A stretch of DNA of 37,245 bases, taken from the IMG/VR virus record IMGVR_UViG_3300031227_004974, positions 1 through 37,245 of that record, one strand, 5' to 3'. This DNA is from a virus. The notes beneath the pieces are model-generated. The model was not told the origin of the DNA. It made no database searches and was given only the letters and a program-made list of their open reading frames with translations. The stretch's first letter is position 1, and the number at the start of each line of letters is the position of its first letter. Positions 1-37,245 of the stretch are shown piece after piece. The position numbers and the translations under genes are program-made.

Positions 1-550
1 GGAACTGGTCGGCGCATACCGCTCATATCTCGATGCCGGCCACACCGTCGATGAGCTGGCCATGGTGGTCGGCAAGCCCAAGAACATCATCAGCTGGATG
101 CTTAACCTGGAGAAGTGTCGGCCGGAAGTCCAGCACCTTGTCAAGACCGAGCAGATGTCCATGGTCGTGGCCATATCAATGAGCAAGCTGACAAACAATG
201 GCCAGATGACCGTCCTTCAGACCATGCAATCCACCAAGCTGAATGTGGCCGAATGCCAGGCCCTCAGCGAGAAGGTCTACGCCGGCGAGAACCAGGTCGA
301 TATGTTCCTCGACGAGCCGCGGCTATCCGATGTCGAGGTCAAGGCCAGAGCCAAGATACAGAGCGCCATGGACAGGGCTTGCCAAGCTCTTCAAGAGATA
401 AACAAGCTGGAGATGGACAACCCGGGTATATCCGCCCAGGCCATCGCCGAGAAGCTGGATATCACCCAGGAGCAAATCGACCTACTTTACAAGCTGGTCG
501 GCCGGTTTAAGAAGAGCCTCTGCCAGAAGAGGGTGGCGGCACTATGCTAG
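1..550 (+). CDS. parB: ParB-family protein, C-terminal part (continues from 36914)
   Basis: The frame is open from base 2 with no start codon, and base 1 completes the codon left unfinished at 37245, so this is the rest of the gene that begins at 36914. The joined protein would be 293 residues. This part holds the ParB helix-turn-helix region (AYRSYLDAGHTVDELAMVVG, then KPKNIISWML, the usual recognition-helix area) and near the end a second HTH-like stretch (AIAEKLDITQEQIDLL). ParB proteins bind short palindromes and, in chromosomes and plasmids, act with ParA in segregation. No ParA is seen here, so a role as a phage DNA-binding regulator or nuclease-like ParB is as likely as partition. It overlaps the next gene by 7 bases. 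The family call is firm; the function is not. Confidence 0.85.
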   Translation, partial: ELVGAYRSYLDAGHTVDELAMVVGKPKNIISWMLNLEKCRPEVQHLVKTEQMSMVVAISMSKLTNNGQMTVLQTMQSTKLNVAECQALSEKVYAGENQVDMFLDEPRLSDVEVKARAKIQSAMDRACQALQEINKLEMDNPGISAQAIAEKLDITQEQIDLLYKLVGRFKKSLCQKRVAALC

Positions 551-957
551 ACAAGAAGGCAAAAACCAGGCAAGAAGAGTATCGAAAGAAGTGGGACGAG
601 AACAAGGCCAAAGGCCTGACTGGGCCGGGCTACACCAAGACTTTCGACGGTGAAGAGCTCACGTTCTACCTTAACAACGTGGCCATAACCTGCAAGGTAG
701 ATTATAACATCGGCGGCCCCCACCTGGAGTTTAGAGGGGAGCCTACCCTGCTGACCGAGACCGGGTACCGGAGCCATTTTATGAACGGCGACCTAAACCG
801 ATACGATAGCCTAAAAGACTGCATTGTCGAGTCGGTCGAGTATATCATCCGGGACCGCTACTGCCAAAACAGCAAGGCCGAATATACCCTGACCTGGGAG
901 CCGAGCCTCGACTACCTCAGACATAGCCCCAAGCAGCTCACGTTCCTGCCGGCCTAA
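544..957 (+). CDS. Hypothetical protein, 137 aa
   Basis: I do not recognise this protein. It starts inside the last codons of the ParB gene (ATGCTAG overlap), which suggests translational coupling. The N-terminus is highly charged and rich in Lys, Arg and Glu (about residues 1-25). The rest looks like a compact mixed alpha/beta domain with many aromatic residues (YTKTFDGEELTFYLNN, then ESVEYIIRDRYCQ). It has no membrane segment or signal peptide. It is the last gene before the promoter at 961, so it ends the parB transcription unit. Confidence 0.7.
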   Translation: MLDKKAKTRQEEYRKKWDENKAKGLTGPGYTKTFDGEELTFYLNNVAITCKVDYNIGGPHLEFRGEPTLLTETGYRSHFMNGDLNRYDSLKDCIVESVEYIIRDRYCQNSKAEYTLTWEPSLDYLRHSPKQLTFLPA

Positions 958-960
958 CCC

Positions 961-989
961 TTGACATTGGCGACCAAAGCGGCTATAAT
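961..989 (+). promoter_or_regulatory. Near-consensus sigma70-type promoter
   Basis: TTGACA at 961-966 and TATAAT at 984-989 are separated by exactly 17 bases, a perfect housekeeping-sigma match. A strong Shine-Dalgarno (AAAGGAGG, 998-1005) and the ATG at 1016 follow. It should give strong expression of the radical SAM, small DNA-binding protein and methyltransferase genes. Confidence 0.85.
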
Positions 990-1015
990 AATAATAGAAA
1001 GGAGGCACAAAAACC

Positions 1016-1774
1016 ATGCTAAAAAAAGGTCTTGTCATCTACGAACCGACCGGAAAGGCGCTCGAATATGCGCCCCTGGCAGTCAACCTATACAAGGGCT
1101 GTAACCACGGCTGCCGATACTGCTATGCCGCCGCCGCTACCTGGCAAAACCCGACAGATTTCAGTAACGCAATCCCACGTCCGGGGATCCTCGATAGGCT
1201 GAAAGTGGACGCTCCCAAAGCCGCCCAAGCCGGCGCCATCGGCCAGGTGCTACTTTGCTTTACCTGCGACCCTTACCAGCCTCTCGACGACGACTATCAC
1301 CTGGCTGGCCAGGCCATAGAGATACTTCACGCCAGCGGATTCCTTGTCACGGTCTTGACCAAAGGCGGGACCCGGGCCCAGGCCGATTTTGACCTATACT
1401 GGCCCGGTGACCAGTTCGCCACAACCATGACATTCCTGGACGAGAAACAGTCCCTCGATTGGGAGCCCAAAGCAGCCACCCCGGCGGAACGAATACGGAC
1501 ACTCATAGAAGCTCACAGCCGCGGCTTCGACACCTGGGTGAGCCTCGAGCCGGTGCTAGACCCGGCCCAGTCCCTGGATATTATCCGCCAGATCTACAAC
1601 TATGTCGACCTCTTCAAAGTGGGCAAATTGAATTACCCGGAGAAACTGCCGGAGCCCTACCGGAGCCAGGTCAATGACATCGACTGGGGCAAATTCGGCA
1701 GAGAGGCCGTCGACCTACTCTGTAAACTCCACTGCAATTACTACATCAAAAACGACCTGAAGAGGCTTATGTAA
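1016..1774 (+). CDS. Radical SAM protein, SPL/COG1533-like
   Basis: This 252-residue protein has the radical SAM cluster motif CX3CX2C at Cys29, Cys33 and Cys36 (GCNHGCRYCYA). It is preceded by the N-terminal pattern of the spore-photoproduct-lyase-like group (YAPLAVNLYKGCNHGC). Such enzymes bind a [4Fe-4S] cluster and S-adenosylmethionine and generate a 5'-deoxyadenosyl radical. The SPL branch is associated with DNA photoproduct repair, but many phage members have unknown substrates. Further signs of a partial TIM barrel are LLCFTCDPYQP, VTVLTKGG and a C-terminal SLEPVLD strand. It is the first gene behind the strong promoter at 961 and lies in a cluster with a DNA methyltransferase, which makes action on DNA plausible (inference). 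Length fits the short phage/bacterial members. Confidence 0.85.
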   Translation: MLKKGLVIYEPTGKALEYAPLAVNLYKGCNHGCRYCYAAAATWQNPTDFSNAIPRPGILDRLKVDAPKAAQAGAIGQVLLCFTCDPYQPLDDDYHLAGQAIEILHASGFLVTVLTKGGTRAQADFDLYWPGDQFATTMTFLDEKQSLDWEPKAATPAERIRTLIEAHSRGFDTWVSLEPVLDPAQSLDIIRQIYNYVDLFKVGKLNYPEKLPEPYRSQVNDIDWGKFGREAVDLLCKLHCNYYIKNDLKRLM

Positions 1775-1797
1775 TGCCAAGTAAAGGAGGTGACCAA

Positions 1798-1935
1798 ATG
1801 AGCGAAGTCAGCAAAACGTCGATCCAGGTCAGCAGGGAAACCAAGGAACGACTGGAAGCCCTGGGACTGAAGGGAGACACCTTTGACGGCATAGTCCGTC
1901 GGCTCCTGGACAAGCAATCGCGGAAGAGGAAATGA
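1798..1935 (+). CDS. Small ribbon-helix-helix/antitoxin-like protein, 45 aa
   Basis: A strong Shine-Dalgarno (AAAGGAGGTGA, 1784-1794) precedes the ATG. The protein begins with a beta-strand-like [18 protein letters not shown] and continues with a helix ending [13 protein letters not shown]. This is the pattern of VapB/DUF7557-like ribbon-helix-helix proteins, which bind DNA as dimers. The stop overlaps the methyltransferase start (ATGA at 1932), so the two are probably coupled. No toxin partner is visible, so a plain regulatory role is more likely than toxin-antitoxin. Confidence 0.7.
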
Positions 1936-3239
1936 AGACATACCAAGATAATCACGTCACTCAATACTGCGGGAATTTCCTAGATAACGACTTGCCCGAC
2001 GAGAGTGTGCAGATGGTGGTGACCTCGCCGCCTTACTGGGGATTGCGGAAATACGAGGGTGAGCAGGACTTGGTATGGGGGGATAATCATTGTGAGCATC
2101 AGTGGATAGAAGATAGTGTGTCAATGAATTATGTGCAGGGTGATCCTGAGTTTGCAAGACCCCATCGTGGGAAAAAGAACTTTACAGCCAGCCGGAGGCT
2201 CTGTTCTCTCTGTGGTGCTTGGAAGGGTGCTTACGGGTTAGAGCCGACACCAGAATTGTATTGTGACCATACTATCCAGATATTGAGAGAGATTCGGCGA
2301 GTGCTACGGAAGGATGGTGTGGTGTTCTGGAATATCGGGGATAGTTACGCTGCCAATAGGTCATATCAAGTAACTGATACTAAATGGCGTGATGTCGGGA
2401 ATACTAAGGGGAGCAAAGTCCCGCCCGGCCTCAAACCCAAAGACCTCTGCCTCATACCATTCAGGGTAGCGATAGCGGCACAATCCGATGGCTGGTGGGT
2501 GAGGTCTGACATTATCTGGAGTAAACCTAATCCGATGCCGGAGAGTGTAACCGACAGGCCGACTAACTCACACGAACACGTCCTGATGCTTACCAAATCA
2601 GCCAAGTATTACTGGGATGCTGATGCGGTGAGGATGGGGTATAAACAGTCAAGTATTGATAGGGCAGATGGTAGCCGGGTAACAACTTCTAACCCTGACA
2701 GGCCTGTTGGTTTTACCCGGGACCTGTCAGGTGGTGCTAACATCCGCTCAGTATGGGAGTTTCCTACACAGCCATATCCCGAAGCTCACTTTGCCGTATT
2801 TCCAGAGAAGCTACCCGAGACCTGTATTAAGGCAGCCACGCCGGAGGTAGGGTGTTGTAGTAAGTGCGGGGCGCCATGGGAGAGGGTGACAAAAGTCTCG
2901 AGATCTAATGAAAGTTACTGGGGTAAGCAGGGTAAAACCCCACAAGATGTTAAGTCTATCGGTAAGTACGGTGATGCTGTGGCTAGTGATGGCGATAGAA
3001 AACGAGCAGGATCCGATATCCGTTTAGGACCGACAGTTAGTGTTCAAACGTTAGGCTGGCAACCCACCTGCAAATGTAATGCTGATAAAGTGCCAAGTGT
3101 AGTCCTTGACCCGTTCTCCGGTAGCGGTACAACCTTATGGGTAGCCAAGAAACTAAACCGAAAGGCTATTGGTTTTGAGTTATTCGAGGAATACTGCGAG
3201 CTATCGGCTAAGAGAAACAAGCAGCAGGTAATGATTTAA
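1932..3239 (+). CDS. DNA methyltransferase, beta-class (N4-cytosine/N6-adenine)
   Basis: 435 residues. The catalytic motif [10 protein letters not shown] is at residues 31-38, and the SAM-binding motif [10 protein letters not shown] lies near the C-terminus (from Asp393), followed by [13 protein letters not shown]. Motif IV before motif I is the beta-class order. SPPY is commonest in N4-cytosine enzymes, but N6-adenine activity is also found. Between them lies a long target-recognition region with two Cys pairs (CSLCGAW near residue 90; [10 protein letters not shown], then TCKC near 320-380) that look zinc-binding. No restriction enzyme is next to it, so it is probably an orphan that protects phage DNA from host restriction (inference). 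Codons in the middle are visibly more AT-rich than in flanking genes, which suggests separate acquisition. Confidence 0.9.
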
Positions 3240-3253
3240 GAAAGGAGGAAGTG

Positions 3254-3466
3254 ATGGACTTGAAATACGAAGCCATTGACTTCAATGGTGTGCCGGCGGT
3301 GACCCTGTCATCAGGTGGGCAGCACGTTGGAACTATCAAGGGAACAGTTGCTCCCACGGAAGACGAATTCGAGCAGAGGAATAATACCATCACCATCATG
3401 CGGGACGGCAAGGTAAACGCCATCATCTGGGGGGTAACAAAAACCACGCCTAGTTTACCCGCTTAG
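3254..3466 (+). CDS. Hypothetical protein, 70 aa
   Basis: An AAAGGAGG at 3241-3248 stands 5 bases before the ATG at 3254. The GTG at 3251 would be too close to it, so ATG is preferred. The protein looks like a small beta-rich fold (YEAIDFNGVPAVTLSSGG, then NTITIMRDGKVNAIIWGV). I do not recognise a family. It is the last gene of the radical SAM/methyltransferase unit, followed by a terminator. Confidence 0.65.
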   Translation: MDLKYEAIDFNGVPAVTLSSGGQHVGTIKGTVAPTEDEFEQRNNTITIMRDGKVNAIIWGVTKTTPSLPA

Positions 3467-3493
3467 ACACGAACTTGATTTAGGCACGAAATT

Positions 3494-3537
3494 AGGGGCA
3501 GCCGTCCGACGAAAGGGCGGTTGCCCCTCTTTTTTTG
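3494..3537 (+). terminator. Rho-independent terminator
   Basis: A 14-bp stem (AGGGGCAGCCGTCC with GGGCGGTTGCCCCT, two G-T pairs) around loop GACGAAA is followed directly by a run of seven T. It closes the unit started at 961. Confidence 0.9.
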
Positions 3538-3546
3538 TGTAGGGTA

Positions 3547-3580
3547 TTGACAAACGCCCCGGGATGGTGTAGCCTATAAT
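3547..3580 (+). promoter_or_regulatory. Possible promoter with atypical spacing
   Basis: A perfect TTGACA (3547-3552) and a perfect TATAAT (3575-3580) are present but 22 bases apart, longer than usual. It sits right after a terminator and before the structural gene block, where a promoter is expected. Either element may be used alone or with a weaker partner. Confidence 0.4.
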
Positions 3581-3609
3581 GGCTTATAGCTATATAAGAG
3601 AGCCCAACG

Positions 3610-3635
3610 GAGCCCGGGAATCACACCCCGGGCTC
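3610..3635 (+). promoter_or_regulatory. 5' leader hairpin upstream of ribosome site
   Basis: Perfect 9-bp stem GAGCCCGGG/CCCGGGCTC with loop AATCACAC. No T run follows, so it is not a standard terminator. The Shine-Dalgarno AAGGAGG begins 10 bases later. A similar CCCGGG hairpin precedes the gene at 4141. Confidence 0.7.
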
Positions 3636-3659
3636 TAATAATTTAAGGAGGTGTTTAGT

Positions 3660-4043
3660 GTGAAAACCAAGTTCATTATGGGAGTCCTGGCGGTTGTGCT
3701 GATAATGGCTCTGGCGTTCCTGGCCTTGCCGGGGATGACGCCCCTGGCCGCCATCGGCACTAACGGAGAGGTAGCGACTACGGCCGCGATCGACCTCCCT
3801 GCCGCCACCCCACAGAGTGGGGCATGGTTCATAACAGACGGTACACCGGCTCCGGCCACCAGCCCTATGCTTCTATTGGTTATCCTGGGCGCTAGCCTTG
3901 TCGCAATCGCTGTCGTTTTACGGCGTGGACTTCACTCTGTGACAAATTACATAGCAAGTCCTTGCAGTCGATTTAACAGCTTACCTGAAAGCACCTGGAA
4001 AGACCGGAGGCCGCGGAACTGTATCTTGCCGGCGGCCGCCTAA
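3660..4043 (+). CDS. Small secreted/membrane protein, 127 aa
   Basis: The GTG at 3660 is 8 bases after AAGGAGG (3645-3651). The in-frame GTG at 3651 overlaps the ribosome site and is rejected. The N-terminus is a signal-peptide or membrane-anchor sequence (Lys residues, then FIMGVLAVVLIMALAFLAL). A second hydrophobic segment (MLLLVILGASLVAIAVVL) lies around residues 70-88, followed by an arginine-rich tail. A Thr/Ala/Pro-rich linker lies between. The family is unknown. Its position before the terminase genes is unusual for a lysis protein, though a holin-like or host-surface role cannot be excluded. Confidence 0.6.
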   Translation: MKTKFIMGVLAVVLIMALAFLALPGMTPLAAIGTNGEVATTAAIDLPAATPQSGAWFITDGTPAPATSPMLLLVILGASLVAIAVVLRRGLHSVTNYIASPCSRFNSLPESTWKDRRPRNCILPAAA

Positions 4044-4091
4044 GCGGCCACGGCGCGCGAATAGAATAGCCTTATCTTGACAATTCACCAC

Positions 4092-4121
4092 AGCCCGGGA
4101 CAACGGCAGCCGTCCCGGGCT
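4092..4121 (+). promoter_or_regulatory. 5' leader hairpin before the TerS fusion gene
   Basis: Perfect 10-bp stem AGCCCGGGAC/GTCCCGGGCT with a 10-base loop. It lies 19 bases upstream of the ATG at 4141, with GAGAGGTC as a likely ribosome site between them. A TTGACA at 4077-4082 has no matching -10 element at normal spacing. The stem core is the same as that at 3610. Confidence 0.7.
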
Positions 4122-4140
4122 ATAGCGAGAGGTCAATCTA

Positions 4141-5241
4141 ATGACAAGCTCAGAACAAAAACAGCACGTTGATATACACAGGAAATTAAAACTCAGGCGT
4201 GACTTGATCGAGCGAGCCGGCCACCTCCGGGGCGCTGTCTACGTTCCCTTTATTGGTGAGGGAGATATAGCGGTAGAGCTATACACCGGAAAAAAAATCT
4301 TCGGCGCGGACATAAACCAGGACATGGTCGACAAGGCACAATCCCGGCTACCAGATGCTACGATCATCAAAGCCGACTGCGACCTATTCCCGTTTAATAA
4401 GAAGACAGCCACCTTCGCGGTCGCTGACCTCGACGCCTATAGCTACCCTTACGATTCCTTCCGAGCGTTCTGGAAGGGGGCTAGAATCGGCTCTCATTGC
4501 GCGGTTATCTTCACCGATGGCCAAAAACAGGCGATCAACCGGACTGGGCACTACAGAAGCCCGGACGGAGCTAAACACCACCTCACCAAATCGGCCGAAC
4601 GGCGAGCCGTCTATCACTTCTATTTTAACAGGACGTTGGTCCCCTGGTTTACTGAATATATCAAACCCTATAAGATACTTTACATAACGAAAAACAACAG
4701 GGGCCCGAATCAGCTGTACTGGGGAGCTGTCATATCGAAGACCGGGAAACCTGCCCCCAATAACAAAACAGCCGCCCCGGGTAACGCGCCGGGACCAGCT
4801 GCTAACACCGAAGCCCCCGACGCTATCAAACCTTACAAATTCGACGACATTAAAAAGGCTGAATACCTCGAGCATATCGCCAGTGGCCACACCCGAGGAC
4901 ACGCCGCGACGTTGGTCGGCATCAGCCGGGCGACAGTATGTGACCATGCGAAAGCAGACAAGGATTTTGCCGAGGCCATATCCTGCGCCGAGGGTGACGC
5001 CACCGGCAAGGTACAAAACGCTCTCCATGAAGCGGCCACCTCTGGCAATGTGACGGCCATCCAGGTATGGCTCTATAACCGGGATCCGAAACGATGGTCG
5101 GACAAACGGAATATACAACTGGCCGGCGAAGGCGGCGGCCCGATAAAGGTGGAACATGACGCCAGAGGACAGCTGCTTGCTGAGCTCGCTCGCCACGCTG
5201 CCAGAGTCGGAGCGGGAGAAGGTACTGGCCCGGCTGAGTGA
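4141..5241 (+). CDS. Methyltransferase-like/terminase small subunit fusion
   Basis: 366 residues in two parts. Residues about 1-200 look like a class I SAM-dependent methyltransferase: glycine loop VYVPFIGEGDIAVEL, acidic FGADINQD at the end of strand 2, and ADLDAYSYPY in the catalytic-loop position. A Pro/Ala/Asn-rich linker (about 200-228) follows. Residues about 230-366 match small terminase subunits: an HTH (HIASGHTRGHAATLVGISRA), KVQNALHEAA, and the characteristic WLYNRDPKRWSD. TerS recognises phage DNA and hands it to TerL. The gene overlaps the TerL start by 86 bases. The two halves are in one open frame with no internal stop. The TerS part is confident; activity of the methyltransferase part is uncertain. 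Confidence 0.8.
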   Translation: MTSSEQKQHVDIHRKLKLRRDLIERAGHLRGAVYVPFIGEGDIAVELYTGKKIFGADINQDMVDKAQSRLPDATIIKADCDLFPFNKKTATFAVADLDAYSYPYDSFRAFWKGARIGSHCAVIFTDGQKQAINRTGHYRSPDGAKHHLTKSAERRAVYHFYFNRTLVPWFTEYIKPYKILYITKNNRGPNQLYWGAVISKTGKPAPNNKTAAPGNAPGPAANTEAPDAIKPYKFDDIKKAEYLEHIASGHTRGHAATLVGISRATVCDHAKADKDFAEAISCAEGDATGKVQNALHEAATSGNVTAIQVWLYNRDPKRWSDKRNIQLAGEGGGPIKVEHDARGQLLAELARHAARVGAGEGTGPAE

Positions 5242-7246
5242 CGAGGTACTAGAGGAGCTTCTATATGACTGGCCATACCGGGCCCGGGACAAGCAGCTCC
5301 CGCCCCCCTGGGACTGGTATATCTGGCTAACGCTTTGCGGCCGGGGAGGCGGTAAGACTCGCACCGGCGCCGAATTGGTTAGCTCATGGGCAAAGGCAGG
5401 GTTTAGCCCGATCGCCTTGGTAGGCAAAACCAAGGCAGATGTCCGGGACACCATGATCGAGGTGGGCGAGTCGGCAATCCTTAACATCGGCAACCCTATA
5501 TTCCGGCCAGCTTATGAGCCATCTAAGAGGCGGCTGATCTGGCCGAATGGGGTGTTGGGTATAATCTACTCAGGAGACGAGCCAGATCAGCTCAGAGGCC
5601 CACAGCATGCCAAGGCATGGGTAGACGAGCTGGCCAAATTCAAATACCCGGAAGAGACCTGGAGCAACCTCATGCTTGGCCTCAGGATAGGCGAGAAACC
5701 CCAGGCCATTGTCACCACCACGCCGAGGCCGATTAAGGCCATCAAGGAGCTGGTGGCAGACGAGCGAACCGAGGATAATCCGGGCGGCAGGGTGGCGGTC
5801 ACCCGGGGACACACCTTAGAGAATAAAGCGAACCTGGCCCCCGACTTCTTGGGCTTTATCATCAAGAAATATCAGGGAACTAGGCTCGGCCAGCAAGAGC
5901 TTGAAGGTAAGATACTCGACGATAACCCTAACGCCCTTTGGAATAGGGCAGCGATCGAGAAACTCAGACTCACAAAACACCCGGAGCTGAAACGAATAGT
6001 CGTTGGGATAGATCCCGAGGCTACCGACACCGATACCAGCGCCGAAACTGGAATCATCGTCGCCGGCATGGCGGTGATCGACGGCCTGGAGCATGGCTAT
6101 ATTCTGGACGATCTAACTATCCGGGGAAGCCCTGGCGCCTGGGCCAAAGCCGCTATAACTGGCTACTATAAACACAAGGCCGACCGGATTATCGGAGAGG
6201 TCAATAACGGCGGCGATATGGTGGGCTTTACTATACGGACGGTCGACTCCAAGGTACCGTTTAAGGCAGTCCACGCTAGTCGAGGTAAGCAGACCCGGGC
6301 CGAGCCAGTGTCCGCCCTCTATGAGCAAGACCGAATACACCACGTCGGAACCTTCCCGGATCTGGAAGACCAGCTCTGTTTGACTGAGGGAACACTAGTA
6401 GCAACAGCAAATGGTGGAAAGCCTATAGAGACGCTGAAGGTTGGTGAGTTGGTTTGGACTCGCCGTGGGCTCAGACCAGTAGAAGGGTTAAGGTGTAATG
6501 GTTTTAAGGGCACCTTGCTATTGGGTTCCCGTTTAGGGTATAATATAAGGGCAACTGGCAATCACCCGTTCGCCAATCAGTGTGGAGATTGGATTGAAGC
6601 CAGTGAGTTAAGATTAGGAGATAAGGTATTATGCCTATCCCGATTAAACGCCCTTATGTTGAATTCGAGGGAATCAATTATTTCTTGGGGAATAGAGGCT
6701 ACTGGGAAGCAAGCCGTTCTCGCGGTCGGGGATTATTGCATAGAGCAGTGTGGGAATCGGCTAATGGGTCTATCGCAGGAGGTTGGGAAATACATCACAA
6801 GGATGGTGACCGAAGTAATAACCAGCTTTCAAACCTTGAACTTGTTACCAGAGAGATGCATTGTCAGTTCCACCCTCGCCAAGGCATTGCCAACCTCACC
6901 TTCGAGCAACGCAGTGAGCAGATGCGAGAGAATTGGAAGAAGCGCAATGGAGTTGAGATGGCCTGTCTTGAATGTGAGACAGTCTTTATTAGACGCTCAA
7001 CACACGGTAATTTCTGCTCCCGTAAATGTTATAAGCGATACCATCGTAAGCATCCAAAAAGCTGACCCAATTAGAGTCTGGGATTTACAGGTAGCCGCCG
7101 AGCATGAATATTTTGCGGGCGGCTTTTTGGTGCATAACTGCGAATGGGTGCCTGGCGATACTTCACCGGACAGGCTCGATGCCCTCGTCTGGGCGATAAC
7201 AGAGCTCATGCTGGAGGATCAGGGATTAGACTTTATGGTAGGGTGA
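5156..7246 (+). CDS. terL: Terminase large subunit with intein
   Basis: 696 residues before splicing, about 442 after. The N-terminal ATPase shows Walker A CGRGGGKT (residues 61-68), Walker B AWVDE (154-158) and coupling motif TTTPRP (187-192). The RNase H-like nuclease shows Asp286 (VGIDPEATD), Glu348 (GEVNNGGD) and, after the intein, SPDRLDALVWA with the third acidic residue. An intein (residues 408-661) interrupts the protein just before this last motif, between DLEDQL and CEWVPGD. TerL cuts concatemeric DNA and drives it into the prohead through the portal. The start overlaps the TerS gene in another frame. Splicing should be essential, because without it the third nuclease Asp is displaced by 254 residues. 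Confidence 0.92.
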   Translation: MTPEDSCLLSSLATLPESEREKVLARLSDEVLEELLYDWPYRARDKQLPPPWDWYIWLTLCGRGGGKTRTGAELVSSWAKAGFSPIALVGKTKADVRDTMIEVGESAILNIGNPIFRPAYEPSKRRLIWPNGVLGIIYSGDEPDQLRGPQHAKAWVDELAKFKYPEETWSNLMLGLRIGEKPQAIVTTTPRPIKAIKELVADERTEDNPGGRVAVTRGHTLENKANLAPDFLGFIIKKYQGTRLGQQELEGKILDDNPNALWNRAAIEKLRLTKHPELKRIVVGIDPEATDTDTSAETGIIVAGMAVIDGLEHGYILDDLTIRGSPGAWAKAAITGYYKHKADRIIGEVNNGGDMVGFTIRTVDSKVPFKAVHASRGKQTRAEPVSALYEQDRIHHVGTFPDLEDQLCLTEGTLVATANGGKPIETLKVGELVWTRRGLRPVEGLRCNGFKGTLLLGSRLGYNIRATGNHPFANQCGDWIEASELRLGDKVLCLSRLNALMLNSRESIISWGIEATGKQAVLAVGDYCIEQCGNRLMGLSQEVGKYITRMVTEVITSFQTLNLLPERCIVSSTLAKALPTSPSSNAVSRCERIGRSAMELRWPVLNVRQSLLDAQHTVISAPVNVISDTIVSIQKADPIRVWDLQVAAEHEYFAGGFLVHNCEWVPGDTSPDRLDALVWAITELMLEDQGLDFMVG
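6377..7138 (+). mobile_element. Intein in the large terminase
   Basis: Splicing block A starts at Cys408 (CLTEGTLVATANGGKPIETL). Block B contains TGNHPF with the conserved Thr467/His470. Block F is VWDLQVAAEHEYFAGG, and the C-terminal junction is LVHN followed by Cys662. Nucleophile Cys1, His-Asn and Cys+1 are all intact, so protein splicing is expected. The stretch between the Hint halves (about residues 492-637), where in-frame homing endonucleases usually sit, shows no recognisable domain in the intein frame. It is occupied by an HNH gene in another frame (6631-7065). Confidence 0.9.
6631..7065 (+). CDS. HNH homing endonuclease nested out of frame in intein
   Basis: 144 residues encoded in the -1 frame relative to the intein. 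It has its own ATG, an upstream AGGAG (6616-6620) and an in-frame TAA just before (6622-6624), so it is not an extension of the intein frame. It matches HNH_3-type endonucleases: LHRAVWE (His37), WEIHHKDGDRSNN (His55, His56) and LSNLELVTREMH (Asn68). A C-terminal treble-clef-like zinc motif follows (Cys112, Cys115, Cys129, Cys133). It fills the site between Hint blocks B and F where an endonuclease is normally fused. Expected job: cut intein-less terminase alleles and spread the element. Both frames stay open for about 145 codons. Confidence 0.88.
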   Translation: MPIPIKRPYVEFEGINYFLGNRGYWEASRSRGRGLLHRAVWESANGSIAGGWEIHHKDGDRSNNQLSNLELVTREMHCQFHPRQGIANLTFEQRSEQMRENWKKRNGVEMACLECETVFIRRSTHGNFCSRKCYKRYHRKHPKS

Positions 7247-7248
7247 AT

Positions 7249-7422
7249 ATGAAGATACTCATTGTGGGCAAGCCCCCGGTAGAGGTACCGAAGAATATCA
7301 AGCTATCGCCGACCATGCAGGTGAGAGTCGGGGGAGACAAGGCCATCCTCATGAATCGGAAAGAGAGACGCCGCCAAGGCCTATACGGCGACCGCGTTAC
7401 GATAACCCGGGTTAGGAGATAA
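7249..7422 (+). CDS. Hypothetical protein, 57 aa
   Basis: Short basic protein between terL and the portal gene. The ATG is 3 bases after the terL stop, in the coupled position. An open frame extends further upstream inside terL, but the terL end makes the internal ATG more likely. It has a hydrophobic start (MKILIVGKPPVEVP), a beta-strand-like centre and a Lys/Arg-rich C-terminus (NRKERRRQG, then TITRVRR), suggesting nucleic acid or capsid-surface contact. I recognise no family. Confidence 0.6.
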   Translation: MKILIVGKPPVEVPKNIKLSPTMQVRVGGDKAILMNRKERRRQGLYGDRVTITRVRR

Positions 7423-7424
7423 TC

Positions 7425-9431
7425 ATGTTTGAAGCTTTAAGAGAGAGGATTGCTCTGGCCGTCCTTCCCAAAGTCCGAAAGGCAGATAACCCCAACCCTT
7501 ACCATGTCATATCTACACGCCCGGCCGGAGTGCCTGTCTATAGTGACATGACAGTTCATAGAGCGACCCGGGAAGGCTACAAGATGTCGGTGTATGTATT
7601 CCGAGCCGTCCGAACCATCGTCCAGGCAGCGTCAGCTATCCCCTGGATTGTAACGGACAAGAACGGCGAGGAGATCCCCGACCATCAGCTCACTAAAGTA
7701 TTGAAGAATCCCTGCCCTGAGTTCTCTGGCCAGGACTTACAGGAGCTAAAGATTGCCCACCTTTTGCTGGCCGGTAACGCCCTCCAGATGCCGATAATCG
7801 TCGGCCGACAGGTAAAGGAGTTATGGCCGGTGATGCCCGACCTGGTAAGGCCGGTTCCCTCAGATCAACCAGGCGAATGGCTGAAGGGGTGGGAGGTCAC
7901 AAGCTACGACGGCCTCTGGAAGTTGTTTCCGCCCGATCAGTTCCTCCACTTCATGCAGATGGACCCGGGTAATCTTCACTGGGGAACATCGCCATTACTG
8001 GCAGCAGCTCGCACCGTCGACACCGATAACGAGGCCCAGGACACGCAGAAAATCTCCATGCAAAACAGGGCGACACCCGACGGAGTATTTAGCCATGAGG
8101 TGCCACTAACTCCCGAGCAATTCGAGGAAGCCCGGCGCCAGATCCGCGAGAATTACCTGGCCAAGCAAAAGAAGCGGGAGCCGTGGGTACTGGGCGCTGG
8201 AGCCAAGTGGAACCAGATGTCGATGACCCCGGTTGAAATGGATTTTATAGCCTCGCGCCTACAAAACAAAAGGGACGTCGCCGCGGCGTTCGGAATTAGC
8301 CCTATATTCCTGGGGGACCTCGAGCAGTCCAGTTATAACAATATGGCAGAGGCCAGGAAAGCCCTTTATGAGGACGTTGTCATCCCCTTGCTGGACGATG
8401 ACAAGTCTACCCTAAACCTGAAGATTGCGCCGTTGTACGGCGACATTATCATAGCTTACGACACTTCGAAGGTCGCCGCTCTCAGGGAAGACTTTGGCAA
8501 GAAAGTCGAACATGGGAAGGGACTCTGGGCGATGGGCGTACCATTCCAGCAGATCAACGAGCGCTTGGAAATGGGCTTTGAAGAGTTCCCGGGGTGGGAC
8601 GTGGGCTACTTGCCTATGATGCTGGTGCCGACAAACTCACCGGCCCGGGAAGAGGAAGCCGAGAAGATGTCAACCAAAACACTTAACCTCTCGACTGAAG
8701 AGCAGAAGACCATTCACTGGAAGCGCGTGGACACTCGCCGGGTTGCCTGGTGGGGCGTCGTTCAGAAGAAATTTCTGCCGCTCTATAAAGCCCAGGGCGT
8801 CGATGTAGACAAGGCCATCAAAGGCAAGGCCCCGGACAAGCTACTAGCAGCGGCCACTAAAGCTATAGCAGCCGGCCGGTCCGACTGGGAAAAGATGATG
8901 ACCGCAGTCTTAACCACGATTATAGACGACTTTGGAAGCGACACCGCCGACGATCTGGGAGCTGAGAAGTCTGCCGGTCCGGGCGAAGTAAAGTGGATAT
9001 TTGACCCTACGACCCCGGCCATCCGAAAGTGGATCGCTCAGCATGGCGCCGAGGACGTGGTGACCATGGGCGAAACGGACTTGCTCGACGTGAGGCGTGT
9101 TATCCTGGCCGGCGTCGAGGCCAATCGGCCAACCACGACGATAGCCCAGAACCTGCGTTCCTTCTACCTTGACCGATCAGAGTTTAAGGCCATGCGAGTG
9201 GCCAGGACTGAGGTGACGAAGGCCAGCTCATACGGCAGCCTGGAAGCCGCCAAGCAGTCAAAGGTGGTGAGGATTAAGACCTGGCTGACCAGCAGAGACG
9301 ACCGAGTCCGGGACGAGCACATCGCCATGGACGGCGAAGATCAGAAGCTTGACGATCTCTTCAGCAACGGCCTGGACTCCCCCAATGAGCCGATGTGCCG
9401 TTGTGTGCTGACATTTAAGACAGGGAAGTGA
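7425..9431 (+). CDS. Portal protein fused to MuF head-morphogenesis domain
   Basis: 668 residues. Residues about 1-400 are an HK97-family portal: YVFRAVRTIVQAASAIPW, HLLLAGNALQMPIIV, LHWGTSPLLAAARTV and DFIASRLQNKRDVAAAFG with the typical GISPIFLGD. Residues about 560-668 are a MuF/gp7-like domain (RVARTEVTKASSYGSLEAA, TWLTSRDDRVRDEH, and an ending CRCVLTF). Portals form the dodecameric DNA gate at one capsid vertex, and MuF proteins are minor head proteins; in many phages they are two adjacent genes. Here the region around residue 420-560 links them without a stop. The start is 2 bases after the previous stop with TTAGGAG upstream. Confidence 0.92.
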   Translation: MFEALRERIALAVLPKVRKADNPNPYHVISTRPAGVPVYSDMTVHRATREGYKMSVYVFRAVRTIVQAASAIPWIVTDKNGEEIPDHQLTKVLKNPCPEFSGQDLQELKIAHLLLAGNALQMPIIVGRQVKELWPVMPDLVRPVPSDQPGEWLKGWEVTSYDGLWKLFPPDQFLHFMQMDPGNLHWGTSPLLAAARTVDTDNEAQDTQKISMQNRATPDGVFSHEVPLTPEQFEEARRQIRENYLAKQKKREPWVLGAGAKWNQMSMTPVEMDFIASRLQNKRDVAAAFGISPIFLGDLEQSSYNNMAEARKALYEDVVIPLLDDDKSTLNLKIAPLYGDIIIAYDTSKVAALREDFGKKVEHGKGLWAMGVPFQQINERLEMGFEEFPGWDVGYLPMMLVPTNSPAREEEAEKMSTKTLNLSTEEQKTIHWKRVDTRRVAWWGVVQKKFLPLYKAQGVDVDKAIKGKAPDKLLAAATKAIAAGRSDWEKMMTAVLTTIIDDFGSDTADDLGAEKSAGPGEVKWIFDPTTPAIRKWIAQHGAEDVVTMGETDLLDVRRVILAGVEANRPTTTIAQNLRSFYLDRSEFKAMRVARTEVTKASSYGSLEAAKQSKVVRIKTWLTSRDDRVRDEHIAMDGEDQKLDDLFSNGLDSPNEPMCRCVLTFKTGK

Positions 9432-9434
9432 GTC

Positions 9435-9596
9435 ATGTACACTGGCGATAATGTTATCCGCATCGTTAATTATGAAGAAATGATACAGGGTTGCGAGGTT
9501 ATCTTGGAAACCTGTTTTATATTGAACTTGCCCACAAGCCTGGCATGGACATGGGTAAACAGTTACCTGGCAAAATATATCAAAATCGAGGTGTGA
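9435..9596 (+). CDS. Hypothetical protein, 53 aa
   Basis: Small open frame filling the space between the portal and protease genes. ATG lies 3 bases after the portal stop, and the stop is 2 bases before the protease ATG. A weak ribosome site (GGGAAGTGAG) overlaps the portal end. The middle is hydrophobic (CEVILETCFILNLPTSLAW), perhaps one membrane-associated helix. I do not recognise it. The fit to the gap and the coupling favour a real gene, but evidence is modest. Confidence 0.45.
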   Translation: MYTGDNVIRIVNYEEMIQGCEVILETCFILNLPTSLAWTWVNSYLAKYIKIEV

Positions 9597-9598
9597 GC

Positions 9599-10303
9599 AT
9601 GGACAGGGAAATCAAAACAGTGCCATTTGAGATTAAGGAGCTGGACGAAGCCGAGGGAATCTTTACCGGATACGCCGCTACCTTCAGCGATGTCCCGGAT
9701 AGTTACGGCGATATCATCGACAAGGGGGCATTTAAGAAGACCCTGAAAGAGCGGGGAAATCGAGTCAAAGTGCTCTTCAACCATTCCTGGATGGATCCGA
9801 TCGGCAAGCCCGAAGAGTTGGGGGAAGATGACATCGGGCTGCTGGTTAAGGCCAAGCTCAGCCTGGGCGTACAGCGGGCCCGGGAAGTTCTCAGCTTAAT
9901 GAAAGATGGTGTCATCACCGAAATGAGTATCGGCTACGATACGATAAAGCAAACCAGAACCGAGGGGATCAGGCACCTGCAGGAACTTAAACTCTATGAT
10001 GTTTCGCCTGTCATCTTCGCCGCTAATCCTGAAGCTGTTATCACCGGCGTAAAGGCCGGGCGTGTACTCAGTGCCGCGAGCCTCGAGAAGGTCAAAAAGG
10101 CCTTTGATGTCCTCCAGGCACTTCTGGCCGCTGTCGAAGAGGAAGAGGAGCCGGCGAAAGCCACTCAGCTCTCCGAGATAGTAGCCGACGAAGCCGCCAA
10201 ACTGGAAGCATTGGTTGGCACACTGAAGGCAGAAAATGATGGCTTTGATGTCAAGCAAGCCGAAAGGCGCATCGAAGCTATACTCGACCAAATGAGAAAA
10301 TAA
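9599..10303 (+). CDS. HK97-family prohead protease
   Basis: 234 residues, peptidase family U35. The catalytic pair is visible as His62 in VKVLFNHSWMDPIG and Ser110 in ITEMSIGYDT. Flanking family motifs are GYAATFSDVPDSYGDII and DVSPVIFAANPEA. The ATG at 9599 follows CGAGGTG at a good distance; longer in-frame starts upstream overlap the preceding small gene and lack a ribosome site. The enzyme is packaged in the prohead and cleaves the N-terminal delta region of the capsid protein, encoded next. The C-terminal third is a helical, acidic, Ala/Glu-rich tail that may act as scaffold or targeting segment. Confidence 0.93.
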   Translation: MDREIKTVPFEIKELDEAEGIFTGYAATFSDVPDSYGDIIDKGAFKKTLKERGNRVKVLFNHSWMDPIGKPEELGEDDIGLLVKAKLSLGVQRAREVLSLMKDGVITEMSIGYDTIKQTRTEGIRHLQELKLYDVSPVIFAANPEAVITGVKAGRVLSAASLEKVKKAFDVLQALLAAVEEEEEPAKATQLSEIVADEAAKLEALVGTLKAENDGFDVKQAERRIEAILDQMRK

Positions 10304-10319
10304 TCCCGGAGGTATTAAC

Positions 10320-11513
10320 ATGACCCCAAAGGAACTGGCAGACATGATACAGAGTGCAGTCGAAGAACTGCACAAGGCGGTCGAACGCCAGGACGCGGCC
10401 ATCGCTTTGATTGGCTCACCGTCGGCCGAAGAGAAGACCGTTATCAGTACGCTCAATGAGCGCATTGACGAGCTGGAGGTCAAGCTCCAGAGAACGGCAC
10501 TACCGGCTCCCGCCTTACAGACCCCGGCCGAGGCCAAGACCGAGGAAGAGGCGGCCCGCTCGAAGGCCTTTTACAACTGGATAAGAGGCGGCAAAGCCGC
10601 GCTAGAGCCGGCCGAGCGCAAAGCCCTGGTCGAAGACGCTACCGGGCAGTACCTAATCGAGCCCGAAATGGATGCGGATATCGAACGCACCCTGCCGAAG
10701 ATCAATATACTGCGGCCCCTTTGCACCGTCCGCCCCACTAAAAAGGACAGGGTGAAGCTGAAGAGCATCGGCGAGGTAACCGTCGGATGGGGTAAACTCG
10801 AAACCGGCGCCGACATCACTGAGTCGGACATGACCCCCGGAGTGCCGACTTACCAGTACGTCGAGGATCTGTATGGCCTGGCCAAGATAGGTGAGGACGA
10901 ACTGGATGACAGCGACTTCAACCTCAGAGCCCTGTTGAGCGAATCCTTCGCCCGGGCGATCGCCGAGGCTGAAGAGACAGCTTTCTCCGTTGGCGCCGGC
11001 CATGACAGCGAGGAACCGGAAGGCTTCACCGTCAACGCCACTATCCTGGCCGCAACCCGCTCCGTTACGACCTCGAATACTGCTCTCTTCGAAGACTACA
11101 TGAAACTGGTTTACGACTGCCCCAAGCAGTACCGAAAGCAGGGCGTGTTCCTGGTCAAGTCCGCCACCGAGCTGGCACTGAGGGAGCTCCGATCAGCGAC
11201 CGACGCCAACTTTAAAGGGCCGTTCCTCTGGCAGCCGAGCCTGGTGGCTGGTGTGCCCAACTCGTTCCTGGGCTACCCGATCCATGTCCAGGAAGACCTG
11301 GCAGCCTATGCCGGAGTTGTCGCAGTGGTAGCCGCCTTCGGCGACTTCAAACAGGGCTACCGCATCCTTGACCGCGCTGGCACTACCCTTCAGAGGCTGG
11401 CCGAGCTCTACGCCGAGGCCGGGCTTATAGGCTTCAAGATAAAGAAGCGCGTCGGTGGCTCCGCCATTAAACCATCCAAGAAGGCGATCTGCTTACTATC
11501 CGATAAGGCTTAG
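10320..11513 (+). CDS. HK97-fold major capsid protein
   Basis: 397 residues behind a strong GGAGG. Residues about 1-85 are a predicted coiled-coil delta/scaffold segment (ELADMIQSAVEELHKAV, then STLNERIDELEVKL), followed by a low-complexity linker where the protease should cut. The mature part shows HK97 capsid features: IRGGKAALEPAERKAL, a TGQYLIEPEMDADI strand, VPTYQYVEDLYGLAKIGEDEL in the E-loop/spine region, LLSESFARAIAEAEETAFSVG and FLGYPIHVQEDL in the A-domain. It lies between protease and head-completion genes, the usual place. Expected to be the most abundant head protein. Confidence 0.93.
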   Translation: MTPKELADMIQSAVEELHKAVERQDAAIALIGSPSAEEKTVISTLNERIDELEVKLQRTALPAPALQTPAEAKTEEEAARSKAFYNWIRGGKAALEPAERKALVEDATGQYLIEPEMDADIERTLPKINILRPLCTVRPTKKDRVKLKSIGEVTVGWGKLETGADITESDMTPGVPTYQYVEDLYGLAKIGEDELDDSDFNLRALLSESFARAIAEAEETAFSVGAGHDSEEPEGFTVNATILAATRSVTTSNTALFEDYMKLVYDCPKQYRKQGVFLVKSATELALRELRSATDANFKGPFLWQPSLVAGVPNSFLGYPIHVQEDLAAYAGVVAVVAAFGDFKQGYRILDRAGTTLQRLAELYAEAGLIGFKIKKRVGGSAIKPSKKAICLLSDKA

Positions 11514-11545
11514 TAGCAGGTAAGCGAATAGAGTCGAAATAAGTC

Positions 11546-11570
11546 GGGGCGGTGAAATTGATTCCGCCCC
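11546..11570 (+). promoter_or_regulatory. Intergenic hairpin after the capsid gene
   Basis: GGGGCGG/CCGCCCC, a perfect 7-bp GC stem with an 11-base AT-rich loop, placed directly before the ribosome site AAAGGAAGTGAG of the next gene. No T run follows, so full termination is unlikely; it may shield or stabilise mRNA ends. Confidence 0.6.
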
Positions 11571-11584
11571 AAAGGAAGTGAGAT

Positions 11585-12385
11585 ATGACAGCAAAAATGC
11601 ACAGGATGCACTTACCCAAAGTCGGAGAGGGCGTAATCTACTTACCCGGTGGTGTGCCCTTTGAGGCGGATGATGCGCCTCTTCCATACCCCGCTGGAGC
11701 GTATATGAGGCTCGGTAATAAGGAGTTCATCTACGCTATAGCTGGGAATACTCTCAATCCTGACAAGGGAGCCAAGAATTCCTTGACTCAGAAAGTCGGT
11801 CAGGTGGCTCTTGCTGCGGGTTCTCTACTTGGAGCGACATCAATATCTCTCACTATAGCTACAGGTACTGAAATTGCTGAAGATGAACTCAAAGGTGGGG
11901 AGGTCGTAGTTTTTCCGCACGATGAGAACTCCTTCACTCGGGGCATAGTCAGCAACAATGCGATAGCTACAGGAGTGGGAGGCACGCTGGTGCTTCAGTT
12001 GGACTCTCCTATACCGGTGGCCGTTGATATCACAGCCGACCACGCCGAATGCATGGCCAGTCCATACTCCGCTGTTGTTCAGGGGAACGAGAAAACGCAA
12101 CCAGTTATGGGTATCCCAACGGTAGTAGCGACAGTGAATCAAGGCCTATGGCTTCAGGTGTCAGGTCCGTGCTGGGTTGCACCGCAATCGTTGGTCGGTG
12201 TCGGTGGTAACACTGGGCTGATTTTTAGGCACGACGGCTCGCTAGAACCCATCCTGAATACTGCGACTAATCTTGCAGTCCCAGATGGGGACAATGATAC
12301 GACTCAGTATGCCGGATTTGTTATATCTGAAGCGGCTGGAGGGACTCAGGCTGCACCCTTCGTCATGCTCCAGATAGCTCACTAA
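11585..12385 (+). CDS. Putative head structural/decoration protein, 266 aa
   Basis: I do not recognise a precise family. The protein is rich in Gly, Ala, Val and Thr and looks all-beta (EGVIYLPGGVPFEADDAPLP, SLLGATSISLTIATGTEI, GGTLVLQLDSPIPVAVDI), with no membrane or signal segment. It lies right after the major capsid gene and is bounded by a terminator, the usual place of a decoration or head-fibre protein. Codons are more AT-rich than in the capsid gene. It has its own upstream hairpin and ribosome site, so its level may be set separately. Confidence 0.65.
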   Translation: MTAKMHRMHLPKVGEGVIYLPGGVPFEADDAPLPYPAGAYMRLGNKEFIYAIAGNTLNPDKGAKNSLTQKVGQVALAAGSLLGATSISLTIATGTEIAEDELKGGEVVVFPHDENSFTRGIVSNNAIATGVGGTLVLQLDSPIPVAVDITADHAECMASPYSAVVQGNEKTQPVMGIPTVVATVNQGLWLQVSGPCWVAPQSLVGVGGNTGLIFRHDGSLEPILNTATNLAVPDGDNDTTQYAGFVISEAAGGTQAAPFVMLQIAH

Positions 12386-12388
12386 CTC

Positions 12389-12426
12389 AGGAGCTCCCGC
12401 CTCGAGCGGGGGTGTCCTCCTTTTTT
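12389..12426 (+). terminator. Rho-independent terminator after the head block
   Basis: Stem CTCCCGC/GCGGGGG (one T-G pair) around CTCGA, extended by AGGA/TCCT pairing across an internal loop, then a run of six T (12421-12426). It probably lets some transcription through, since head-tail genes follow with no clear promoter. Confidence 0.7.
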
Positions 12427-12458
12427 CCTGGAGGGGGTGGGCGACTGCCCCCTCTAGG
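12427..12458 (+). promoter_or_regulatory. Second hairpin between terminator and next gene
   Basis: An 11-bp stem, CCTGGAGGGGG with CCCCCTCTAGG (one G-T pair), loop of 10 bases. It begins directly after the T run of the terminator and ends about 20 bases before the ribosome site AGGGAGG (12477-12483). Same placement as the hairpins at 3610, 4092 and 11546. Confidence 0.65.
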
Positions 12459-12491
12459 TTCTCCAAAACAAAAAACAGGGAGGTCATTAAA

Positions 12492-12791
12492 ATGATCTTG
12501 CGAATACTGGAGACAGTTTCGTTACCAGGCGTCGGGTGTTTCAGCCCGGGCGCCAGAGTCAATATCCCCAAGGAAACCGCCGATAGATGGGTGGCGGATG
12601 GCAAAGCCATGGGCTTCGACGGGAAGTCCTTCAACCCGGCCGCTAACAAGATGACGGCCCCAGGCGAGAACAAGGAAGATGCAGTACCGCCGGCGGTAAT
12701 TCCCCCTGGTCAATACTGTTGCTCTAAGTGCAAAACGCTACACCGGGAAACCTCGAAGACCGGCAAGAAGCACCTGCAGTTCAAAGTCTAA
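12492..12791 (+). CDS. Hypothetical protein with C-terminal Cys motif, 99 aa
   Basis: Strong AGGGAGG before the ATG. The N-terminal half resembles short phage head proteins that carry a compact beta domain (ETVSLPGVGCFSPGARVNIP, then ETADRWVADGKAMGF). A Pro/Ala-rich linker follows, then a short C-terminal motif YCCSKCKTLHRETSKTGKKH that could bind zinc with few ligands. It sits between the decoration-like gene and the connector, so a head-completion or accessory structural role is likely (inference). Confidence 0.65.
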   Translation: MILRILETVSLPGVGCFSPGARVNIPKETADRWVADGKAMGFDGKSFNPAANKMTAPGENKEDAVPPAVIPPGQYCCSKCKTLHRETSKTGKKHLQFKV

Positions 12792-12813
12792 ATAACACCG
12801 GGAACAATTTGAG

Positions 12814-12900
12814 ATGAAAATAGATAGGCAGCATAGACAGATTCAGGAACTAAAACAGAAAATTAGAGAGTTAGAGGAGAAAGCAAATGGCTCTAAGTGA
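12814..12900 (+). CDS. Possible mini-protein, 28 aa, coiled coil
   Basis: Very short frame of almost only charged and polar helix-forming residues (QHRQIQELKQKIRELEEKA shows heptad spacing). It overlaps the next gene start, and its end carries that gene's ribosome site (GAGGAGAAAG). Its own ribosome site is poor. It may be a genuine coupling peptide or only leader sequence. Confidence 0.3.
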   Translation: MKIDRQHRQIQELKQKIRELEEKANGSK

Positions 12901-13687
12901 TATCGCCCTAGTTTCACTCACGCAAGCAAAGTCACATCTTCGTGTCGATGCGGCGGCCAGTCTCCGGATTGACGCCGAGTATGTGGGCGTGGGCGATGAT
13001 GCCGACTTAACCTTCGACCTCGATAATACTCCGGTTAGCGGCAGCCTTCAGCTCTATGTTAATAACGTGCTTCAGACCGAAACGACCCATTTCTCGATTA
13101 CCGGGGCAGATATTACTTTTGTAACTGCTCCCCCTCTTAACCATGGTATAACTGCCAACTATGATTATGCTGCCGGAGCTGGCACTTTTGAGAGCTATGA
13201 TGATGAGCTACTGGAGAACCTAATCAATGCCGCCACCAAGAAAGCAGAGGATTATACAGGGAGGGCATTTGTCCAGCGTGAGATTGTCGAGACGCACATA
13301 GGAGATAATAAGCAAGTCCTCAGGCTCTATAAACAGCCGGTGGTCAGCATAGATACTATAACCGCCGGCGGTGATGCGCTCACCAGTTGGAGCGAGAGGC
13401 TTACCATCGGCAGATTATATCACTCCGTCGTCTGGCCATTAGATTATGAGATAGTGGTTACTTACACTGCGGGATATGGCGCGACCAGGGCGGCCACTCA
13501 GGCGTTAGTACCTGATGCGGTGGCCGCAGTTCTGATGATGGTCGCCTATCTTTATGAGAATAGGACAGATCTGGTCAAGGCCGAGAGTGTCGCCGGCATC
13601 GGGGCGGTGACATACGATACCCCGCTTTGCGTTTTGAAATCAGGAGCTAATCTGTTATTGAATCCTCTGCGAGTTAGTGTGCTATGA
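12887..13687 (+). CDS. Head-tail connector (gp6-like) with inserted beta domain
   Basis: 266 residues. The start (ALVSLTQAKSHLRVD) and the later DDELLENLINAATKKAEDYTGRAF belong to the gp6-like/YqbG head-tail connector family, which forms a ring under the portal. Usually these two motifs are separated by a few residues. Here about 70 residues intervene (roughly 26-98), with features of a small beta sandwich often seen in phage structural proteins (DLTFDLDNTPVSGSLQLYVN, then ITFVTAPPLNHGITANYDY). The C-terminal part continues as in the family (YTAGYGA, then PDAVAAVLMMVAYLYENR). ATGA overlap with the next gene. Confidence 0.82.
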   Translation: MALSDIALVSLTQAKSHLRVDAAASLRIDAEYVGVGDDADLTFDLDNTPVSGSLQLYVNNVLQTETTHFSITGADITFVTAPPLNHGITANYDYAAGAGTFESYDDELLENLINAATKKAEDYTGRAFVQREIVETHIGDNKQVLRLYKQPVVSIDTITAGGDALTSWSERLTIGRLYHSVVWPLDYEIVVTYTAGYGATRAATQALVPDAVAAVLMMVAYLYENRTDLVKAESVAGIGAVTYDTPLCVLKSGANLLLNPLRVSVL

Positions 13688-13998
13688 GTTTGGCCAATAT
13701 ATTAAAAGATCGAGTGACAGTGCAGCTCAGATCAACGACAGCGACCTCGACAGGGGAAACGGTTACCTGGACACCTGTGGAGACCCGGCACTGCCGTGTC
13801 GTGCCATTGAGTGCTGCGGCGATAGCCATATACCAACAGCTCCAGAGCCAAGTTTCCCACAAAGTTATATTCCGGGGCAGCATTAGCCTAAGCCTTGGCG
13901 ATAACCGGCTGCTCTGGGGCAGTAAGACGCTGGAGCCGGTCGGGCCCATCCAGACCCTCGACGATAAAACAACCCTGGTCATGGTGAAGGAAGTCTAA
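13684..13998 (+). CDS. Head-tail adaptor/head closure protein
   Basis: 104 residues, typical size for the SPP1 gp16-like head-tail joining family. It has the usual order: ILKDRVTVQLRS at the start, TWTPVETRHCRVVPLSA, HKVIFRGSISLSLGDNRLLW, and a closing beta strand TTLVMVKEV. It forms the ring below the connector that closes the head. It overlaps both neighbours (ATGA upstream, TAATG downstream), so translation is coupled in this cluster. Confidence 0.8.
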   Translation: MSLANILKDRVTVQLRSTTATSTGETVTWTPVETRHCRVVPLSAAAIAIYQQLQSQVSHKVIFRGSISLSLGDNRLLWGSKTLEPVGPIQTLDDKTTLVMVKEV

Positions 13999-14411
13999 TG
14001 GCAGATAATACTAAGCTAGTCTGGAAAACCGACGACGTGCTGCGCGCCATTGATGACGGCGCCATCAACCGAATGAGTGAGGCGGTCAACGAGGTCCGAA
14101 CCGTAACTCTCGAGACACTATCCGGGCAGCGCTCCGGTCGAACTTATTTCGTCCCTGGTACCCAAAAGACATATACAGCATCAGCTCCGGGTGAACCGCC
14201 GGCACAGGTTACCAGTGGACTGAGGCAATCAGTCCGGGGTGTTATCGAGAGCACAGGCCCGACGCTGGATGGCGTAGTTGGGACTCCCCTGTCATACGGC
14301 GCGAGGCTCGAGAAGGGTGACTCGACGATGGCTCCGCGACCCTGGCTGAAGCCGAGTTTTGAGAAGGCCCAGGATAAAGTGAAAGCTATCTTTGCGAGGA
14401 AGTGGTTTTAA
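13998..14411 (+). CDS. HK97 gp10-like tail-joining protein
   Basis: 137 residues. The C-terminal pattern GARLEKGDSTMAPRPWLKPSFEKAQDKVKAIF is characteristic of HK97 gp10-like minor tail/neck proteins. The N-terminal helix (NRMSEAVNEVRTVTLETL) and TSGLRQSVRGVIE also fit. It acts between head closure and tail terminator proteins. TAATG overlaps on both sides. Confidence 0.82.
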   Translation: MADNTKLVWKTDDVLRAIDDGAINRMSEAVNEVRTVTLETLSGQRSGRTYFVPGTQKTYTASAPGEPPAQVTSGLRQSVRGVIESTGPTLDGVVGTPLSYGARLEKGDSTMAPRPWLKPSFEKAQDKVKAIFARKWF

Positions 14412-14848
14412 TGACAGTTGATTTAGAGCGAAGCCTGATTAACTATATATGGACTCTTCTAACCGCCGATACTACGCTGAAGGCGCTCATGGGCGGGATA
14501 GTCCGGCTATATCTTGACTGGGCAACGCCGGATGCTGTATTCCCTTACCTGGTGCACCGGCTCGATATTCGGAAGAATGAAGGCACCCACGTCGTACAAC
14601 GTGCCACCTATTACCTGGATATTTGGAGCCACAACCCAAGCGCCAACGAGGCCTATTCCATCCGGGAGCGAGTAGTGCAATTACTCGACGAGCTGATCTT
14701 CAACACCGACGATGTCACCCGGGTGCATATAGAGTTTAGCACTAGCGGCAGCGTCCCCGAAGTCGAACAGGACATCTGGCACCGGGCAACCATGTGGGAA
14801 TTGATATTCCGGCGCAAGTCCGAGGCGACGGCTATAGAGGGGAGGTAA
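14411..14848 (+). CDS. Tail terminator/completion protein (DUF3168-like)
   Basis: 145 residues. ATG at 14411 overlaps the preceding stop (TAATG); an earlier in-frame GTG is less likely. It has the family layout: N-terminal helix (LERSLINYIWTLLTADTTLK), FPYLVHRL, a YYLDIWSHNPSANEAY motif, a VVQLLDEL helix and a final strand. Such proteins cap the tail tube and join it to the head. It is followed by the major tail gene, as expected. Confidence 0.8.
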   Translation: MTVDLERSLINYIWTLLTADTTLKALMGGIVRLYLDWATPDAVFPYLVHRLDIRKNEGTHVVQRATYYLDIWSHNPSANEAYSIRERVVQLLDELIFNTDDVTRVHIEFSTSGSVPEVEQDIWHRATMWELIFRRKSEATAIEGR

Positions 14849-14911
14849 GCATGGTGTGAATAACAGTTGTTTCAATGAGACTAGTAAATATAATTTTGGA
14901 GGTACAATCAA

Positions 14912-15985
14912 GTGGAAAGTGAGAATGTTTTAGTAGGAGTTGCAACCCTGGGCATCCGAGAGCCGAATGATGCACTGGCTGAATGGTCGACAGTCCAGAA
15001 GTACGCCGGCAGCCATTCCGTGAAGCTGTATAAATCAGGATCAGGTGACGCCGGCTCGACCCACCTGGAGGCCCTGTTTCCCGATTCCGTCATCGATGTC
15101 GATGCCTTTGTGGCCGACCCGACTGACTACAGTTTCTGGTACTACTACAGCGCGGTCACAGGCAACTTTGTCCAGTTCGAGTTATTGTTCGAGGACCCCA
15201 ACTCCGGCGGTTGGATGGAGATGACCGTGGTGCCTCACCAGAGTACCCTGGGTGATGGCCCGACTGCAGGATGGGCGCAGAAGTCACTGGCCCTCACTGA
15301 TAAAATCGGGTATGGTGGGCGCAGCGAGACCGACGAGCCGTTCTTCGATTGGGACCTTGTCGACACCATCGCCGAGGGAGTAACCGGCCCAGCCGGCCAG
15401 GCCGCGGCCCCCGTGGTCGGAGACTGGGTGCTGAGACGAGTCAGGCTGGAGCTCTGGGAATGTTCTCCGGAGAGGACCGCCTATGTTGACACGCTCGAAA
15501 TTGACGGCACCGTCTACACCGTCGAGCCCGGCGGAACCCTTCCGGGGATGTCGTTGAGCAGCGCATACACCGATATCGGCTACACCGAGGACGGCGTGAC
15601 GTTTAACTACGCCCCCGACGTGGGCATGATCGAGGTCGAAGAGGAGACCCTCCCGGTTGGCGCATACCTCAATAAAGAGGTCTTGACCATTGTGGCCAAC
15701 ATGGCCGAAAGCTCTCTGGTCAACCTGGGCAACGCCATCGGTGGCAGCGTGAGATCCGGGAATAAAATCACAATCGGCGCCGGCGTCCTGAAGGAAATGA
15801 ATATCAAGGTTTCAGGGCTAACGCCTGGTGGATTCATTCGCTCGTATTTCTTCCCTCGAGTGGTCGCTACCGGGGCAGTCGGAACCAGTTTCCGGAGAGC
15901 ACAGAAAACCTTCATCCCGCTGACCTTGACAGTCATTAAGCCGGCCACTGGCAACGCCGGGACCTTCGTAGATAATGCGGTTTGA
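14912..15985 (+). CDS. Major tail protein with large inserted jelly-roll-like domain
   Basis: 357 residues, GTG start behind GGAGG (14898-14902). The ends fit a siphovirus tail tube protein: N-terminal ESENVLVGVATLGI; then from about residue 205 AYTDIGYTEDGVTFNYAPDVGMIEVEEE, AYLNKEVLTIVANMAESSL and KTFIPLTLTVIKPA. Between them (about 20-205) lies an insertion resembling a laminin-G/carbohydrate-binding beta sandwich (WSTVQKYAGSHSVKLYKSG, YSFWYYYSAVTGNFVQFELLF, VVGDWVLRRVRLELWE). Placed on every tube subunit, it would decorate the whole tail surface (inference). An AT-rich 60-base leader precedes it. Confidence 0.82.
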   Translation: MESENVLVGVATLGIREPNDALAEWSTVQKYAGSHSVKLYKSGSGDAGSTHLEALFPDSVIDVDAFVADPTDYSFWYYYSAVTGNFVQFELLFEDPNSGGWMEMTVVPHQSTLGDGPTAGWAQKSLALTDKIGYGGRSETDEPFFDWDLVDTIAEGVTGPAGQAAAPVVGDWVLRRVRLELWECSPERTAYVDTLEIDGTVYTVEPGGTLPGMSLSSAYTDIGYTEDGVTFNYAPDVGMIEVEEETLPVGAYLNKEVLTIVANMAESSLVNLGNAIGGSVRSGNKITIGAGVLKEMNIKVSGLTPGGFIRSYFFPRVVATGAVGTSFRRAQKTFIPLTLTVIKPATGNAGTFVDNAV

Positions 15986-15995
15986 TGGTAGCCCC

Positions 15996-16009
15996 ATTTC
16001 TTAAGAAAT
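15996..16009. promoter_or_regulatory. Palindrome ATTTCTTAAGAAAT, candidate operator
   Basis: Perfect 14-bp palindrome in the short gap before the tail chaperone gene. The same core recurs as a 22-bp palindrome at 36498-36519 and, with two changes, at 27003-27016, always between genes. It could be a protein-binding site; ParB is one candidate. Confidence 0.5.
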
Positions 16010-16031
16010 AGTCTGTAGGAGGACAAGAACC

Positions 16032-16379
16032 ATGGAAGTAGAAATCAGGACAATGAACGTCAACGATGTCTTTACCGTGGCGCGGATCCTGGGCAAGATA
16101 ACCAAGTCTGCGCGCATGGAGCTGGTGGCTGCCTTCAATGGCAAGAAGGTCGACCCCACATACCTGGGAATGGTGCTGATTCAGAGCCTCTGCGTGGAGG
16201 CCGAGCTGGAGCTGAAGACCTGGCTGGCCGATGTGGTAGGCAAGGACGTGGAGGAGTTTGGGAAGATGCCCGGAGCCACGGTATTAGACATCGTCGAGCA
16301 GATGTTGGGCCAGGCGGATATCCGTGATTTTTTCGCCAGAGCCTTTTCTTTAGTGACGAAGATTCCCGCCACTGGATAG
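16032..16379 (+). CDS. Tail assembly chaperone, G-like
   Basis: 115 residues between the major tail protein and the tape measure, the standard place for the lambda gpG-like chaperone. The fold looks helical (NDVFTVARILGKITKSARMEL, then VLIQSLCVEAELELKTWLADV, DIVEQMLGQADIRDFFARAF). It coats the tape measure during tail assembly and is not in the virion in known systems. A TTTTTTC slippery heptamer near its end should send some ribosomes into the downstream frame (16334-16708), making a longer G-T product. GGAGGA ribosome site upstream. Confidence 0.8.
   Translation: MEVEIRTMNVNDVFTVARILGKITKSARMELVAAFNGKKVDPTYLGMVLIQSLCVEAELELKTWLADVVGKDVEEFGKMPGATVLDIVEQMLGQADIRDFFARAFSLVTKIPATG
16328..16334 (+). 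promoter_or_regulatory. Predicted -1 ribosomal frameshift site
   Basis: T TTT TTC sits in the zero frame of the chaperone gene as X XXY YYZ. After a -1 slip the new frame (from 16334) is open to 16708 with no stop, and passes through the downstream open frame. This is the conserved arrangement for tail chaperones in long-tailed phages. Confidence 0.8.
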
Positions 16380-16387
16380 TCGAGGCC

Positions 16388-16708
16388 ATGGACGCCATCC
16401 AGCATAGGTATGGATGGACAGACGAAACAGTCCATAATCTCGACTGGCAACGCTTCCGGGAACTGATAAAGTTGATCGGCCGGGTAATACAACGGGAGGC
16501 CGAGGCAGGGGCCAAAAACAGGTTATACGACTCCGCGTTCCTGGCGTTTCAACTGGGAGCTGCCGGCGAGGGAAAGACCTTTGGCGACTACCTTCAAGGC
16601 CTGGGGTTATCAGATCCGCCGGCCGAAGAGGAAGCTCCGGCAGCCCGGGTAAAGGTTCCAGATAATACAGCAACGCTGGCGCGCATGGGCATAGTGAGGG
16701 GCCATTAA
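16388..16708 (+). CDS. Tail assembly chaperone extension, T-like (frameshifted)
   Basis: 106 residues from the first ATG, but more likely made as an extension of the upstream chaperone: the same frame is open from 16334, where the -1 slip occurs, and no good ribosome site precedes the ATG at 16388. Contents: YGWTDETVHNLDWQRFRELI and a helix GRVIQREAEAGAKNRL, then an acidic, Pro/Ala-rich tail. In lambda the T part binds tail tube subunits while G holds the tape measure. It ends 2 bases before the tape measure ATG. Confidence 0.78.
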   Translation: MDAIQHRYGWTDETVHNLDWQRFRELIKLIGRVIQREAEAGAKNRLYDSAFLAFQLGAAGEGKTFGDYLQGLGLSDPPAEEEAPAARVKVPDNTATLARMGIVRGH

Positions 16709-16710
16709 GT

Positions 16711-19041
16711 ATGAACATTTTTGAACTATTCGGGAAGATCTCCCTGCAAGGTACCGACCAGGTAAAGGGGCAGCTGTCCAGTGTGGAGCAAAAAACACAG
16801 AAGCTCCAGGGCAGCCTCCGGGCGGTCGGTGCCGGCTTTACCGCCGTGGGCATCGCCGGCCTGAAGTTGACCGCCGATGCTCAAAAACTCAATGCCCGGA
16901 TAGGTGTCACCGCTACCACTTTTGGCAATACGGCCACGGAAATGCGGGGCATGGTGCTAGAAACGGCCAATGTCACCTTCAGCATCGACGAGGTAACCAA
17001 GAGTTTTGATATGCTATCCCGGGCCGGCGTCCGGGACGAGGAAACCCTGAAGGCCACGTCGACGGCGTTCGATACACTGGGCGACGCCATCGGCATGAGC
17101 GCGAGCGAGGTCACCGATATCATGGTTCCGGCTATGAAGACGTTTCGCTTGACCGCTGAAGAGGCCGCTGGCAAGGTCGACCTGATGACCTACATGGTGA
17201 GAAATAGCACTATAGATCTTGAAGACTTTAATACCATGGTAGGCTATACGAGCCAGGACATGGTCGACGCAGGGCTCACAATAGAAGACATGGCCGCTGC
17301 TATGATGTATATGTCAGACCAGGGTGTAGAGCCGGGCAAGGTTATGCTGCGTGAGTGGAACAAGGCAGTGACAAAATCACAGGACGAGAACATCGCTTTG
17401 ACCGAAGCCCTCGGCATGACTAACGCCGAATTGCTAATATATCAAACCAGGCTCGAGGGTGCGACCGGAATCACTCAGAAATACGCCGACGTGGCCAATA
17501 CACAGTACGGCATAATGGACAAACTCAAATTCCAGTGGTCAGTGCTCAGCCTCCGAATCGGCACCGTCTTGACCCCTCTCCAGCCTGTCTTCGCCTTGAT
17601 GACCGCGATGGGCCCGGCGATGATATTCCTCTCGACATCGGCCGGGAAGGGTGCTTTGACCTGGATGGTTCATGCCGGCGCGGTAATGAAGAGCCACGTC
17701 AGCCAGGTTTTGCATATTGGCTCCACCACTACCCTGGCCGCCACAACTAACCTGGCAGCTGGAGCCACGACCAAGGCCACGATTGCCCAGGTGGGGCTCA
17801 ATAGAGCGATGATGGCCAACCCGATAATCGCCATTATAGCCGGCATAACGGCCGCCGTCTTTGCCATCAAGTACCTCTGGGACAACTGGCAAAAGGTCAC
17901 CATCGACATGGACAAGACCTGGCTGAAAATGAAGAATACCATATCCGGGGGATTGCCTACTTACCAGGCCGAAATGGACGCGCTGGATCTGGAGCAAGCA
18001 TGGCAGCGGTTATCGAAGACAGTCAAGGACAGCCAGGATCAGATCAATGCTGATGTCAAGATGGGCACCGACCAGGCCATCGCCAACGCCCAACGAGTGG
18101 CCGACCAGGAAAAGCAGATACTCGATACCCGGGCGGGATATTACCGGGATCTTACTGCCGACCGCCTCATGCAAATAGACGAGCAGATGCTGGCCGAGCT
18201 GGCTGCCATGGATCCGACCGGGGCAGTGGCGAAGATGGCCCAGGAGTTTTACGACTCGCAATCCGATAGAAAAGAAGAGGGAGTGGTGCGGGATAGGGAG
18301 CTCGAGGAAGACCGCATCACGGCACTGAAGAAAGAGCTGAAGGATGGCGATGATCTATCGGCTGCAGACAAGCGCAGAATTAAAGACCAGATCCTAGACA
18401 TGGAGGAAGGCTGGGTGGAGGAGGAAGAGGCCAACGCCCTGCACCTGGCGATTATGGAGCTGGACGCCGACGGCTATTTCGAGGGCCAAAAGACAGAGAT
18501 CGACAACCAGACAGCGACCCAGGTGGCGGCCTATGAGGCCGATCTGGTCAACTTTGAGCAGTTGAACATTGACAAGCTCGCCAATCTGCGGAAGTATGTC
18601 ACCACTTATAATGAGATAATGGCCGGTGCCGGGATGAAGCCTAGTGTAGAGCTAGGAGAGCCTGGGGTGACGCAAGGAGCGCCTGGTGTGACCATAATAG
18701 CTCCTGGTGTGACTGGTGAATGGCAGGCGCCAGAAGAGAGGGAGCGGCCGTCAAATCCCCTGGAAGCCTTCAACTGGGCAAAGGACTGGATGGGCGAGAG
18801 GATGGCCAACGGCGGAACGGTCACCGAACCGAGTTTAGTTTACGGACTAAAGAGCCAACGCTTCAATTCCCTGATTGCCGAGTCCGGCCCCGAGCGAGTC
18901 GGCGGTGGCGGCGATACTTACCAAGTAACCATTAACAACCCCGTTGTGCGAGAAGAAAGCGACATACGGAAGATAACCCAGCAGGTAGCTATAGAACTGG
19001 GGCGCTTTAGTAACAGGCGAATGAGGTTAGCAGGACAATGA
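16711..19041 (+). CDS. Tape measure protein
   Basis: 776 residues, the longest gene of the tail block. It starts with FELFGKISLQGTDQVKGQL and a helical SVEQKTQKLQGSLRAVGAGF, followed by the TMP family core (TADAQKLNARIGVTATTFG, MSASEVTDIMVPAMKTF, GLTIEDMAAAMMYMSDQGV). Hydrophobic segments are at about residues 284-308 and 369-391, the latter ANPIIAIIAGITAAVFAIKY. Long charged helices follow (about 430-630), then a short PGVT repeat run (about 647-668). It sets tail length; at the usual 0.15 nm per residue, about 115 nm. The end overlaps the next gene by 4 bases. Confidence 0.9.
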   Translation: MNIFELFGKISLQGTDQVKGQLSSVEQKTQKLQGSLRAVGAGFTAVGIAGLKLTADAQKLNARIGVTATTFGNTATEMRGMVLETANVTFSIDEVTKSFDMLSRAGVRDEETLKATSTAFDTLGDAIGMSASEVTDIMVPAMKTFRLTAEEAAGKVDLMTYMVRNSTIDLEDFNTMVGYTSQDMVDAGLTIEDMAAAMMYMSDQGVEPGKVMLREWNKAVTKSQDENIALTEALGMTNAELLIYQTRLEGATGITQKYADVANTQYGIMDKLKFQWSVLSLRIGTVLTPLQPVFALMTAMGPAMIFLSTSAGKGALTWMVHAGAVMKSHVSQVLHIGSTTTLAATTNLAAGATTKATIAQVGLNRAMMANPIIAIIAGITAAVFAIKYLWDNWQKVTIDMDKTWLKMKNTISGGLPTYQAEMDALDLEQAWQRLSKTVKDSQDQINADVKMGTDQAIANAQRVADQEKQILDTRAGYYRDLTADRLMQIDEQMLAELAAMDPTGAVAKMAQEFYDSQSDRKEEGVVRDRELEEDRITALKKELKDGDDLSAADKRRIKDQILDMEEGWVEEEEANALHLAIMELDADGYFEGQKTEIDNQTATQVAAYEADLVNFEQLNIDKLANLRKYVTTYNEIMAGAGMKPSVELGEPGVTQGAPGVTIIAPGVTGEWQAPEERERPSNPLEAFNWAKDWMGERMANGGTVTEPSLVYGLKSQRFNSLIAESGPERVGGGGDTYQVTINNPVVREESDIRKITQQVAIELGRFSNRRMRLAGQ

Positions 19042-19784
19042 ATTATAGCTTTACTTTCAATAGCGTGGATATGAATACTTACGGCCTGATAGTGGTGGCT
19101 TCTGATATACACGGCCTGGAAAGGGAAAACGAGAGCCAGTTAATCCAGGATTTGAGTTGGCCGTTCAGACCCAAAAGCCCACCTAAGATGATAACCCTGC
19201 AGGTGGCAGTAATGGCTACCAGCAGGGCGGTTTTGAAGGGATACCTAGATGGCATAAAAGGGTTTATTGCTACAGATGTACCGTACAACCTGGTTCTGGA
19301 CGGACTTAATGACCGCTACTGGTTGGCAAAGGTTAATTCTTTCAATGGGGGATACCGGGGAGTGTCAACGTGGATAGGCACGATAGGTTTCCAGGCCGAT
19401 GACCCTTGCGCCTATGACGTATCGGAAACCGATAGCCCTCATTTAATAGACGCTGACCACCAAACGGTCATTGAAACACCCGGCGGCACAGCCATGATAA
19501 GCCCTGTCTACACCTTGACGGCGGGCGAGGAATTGGCGGCAGTCACAATCAAGGTTCAAAACATAAACACGGACGAGGAACTGCAGTGGACAGGCACTTT
19601 GACAATCGGCCAAGTGCTGGAAATCAACACTGATGCCTGGACGATCAAGAAAGAGGGGGTCGCTGACATAAGTACCTTTACTGGGCAATTCCCCAGGCTA
19701 CAACCAGGGGCAAACCAAATCAAGGTAACGGCTTTTAGCACGACCGGCACCTTAGACATAAAATACCGTAATCGTTTCCTCTAA
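19038..19784 (+). CDS. Distal tail protein (Dit-like)
   Basis: 248 residues right after the tape measure, the standard Dit position. The N-terminal domain shows the family pattern: FTFNSVDMNTYGLIVVAS, PPKMITLQVAVMATSRAVL, a GLNDRYWLAKVNSFNGGYRG strand pair and GTIGFQADDPCAYDV. The C-terminal half is a beta-rich galectin-like part (ELQWTGTLTIGQVLEINTD, NQIKVTAFSTTGTLDIKYRN). Dit forms the hub that joins the tube tip to baseplate and receptor-binding proteins. ATGA overlap with the tape measure gene. Confidence 0.82.
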   Translation: MNYSFTFNSVDMNTYGLIVVASDIHGLERENESQLIQDLSWPFRPKSPPKMITLQVAVMATSRAVLKGYLDGIKGFIATDVPYNLVLDGLNDRYWLAKVNSFNGGYRGVSTWIGTIGFQADDPCAYDVSETDSPHLIDADHQTVIETPGGTAMISPVYTLTAGEELAAVTIKVQNINTDEELQWTGTLTIGQVLEINTDAWTIKKEGVADISTFTGQFPRLQPGANQIKVTAFSTTGTLDIKYRNRFL

Positions 19785-19814
19785 CTTGAAAATAATATTA
19801 CTTTCAAGTATAAT
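19785..19814 (+). promoter_or_regulatory. Promoter with internal inverted repeat before HNH gene
   Basis: TTGAAA (19786-19791) and TATAAT (19809-19814) are 17 bases apart. A perfect inverted repeat CTTGAAA/TTTCAAG (19785-19791 and 19802-19808) overlaps the -35 and abuts the -10. The predicted transcript start falls close to the GGAGG of the HNH gene. It may be a regulated promoter imported with the endonuclease gene. Confidence 0.55.
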
Positions 19815-19833
19815 ATATTTGGAGGTAATAAAT

Positions 19834-20277
19834 ATGCCGAGTAATAAAAGAGAATATAGCCAAAGATATTATCAGGAACATAAAGAGGAATTAAAAAAAA
19901 CCGCACGGGATTGGCATTGGCAACATAGGGAGGAATGTCTCCCCAAAATGAGAGAATATGCTCGAAATCACAAAGCTGAAAACCAAAAAAGCCAAAGGCG
20001 AACATCGCTATGTACTAGAGATGAAAACGGCAATGTTTTAGTTATCACTGGACTAAACAAACAACCACATCTGGGTTATTGCGAATTGTGTAAGGCAGAA
20101 AATGTAAGATTAAACTATCATCATTGGGATGATGGTGACTACAACAAAGGAATATGGCTGTGCCATAAGTGTCATATTTTAGTTGAAATGATTGATAGCG
20201 GAATATCTATTGAGGGACTAATTGAGAAGTATAAGGGGCTAAAATGTAAGATTGAAGTCGAGTTTATAACATTATAA
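19834..20277 (+). CDS. HNH endonuclease, probably homing
   Basis: 147 residues, start chosen at the ATG 8 bases after GGAGG; the frame is open further upstream but without a start as good. The N-terminal half is a basic, repetitive helical region (REYSQRYYQEHKEELKKT and a second similar unit), as in many phage free-standing HNH enzymes. The C-terminal half has YCELCKAENVRLNYHHWDD and KGIWLCHKCHILVEM: two zinc Cys pairs around the HH core. Base composition is clearly more AT-rich than in the tail genes on both sides, and it has its own promoter, so it is an inserted selfish gene that leaves the neighbours intact. Confidence 0.8.
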   Translation: MPSNKREYSQRYYQEHKEELKKTARDWHWQHREECLPKMREYARNHKAENQKSQRRTSLCTRDENGNVLVITGLNKQPHLGYCELCKAENVRLNYHHWDDGDYNKGIWLCHKCHILVEMIDSGISIEGLIEKYKGLKCKIEVEFITL

Positions 20278-20305
20278 GAAACAGTTATCTATAAGGAGGT
20301 AAGTC

Positions 20306-20893
20306 ATGACAGTAGCAGCTTTAGACATACAGCAATTCACAGGGGCAGGTCCTACGAAAACAGCGGTGACCGTACCGAGAATGTCCACGTCTGATGCATT
20401 TGCACCAGGGACGGCAAACCCCATCCCGATACCCTCGGCAGGATTAAAGTATTCATACTGGATGGCCCTGCACCTGACCATCACCAATATACAGGATGCC
20501 ACGCTGCTCAACAATCACCTGTTCTACATGGACGGCGCCTGCGGGTGGGCGTTGGGCACAGGTGGCGAGCTTGTCATAGGGGCACGGGACGCGGGGGATT
20601 ACGGCGTGCCTGTGGCCAGCTACGACCAAGCGACGGGTATTGAAGGCGATTCAGGCGACTCAATGGTTGATGACACGGATGGCCACGCCTACTACAAAGC
20701 CCAGACCAATGACTCCGACCCCGCGGATGGTTTCACGTCGGTTGCGCCGGCCACTATCGACAGTGGCGACCATACCATAGCCGAGGGATTCAAGGGAGTG
20801 GTGCTGCAGGCCATAGTGGACACAGCTGCTAACGGGGCAGTAAGAGGGGCACAGACGGCTGAGACACTCACTTTTCAGTACGATGAGGTGTGA
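20306..20893 (+). CDS. Putative tail/baseplate protein, 195 aa
   Basis: Strong AAGGAGG before the ATG. The protein is Gly-, Ala-, Thr- and Asp-rich and looks all-beta. It contains WMALHLTITNIQDATLLNNH, HLFYMDGACGWALGTGGEL and FKGVVLQAIVDTAANGAV, with no signal or membrane segment. I do not recognise a family. Its place after Dit and before other small tail proteins suggests a baseplate or fibre component. Two homing-endonuclease genes flank it. Confidence 0.65.
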   Translation: MTVAALDIQQFTGAGPTKTAVTVPRMSTSDAFAPGTANPIPIPSAGLKYSYWMALHLTITNIQDATLLNNHLFYMDGACGWALGTGGELVIGARDAGDYGVPVASYDQATGIEGDSGDSMVDDTDGHAYYKAQTNDSDPADGFTSVAPATIDSGDHTIAEGFKGVVLQAIVDTAANGAVRGAQTAETLTFQYDEV

Positions 20894-20960
20894 GCTCGTG
20901 AAACCAATAACCGATGCGCAGAGAATAGCCCTTGCCTCAACAAACTACGGAGTTAAGCGC

Positions 20961-21569
20961 ATGACAAAGAACTGCAGGCAATGCGGCAGTATCTTTGAAT
21001 ACCACCAAAGAGGTTGCCACCCACGCTATCTTTGTGATGCCTGTCGGCTATACAACCGCAAAGAATTGACCCGAAAAAACAACAACTCACCCAAGACAGG
21101 AGAGGCCAAAAGAAGATGGCAAAATTCCCTGCGGGGAAAAGAAATGAGATCAAGGGCGGCTAATATTCCGAAAAGGAAAGAGGCGAAAAGAATATATAGG
21201 CAGTCTCCAGAAGGAAAGAAAACTGAACGCAAATATTGGCAGTCTCAAAAGTTTTTGGATACAAGGCGGAGATTCCTCTCATCTGGTAAAGGCAGGGTCT
21301 ATCTTGCAAACATGCGAATTAGATGGAGAGGGAGTGATTATGGCGAATATCTGGCATTTAAAAGTGAAGCATTCCGAGACAAATTACCTTGCGTTAAATG
21401 TGGCAAATCTTGGATAGATGGAACAAGGGGGGTTACTCACGAAATAGACCATATTCTCTCGCGAAGATTAGGCGGTACACATAGGCGGGATAATCTTCAA
21501 GTTCTATGTTTTGAATGCCATCTAGCAAAAACCAAATTAGATAGAGAGGGAATGAAATGCCTGGCGTAA
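20961..21569 (+). CDS. HNH endonuclease, probably homing
   Basis: 202 residues from the ATG at 20961, which has ACGGAG 8 bases upstream. The frame is open further up to a GTG at 20898 (after GAGGTG) and an ATG at 20883, so the start is not certain. N-terminal zinc-ribbon-like Cys pairs are KNCRQCGS and YLCDACRL; the middle has basic repeated units (RQSPEGKKTERKYWQS). The C-terminal HNH core shows LPCVKCGKSW, THEIDHILSRRLGG, DNLQVLCFECH. All catalytic and zinc residues are present. The first codons from 20898 (KPITDAQRIALAS) do not look like an HNH protein and could be the left-over 5' end of a gene split by insertion. Confidence 0.8.
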   Translation: MTKNCRQCGSIFEYHQRGCHPRYLCDACRLYNRKELTRKNNNSPKTGEAKRRWQNSLRGKEMRSRAANIPKRKEAKRIYRQSPEGKKTERKYWQSQKFLDTRRRFLSSGKGRVYLANMRIRWRGSDYGEYLAFKSEAFRDKLPCVKCGKSWIDGTRGVTHEIDHILSRRLGGTHRRDNLQVLCFECHLAKTKLDREGMKCLA

Positions 21570-21979
21570 TAACAGAAGCATTCTGGTGTGCAGAGTACAA
21601 CAACGGTCTTGCCCTGCCTGAGTATGACATCACCACCGGCAAGGTAAACAGGTTCGCGCACGTTGATCATAAGAACGTGCTCCGGTTCTGGTGGCTGCCG
21701 ATAACGGCTGATATGTGCCGTGTCTTTCCCCTGGTGAGGGTAAATCCTTTGCTGCGGAGATTTGCCGTTGACCTCAATGGCAGCAAGGGGTTTATCGCTA
21801 GAAGGGTGGCTATAAGGCTCGGTATGGGTAGCGGGGCTAAGGGGTTGTCCCGAGAAGTTAAGTGCTATGTCCTGGGCATAGAGGGTGGCCCGAGGCGTGA
21901 GATATACCCGGATGGTTCGGTGATAGACAAGGAATATCCGACCAGGGGGGAAACCCAGGACATACTCCATCACGGATAA
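21557..21979 (+). CDS. Putative tail-associated protein, 140 aa
   Basis: The ATG overlaps the end of the HNH gene by 13 bases, with GAGAGGG as ribosome site. Sequence is aromatic- and Arg-rich (TEAFWCAEYNNGLALPEYD, VLRFWWLPITADMCRVFPL, RREIYPDGSVIDKEYP). I recognise no domain. The close overlap with an endonuclease gene suggests that the present start may not be the original one. Tail location suggests a structural or host-contact function. Confidence 0.6.
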   Translation: MPGVITEAFWCAEYNNGLALPEYDITTGKVNRFAHVDHKNVLRFWWLPITADMCRVFPLVRVNPLLRRFAVDLNGSKGFIARRVAIRLGMGSGAKGLSREVKCYVLGIEGGPRREIYPDGSVIDKEYPTRGETQDILHHG

Positions 21980-21989
21980 GAGGTAACTA

Positions 21990-22100
21990 ATGGCTTACGG
22001 ACTAATTGAAAAATCAGGCTGTGAGGTATGGCACGGCGGGCTAGTTAAGGTAATGGCGGAAATAATAAAAGGAGGTATTTATGAGAGCATTATTAGTTGA
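21990..22100 (+). CDS. Possible small protein, 36 aa
   Basis: A good ribosome site (AAGAGGTAAC) precedes the ATG at 21990. The frame (MAYGLIEKSGCEVWHGGLVK at the start) ends 20 bases inside the next gene in another frame. It fills an otherwise empty 101-base gap. No family is recognised; could be real and coupled to the gene at 22081. Confidence 0.4.
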   Translation: MAYGLIEKSGCEVWHGGLVKVMAEIIKGGIYESIIS

Positions 22101-22530
22101 GGTTGACTTCAAGACTGGGAAAAGAGCAGGGAATGTTAATCCTAAAGACCCGAAATTGCAGTGTTATGGGTGGCAGGATTTGGAGAGCATACCCGGGCGA
22201 GAGATTAGAATAGTAGAAGATGACAGGGATTTATCTCAATATAAAGGTGTGAAAGGGGTCACTATTCTTGATGGTGAGAAAGCTATCAATACCGCTATCC
22301 AACAGCTTGAAACTGAAAGGGCGTCTGATACAGATTTATACAGCGAATATCTGATGGTTGAAGCTATGAAAGAAAAAGGCTTGCCAATGTCTGCCCTCGC
22401 TGGCAAATCCAAAAAGGAAGTTGTGGACTATGGCGTACTGAATAATCTGGCTGGCGTTAGAGTAACACGGAAGGAAATGCCGCGATTATCTGCTGGCAAG
22501 GTCGTAATGCTGATAGAAAAGGTGAAGTAA
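22081..22530 (+). CDS. Hypothetical protein, 149 aa
   Basis: Strong AAAGGAGG upstream. The N-terminal part is beta-rich (RALLVEVDFKTGKRAGNVNP, REIRIVEDDRDLSQY). The middle is helical (AINTAIQQLETERASDTDLY) and the end has KEMPRLSAGKVVMLIEKVK. No family recognised. It ends exactly where the large repeat-rich tail protein begins, so it is likely produced with it, perhaps as a fibre-associated or chaperone-like protein (inference). Confidence 0.6.
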   Translation: MRALLVEVDFKTGKRAGNVNPKDPKLQCYGWQDLESIPGREIRIVEDDRDLSQYKGVKGVTILDGEKAINTAIQQLETERASDTDLYSEYLMVEAMKEKGLPMSALAGKSKKEVVDYGVLNNLAGVRVTRKEMPRLSAGKVVMLIEKVK

Positions 22531-24495
22531 ATGGCTTTTGCCGATGTAATAAGAGAGGTATCCAGCCCATCAACTTACCCCTCTGGAGTAGGTGGAGACG
22601 CTACCAAAATCTGGCTTTGCGACGGTGTAGCTGTCAAAATCTATGAGCTGGATACCAGCGACTTCTCTGCTGTAAGGGATGCAGCCAGTCCGTCAACTGC
22701 CCCCCGTGGAGTAGGTGGGAATGCTGATACCATCTGGCACTGTGACCAGAACACTGACAAAATCTATGAGCTGGATACCAGCGACTTCTCTAATCTAAGG
22801 GACGCAGCCAGTCCATCAGTTTACCCCTCTGGAGTAGGTGGCGATGCTAATACTATCTGGCATTGCGACTATGGCGACAAAATCTACGAGTTGGATGCAT
22901 CTGACTTCAGTAACCTAAGGGAAGTAGCCAGTCTGTCAACTGCCCCCTATGGAATAGGTGGCGATGCTAATACTATCTGGCATTGCGACTATAACACTGA
23001 CAAAATCTATGAGCTGGATACCAGCAACTTCTCTAATCTAAGGGAAGCAGCCAGCCCGTCAACTGCCCCCTATGGAATAGGCGGTGATGCTGATACTATC
23101 TGGCATTGCGACGGTAACACTGACAAAATCTATGAGCTGGATGCGGCACTAGTAGTAGCCCCCACAGTCACCACTCAGGCGGTCACGGATATAGACACTA
23201 CCACAGCCACGAGAAACGGCACTATCACCGATACAGGCGGGGAGAACTGCTCCAAGCGTGGTGCCTGCTGGAATACGGGAGGCAGCCCCACAGTAGCAGA
23301 CAGCAAATCAGAAGAAACGGACTCATTCGGGACTGGTGCTTTCACCGGGGCTATGACGGGGCTAACCGCCAGTACCCACTACTACGTCAAGGCTTATGCC
23401 TACAATACGGCAGGATACGGCTATGGCGGGCAGGTTGAATTTGATACCGAAGCAGCAGTGGTAACTTATACCAAGACCGTCAACATGGACGCCTTGCTCA
23501 GAGCCCAAGACACCGAGACGGTCGCACTTGACGCCAGGTTGAAGGCCATAGAAAAACCTGTAGTCACCCTGGATGCGATACTCAAAGCCTTGGATAGCCG
23601 TACGGTCAGCCTGGACACGCTGCTGAGGGCTTTGGGGCTTGATAAGACCGTCGCCCTGGACGCTCTCCTGAAAGCCCTTGACGCTGAAACCGTGAGCATT
23701 GATGCCCTGGTTAAGGCACTGGGCATACCCAAAACGGTAGCCCTGGATATTATCCTCGGCATTGGCGGGAAGGTAGAAGTTGACCTGGACGTGCTATTGG
23801 CCGGGGCGGCGACGGCTACGGTTGACATAGATGCCCTACTACAGGCGCTGGGGCTGACCAAGACGGTCGCGATCGACACACTGATCGCCCTGGTAAAGCT
23901 GACAGAAACCGTCGACGTGGATGCCCTCTTGAAAGCGTCTGACGACAAGACGGTTGACATAGACGTCTGGTTGAAGTCCCTGGCATTGATTGAAACGATA
24001 GACCTTGATGCCTTGCTGAAGGAAGTCGGGCTGACCAAAACCGTGGCGATAGACGCCATCATCAAGGCGATAGACACTCAGACGGTGGACCTGGATGCTT
24101 TCTTGAAGGGGTTAGGTATCACCCAGACGGTAGCGCTAGACGCAATCCTGGGGAAAGGCGGGTTGATAACAATCGACCTGGATACCCTGCTGGCCGGTCA
24201 AGTTGTCCTGACGATTGCGATTGATGTTATTCTGGCGCTCTATCCCTCGGCGGCTTTCCGGTTTATCATAGAGGTGCGAGATACTTCAGGCAATCTCATA
24301 TCTATATTAGCAAACGCCAGTAGTATCAATTATACCCAGGTTGTCAATCGTGGGGAAACCCTGGACTTCACCATACCCGGGGATGACGCAATGAAGTCAG
24401 CATTGACCTGGGCAAATGAGGTTTGGCTTCGCGACTACAGGACCGGGACGGTCGTGCATAAGTTCAAGATTGGGACAAGGATGGATAGGCGGTAA
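22531..24495 (+). CDS. Repeat-rich tail protein ending in Gp37-like N-terminal segment
   Basis: 654 residues in four regions. Residues 12-206: five near-identical repeats of about 41 residues (core GVGGDANTIWHCD, then KIYELDTSDFSNLR), like beta-propeller blades. Residues 209-312: an FN3-like domain (TTATRNGTITDTGGENCSKR, YYVKAYAYNTAGYGYG). Residues 314-570: 14-15-residue repeats of the form KTVALDALLKALG. Residues 575-654: the start of a siphoviral Gp37-like tail protein (FRFIIEVRDTSGNLISILAN, EVWLRDYRTGTVVHKFKIG). The stop at 24493 is the only break in a frame that runs on into 24508-25992, so the two are probably halves of one tail-tip protein. Likely role: tail tip and receptor contact. 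Confidence 0.8.
   Translation: MAFADVIREVSSPSTYPSGVGGDATKIWLCDGVAVKIYELDTSDFSAVRDAASPSTAPRGVGGNADTIWHCDQNTDKIYELDTSDFSNLRDAASPSVYPSGVGGDANTIWHCDYGDKIYELDASDFSNLREVASLSTAPYGIGGDANTIWHCDYNTDKIYELDTSNFSNLREAASPSTAPYGIGGDADTIWHCDGNTDKIYELDAALVVAPTVTTQAVTDIDTTTATRNGTITDTGGENCSKRGACWNTGGSPTVADSKSEETDSFGTGAFTGAMTGLTASTHYYVKAYAYNTAGYGYGGQVEFDTEAAVVTYTKTVNMDALLRAQDTETVALDARLKAIEKPVVTLDAILKALDSRTVSLDTLLRALGLDKTVALDALLKALDAETVSIDALVKALGIPKTVALDIILGIGGKVEVDLDVLLAGAATATVDIDALLQALGLTKTVAIDTLIALVKLTETVDVDALLKASDDKTVDIDVWLKSLALIETIDLDALLKEVGLTKTVAIDAIIKAIDTQTVDLDAFLKGLGITQTVALDAILGKGGLITIDLDTLLAGQVVLTIAIDVILALYPSAAFRFIIEVRDTSGNLISILANASSINYTQVVNRGETLDFTIPGDDAMKSALTWANEVWLRDYRTGTVVHKFKIGTRMDRR
22564..23150 (+). 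repeat. Five tandem ~41-codon propeller-like repeats
   Basis: Units of roughly 120-126 bases share long identical stretches at DNA level, including CAAAATCTATGAGCTGGAT and ATCTGGCA(C/T)TG. High DNA identity points to recent duplication and allows copy-number change by recombination. Confidence 0.85.
23470..24240 (+). repeat. Array of 14-15-residue repeats (TVxLDALLKAL)
   Basis: About 17-18 degenerate protein repeats of the type TVALDALLKALG/D, sometimes broken by glycine-rich units (GIGGKVEVDLDVLLAG). DNA identity between units is low, so the array is old and kept at the protein level. Confidence 0.8.
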
Positions 24496-24507
24496 TGGGC
24501 TTTCCAT

Positions 24508-25992
24508 TTGCCAGGTACTATTCATTATGAAGTTGTAAAAATGATTAAAGTAGATTTGACCACAAACGGGCTATTGTCGCAATTGGGTGAAGAGGTCATA
24601 GCTCACTATGACACGGGCCCGAGCGGGGCTGCCGTGGCAGACATCGTTAACGCACTGTTGGGTTTCCAGCGTAAAGCCACTAAAATTACGGTCGGCACTA
24701 TCAGCGTGACGGGAACGAGGGCTGTGCAAGTCACCAGCGCCAGGACAATACTGTCGGTGCTATTGGAGCTGCAGGAAACGGTCGGCGGTTATTTGTACGT
24801 CACGCCAGCCAGGGTGCTGAACTGGCTTGCTGGCATCGGCGAGGACAAGGGACAGCAAATCAGATACCGCAAGAACCTGATGGGCATAGAGCGTTCGATT
24901 AACTATCAGAACCTCTGCACCAAGCTGCACCTGACGGGCGGCATTGATGGGCTAGATACTATTGTGGTGGGGCCCATAGCTCCGACTATTACTACTGATG
25001 CCTCTTATGCTTACTTCACTTTAGCGGAGCAGTACGGCGCATATTTAGGTTTTACGGCTGAGGGTGACCCGCTACCAGAAACATTCAAGGTGTGGACGGA
25101 AACGTCTGCGCCAGATTGGGTATCGGGTGTAGCTTCCGGTGTTGATTGGGACGATGACGGCTCTGACCCGACAGATGCCAGCGATGGAGATGTGGAGTCT
25201 TCCGCGTGGCAGTGGTATGTTGGAGCAGGTAATTGGACTGGAACTCTGGCCATAACGTTTGCGGATACGAACTATTATAAAGTGAAGTGGCACACTCATT
25301 ACGACAGAACAATAAAAATAGAGACTTATAATCCTGACGACGGGTATCAGACTGTGTATGAAGGCGCGTCAGGTGCAGATACCTGGGGGTATCAAACATT
25401 TTCAAACAGGCGGGTAACTGCCCTCAGGGTGCGTATTCTGAATAACAAAGCTTGGGAAATTGACATATATGTAGATGAGATTCAGCTTGAGGAAAGTGAC
25501 CTCGTAGACGTGTCAGCGGATTTCGTTCAAGGTGAGTGGGAGAACATCGTTCGCTGCGCCATCGGTGTTTATGATGCTGGCGAGTCCTACACAGTCGAAT
25601 ATACCCACGCTGATTATCTGATGGCCTGGGACAAGATTACTGATGCTGATGATATAGTAGCTCGTATCGTATCCCTGCCGTCCTACACCTATGGAATATC
25701 AATGCTTGAGTACGGCAAATTGCTACTGGACGAGTTGAAGGAATCGGAGATAACCTACTCGGTGAACATGGCGAACCTGGCCGAGGTTGACGCCAAGTTT
25801 AGTTTTGACAAGTTGCAGCTTGGCTCAATCGTAACCATCATAGACGAGGAGTTAGGCATAGACGTGTCTGCCAGGGTGGTGAAGATAAGGTTTCCAGACC
25901 TGCAAAGTCCCGAACGCATGGAGATTGAGCTTTCGTCCAGGATACGCGACATAGCCGATATAATAGCAAATATGAATAAACTTATAGGGTGA
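24508..25992 (+). CDS. Gp37-like tail protein, C-terminal portion
   Basis: 494 residues if read from TTG 24508; the first ATG is at 24541 and neither has a clear ribosome site. It is in the same frame as the upstream tail gene, separated by one TAA. Beginning: TTNGLLSQLGEEVIAHYDTG and VTSARTILSVLLELQETVGG, typical of the middle of Gp37-like tail proteins. About 155-290 is a beta-sandwich-like insertion with many Trp and Tyr (WQWYVGAGNWTGTLAITF, YYKVKWHTHYDRTIKIETYN). The end returns to the family pattern (LQLGSIVTIIDEELGIDVSA, PERMEIELSSRIRDIADII). It likely forms part of the tail tip. Whether it is made alone or by readthrough cannot be seen. Confidence 0.72.
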   Translation: MPGTIHYEVVKMIKVDLTTNGLLSQLGEEVIAHYDTGPSGAAVADIVNALLGFQRKATKITVGTISVTGTRAVQVTSARTILSVLLELQETVGGYLYVTPARVLNWLAGIGEDKGQQIRYRKNLMGIERSINYQNLCTKLHLTGGIDGLDTIVVGPIAPTITTDASYAYFTLAEQYGAYLGFTAEGDPLPETFKVWTETSAPDWVSGVASGVDWDDDGSDPTDASDGDVESSAWQWYVGAGNWTGTLAITFADTNYYKVKWHTHYDRTIKIETYNPDDGYQTVYEGASGADTWGYQTFSNRRVTALRVRILNNKAWEIDIYVDEIQLEESDLVDVSADFVQGEWENIVRCAIGVYDAGESYTVEYTHADYLMAWDKITDADDIVARIVSLPSYTYGISMLEYGKLLLDELKESEITYSVNMANLAEVDAKFSFDKLQLGSIVTIIDEELGIDVSARVVKIRFPDLQSPERMEIELSSRIRDIADIIANMNKLIG

Positions 25993-26034
25993 GCAAAGCC
26001 GGGAGTTATCATAAAATAATACGGAGGTTTCGTA

Positions 26035-26241
26035 ATGGGTAGATGCAGAAGGAAAGTACCCTACAAGGACTTCGCCAATGCTGGGCCAGTGAACGAACTG
26101 GGGACCTGTGAGAGTAACGGTTACATCTATACTCCGGACGGGTTATACCGCATCAAGAAAACCCGCGTTAAAGCCATTGATATCGCTCGAAAGAGGATTG
26201 ATGTTCTGCTTGAAATCAGGAAGCGCACAAGAAGGTATTGA
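26035..26241 (+). CDS. Hypothetical protein, 68 aa
   Basis: ATACGGAGG upstream of the ATG gives a good start. Highly basic at both ends (MGRCRRKVPYKDF; KKTRVKAIDIARKRIDVLL; RKRTRRY). No membrane segment. Not recognised. First gene of the probable lysis module; its stop is followed after one base by the next ATG. Confidence 0.6.
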   Translation: MGRCRRKVPYKDFANAGPVNELGTCESNGYIYTPDGLYRIKKTRVKAIDIARKRIDVLLEIRKRTRRY

Positions 26242-26242
26242 G

Positions 26243-26434
26243 ATGAAACTTTTTAAGGATTTCGGAGTCCGGGCCTTGATAGCCCTGATTGCCGGCCTGG
26301 GTGGATTCGGCGTGGTGTTCTATATCCTGAGCCACTTCGAGCTGGAGCCGTCGACGCTGGTGGCCATCATTGCAGTGGCCGTCGGCCCATTCGGTACGGC
26401 GCTGGCCTTCTACTTCGGAGAGAAGAAGGTGTAG
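26243..26434 (+). CDS. Small two-segment membrane protein, holin-like
   Basis: 63 residues with two hydrophobic segments, ALIALIAGLGGFGVVFYILS (about 11-30) and TLVAIIAVAVGPFGTALAFYF (about 38-58), joined by a short acidic turn and ending in FGEKKV. Size, topology and the charged end fit class II holins, which open the cytoplasmic membrane at lysis. Start at 26243 is coupled to the previous stop. Location after the tail genes supports the call; no sequence family is recognised. Confidence 0.6.
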   Translation: MKLFKDFGVRALIALIAGLGGFGVVFYILSHFELEPSTLVAIIAVAVGPFGTALAFYFGEKKV

Positions 26435-26438
26435 CCGA

Positions 26439-26675
26439 ATGCCCCGAATTAGGCATCCCGCTCATATTGCCCTGGGAGCCATCTTGCCGTGGATAGACCC
26501 GGCCAGCAATGTCGGGCTGGCTATCCTATTCTGTGCGTACCAATATCTGCAATATAAGCACCGCACAGCACTTGGAGAAATCGACAGCAGCTACCTTGAC
26601 GTCAAAGAGACTGCTATAATATACGCCATCTCGGCGGTGGTGAAAATGGTAATGATGCACCTAGGAGTTTACTAA
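26439..26675 (+). CDS. Small membrane protein, 78 aa
   Basis: Two hydrophobic stretches, IALGAILPWIDPASNVGLAI through about residue 37 and AIIYAISAVVKMVMMHLGVY at the C-terminus, with a polar middle. The start at 26439 follows the holin-like gene by 4 bases, and the end overlaps the next start (TAATG). Probably part of the same membrane/lysis cluster; exact role unknown. Confidence 0.55.
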   Translation: MPRIRHPAHIALGAILPWIDPASNVGLAILFCAYQYLQYKHRTALGEIDSSYLDVKETAIIYAISAVVKMVMMHLGVY

Positions 26676-27001
26676 TGCCCAATGGTGATGAAAATGGTGA
26701 AAAGCTAAGAAGATACCAGCAGATGGCTGACCACGACATACTGGTGGAGCTGGGCGTCAGGCAAGAGTACATGGGCGAGGCACTGGATGATGTAGGCAAA
26801 GAGGTCAAGTCTAATAGCACCCGGCTGACTGCCCAGGAGACCAAGTGCCATGAAACCAGAACTACGGTATTTAATGCCCTCGAACGCCGGAGTAACGGCT
26901 CCAGACGGCCGCCCAAGAAGTACGTCGCCGGCGGAGTCAGCGTGATTGTCGTAATGGGCAGTTTGGGCTATGCCGCCGGCCGGATATTCGGCTGGTGGTA
27001 G
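26675..27001 (+). CDS. C-terminally anchored membrane protein, 108 aa
   Basis: The N-terminal 75 residues are polar and helical (LRRYQQMADHDILVELGVRQ, VGKEVKSNSTRLTAQETKCH) and the C-terminus is a single membrane segment (YVAGGVSVIVVMGSLGYAAG, about 83-108). This layout resembles XhlA-type lysis accessory proteins, which assist holins, but the similarity is in architecture only. It is the last gene before a 406-bp non-coding stretch. Confidence 0.6.
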   Translation: MPNGDENGEKLRRYQQMADHDILVELGVRQEYMGEALDDVGKEVKSNSTRLTAQETKCHETRTTVFNALERRSNGSRRPPKKYVAGGVSVIVVMGSLGYAAGRIFGWW

Positions 27002-27002
27002 T

Positions 27003-27016
27003 ATTTCCTGAGAAAT
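27003..27016. promoter_or_regulatory. Imperfect palindrome ATTTCCTGAGAAAT
   Basis: Variant of the ATTTCTTAAGAAAT palindrome seen at 15996 and 36501, two bases after a stop codon. Confidence 0.35.
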
Positions 27017-27039
27017 AGGCCAAAAAACAGGAAAGCCGA

Positions 27040-27338
27040 AAAAGTGACGCACCCAAGTCGGCAACAAAGGGCAGTAGGGATATGCCTGAATATAATCCAT
27101 CGCGTAAAGCCGATTGTCGTTCTAACGCCCCCAAGCGCACTTTAAGGCCAAGTGACGAAGTGCGGCGAAGCCCCTTAGTGAGGCTCAGTGCCACTAAATA
27201 AAATATCTGCAACCTACTACCTCTTTACTATTAGAGACCGCCCCTTGGCCGCCATGGCTCCTCTCCCAAGGGCGTGATTTTAATGGGCAGAGGTCAGAAT
27301 CCCCTCGTTTCCCTAACCGGGAGCGAGGGGCTTTTTTT
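27040..27338 (+). ncRNA. Candidate structured non-coding RNA
   Basis: The stretch 27002-27407 has no convincing gene. It holds several stems: AGTCGGC/GCCGATT (27056-27062 with 27109-27115, enclosing a GGCA/TGCC hairpin), CGCACTT/AAGTGCG (27136-27142 with 27158-27164), TTAGTG/CACTAA (27175-27180 with 27192-27197), a bulged CGCCCCTTGG/CCAAGGGCG stem (27239-27248 with 27266-27274), and the final terminator. This many ordered stems ending in a terminator suggest a small RNA or long leader of unknown class. A 39-codon frame at 27082-27201 (MPEYNPSRKADCRS at its start, very basic) overlaps it and is the main alternative. Exact ends are unknown. Confidence 0.4.
27301..27338 (+). terminator. Rho-independent terminator
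   Basis: CCCCTCG...CGAGGGG stem with an inner CCC/GGG pairing, followed by seven T. It ends the structural/lysis transcription unit or the candidate RNA before the replication block. Confidence 0.92.
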
Positions 27339-27359
27339 GTTGCCATTTTTCAGAAACTC

Positions 27360-27402
27360 GTTGTCAAACCCCTTGACAACAGTGTCAATTATGTTGTAAA
27401 AT
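27360..27402 (+). promoter_or_regulatory. Promoter with overlapping operator for the replication block
   Basis: TTGACA (27373-27378) with TAAAAT (27397-27402) at 18 bases. A perfect 8-bp inverted repeat GTTGTCAA/TTGACAAC (27360-27367 and 27373-27380) covers the -35, and a third TGTCAA half-site lies at 27384-27389. A DNA-binding protein here would block or modulate transcription of the genes from 27408 onwards. Confidence 0.65.
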
Positions 27403-27407
27403 AAGGC

Positions 27408-27551
27408 ATGGTTAATGTCAAGATAGTAAAACGTAATGAGAAATTAAAGGCCTATGCAGCTCGATACCCGAATATGTCTTTTGCAGCCCTCGGCAGGGTC
27501 TTCAAGTTATCCCGGGAGCGTATCAGGCAAATCTTCAAAGAAGGTGCGTAG
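27408..27551 (+). CDS. Sigma region 4-like mini HTH protein, 47 aa
   Basis: First gene after the operator/promoter. The C-terminal half (MSFAALGRVFKLSRERIRQI) matches the helix-turn-helix of sigma70 region 4.2, where SRERIRQI is the recognition helix. With no other sigma domains it may be a transcription regulator or a simple phage HTH. The stop overlaps the next start (TAGTG). Its ribosome site is weak (ATAAGG close to the ATG), so translation may start from a near-leaderless mRNA. Confidence 0.65.
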   Translation: MVNVKIVKRNEKLKAYAARYPNMSFAALGRVFKLSRERIRQIFKEGA

Positions 27552-27820
27552 TGAACAGTTCGGAATCACTAAAAAGCCGAACGCGGCAAAGAATGGGCTA
27601 TGCTGTCAGGATGGGTAAAATCGCCAGGCCTACCCACTGTCAAAGATGCGGAGTAGAGGCTATCCCGGTCGCCCACCATGAAGATTATAACAGGCCTTAT
27701 GAAGTTATCTGGCTTTGTAAGCGATGCCACCAAACAATATATAGCCCCGCCCATAAAAACGGCAGCACTTGTCGAAACGCCCCAGGACTAATGAAAGGAG
27801 GTCGACCATGGAAGAGCTGA
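27551..27820 (+). CDS. Small HNH-like zinc protein, 89 aa
   Basis: GTG start overlapping the previous stop. It contains CQRCGVEAIPVAHHEDYNRP and VIWLCKRCHQTIY: two Cys pairs around an HH pair, as in compact HNH/endonuclease-VII-like proteins. The basic N-terminus (KSRTRQRMGYAVRMGK) could contact DNA. It is common as a small phage protein of uncertain activity. Its end overlaps the next gene by 13 bases, carrying that gene's AAAGGAGGTC ribosome site. Confidence 0.7.
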   Translation: MNSSESLKSRTRQRMGYAVRMGKIARPTHCQRCGVEAIPVAHHEDYNRPYEVIWLCKRCHQTIYSPAHKNGSTCRNAPGLMKGGRPWKS

Positions 27821-27945
27821 AGAGATTAGCTGAAGTCAGGGACGAGGCCGCTAAGGTGTTACTGAGTGAACTCCGGGCCGATGCTAGGATTGCCGAGTTT
27901 ATGAGAGACTACTGGGCAAACCGAAACGCCGGCTCCGAGCAATAA
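27808..27945 (+). CDS. Hypothetical protein, 45 aa
   Basis: An excellent ribosome site (AAAGGAGGTC, 27794-27803) supports this short gene. The sequence is an amphipathic helix (ELKRLAEVRDEAAKVLLSEL) followed by RIAEFMRDYWANRNAG. Not recognised. Confidence 0.6.
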   Translation: MEELKRLAEVRDEAAKVLLSELRADARIAEFMRDYWANRNAGSEQ

Positions 27946-27963
27946 AAAAGGGAGGACAAACCA

Positions 27964-29157
27964 ATGAAAGGAACCTGCAAGCATGGCACTTTCGACCTGG
28001 CTGAAGGATGTCAGCAGTGTATCGAGGAGAGGCGAGGAATGGGGCCATTTGCAAAGTCTTTAATGCCCCAGACTGGAGTGGCCAAGAGCCAGCCCAAGCA
28101 GCTGGTCAAGGTCCAATACTTCAGCGAAAGCACCGGCGAGATCAGCCCCCAGGAATATACCTACTATTCCGAAAGACCTCTGGAGGTCGGGTACATCGTC
28201 AGCGTACCAGTTCGGGACAGCATCACCAAAGCAAAGGTAAGCGCCATCAATGTCCCGGAGTCGGAAGTCGCCGCCTTCAAGGACAAGGTGAAGACAATCC
28301 TGGCCAATGCCCCAAAAGCTAAGCCCGAGGAAGCCGAGATCCCAAAGGCGGCTGACCTGGCTCCGGAGGACACGGCTTTAGCCAATCTAGCTGCCGTATC
28401 TGATGCTATCATAGAAGCTACTGGGAACACGGTTGCCGAAGTGGCAGAAGCGGCTCAGCAACTAGGGGAAGGATTAGCCGCAGCGGCGCAAGCGGCCGGG
28501 GCTGATGTTACGGTCGTAGAAGTCGAGTCGTTAGCCCTGAGACCCGGGGAAGACCTGGAAGCGCGCGGCTACTTCAACGAGGCAGTTATAGCTCTGGAGT
28601 ACGCAGAGAGCAAGATCATCACCACTTCCGAAGACCTTATGACTGCAACCAATGACCTGGTTCTAGTCGCCAAGCTAGACAAGGTTATGGGTAACAAGCG
28701 CAAATCACTGTTGGATCCTCTGGAGCTGAAGAAGAAGGATATCCGGGAAACCTTCGATTATCTGATGGCGCCAATTACTAAAGCAGGTAAACTGATCCGG
28801 GAGAAGATGGCCGCCTATGATGCCGAGCAGAAGCGGCTCCGGGCAGCTCAGGAAGAGATCAACCGGCAGAAGATGGATACTGCCCGGAAAGAAATGGAAC
28901 TGCATGGCGAGTTGTCCGAGTCGGTCAAGCTGGTCGAAGTCGCCCCGAAGCAGGTACCAGTAGTGGCCGAACTGGGTACCAGTAGCATGACCGCCCACTG
29001 GACGTATGAGGTCGAAGACTTCGCCCTATTGCCTGATGCCTACAAGGTCGCCGATAAGCCGCAGCTCTCGACAATAGCCCGGAGCCACCACGACAAGAAA
29101 CCAATCCCTGGCGTTCGATTCTTCAATAATCCTTCTATCACGGTGAGGATGCCATGA
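27964..29157 (+). CDS. Recombination-region protein with coiled coil, 397 aa
   Basis: The N-terminus has a small Cys motif (GTCKHGTFDLAEGCQQCIEE). Residues about 45-110 form a beta domain resembling the DNA-binding start of PriA-like proteins (QEYTYYSERPLEVGYIVSVP). An Ala/Glu/Pro-rich linker follows. Residues about 200-320 are long helices (EDLMTATNDLVLVAKLDKVM, REKMAAYDAEQKRLRAAQEE) and the C-terminus returns to a compact domain (HWTYEVEDFALLPDAYKV). Similar proteins commonly precede recT/bet-like annealing genes in phages, and here one follows at 29928. Function is unproven; ssDNA binding or helper of recombination is my inference. Confidence 0.6.
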   Translation: MKGTCKHGTFDLAEGCQQCIEERRGMGPFAKSLMPQTGVAKSQPKQLVKVQYFSESTGEISPQEYTYYSERPLEVGYIVSVPVRDSITKAKVSAINVPESEVAAFKDKVKTILANAPKAKPEEAEIPKAADLAPEDTALANLAAVSDAIIEATGNTVAEVAEAAQQLGEGLAAAAQAAGADVTVVEVESLALRPGEDLEARGYFNEAVIALEYAESKIITTSEDLMTATNDLVLVAKLDKVMGNKRKSLLDPLELKKKDIRETFDYLMAPITKAGKLIREKMAAYDAEQKRLRAAQEEINRQKMDTARKEMELHGELSESVKLVEVAPKQVPVVAELGTSSMTAHWTYEVEDFALLPDAYKVADKPQLSTIARSHHDKKPIPGVRFFNNPSITVRMP

Positions 29158-29522
29158 AGAAGATACCAACGCCTGACCCTAGTAGGTTGCTTAATACTGG
29201 TGAATACCTAGCAGAAATGGGATGGGAATTAAGCAAAAATGGAATGGCTTATGCTTGGATAGAACAGGCAATTAAGAGGCAAAGAGACCTGACCGCCTCA
29301 ATATACCAGAAAAAGCTAGATGAATTGGGGGCTAAACTAATTACAACCAATGTTTACTACCTGAAAGAGATACACTCGTTACGGGCTGAGATATTCGAGG
29401 AACTAGAAGAGCCCTGCCCTCATTGGAAGGAGGTGCCAGCCGACCACCTGCAAAAAACAATTCTGAAGAGGGACTGTTTTCTATGCAGGGAAGTAATTCA
29501 AAAGGGGGTGGTGAAGCAATGA
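29154..29522 (+). CDS. Hypothetical protein, 122 aa
   Basis: ATGA overlap with the previous gene and with the next. Mostly helical (AYAWIEQAIKRQRDLTASIY, YYLKEIHSLRAEIFEELEE). Two Cys near the end (PCPHW, then RDCFLCREV) may bind metal. Not recognised. Part of the coupled run 27964-31109. Confidence 0.6.
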   Translation: MKKIPTPDPSRLLNTGEYLAEMGWELSKNGMAYAWIEQAIKRQRDLTASIYQKKLDELGAKLITTNVYYLKEIHSLRAEIFEELEEPCPHWKEVPADHLQKTILKRDCFLCREVIQKGVVKQ

Positions 29523-29701
29523 AAGAAGTGCTAGAACTGCAAAAGCTGACGGAGATCAGAAGCATCCGGGAACCGAGGGAGCTGGAGAAGATGGCAACTG
29601 TGAATCACTGTCTTTTCGGGATTCCAGACAAGTGGTGGATGATGGCCTGTGACCGCGACGAAACCGAGTGGGAGGGCCGACTCTATCTGAGGAGAAACTG
29701 A
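29519..29701 (+). CDS. Hypothetical protein, 60 aa
   Basis: Start at 29519 chosen for the AAGGGGGTG ribosome site and the ATGA overlap. A charged helical N-terminus (ELQKLTEIRSIREPRELEKM) is followed by an aromatic end (IPDKWWMMACDRDETEWEGR). Not recognised. Confidence 0.55.
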   Translation: MKEVLELQKLTEIRSIREPRELEKMATVNHCLFGIPDKWWMMACDRDETEWEGRLYLRRN

Positions 29702-29928
29702 TGCCAAATAAATATCAGGAAGGTGCAATAATCCATTCAATGACTATGCTCACCATGGAATTAGAAGATCGTAGGTATATTTACTATAAGGGCAAGCCAC
29801 TTCATCCTAGCTTCATCCTGAACATGAGCTTTAGCACTGTACTTGGTGGGCTAAGGGCCAGCTATTTCACGATAGCCAAAGAGAGAGGTACTGATGCCAA
29901 TCTATATAGCCGAAGAGAGGGGAACTGA
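29701..29928 (+). CDS. Hypothetical protein, 75 aa
   Basis: TGATG overlaps on both ends and an AGGAG ribosome site. Contains DRRYIYYKGKPLHPSFILNM and TVLGGLRASYFTIAKERG; no recognisable family, no membrane segment. Probably produced by coupling with the annealing protein gene downstream. Confidence 0.55.
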   Translation: MPNKYQEGAIIHSMTMLTMELEDRRYIYYKGKPLHPSFILNMSFSTVLGGLRASYFTIAKERGTDANLYSRREGN

Positions 29929-31109
29929 TGCCGATTTATGAAGAGGATATGCCCGCGGCCGAAATGGAACTGGCGGTGAACGCTGGTAAGAAGTGTGGGG
30001 AATGTGGGGGCCTTCTCGTTACGGCCTGGGGCGGCTCCATGGATTATCATGGCTATATTCTGAGGTGCGGAAACGATATCAACCACAACACAATTCTAAG
30101 TGTAGGGCGAAAAACCAAGGCCGAAGTAGAAGGCCAAAATATATTTAGGGGGTACTCAATGAAAGCACTGACCGAATACACACCGACCGAAATGGTGGTA
30201 AGGGCCACCAGCGCGGGGTTATTCCCGCAAACCATGACCATACAGCAAAAGCAAGCCATAGGGGTAATATGTGTGGAGTATGGGCTTGACCCGCTCATGG
30301 GCGAGCTACAGATTTACCAGGGACGCCCATTCGTCACTATGGCGGCTCGCTTGCGGAAGGCACACGAAGCACTCATGCCGCTGGCTGGTATCAGCACACG
30401 GCCGGCATCCGAGACCGAGAAACTAGCCCGGGGTTACCTGGCCACTGATTTTGTCATGATAGCCGAGGCGTACAAGCAGAACGGCGAGCAGCGACTGGGA
30501 CCATTCGTAGGTTGGGGGATTGTCAAACAAACCGAGATCGACCGCAACGTGGCCAACGCCAAGGCTCACAACCGGAGCGCGGATTCCTTGCCCGTAGTAA
30601 ACGACCCGACTCAACACGCCGAGAAGAGAGCTATATCGCGGAGCCTTCGTATGGGCTGGCATATCCCGCTCCCCACGTTCGAGGATATCGGCGAAGCCAA
30701 CGTCGCCGCTGGACGCTCCTATGATGTAGATTCCACGGCCGTCGAAGTTGAAGCACCGGGAAAGACCGCCGAGGCGGAGGCCGCTGATATTAAAGCCCGA
30801 GTCGGCAAGGAAACAGCAGCCGCCAAGAAAGAGCTGGAGAAAAAAGCCACCGCCGAAGCAGCCGCCAAAGCCACCGCCGAAGTCGCCGCCAAAGCCGCCG
30901 CCAAAGCCGCCGGCGAAGCCCCGACCGAAGCGGAAGGCCAAAGGGTTGACTTATTTGCCTGGATACTGCAAAATAAACCCGATTTGAAGAATGAGAAGAC
31001 AATCCGGGAATGGATTACCAAGGTGGTCGGTGTCGAAGCTGGCCTGATAGACACCGCTCCCCAGGCTTGCTACAAGCCCATCGCCGAGCTCACCGGCTGG
31101 AGTCTATAA
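29928..31109 (+). CDS. RecT-like single-strand annealing protein
   Basis: 393 residues. The core (about 78-270) fits RecT-like phage recombinases: PQTMTIQQKQAIGVICVEYG, LDPLMGELQIYQGRPFVTMA, RLRKAHEALMPL, GPFVGWGIV, PTQHAEKRAISRSLRMGWHI. Such proteins anneal complementary strands during recombination. The first 77 residues form a zinc-ribbon-like extension (KKCGECGGLL, then ILRCGNDINHN). A second ATG at 30160 with TAGGGGGT upstream starts right at the recombinase core, so two products are possible. The C-terminus has an Ala/Lys/Glu-rich stretch (about 285-325) and a small final domain (DLFAWILQNKPDLKNEKTIR). Confidence 0.75.
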   Translation: MPIYEEDMPAAEMELAVNAGKKCGECGGLLVTAWGGSMDYHGYILRCGNDINHNTILSVGRKTKAEVEGQNIFRGYSMKALTEYTPTEMVVRATSAGLFPQTMTIQQKQAIGVICVEYGLDPLMGELQIYQGRPFVTMAARLRKAHEALMPLAGISTRPASETEKLARGYLATDFVMIAEAYKQNGEQRLGPFVGWGIVKQTEIDRNVANAKAHNRSADSLPVVNDPTQHAEKRAISRSLRMGWHIPLPTFEDIGEANVAAGRSYDVDSTAVEVEAPGKTAEAEAADIKARVGKETAAAKKELEKKATAEAAAKATAEVAAKAAAKAAGEAPTEAEGQRVDLFAWILQNKPDLKNEKTIREWITKVVGVEAGLIDTAPQACYKPIAELTGWSL

Positions 31110-31139
31110 TAATATACTAATAGGTAATATACTAATAGG
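31110..31139. repeat. Tandem duplication TAATATACTAATAGG x2
   Basis: Exact 15-bp direct repeat between the annealing protein stop and the ribosome site (AGGGAGG) of the next gene. It duplicates part of the leader; looks like a slippage event. Confidence 0.85.
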
Positions 31140-31155
31140 GAGGCAGCTAATCATC

Positions 31156-31398
31156 ATGGAAGTAGAAGTCATCATCGGAAACCTGTCAACCAAAACCAAG
31201 ATGGTCGAAGTTAAAGACGAGCAGCCCCGGCAGGTTATCACTATCCAGATCGAGACCGAAATGAACCCGAGGGAACTTGCCCATATCCTGGACTATCAAC
31301 GAGCCGGCCGACCGCTGTTCATGTCCATTTCTTCACCCCAGGCCTCGCTTGATGATGCCCTAGGCGTGGACAAGGAAACAGCCGACGCAGCAGCTTAA
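31156..31398 (+). CDS. Hypothetical protein, 80 aa
   Basis: Good AGGGAGG ribosome site. Beta strands at the start (EVEVIIGNLSTKTKMVEVK, QVITIQIETE), then a helix (PRELAHILDYQRAGRPLFMS) and an acidic Ala-rich tail. Not recognised; in the recombination/replication region. Confidence 0.6.
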   Translation: MEVEVIIGNLSTKTKMVEVKDEQPRQVITIQIETEMNPRELAHILDYQRAGRPLFMSISSPQASLDDALGVDKETADAAA

Positions 31399-31411
31399 CA
31401 AAAGAATATCT

Positions 31412-31563
31412 TTTGCCTGGGAAGAGATCGGGGTAACTCGGCGGCCGTAGTTTGCTGGTTACTTTTCAGCCCTGCCAGTATCCGGGACGAAACTGGCCAG
31501 CCCAGGCAAGCAAAGCCCCGGGGTGCCCACCAGGCCGGATCTTTAACGGATCCGCCCCGGGGC
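31412..31563 (+). other. Structured intergenic leader, candidate cis-acting RNA
   Basis: The 188-base gap 31399-31586 has no gene. A perfect 9-bp stem TTGCCTGGG/CCCAGGCAA (31413-31421 with 31501-31509) encloses smaller pairings (GTAAC/GTTAC; CCAGT/ACTGG). Just after it a GCCCCGGGG/CCCCGGGGC stem (31515-31523 with 31555-31563) encloses CGGATC/GATCCG. The next gene's ATGGAGGT lies 13 bases further on. This layout resembles a riboswitch-like leader, but no known class is recognised. Confidence 0.4.
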
Positions 31564-31586
31564 CAGTGAATAGAAATGGAGGTACC

Positions 31587-31841
31587 ATGCCAAACAAGAT
31601 AAGCTCTCACCAATTATTTGGGAAGCCGTTTTCTCGATTCCTCGACAGCCAGGCCAAAACTACACAAGGCCATACGGTCGCTTACTGCCCCATAGCCCCA
31701 GGCGATCCGGCGCCGGTATGTTACCCGTCCTGCAGTTTCTGGAGGGACTGGTGCCAGCACAGTGAGGCCGTCCGTATTATCAGGAACATGAGCAGGGAAG
31801 AGAGAGCACAAAGCCCGGTAGGATATTCGGACGTAGACTGA
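31587..31841 (+). CDS. Cys-rich small protein, 84 aa
   Basis: ATG at 31587 follows GGAGGT. Middle region has several Cys (AYCPIAPGDPAPVCYPSCSF, then WCQHSEAV), possibly a metal site. The end is basic and overlaps the O-like gene by one base (TGATG). Not recognised. It follows a structured 188-base leader, which may control it. Confidence 0.6.
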   Translation: MPNKISSHQLFGKPFSRFLDSQAKTTQGHTVAYCPIAPGDPAPVCYPSCSFWRDWCQHSEAVRIIRNMSREERAQSPVGYSDVD

Positions 31842-32656
31842 TGGCCAAACCCCAGCTGGAGAACGGCCACACCCAAATCGCCAACGAGTTGCTGGAGCAG
31901 CTTGCTAAGTTATACCTGCCACCTAACCAGTGGCAGGTGCTTCTTTTTATCATCCGGAAGACCTACGGATTCAGGAAAAAGGTTGACTATATCGCCAGCC
32001 CTCAGATAATAGCCGGCACCGGCCTGGGCAAGCAAGTGATATCCCGGGCGCTGATAAAACTGCAGGATAGGAATATCATCATCCGGCAGAAAAAGAACAT
32101 CGGAATACAAAAAGACTGGGAAAGGTGGAAGTCAGCAGAACTGCTAACTATAGGCACAAAGTCAGCAGAACAGCTTACTTCTGCAAAAGTAAGCAGAACA
32201 GCTAATCAAAGTAAGCTGAACAGCTTACCGGAGTCAGCTGAACAGCTTACAAAAGTAAGCAGCCCAGACGACACACAAAAGAAAGAAACTATACAAAAGA
32301 AACTATACAAAAGAAAGGGGCAGGAAAAGATGTTCCTTATCTTTTGGGAAGCATACCCCAAGAAGGCATCCAAGGGGCAAGCAGAAAAAGCCTTCTACAG
32401 TATTGCCCCGGATGATAAACTACTGGAGCTCATGCTGGAGTCAATCAAATTGGCCAAGCAATCAGAAGCATGGCTGAAAGAAGGCGGTAGATATATCAAG
32501 AACCCGGCCACCTGGCTAAACGCCAAGTGCTGGGAAGATGAAATACAGAAAGGAGGTGACCATGGAGAAGCTAGGGGATATTCTAAAGGAAGCACAAGGC
32601 GAATCCCCCAAGCAGGGGAATATACCGACCCCCGGGCGATTCGACATTCGGAGTGA
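31841..32656 (+). CDS. Replication initiator, lambda O-like
   Basis: 271 residues. The N-terminal winged helix matches phage replication protein O (NGHTQIANELLEQLAKLYLP, LLFIIRKTYGFRKKVDYIAS, VISRALIKLQDRNIIIRQ). The middle is repetitive because it encodes the origin iterons (protein echo KSAEQLT). The C-terminal domain (FLIFWEAYPKKASKGQAEKA, ARYI-like RYIKNPATWLNAKCWED) is the usual partner-binding part in O/DnaD-like phage initiators. It binds the iterons in its own gene and recruits the helicase loader encoded next, by analogy with lambda. It overlaps the loader gene by 95 bases. Confidence 0.85.
   Translation: MAKPQLENGHTQIANELLEQLAKLYLPPNQWQVLLFIIRKTYGFRKKVDYIASPQIIAGTGLGKQVISRALIKLQDRNIIIRQKKNIGIQKDWERWKSAELLTIGTKSAEQLTSAKVSRTANQSKLNSLPESAEQLTKVSSPDDTQKKETIQKKLYKRKGQEKMFLIFWEAYPKKASKGQAEKAFYSIAPDDKLLELMLESIKLAKQSEAWLKEGGRYIKNPATWLNAKCWEDEIQKGGDHGEARGYSKGSTRRIPQAGEYTDPRAIRHSE
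32131..32312. other. Replication origin: iterons plus AT-rich element
   Basis: Five 18-bp iterons at 32131, 32161, 32189, 32211 and 32233 (best copy GTAAGCTGAACAGCTTAC, itself an 8-2-8 inverted repeat), and a partial sixth at 32255. They are spaced 30, 28, 22 and 22 bases. Directly after comes a purine-rich, AT-rich stretch with a tandem 14-bp repeat GAAACTATACAAAA (32285-32298, 32299-32312). Iterons in the initiator gene followed by an AT-rich unwinding element is the lambda ori design. Confidence 0.85.
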
Positions 32657-33245
32657 CCAGGAGATAACTGACCCGGCGGAATACTGGAGAAGGAGTTTGA
32701 GAATCACCTGTATGGACAACACCTTCGAGAACTTCAAGCCCCGGCCCGGGACCGAGTTATCATTGCGGGCGTTTAAGGCGCTGGCCGATGGCACAACTGA
32801 CAAGCCGTTTCTGTTCTGCTATGGTACCACCGGATGCGGTAAGACCCACCTCATTGAGGCCACCATCATCCGCTGGCTGGAGCGCGGTATCATCTGCCGC
32901 TACTATACGGTCGGCGAGTTCCTGGCTCTGTTAAAGGCAGCCATGAATGATAACGACCGGGCAGACGAAGCCGAGCTATTCGGCCGATTCTGCAATGCGC
33001 CATATCTGGTACTTGATGACCTAGGCCTCGAGTATGGTACAAAGTGGGAGTATAGCCGGCTCGAGGAATTGATACGGCGCCGGGATGCCGAGAGGCTGGT
33101 CACCATCATGGCAACCAACAGGGATATCCAGCAGCTACAAAAGGAAGGAGATGTGCCGCGGTTACTCAGTAGGTTCTCGGACCCGGCCGTGTCGGAGCTG
33201 GTGGTGAACGGGGCCATCGACTACCGGCTGAGGGAGGAAGAATGA
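32562..33245 (+). CDS. Helicase loader, DnaC/IstB-like AAA+ ATPase
   Basis: 227 residues; ATG 32562 follows AAAGGAGGTGA. Walker A GTTGCGKT (88-95), Walker B YLVLDD (148-153), sensor-like MATN (183-186). N-terminal region carries TFENFKPRPGTELSLRAFKA, typical of DnaC-like loaders. It should deliver the host replicative helicase to the O-like initiator at the iterons. No phage helicase or polymerase is seen, so replication depends on the host. Overlaps the next gene (ATGA). Confidence 0.88.
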   Translation: MEKLGDILKEAQGESPKQGNIPTPGRFDIRSDQEITDPAEYWRRSLRITCMDNTFENFKPRPGTELSLRAFKALADGTTDKPFLFCYGTTGCGKTHLIEATIIRWLERGIICRYYTVGEFLALLKAAMNDNDRADEAELFGRFCNAPYLVLDDLGLEYGTKWEYSRLEELIRRRDAERLVTIMATNRDIQQLQKEGDVPRLLSRFSDPAVSELVVNGAIDYRLREEE

Positions 33246-33484
33246 TACAGGACAAGTGGTACAGGAATACGACCGAAGCTAAGATGAAGGGCCGCCGGGT
33301 TCGGTTGCGCCGCGATATTCGTAATGGCCTCTTTATGTTCAAGGCTGGGGCTGTGCTCACGATAGATGGCAAGTCCGGCGGCTTGTCGCTGATTACTGAT
33401 AAATGTCCATCTTGCGGGATTCGGGCGTTTATCAGTAAGGTGCCGCCGAGGGACGTTGACCTTATTGAAGAGGTGAAGCAATGA
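33242..33484 (+). CDS. Hypothetical protein, 80 aa
   Basis: ATGA overlap with the loader gene. Basic N-terminal half (KMKGRRVRLRRDIRNGLFMF) followed by a small beta barrel-like part (AGAVLTIDGKSGGLSLITD) and a CPSCG pair. Resembles SH3-like small phage proteins in layout, but no family is certain. Confidence 0.6.
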   Translation: MIQDKWYRNTTEAKMKGRRVRLRRDIRNGLFMFKAGAVLTIDGKSGGLSLITDKCPSCGIRAFISKVPPRDVDLIEEVKQ

Positions 33485-33711
33485 AAAGGAGAATGAAAAA
33501 CAAATCTGCTCTCGCATTGGTAGTGGTGCTGAGCCTCTTTTGCTGGCAGTCATTTTACTTCATCATTATCAATTCCCAGGTAGCGCAATATGGAATCGTA
33601 CACTTGTATGAGCCGAGCAAGTTTATCCGGTGGGCTGAGTTTGGTGGAGCAATAGCGATGTTTACCCTTGGGGTTTATGTCCTGAGCGACTTTTTGAGAA
33701 GGGGTAAGTGA
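33481..33711 (+). CDS. Small membrane protein, 76 aa
   Basis: Basic start (MKRRMKNK) then two membrane segments, ALALVVVLSLFCWQSFYFII (about 10-30) and WAEFGGAIAMFTLGVYVLSD (about 51-70), and a basic end. Both termini probably cytoplasmic. Unknown role; early-region membrane proteins of this kind may act in superinfection exclusion (speculative). Confidence 0.6.
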   Translation: MKRRMKNKSALALVVVLSLFCWQSFYFIIINSQVAQYGIVHLYEPSKFIRWAEFGGAIAMFTLGVYVLSDFLRRGK

Positions 33712-33878
33712 TGGAAAATTTACCACTTACAGATGAGGAGATATTAAAGATTTGGGACGAGAACAAAAACGCTTATGGTATGGTTACTGACTTTGCCCGA
33801 AGAATTATTACTAGGTATGAACCATTGATACGAAAGGATGAGAGGAACAGGGTACTCAGGGAAATGGGGTTTAAGTGA
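33711..33878 (+). CDS. Hypothetical protein, 55 aa
   Basis: TGATG overlaps at both ends support coupling. Sequence LTDEEILKIWDENKNAYGMV and RNRVLREMGFK; helical, charged. Not recognised. Confidence 0.55.
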   Translation: MENLPLTDEEILKIWDENKNAYGMVTDFARRIITRYEPLIRKDERNRVLREMGFK

Positions 33879-34303
33879 TGGATAAAGAGCTTGAACTAAT
33901 AAAGCAAGGATGGATACCGCCGTGGGATAGACACCTCTATTGGTTTTGTGGCTGGAGTAACGAGAAGGACAAACTGAATTACATAGAGGTCTGTCTACTA
34001 GGGGGTGAAAAGATAAAGCTTATCCCCGAAGGTAGTGAGAGGGCTGAAACGCAGCGTATTGTAGAGCAAGCGGTTAAGGATGCCAATGACCGTTGTTTTC
34101 GCACCTGTGAACTCAATAAAAAGGCGTGTGACTGTAGAGTTAAAGATGAGAGGGCTGATGCTCTCAAGGAAGCGGGGGAATGTTTATTCAAAGTGCTGAG
34201 TATTATGGGACATAAACTACAAGTAGGTGAGAGTATTCAGCCTGAATTGGAAAAATTACTAAGTATCACTAGAACACTTAAGAAAGGAGAGATGCCAAAA
34301 TGA
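33878..34303 (+). CDS. Hypothetical protein, 141 aa
   Basis: ATG 33878 overlaps the preceding stop. Trp-rich start (QGWIPPWDRHLYWFCGW), a charged helix with Cys residues in the middle (DRCFRTCELNKKACDCR) and a helical end. The Cys cluster may bind metal. Not recognised. Confidence 0.55.
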   Translation: MDKELELIKQGWIPPWDRHLYWFCGWSNEKDKLNYIEVCLLGGEKIKLIPEGSERAETQRIVEQAVKDANDRCFRTCELNKKACDCRVKDERADALKEAGECLFKVLSIMGHKLQVGESIQPELEKLLSITRTLKKGEMPK

Positions 34304-34383
34304 AGCCGATTCTGATTGAGATACACTACAGCCTGGTGGACCGAATACTGGAGAGGTTTTTGCAATGGCTGGTAAGACATTAG
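34300..34383 (+). CDS. Possible mini-protein, 27 aa
   Basis: ATGA overlap with the previous gene and AAAGGAGAG upstream. Sequence MKPILIEIHYSLVDRILERF is an amphipathic helix. Too short for a firm call. Confidence 0.35.
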   Translation: MKPILIEIHYSLVDRILERFLQWLVRH

Positions 34384-34448
34384 GCCTGACCATCACCGAG
34401 GCCACCTGGGGGACAGATGTTGGACTAATCTTTTGGCTGGTGGTATAA
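34365..34448 (+). CDS. Possible mini-protein, 27 aa
   Basis: GAGAGG 8 bases before the ATG. It overlaps the previous mini frame and ends in GLIFWLVV, a short hydrophobic tail. Weak evidence; may be only spacer. Confidence 0.22.
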   Translation: MAGKTLGLTITEATWGTDVGLIFWLVV

Positions 34449-34449
34449 T
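34441..34449 (+). promoter_or_regulatory. Possible extended -10 promoter before HNH gene
   Basis: TGGTATAAT fits the extended -10 pattern. The predicted start would be at or just before the AGGAGG ribosome site, so the mRNA leader would be very short. No good -35. Confidence 0.35.
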
Positions 34450-34467
34450 AGTAGTAGGAGGTGTATT

Positions 34468-35079
34468 ATGCCACATATAGGCGAAATAAGGAAAGGCAGG
34501 GAAATTGGTAGAGATGGAACCAAGCAAATTCAGAGTTGTAATTTCATATGGCATGCTTGCCCGGATTGTGGCAAGGAACGCTGGATCAATTTTAGGAAAG
34601 GCGGGCCAAGTAGTAAGCGATGCCGAGATTGTCAATTGAAGGCGATTCATACTCCTGAAGTTCGCAACAATATATCAAAATCACACAAAGCACTAAGGCG
34701 GATATGCGAAAAAAGTTCCCATTGGAAAGGTGGCAAGAGAAAAATGACGGATGGTTATATCATAATTAAACTCCATCCAGATGATTTCTTCTATCCGATG
34801 ACAAATAGCGTGGGATTAGTGAGAGAACATCGGCTCATTATGGCTCAATTTCTGAGGCGTTGCCTATTGCCCTGGGAGATAGTCCACCATAAGGGAACTA
34901 AATACCCTAGTGGTAGCATTGAGAACAGAAGCGATAACAGATTGGAAAACTTGGAACTTATAAAAGGGGATACAAGGCATTTACCTTATACTGCATTGGT
35001 AAGGAATAATAATAAGTTGCGCCAAAGGATAGAATACCTTGAAGCAGAAAACGCCGGACTTAAAAGTCAAAATCAGTGA
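34468..35079 (+). CDS. HNH homing endonuclease
   Basis: 203 residues, AGGAGG upstream. N-terminal zinc-ribbon (Cys31, Cys34, Cys52, Cys55: HACPDCGKERW, RCRDCQ), then a NUMOD3-like DNA-binding motif (RNNISKSHKALRR). The HNH_3-like core is VREHRLIMAQFLRR, EIVHHKGTKYPSGS, NRLENLELIKGDTRH. A coiled-coil end (KLRQRIEYLEAENAGLKS) follows. AT-rich compared with its neighbours. Its 3' end overlaps the VRR-NUC gene by 41 bases, which suggests that insertion replaced the original start of that gene. Confidence 0.85.
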   Translation: MPHIGEIRKGREIGRDGTKQIQSCNFIWHACPDCGKERWINFRKGGPSSKRCRDCQLKAIHTPEVRNNISKSHKALRRICEKSSHWKGGKRKMTDGYIIIKLHPDDFFYPMTNSVGLVREHRLIMAQFLRRCLLPWEIVHHKGTKYPSGSIENRSDNRLENLELIKGDTRHLPYTALVRNNNKLRQRIEYLEAENAGLKSQNQ

Positions 35080-35389
35080 ACGGGATTTCTCAAAGCAAAT
35101 AGAGGACTTATTAACTCTATTCGGGTGGCAGTGGTGCCATTTCAGGCCTGCTAGAACTAAGTATGGCTGGCGAACTGCTTTATCTGGTCATCAAGGTTTC
35201 CCAGATTACATAGCCATTAGACCACCTCGGTTATTGATATTTGAGCTTAAGAGTGAGGCTGGGGTAGTCTCCGAAAAGCAACAGGAATGGCTGGATGCTC
35301 TGAAAGTCAGCGGTAAAGTGGAGGTTTTTATCTGGCGGCCGAGCGACTTCGACGAGGTGGCCAAGATTCTGAGAGGAGATTCGATATGA
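35039..35389 (+). CDS. VRR-NUC domain nuclease
   Basis: 116 residues, full length for the phage family. PD-(D/E)XK core: GFPDYIAI with Asp56, LLIFELKSE with Glu69 and Lys71, and VSEKQQEWLDAL. These nucleases act on branched DNA such as recombination or replication intermediates. The only usable start is TTG 35039, inside the HNH gene, with AAAGGA upstream; no ATG or GTG precedes the conserved part. This odd start is best explained by the endonuclease insertion. ATGA-type overlap with the next gene. Confidence 0.85.
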   Translation: MKQKTPDLKVKISERDFSKQIEDLLTLFGWQWCHFRPARTKYGWRTALSGHQGFPDYIAIRPPRLLIFELKSEAGVVSEKQQEWLDALKVSGKVEVFIWRPSDFDEVAKILRGDSI

Positions 35390-35610
35390 CTCAGTGGGGA
35401 TTCTTTGAAGTAGCTGGACTCGAAGCCTGGGCAAAGCTGGCGCAGCTTCAGTGGAAACAATACGGCACAAAGCTCGACGAGCCCACGTTTCTCTTTGACG
35501 GCGATACTAAGAAGCCTGTCAGCTACCCCAAAGTAGATGAAATTGAAAAGAGTATGACCAAGGTGATAGGCGAAATATCACCTAACCGGACTAAGGGTAT
35601 AGAATTATGA
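35386..35610 (+). CDS. Hypothetical protein, 74 aa
   Basis: Overlaps the nuclease gene end (ATGA) with AGAGGAGA as ribosome site. Amphipathic helix (VAGLEAWAKLAQLQWKQYG), then FLFDGDTKKPVSYPKVDEI. Not recognised. Confidence 0.55.
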   Translation: MTQWGFFEVAGLEAWAKLAQLQWKQYGTKLDEPTFLFDGDTKKPVSYPKVDEIEKSMTKVIGEISPNRTKGIEL

Positions 35611-36035
35611 CCGGCAAGGATTTTTATTCCCCAGGCGAGGTCCGCTTCACTGTTCGGCAAACCATCTGGTTAATCCAGAACCTGGGCAGTCTCCGGGAAG
35701 GATGCTGGCCACCGGATTATCTCAATATCATGGTCAGGGGGAAAGGCCCGAGAAAAGCGCCATTCGAGACTCCGATCTGGTACGCTGTGGAGATCCAGGT
35801 ACGGATGGAAAGGTGCGGCATTGATGGGCTAATCCTGGAGGCGATAGAGTGTTGGGGCAAGTCCGTGGAATCGCTGGCCGGCTATTTCAGGATGCCGGAA
35901 TGGTCAATACGGAAGAGGCGAAAAACAGCCCTGGGGTATGTCGCCAGTGGCCCGGCTCGGCGCTGGCTCACTGCCAGGAAGAGAACGCCCGAGTCATACG
36001 GTGACTATAAGAGGCGGTCGAAATGGACATCATAA
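35607..36035 (+). CDS. Putative HTH regulator, 142 aa
   Basis: Overlaps the previous gene (ATGA). The C-terminal half resembles a sigma/ArpU-like HTH: VESLAGYFRMPEWSIRKRRK, preceded by IDGLILEAIECWGKS and followed by a basic tail. Phage proteins of this kind at the end of the early region often activate late genes; that role is inferred here. It overlaps the next gene by 13 bases. Confidence 0.55.
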   Translation: MTGKDFYSPGEVRFTVRQTIWLIQNLGSLREGCWPPDYLNIMVRGKGPRKAPFETPIWYAVEIQVRMERCGIDGLILEAIECWGKSVESLAGYFRMPEWSIRKRRKTALGYVASGPARRWLTARKRTPESYGDYKRRSKWTS

Positions 36036-36490
36036 CAAATTGTATCAACTGCGGCGAGCAGGTCTGCATAGAAAACTGGAACGATAGTTGTTACTTTTGT
36101 CATCAGCCGGCAAGTAAAAAGAGGGAGGTTATCATGCGAGTAGAACCAACAGCAGAGGGGGCGGTAGCGCCGCCCAAGCCCCGGAAGAGGAAACACCTCA
36201 GACAGTATTATGAGGATAACAAGGTGGCCATCATCGCCGACTATCAGGCCATGGGGCTCCGGGTGTTTTTGAAGAAATGGAAACAGAGCACATCTAACTG
36301 GGCGGCGCTAAAAAGGGAGTGGGAAGTACCCGGGAAAGCAAGGGGAGGCAGAATGTTCGGAACACGCCCGGCTAAAGAGCCGGCCGGGGATATTCTGCAA
36401 ACCACGCGAGACCCCGACCGTGACCACTATATGATGCTTTTGGGTTATCAGCAAGCGGTCAGGGATATTCTGAAGATACCACCCGGGTAA
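36023..36490 (+). CDS. Zinc-ribbon and HTH-like protein, 155 aa
   Basis: Begins with a zinc ribbon (NCINCGEQVC, then CYFCHQ). An internal ATG at 36134 after AGGGAGG could start a shorter form lacking the ribbon. The middle (RQYYEDNKVAIIADYQAMGL, RVFLKKWKQSTSNWAALKRE) resembles the short HTH of phage regulators. Last gene of the early block, followed by a palindrome and a terminator. Confidence 0.6.
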   Translation: MDIITNCINCGEQVCIENWNDSCYFCHQPASKKREVIMRVEPTAEGAVAPPKPRKRKHLRQYYEDNKVAIIADYQAMGLRVFLKKWKQSTSNWAALKREWEVPGKARGGRMFGTRPAKEPAGDILQTTRDPDRDHYMMLLGYQQAVRDILKIPPG

Positions 36491-36497
36491 ACGGCAA

Positions 36498-36519
36498 GCT
36501 TATTTCTTAAGAAATAAGC
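36498..36519. promoter_or_regulatory. 22-bp perfect palindrome centred on TTTCTTAAGAAA
   Basis: Extends the 14-bp palindrome of 15996-16009 by four bases on each side (GCTT/AAGC). It lies just after the stop at 36490 and before the terminator. Candidate operator, or part of a double hairpin terminator. Confidence 0.5.
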
Positions 36520-36522
36520 GGC

Positions 36523-36561
36523 AGAACGGAGTCGAGGAGCAATCCCCGGCTCCGTTCTTTT
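36523..36561 (+). terminator. Rho-independent terminator
   Basis: AGAACGGAG/CTCCGTTCT perfect 9-bp stem with an 18-base loop, the end running into TTCTTTT. Ends the replication block. Confidence 0.8.
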
Positions 36562-36639
36562 GCGTTGAAAATAGCCTGTCGGTGCCTCATGTAGGACTGG
36601 CGAGTTTTCCAAAATAAGCTGGTTTCGTGCCTAAATTCC

Positions 36640-36668
36640 TTGATTATCCCCTCTATAACTGCTATACT
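36640..36668 (+). promoter_or_regulatory. Sigma70-type promoter for zinc-ribbon and parB genes
   Basis: TTGATT (36640-36645) and TATACT (36663-36668), 17 bases apart. An inverted repeat CTATAA/TTATAG (36653-36658 with 36671-36676) brackets the -10 and could be an operator. The rest of 36562-36699 shows nothing else. Confidence 0.7.
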
Positions 36669-36699
36669 TATTATAGAAGGTAATGAAGGAGGTTAGACA

Positions 36700-36897
36700 A
36701 TGTATTACGAATCAGACAACCGGAGCCAGTTTGAAAACCCAGGCGGGCAGAGCGCACTCAGAAGAGCCACCAGGCACAACCCAAGAAATCTACCTTGCCC
36801 CACTTGCGGCCAACCTAACCGGCTAACCCTGGCAGACAGAGCCAAACACTACCAATGCGATGAATGCGCCAACATAGCAGAGGGCGGCGGCTACTAA
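36700..36897 (+). CDS. Small zinc-ribbon protein, 65 aa
   Basis: GAAGGAGG upstream. Two Cys pairs, LPCPTCGQPN and YQCDECANIA, about 20 residues apart form a classic zinc ribbon. The N-terminal 30 residues are polar and disordered-looking. First gene after the promoter and co-transcribed with parB; may be a DNA- or RNA-binding regulator. Confidence 0.65.
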   Translation: MYYESDNRSQFENPGGQSALRRATRHNPRNLPCPTCGQPNRLTLADRAKHYQCDECANIAEGGGY

Positions 36898-36913
36898 AGG
36901 AAAGGAGACTCAA

Positions 36914-37245
36914 ATGAAAAACGAAATCCGCCACATTGCAATGGGAACCATCCAGACAGACCCCGACCAGCCGCGCAAGGTCTTCAACCAGGACGACCTC
37001 AATGAGCTGGCCCAGTCAATCCAGCACAACGGTTTACTTAACCCGATCACCGTTAAGGCGGTCAATGGGCAATCCGATAAAGTGGCTCCCTTCGTCGAGT
37101 ATATCATCATCGCCGGCGAGAGGCGATACCGGGCCCACCAGATACTCGACGCCGAAACCATCGAGTGCATAGTCTACAGCGGCAAGAACGGCAAGGAGCT
37201 GCAGCTGGTCGAGAACATCAACCGGAAGGACCTAAACCACATGGA
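36914..37245 (+). CDS. parB: ParB-family protein, N-terminal part (continues at base 1)
   Basis: AAAGGAGA before the ATG. 110 residues are visible: the ParB/sulfiredoxin N-terminal domain with PDQPRKVFNQDDLNELAQSI, HNGLLNPITVKAV and the nucleotide-binding AGERRYRAHQ, then QLVENINRKDLNHM. The last two bases (GA) plus base 1 (G) make Glu, followed by GluLeuValGly, giving a normal ParB sequence across the join. Modern work shows ParB binds CTP through the GERRYR region in partition systems; whether this one does is unknown. Confidence 0.9.
   Translation, partial: MKNEIRHIAMGTIQTDPDQPRKVFNQDDLNELAQSIQHNGLLNPITVKAVNGQSDKVAPFVEYIIIAGERRYRAHQILDAETIECIVYSGKNGKELQLVENINRKDLNHM

Follow-up and report, generated by a model that had tools for sequence, protein, structure and literature searches.

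The terminase gene of the window and its intein

The window, the whole stretch of DNA that was analyzed, is a virus record of 37,245 bases. Its gene for the terminase large subunit (TerL) is a single open reading frame (ORF) of 696 aa at 5156-7246, with Pfam matches to Terminase_6N and Terminase_6C. An insert lies within this ORF, and a further ORF is nested within the insert (Table 1). The ORF at 4141-5241 overlaps the start of terL by 86 nt; its N-terminus is methyltransferase-like (sub-threshold Pfam match) and its C-terminus corresponds to the terminase small subunit (phrog_309). A DNA methylase gene at 1932-3239 was examined for a hidden HNH gene because there is a large gap in its PHROG alignment. 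It was rejected as a host, since it contains no nested ORF and is an ordinary N6_N4_Mtase.

Table 1. Positions of the terL exteins, the intein and the nested HNH gene in the window
Feature	Position	Strand	Basis
TerL N-extein (ATPase and most of the nuclease domain)	5156..6376	+	Terminase_6N, 93 bits; Terminase_6C, 39.9 bits
Predicted intein, 254 aa, TerL residues 408-661, between Leu and Cys of ...DLEDQL/CEWVPG	6377..7138	+	Intein_splicing, conserved residues, Foldseek, intein-free L011
Hint N-terminal half (blocks A and B, ending LRLGDKVL)	6377..6637	+	HMM match, pLDDT ~90-97
AGGAG, candidate ribosome-binding site for HNH, within Leu-Gly-Asp codons of the Hint motif	6616..6620	+	Sequence; SD enrichment
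Predicted HNH endonuclease gene, 144 aa, -1 frame relative to TerL/intein; same DNA as the intein linker	6631..7065	+	HNH_3, I-HmuI, dN/dS
HNH core H55-H56-x-D ... N64 ... N68 ... H77	6793..6861	+	(Nearly) invariant alignment columns; aligned to HKDGN...NL of 1U3E
HNH zinc finger C112, C115, C129, C133	6964..7029	+	Invariant cysteines
Hint C-terminal half (blocks F and G)	7013..7138	+	HMM match, pLDDT ~93-96
TerL C-extein (CEWVPGDTSPDRLDALVWAI...)	7139..7246	+	Co-linear with intein-free terminases L002-L009, L011

The insert scored 36.6 bits against Intein_splicing (Pfam cut-off 35.8), and Hint_2 and PT-HINT matched it too. Its ends are canonical, with C1 at the start and H253-N254 at the end, followed by Cys at position +1. 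C1, T60 and H63 (in TGNH), H253, and N254 were invariant across 20 aligned inteins, and the +1 residue was Cys, Ser or Thr at nearly all of the listed junctions. The insert continues the reading frame of the extein, and homologues that lack it align co-linearly with TerL. In the Foldseek search, the SspDnaB, NpuDnaB, gp41-1, and RecA mini-inteins were matched (best E 5e-9). These results bear out the original prediction that an intein with Hint blocks occupies 6377-7138 of terL. Judged by its Hint fold, catalytic residues and frame, the insert is an intein; protein splicing is inferred.

In the AlphaFold model of the intein frame, the Hint halves (residues 1-90 and ~220-254) were well folded (pLDDT ~90-97), and residues 96-211 of the overlap were disordered (pLDDT mostly <50). 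In textbook inteins, the endonuclease is either a fused domain or absent. The window intein does not qualify as a mini-intein, which has a short linker without an endonuclease, because its ~116 low-confidence linker residues contain the HNH gene. Nor does it have a fused in-frame endonuclease, since the HNH sits in the -1 frame. The criterion for a fractured gene, a host split into two ORFs, is unmet in the window and met in some relatives.

The HNH gene in the second frame and its relatives

The nested ORF is offset by 2 mod 3 from the TerL frame, which corresponds to -1. It matched HNH_3 with 59.4 bits (Pfam cut-off 24.8) and PHROG 15471, an HNH endonuclease (3.9e-23). Its ATG at 6631 stands 10 nt past the AGGAG, a TAA in the HNH frame lies upstream at 6622-6624, and a TGA at 7063-7065 ends it. 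Thus, the complete -1 HNH gene that had been predicted at 6631-7065, with its AGGAG, ATG, upstream stop and terminal stop, was correct in coordinates and features, and all the HNH and zinc residues ascribed to it are intact in the window. The 3′ part of the zinc finger (7013-7029) doubles as the start of the Hint C-terminal block.

AlphaFold gave a confident fold in the HNH frame (pLDDT 89.5). The best solved fold match was I-HmuI (PDB 1U3E; Foldseek E 1.9e-3, probability 0.99), which was also the only PDB profile match (E 7e-5). I-HmuI is an intron-encoded enzyme. The nested ORF resembles it as an HNH homing endonuclease. However, the relationship is distant (17% identity), I-HmuI is free or intron-encoded and does not overlap an intein, and the C-terminal zinc finger of the nested HNH lies outside the matched stretch. 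From its core and profile, the nested ORF is classified as an I-HmuI-like HNH homing endonuclease; cleavage of the element-free allele is inferred.

Homologues with the same two-frame arrangement, which the original prediction had called for, were found at no fewer than 207 loci, in at least 137 clusters. A TerL search of IMG/VR gave 22 loci, mostly intein-free; L001 and the distant L010 carry the same -1 nested HNH. The other scans each retained the best 80 matches, and since only these were kept, locus counts are not prevalences. Among the best 80 loci of the HNH profile search, the majority of HNHs were nested within Hint-bearing ORFs, and ~76 were nested among the best 80 of the intein profile search. 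A profile of Hint-N only, which is blind to the linker, gave 68 nested HNHs (all -1), 10 mini-inteins, one split intein, and one without a detectable C half among its best 80 loci; in none of these 80 was the HNH in frame. In a scan of genome contigs with a single protein query, one locus was found. Pooled, the scans contained at least 209 nested HNHs in at least 207 loci, which formed 159 clusters at 80% identity and 137 at 60% among the matches listed. The assembly error explanation was rejected, as the same frame relation holds in at least 207 loci.

Among the matches listed, the nested HNH was in the -1 frame in 135 of the 137 clusters at 60% identity and in the +1 frame in two, and no ORF in 207 loci had the HNH and Hint in the same frame. 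In-frame fusion alone in homologues would have refuted the original prediction, and no in-frame fusion was found among the matches listed; compensating indels, the other ground for refutation, cannot fit hundreds of contigs with the same arrangement. HNH lineages outside the profile used may be fused in frame. The HHxD..N..NL pattern was present in 122/137 clusters and the zinc cysteines in 135/137 (matches listed). The HNH stop fell within the Hint-C match in 156 of the 159 clusters (median 44 nt; matches listed). Thus, the zinc finger and the start of the Hint-C block are truly double coded.

The hosts among the matches listed were almost all terminase large subunits, and the insertions occupy several positions within the ATPase and the nuclease domain. 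Of the host families listed, one set comprised Terminase_6N (30/49) and Terminase_3 (15/49), and another Terminase_6N (28/59), Terminase_3 (21/59), and GpA (3/59). Carriers among named phages include Acinetobacter phage Highwayman, Tetrasphaera phage TJE1, and Rhodobacteraceae phage LS06, in which the gene is annotated only as terminase. When the endonuclease lies in a second frame, gene finders report just a terminase with a meaningless insert. One of the loci found is an Opitutae MAG contig (L199). Two terminase ORFs (L029:1418-4435 and L046:1165-4398) contain a pair of inteins apiece, and every one of these has a nested HNH of its own in the -1 frame.

Since the same double use occurs in more than 100 distinct phage inteins, it represents a widespread, largely unannotated mobile element and not a sequencing slip. 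As far as sequences can tell, phage terminase inteins of this group usually have the nested arrangement. The original prediction set it apart from usual inteins, with fused or missing endonucleases; it is not a one-off.

Two loci differ in layout. In L244:1106-5179, both types occur within a single ORF: an intein region of the classical kind with LAGLIDADG in frame, and an intein with an HNH nested out of frame. In L035:1530-2241, an HNH gene of the same family also sits between the two Hint halves of a terminase intein, but it is antisense to that intein, which is encoded on the other strand.

Selection in the two frames

In synonymous shuffles of the 137 clusters (matches listed), 316 host-frame stops were expected and none was observed; ~19 genes were expected to be open. 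Because the definition of nested demands an open host frame, independent controls matter. In free-standing HNH relatives, the corresponding frame had 3-15 stops each in 12 sequences from IMG/VR and 1-12 each in seven from phages, and it was open in 0/19. The HNHs of split inteins had 5-19 stops in this frame, and none was open. By contrast, 68 of the 69 HNH-bearing inteins in the Hint-N scan (best 80) were open in the host frame.

The preference for -1 is explained by codon composition, which gives ~3 expected host-frame stops in -1 against 18 in +1. In the two +1 clusters (loci L057, L078, L080, L086, and L082), ~12 stops were expected and none was observed. These clusters are the most striking, being the strongest single cases of dual-frame selection. 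For the window alone, the chance of an open intein frame had been put at 0.1%, from (61/64)^145. This was the wrong null, as it ignores HNH coding: the intein frame stayed open in 5% of synonymous shuffles with the window's own codons (0.1% with uniform codons). Therefore, the window by itself is modest evidence, and the homologues are decisive.

Selection was also compared in both frames, as the original prediction had proposed. In close pairs, dN/dS was 0.08-0.27 in the HNH frame and 0.06-0.26 in Hint-N; when the overlap was read in the intein frame, it was 0.5-3.1. Overlapping genes bias the NG86 method, since a change that is synonymous for HNH falls on a second codon position of the intein. 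Thus, values of 0.5-3.1 mean that constraint is absent, not that selection is positive. The linker is preserved as an open frame in the intein, with no sign of a selected amino-acid sequence. The claim that the space between blocks B and F is meaningless in the intein frame agrees with these values and with the low pLDDT, except at the start of Hint-C, where the zinc finger shares the DNA. A conserved intein-frame domain in the linker was rejected: the similarity looks like a shadow of the HNH motif, pLDDT is low, and purifying selection is absent. More than 100 natural dual-coding genes are thereby available in which selection on the two frames can be separated.

These data bear on whether the nested ORF is a dead remnant, that is, an HNH formerly active or fused in frame, with the two frames a product of chance or indels. 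Shortened HNH remnants do occur in some relatives (L227, L242, L246, and L269). However, the HNH and zinc residues are intact in the window and in most clusters, and dN/dS of the HNH gene between the window and L001 is 0.14. Furthermore, the same frame relation is found in 137 clusters, and an in-frame ancestor was not found among the matches listed. We consider such a remnant very improbable.

Inferred expression and homing, and known systems

A start codon close to the Hint-N end was present in 135/137 clusters (matches listed). A core Shine-Dalgarno (SD) sequence preceded 31 of 135 nested starts (23%) against 247 of 2893 control internal start codons (8.5%; p 7e-7); in the window, it is supplied by codons of the Hint motif LxxGDxV. 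Slippery -1 heptamers were not enriched by nested starts (0.70 vs 1.25 per kb). Because start codons are present, the SD is enriched and slippery sites are not, internal initiation is most likely, and the HNH is most likely made from an internal start. Since a strong SD precedes just 23% of the nested starts, initiation at many of them has to be weak or rely on other signals. The separate HNH product is inferred, with no protein-level evidence.

Alternatively, the HNH might be reached by -1 ribosomal frameshifting from the TerL/intein frame, as a TerL-HintN-HNH fusion, and the -1 frame in 135/137 of the clusters listed would suit this. However, that preference follows from codon composition, two clusters use +1, and the heptamer counts give no support. 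In the window, moreover, the HNH-frame stop at 6622-6624 is 6 nt before the ATG, which leaves almost no room for a shift, and no slippery heptamer is present there. Little probability thus remains for frameshifting.

We are fairly confident that the element is a mobile intein of phages and that a separate HNH gene, out of frame in the intein DNA, supplies its homing endonuclease. Its anatomy, recurrence, frame-specific selection and intein-free alleles are observed; splicing, translation, cleavage specificity and homing are inferred. The TerL mRNA would be translated straight through, intein included, and the two Hint halves would fold together around the floppy linker, excise the intein and restore TerL. 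On the same mRNA, ribosomes may initiate internally at the ATG at 6631 by means of the AGGAG in the LxxGDxV codons, and the product would be a free I-HmuI-like HNH enzyme. This enzyme would cut terL genes that lack the intein, close to the point of insertion, and the intein and the HNH gene would be copied into them during repair. Selection maintains the HNH sequence, which would serve homing, and excludes stops from the intein frame, which would serve TerL. The proposal that one DNA stretch serves as intein linker and independent endonuclease gene is supported, with abundant homologues, although a separate HNH protein is unproven.

An intein-free allele at the same site, L011, has an uninterrupted junction and 86% DNA identity over the flanks. 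Between the window and L001, both intein-bearing, DNA identity was ~90% over 6951-7199 and ~69% over the N-extein. The tract of high identity spans the end of the HNH gene, Hint-C and the start of the C-extein. It is possibly a co-conversion tract, although local constraint could also account for it.

If the HNH were instead a free-standing nuclease for phage fitness, for example in packaging, its location in an intein would be incidental. Free-standing relatives do adjoin terminase genes in several phages, and HNH proteins aiding terminases are noted in PMC11855218. Nevertheless, many close terminase relatives lack both the intein and the nested HNH, terminase sites still hold mini-inteins that have no HNH, and the best fold match is a homing enzyme, so that we see hardly any likelihood of this. 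A group I intron carrying an HNH gene, with the host frame open by coincidence, has nothing in its favor except that the nearest solved relative is intron-encoded, and it is practically ruled out by the absence of any Rfam match (E up to 5) over 6200-7300, the host frame open throughout, and the full Hint domain with its splicing residues.

The mobile intein with an out-of-frame endonuclease gene has partial precedents. Mycobacteriophage TerL inteins (Kelley et al. 2016, PMC5050341) likewise have Hint in TerL at conserved motifs and the endonuclease between the Hint halves. There, however, the endonuclease is fused in the same polypeptide, whereas in the window it is in another frame; the passages of that paper on HNH and frame describe no out-of-frame endonuclease. 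The nearest precedent is the hidden HNH of the ShiLan domain, without an intein. The ShiLan domain and the Pacc40 insertion in phage methylases contain a hidden out-of-frame HNH, and their patchy distribution suggests homing (Arsenault, Gosselin, Gogarten 2025, PMC11855218). As in the window, the host frame runs open through the insertion, and the HNH is encoded in a different one. No Hint or intron splicing element was found in them, and the insert is proposed to stay in the protein (PMC11855218), whereas the window HNH gene is enclosed by a full Hint domain and has a Shine-Dalgarno sequence.

In text searches of the literature, no out-of-frame endonuclease within a Hint intein came up. Reference 7 of PMC11855218 is a 2025 preprint on actinophage inteins (Gosselin et al.), whose title speaks of 'Non-Canonical Architecture'; it may or may not overlap with the present arrangement. 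The nested inteins yield HNH enzymes that are candidates for site-specific cutting, and Hint domains in which a long unstructured linker is tolerated. They also argue for inspecting every 'degenerate' intein in its other frames.

In L227, L242, L246, and L269-L271, the linker is shorter and matches HNH only in part, and these inteins are apparently decaying toward mini-inteins; mini-inteins and HNH remnants occur in the same Hint lineage. In split inteins, Hint-N ends one ORF, Hint-C is on a separate ORF, and an HNH of the same family lies between the halves (L034, L037, L041, L047, L074, L089, L096, L102, L105, and L113). L113 is Lactobacillus phage CL2, in which the C-terminal TerL piece (L113:2490-2774) is unannotated. 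The intein-free alleles, mini-inteins, remnants and split forms fit a homing life cycle; homing is inferred.

Fractured genes, in which split inteins have a free-standing endonuclease gene between the halves, were reportedly described by Dassa et al. in 2009. The split relatives likewise have a separate endonuclease gene between N- and C-intein, whereas the window TerL remains one ORF that the endonuclease overlaps. Nesting is a plausible source for split inteins. We suggest, tentatively and with real doubt remaining, that nesting is standard for HNH-driven phage terminase inteins, that one DNA yields both the splicing element and the endonuclease, that the two frames constrain each other, and that loss of the open frame leads to a split intein with a free endonuclease, a route to fractured genes.

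In the tree of nested, free and split HNHs, 57 of 104 branches were weak and the states intermixed with 13 changes, and the direction could not be read. In Mantel tests, HNH distances were weakly correlated with those of Hint (rho 0.19) and of the extein (0.23). Thus, the HNH-Hint pair is not strictly co-inherited over long times. Free-standing HNH relatives directly adjoin terminase genes in L108 (Acinetobacter phage BP10), L111 (Pseudomonas phage PAE1), L112, and L114-L116.

Follow-up and report, generated by a model that had tools for sequence, protein, structure and literature searches.

Where does an uncultured phage begin to replicate its DNA, and how does its initiator protein recognize that place? 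The DNA analysed here, a 37,245-base IMG/VR virus record (in the following referred to as the window), has its long frames on the + strand and carries, according to family scans, a siphovirus-like gene set with terminase, portal, major head, tape measure and distal tail genes. Our analysis locates the probable replication start and the initiator of this phage: a lambda-type origin of replication very probably lies inside the phage's own initiator gene. This design is already well known, but the letters of the binding site have been altered together in nearly every copy, and the melting segment next to the sites retains a short motif that is also found in lambda.

The initiator protein

The gene at 31841..32656 (+ strand) codes for an O-type replication initiator of 271 amino acids, as judged from matches to Pfam Phage_rep_O and to PHROG 277/2365, which carries the label 'replication initiation O-like'. 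Residues 4-96 match Phage_rep_O (PF04492) at 1.5e-22 and 80.3 bits, against a cut-off of 28.7 and 123.4 bits for the control, lambda O, and the DNA-binding domain shares 35% identity with lambda O over 92 residues without gaps. Because of this family match and this identity, the protein is more than 'distantly O-like', the description chosen by the first-pass annotation; its DNA-binding domain clearly belongs to the O family, and unlikeness to lambda is confined to the C-terminal module and the iteron letters.

The polypeptide consists of a winged-helix DNA-binding domain (residues ~10-95), a linker (~106-159) and a helical C-terminal module (~160-240). An AlphaFold2 model built with 23 relatives predicts helices at residues 12-22, 28-42, 53-60 and 64-76 and strands at 80-83 and 86-89; in this model the fold is a winged helix whose recognition helix is formed by residues 64-76. 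Confidence drops below a pLDDT of 50 at residues 106-108 and 111-159, and helices of the C-terminal module follow at 162-237. The iterons and the A-rich segment described below are encoded at residues ~97-159, so that most of the array falls within the low-confidence linker. Sequence searches returned no solved structure for either this initiator or lambda O. A Foldseek comparison with solved structures gave generic winged-helix matches only, none of them at an E value of 0.001 or below, and the matches obtained with VIA-align 2 were likewise generic winged helices, mostly covering residues 12-102 and hardly touching the C-terminal module.

The iteron array

Tandem dyad iterons are present inside the initiator gene, between the parts coding for the DNA-binding domain and the C-terminal module. 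Read on the + strand, these are iteron 1 (GTCAGCAGAACTGCTAAC, 32131..32148; 7/8 arm pairs, codon phase 2), iteron 2 (GTCAGCAGAACAGCTTAC, 32161..32178; 6/8, phase 2), iteron 3 (GTAAGCAGAACAGCTAAT, 32189..32206; 5/8, phase 0), iteron 4 (GTAAGCTGAACAGCTTAC, 32211..32228; 8/8, phase 1) and iteron 5 (GTCAGCTGAACAGCTTAC, 32233..32250; 7/8, phase 2), with starts that are 30, 28, 22 and 22 bp apart. The first-pass annotation had described five near-perfect inverted repeats; all five sites are real and most are near-perfect, iteron 3 with its 5/8 pairs being the weaker one. It overlooked a sixth, half-degenerate site (GTAAGCAGCCCAGACGAC, 32255..32272, + strand) located 22 bp after iteron 5, in which the left arm is intact and the right arm is mostly lost. 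This site lies flush against the A-rich segment and ends exactly where ACACAAAAGA starts, at 32273. Nine of the 10 intact half-sites of the window read GT[A/C]AG, with A (six), C (three) or T (one) at position 3, and the iteron letters are indeed different from those of lambda (GT[A/C]AGC here versus ATCCCTC).

Since the copies stand in codon phases 2, 2, 0, 1 and 2, it is the DNA and not the peptide that is kept. The constraint at the DNA level is also seen in 300 synonymous-codon shuffles of the initiator gene, in which the best repeat count was 3 (6 observed) and the largest number of dyads 5 (8 observed). No further copy of the iteron with up to four mismatches was found in the 37-kb window.

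The A-rich segment

The sixth site is directly followed by an A-rich, strand-asymmetric segment (32273..32317, + strand) that, from its A+T content and stability, would serve as the DNA-unwinding element. Positions 32273-32316 are 77% A+T, the top strand having 30 A and four T. No other 40-bp stretch of the gene is less stable than that at 32277-32317, which is among the least stable 0.16% of the window; after merging of neighbours it ranks sixth, about five other places being less stable. An AT-rich stretch with a 14-bp tandem had been noted behind the iterons, and the tandem, AAAGAAACTATACA, proves to be perfect, with two copies at 32282-32309 and about 2.5 at 32282-32316.

Within the segment, the motif ACAAAAGA occurs three times, at 32275, 32293 and 32307; the lambda counterpart of the segment, for comparison, is ACACAAAAGACACTATTACAAAAGAAAAAAG. 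Among the linkers of 53 initiators, 25 contain ACAAAAGA, altogether in 46 copies and in all three codon phases, compared with 2.5-3.6 copies in shuffles. It is present in lambda, ES18, Sf101, HK97, a Yersinia phage and a Paraburkholderia phage, the iterons of which differ from one another except for those shared by lambda and ES18. In a replicate set of initiators from the phylum to which Bacillus belongs, ACAAAAGA is nearly absent (one copy versus 2.9 expected) and therefore not family-wide; TAAAGA is common in that set. A 15-bp deletion in the A-rich segment of lambda (ori96) was isolated as an origin mutation with which O still works in trans (PMC6022878), and O proteins also bind A/T-rich single strands (PMC7466680). 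We suggest that ACAAAAGA itself may be read as a signal, and the sharing of this motif offers a way to test whether unwinding elements of the lambda type hold information in their sequence and not only in their base composition. The origins of lambdoid coliphages were reportedly compared in a study dating from 1979, and the likeness of their A-rich segments may well be known already.

Known origins of the same layout

The anatomy of the locus corresponds to that of lambda ori, as the first-pass annotation had proposed: the position in the initiator gene, the dyad iterons, the adjoining A-rich segment and the loader gene behind it all match. Both origins have hyphenated-dyad iterons in the initiator linker (starting at codons 97-131 of 271 in the window and at codons 116-138 of 299 in lambda), a strand-asymmetric A-rich segment with ACAAAAGA, and a loader gene next to it. 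The fourth iteron of lambda is also imperfect and placed beside the A-rich region, like the sixth site of the window. The window differs from lambda in its number of sites (five and a half site, versus four), in its unrelated C-terminal module and in its DnaC-like loader. ES18, whose origin is annotated as 'similar to lambda ori', as well as Sf101, HK97 and a Yersinia phage share the layout of the window and of lambda while using iteron letters other than those of the window; in HK97, Sf101 and ES18, the A-rich segment is nearly the same and the iterons vary by phage. Where annotated, the gene downstream is DnaB-like (HK97) or a primase/helicase (ES18), as opposed to a loader in the window.

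The neighbouring loader gene and the proposed initiation process

A gene for a DnaC-like helicase loader (32562..33245, + strand; PHROG_50 'DnaC-like helicase loader', 5.8e-36) adjoins the initiator gene, which bears out the earlier assignment of a loader gene to this place. It overlaps the 3′ end of the initiator gene in another frame; judged from the sequence, its likely start is at 32562, with a Shine-Dalgarno-like AGGAGG at 32551, and the longest open frame begins at 32538.

Dimers of lambda O bind to the iterons and open the A+T-rich region of 40 bp beside them (PMC5043065). By analogy, a dimer of the O-type protein would grip each 18-bp iteron through its two winged-helix domains, and five or six such dimers would wrap the DNA and, under negative supercoiling, force apart the strands of the adjacent A-rich segment. 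Binding of the loader is the presumed role of the C-terminal module, which would then recruit this protein encoded next door, and the loader would place a DnaB-type helicase of the host on the opened strands; no replicative helicase gene was found among the frames of the window that were scanned. That the initiator and the iterons form a protein-DNA pair, as claimed earlier, is suggested by comparison. A GC-skew analysis, proposed by the first-pass annotation as a check, gave no turn near 32.2 kb; we read this as neither supporting nor opposing an origin, and it is also counted against the claim. As the record is possibly a fragment, there may be a second origin outside of it.

Relatives with arrays at the same place

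The proposed comparison of iterons in relatives turned out favourably. A scan for distant DNA matches in a phage collection was negative, and a first scan of genome contigs gave no relative. Eight close relatives, all uncultured (L002, L009-L013, L015 and L016), have arrays of their own, each with at least three sites, in the corresponding part of the initiator gene. L015 and L016 were read from the reverse strand, and the L015 contig ends inside the linker. In seven of these relatives (L002, L016, L009-L013), the N-terminal half of the initiator is ~50-66% identical to that of the window, as judged by alignment or tblastn, and four to seven sites are present; the 14-bp tandem of the window recurs identically in L002 and L010. 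A counterpart of the sixth site, with an intact left arm and a degenerate right arm adjoining ACAAAAGA, is found in L009, L010, L011, L012 and L016; L013 is without the ACAAAAGA segment. L002 also has, at positions 191-211, a reverse-oriented near-copy of the iteron in the part coding for the DNA-binding domain, where the matching stretch of the window is not iteron-like.

The same seven relatives differ from the window in their half-site (GTTAGC versus GT[A/C]AG), in possessing another C-terminal module, and in their loaders, which share less than 40% identity with that of the window where alignable over most of their length; several N-terminal relatives encode a related loader, with identities mostly of 28-39%. 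The N-terminal half of the window's initiator matches L002 and L016 at ~60%, while its C-terminal part matches L003-L007 and not L002 or L016. This mismatch between N- and C-terminal relatives would be accounted for if sequences had been exchanged around the A-rich segment, and the same pattern is seen between ES18 and lambda.

Could the sites serve another purpose? They might be operators: by binding to them, the initiator or another winged-helix protein would regulate how the replication operon is transcribed, and not the start of replication. The domain does resemble MarR/CRP-type regulators, the size of the palindromes would suit dimers of such proteins, and transcription activates lambda ori itself (PMC5043065). 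We nevertheless regard this function as improbable, given that the sites are located ~290 bp inside the gene, beside an unwinding-type segment and away from a promoter, that promoter-like sequences near the gene amount to no more than consensus matches, and that in the relatives, too, the array is retained and borders on the A-rich segment. Slightly less probable still is a role in the mRNA, where a folded structure would control how the loader is translated or how transcription proceeds through the gene: the stretch folds better as RNA than its shuffles do (z -4.4) and a separate terminator-like hairpin is present upstream at 31913-31939, but good folding is expected of palindromes arranged in a row, a counterpart of the upstream hairpin is missing from those relatives that were inspected, and among relatives the spacing and number of the sites vary while the half-site letters are constant. 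Finally, a repeated linker peptide in which the DNA symmetry would be incidental has next to nothing to recommend it, since, despite a (K)SAEQLT common to some copies and a linker of low structural confidence, the copies use all three codon phases and encode different peptides, as they do in L002, L009, L010, L012 and lambda, a phase distribution that has already largely refuted it.

A possible joint change of iterons and recognition helix

The window departs from its closest relatives in the letters of its sites. The eight clade members use GTTAGC, and also GTTGAC, as half-site; position 3 of their intact half-sites is T in 71 cases, C in four and A in one, the odd ones stemming from overlapping or stray pseudo-sites. 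In a tree calculated without the recognition helix, the window is nested within this GTTAGC clade (support 97/82 and 99/97). Elsewhere on the tree, GT[A/C]AG is used by Bacillus-type prophages (L030, L035, L037, L040) and by L054. When 98 positions were scanned, residue 65, the second in the recognition helix, was the only one at which the window, the Bacillus type and L054 have a residue in common (Gln) that is missing from the eight clade members, where Ser, Thr or Ala is found instead. The prophages of Bacillus, Anoxybacillus and Geobacillus (L030/L034, L037, L038) and L040 share with the window GTAAGC/GTCAGC half-sites as well as a recognition helix that begins with Lys-Gln; they differ from it in having an A-rich segment without ACAAAAGA, and L030 differs further in its DNA-binding domain (~36% identical) and its DnaD-type C-terminus (Pfam DnaB_2).

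These comparisons suggest that the iterons of the window and the recognition helix of its initiator changed specificity together. We tentatively consider a joint reading, with rather more doubt than confidence. In its first part, a switch of residue 65 from Ser/Thr/Ala to Gln would have been matched, in almost all half-sites, by a T-to-A/C change at position 3, including the half-degenerate sixth site, whose left arm has the T-to-A change seen in the other sites. In its second part, ACAAAAGA would act as a signal that is read, perhaps in single-stranded form, by the opening or loading step in both the window phage and lambda.

A single-residue rule, by which Lys-Gln at the helix start predicts GT[A/C]AG, was fixed before testing. 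Its out-of-sample check gave a mixed outcome. Two scans for new Lys-Gln cases returned known genes; genome searches with PF04492 then yielded ~60 further initiators, of which L119, L120 and L145 repeat earlier genes and are not new. L155, with a new Lys-Gln helix, fits the rule in six of its eight half-sites when read by eye, the script having chosen another register; the distant L151, also with a new Lys-Gln helix, breaks it (GTTCTT), and initiators with Gln65 but no Lys64 (L082, L083, L090) have no GT[A/C]AG. The rule is therefore limited, at most, to close helix contexts. L139, whose nearest panel member shares 30% identity with it, combines the helix K-S-V-I-S-R with the half-sites GTTTAC/GTTGAC, which suits the idea of a switch without having been strictly predicted by it.

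Across the first 36 initiators, helix and iterons clearly co-vary at residues 61-72 (partial r 0.25, p 0.001 by permutation). The replicate set comprised 32 initiators, the iterons of which were detected less cleanly; here, residues 62-73 are weakly elevated (r 0.14, p 0.037) and other regions more so. Because of this weak replicate, a general co-variation between recognition helix and iteron is treated as suggestive. Tree-based independent pairs gave three in the same direction, none opposite and two without a difference (p 0.25), too few for a verdict. With few supporting cases, the proposed specificity switch in the lineage of the window is a good lead, not a code. The window and L016 or L002 would form a natural pair: between the two, a small difference in the initiator is matched by one in the origin, and with such a pair one can ask directly how a multi-site origin changes its specificity without dying.

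Two observations made in these comparisons stand apart. Residues 17-31 (31889-31933) gave a second, unexplained correlation peak among the first 36 initiators that was not repeated in the replicate. In addition, L121, L142, L149, L152, L174 and similar initiators from the phylum of Bacillus have a helix resembling GVxKxDIKKEL and linker rows of AGTTAGTAAAACACT or AGTTGGTAAAATACC; these repeats, which are poorly framed by the dyad search, are a distinct iteron type.

Other features of the window

Among the tail genes, a 654-aa frame (22531-24495) that is almost without a family match contains a tandem array at 22562-23144, with a unit of 123 bp in ~4.7 copies that are 79% alike. The 696-aa frame at 5156-7246 has terminase-like matches mainly in its first 450 residues, the remainder being nearly unmatched. 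A perfect 15-bp tandem (TAATATACTAATAGG, two copies) at 31110-31139, just 5′ of the frame at 31156, lies in one of the least stable stretches of the window and is possibly a promoter or operator region. Within the initiator gene, 5′ of the array, the hairpin at 31913-31939 consists of a 10-pair stem followed by CTTCTTTTTA, and its folding beats 198 of 200 shuffles.
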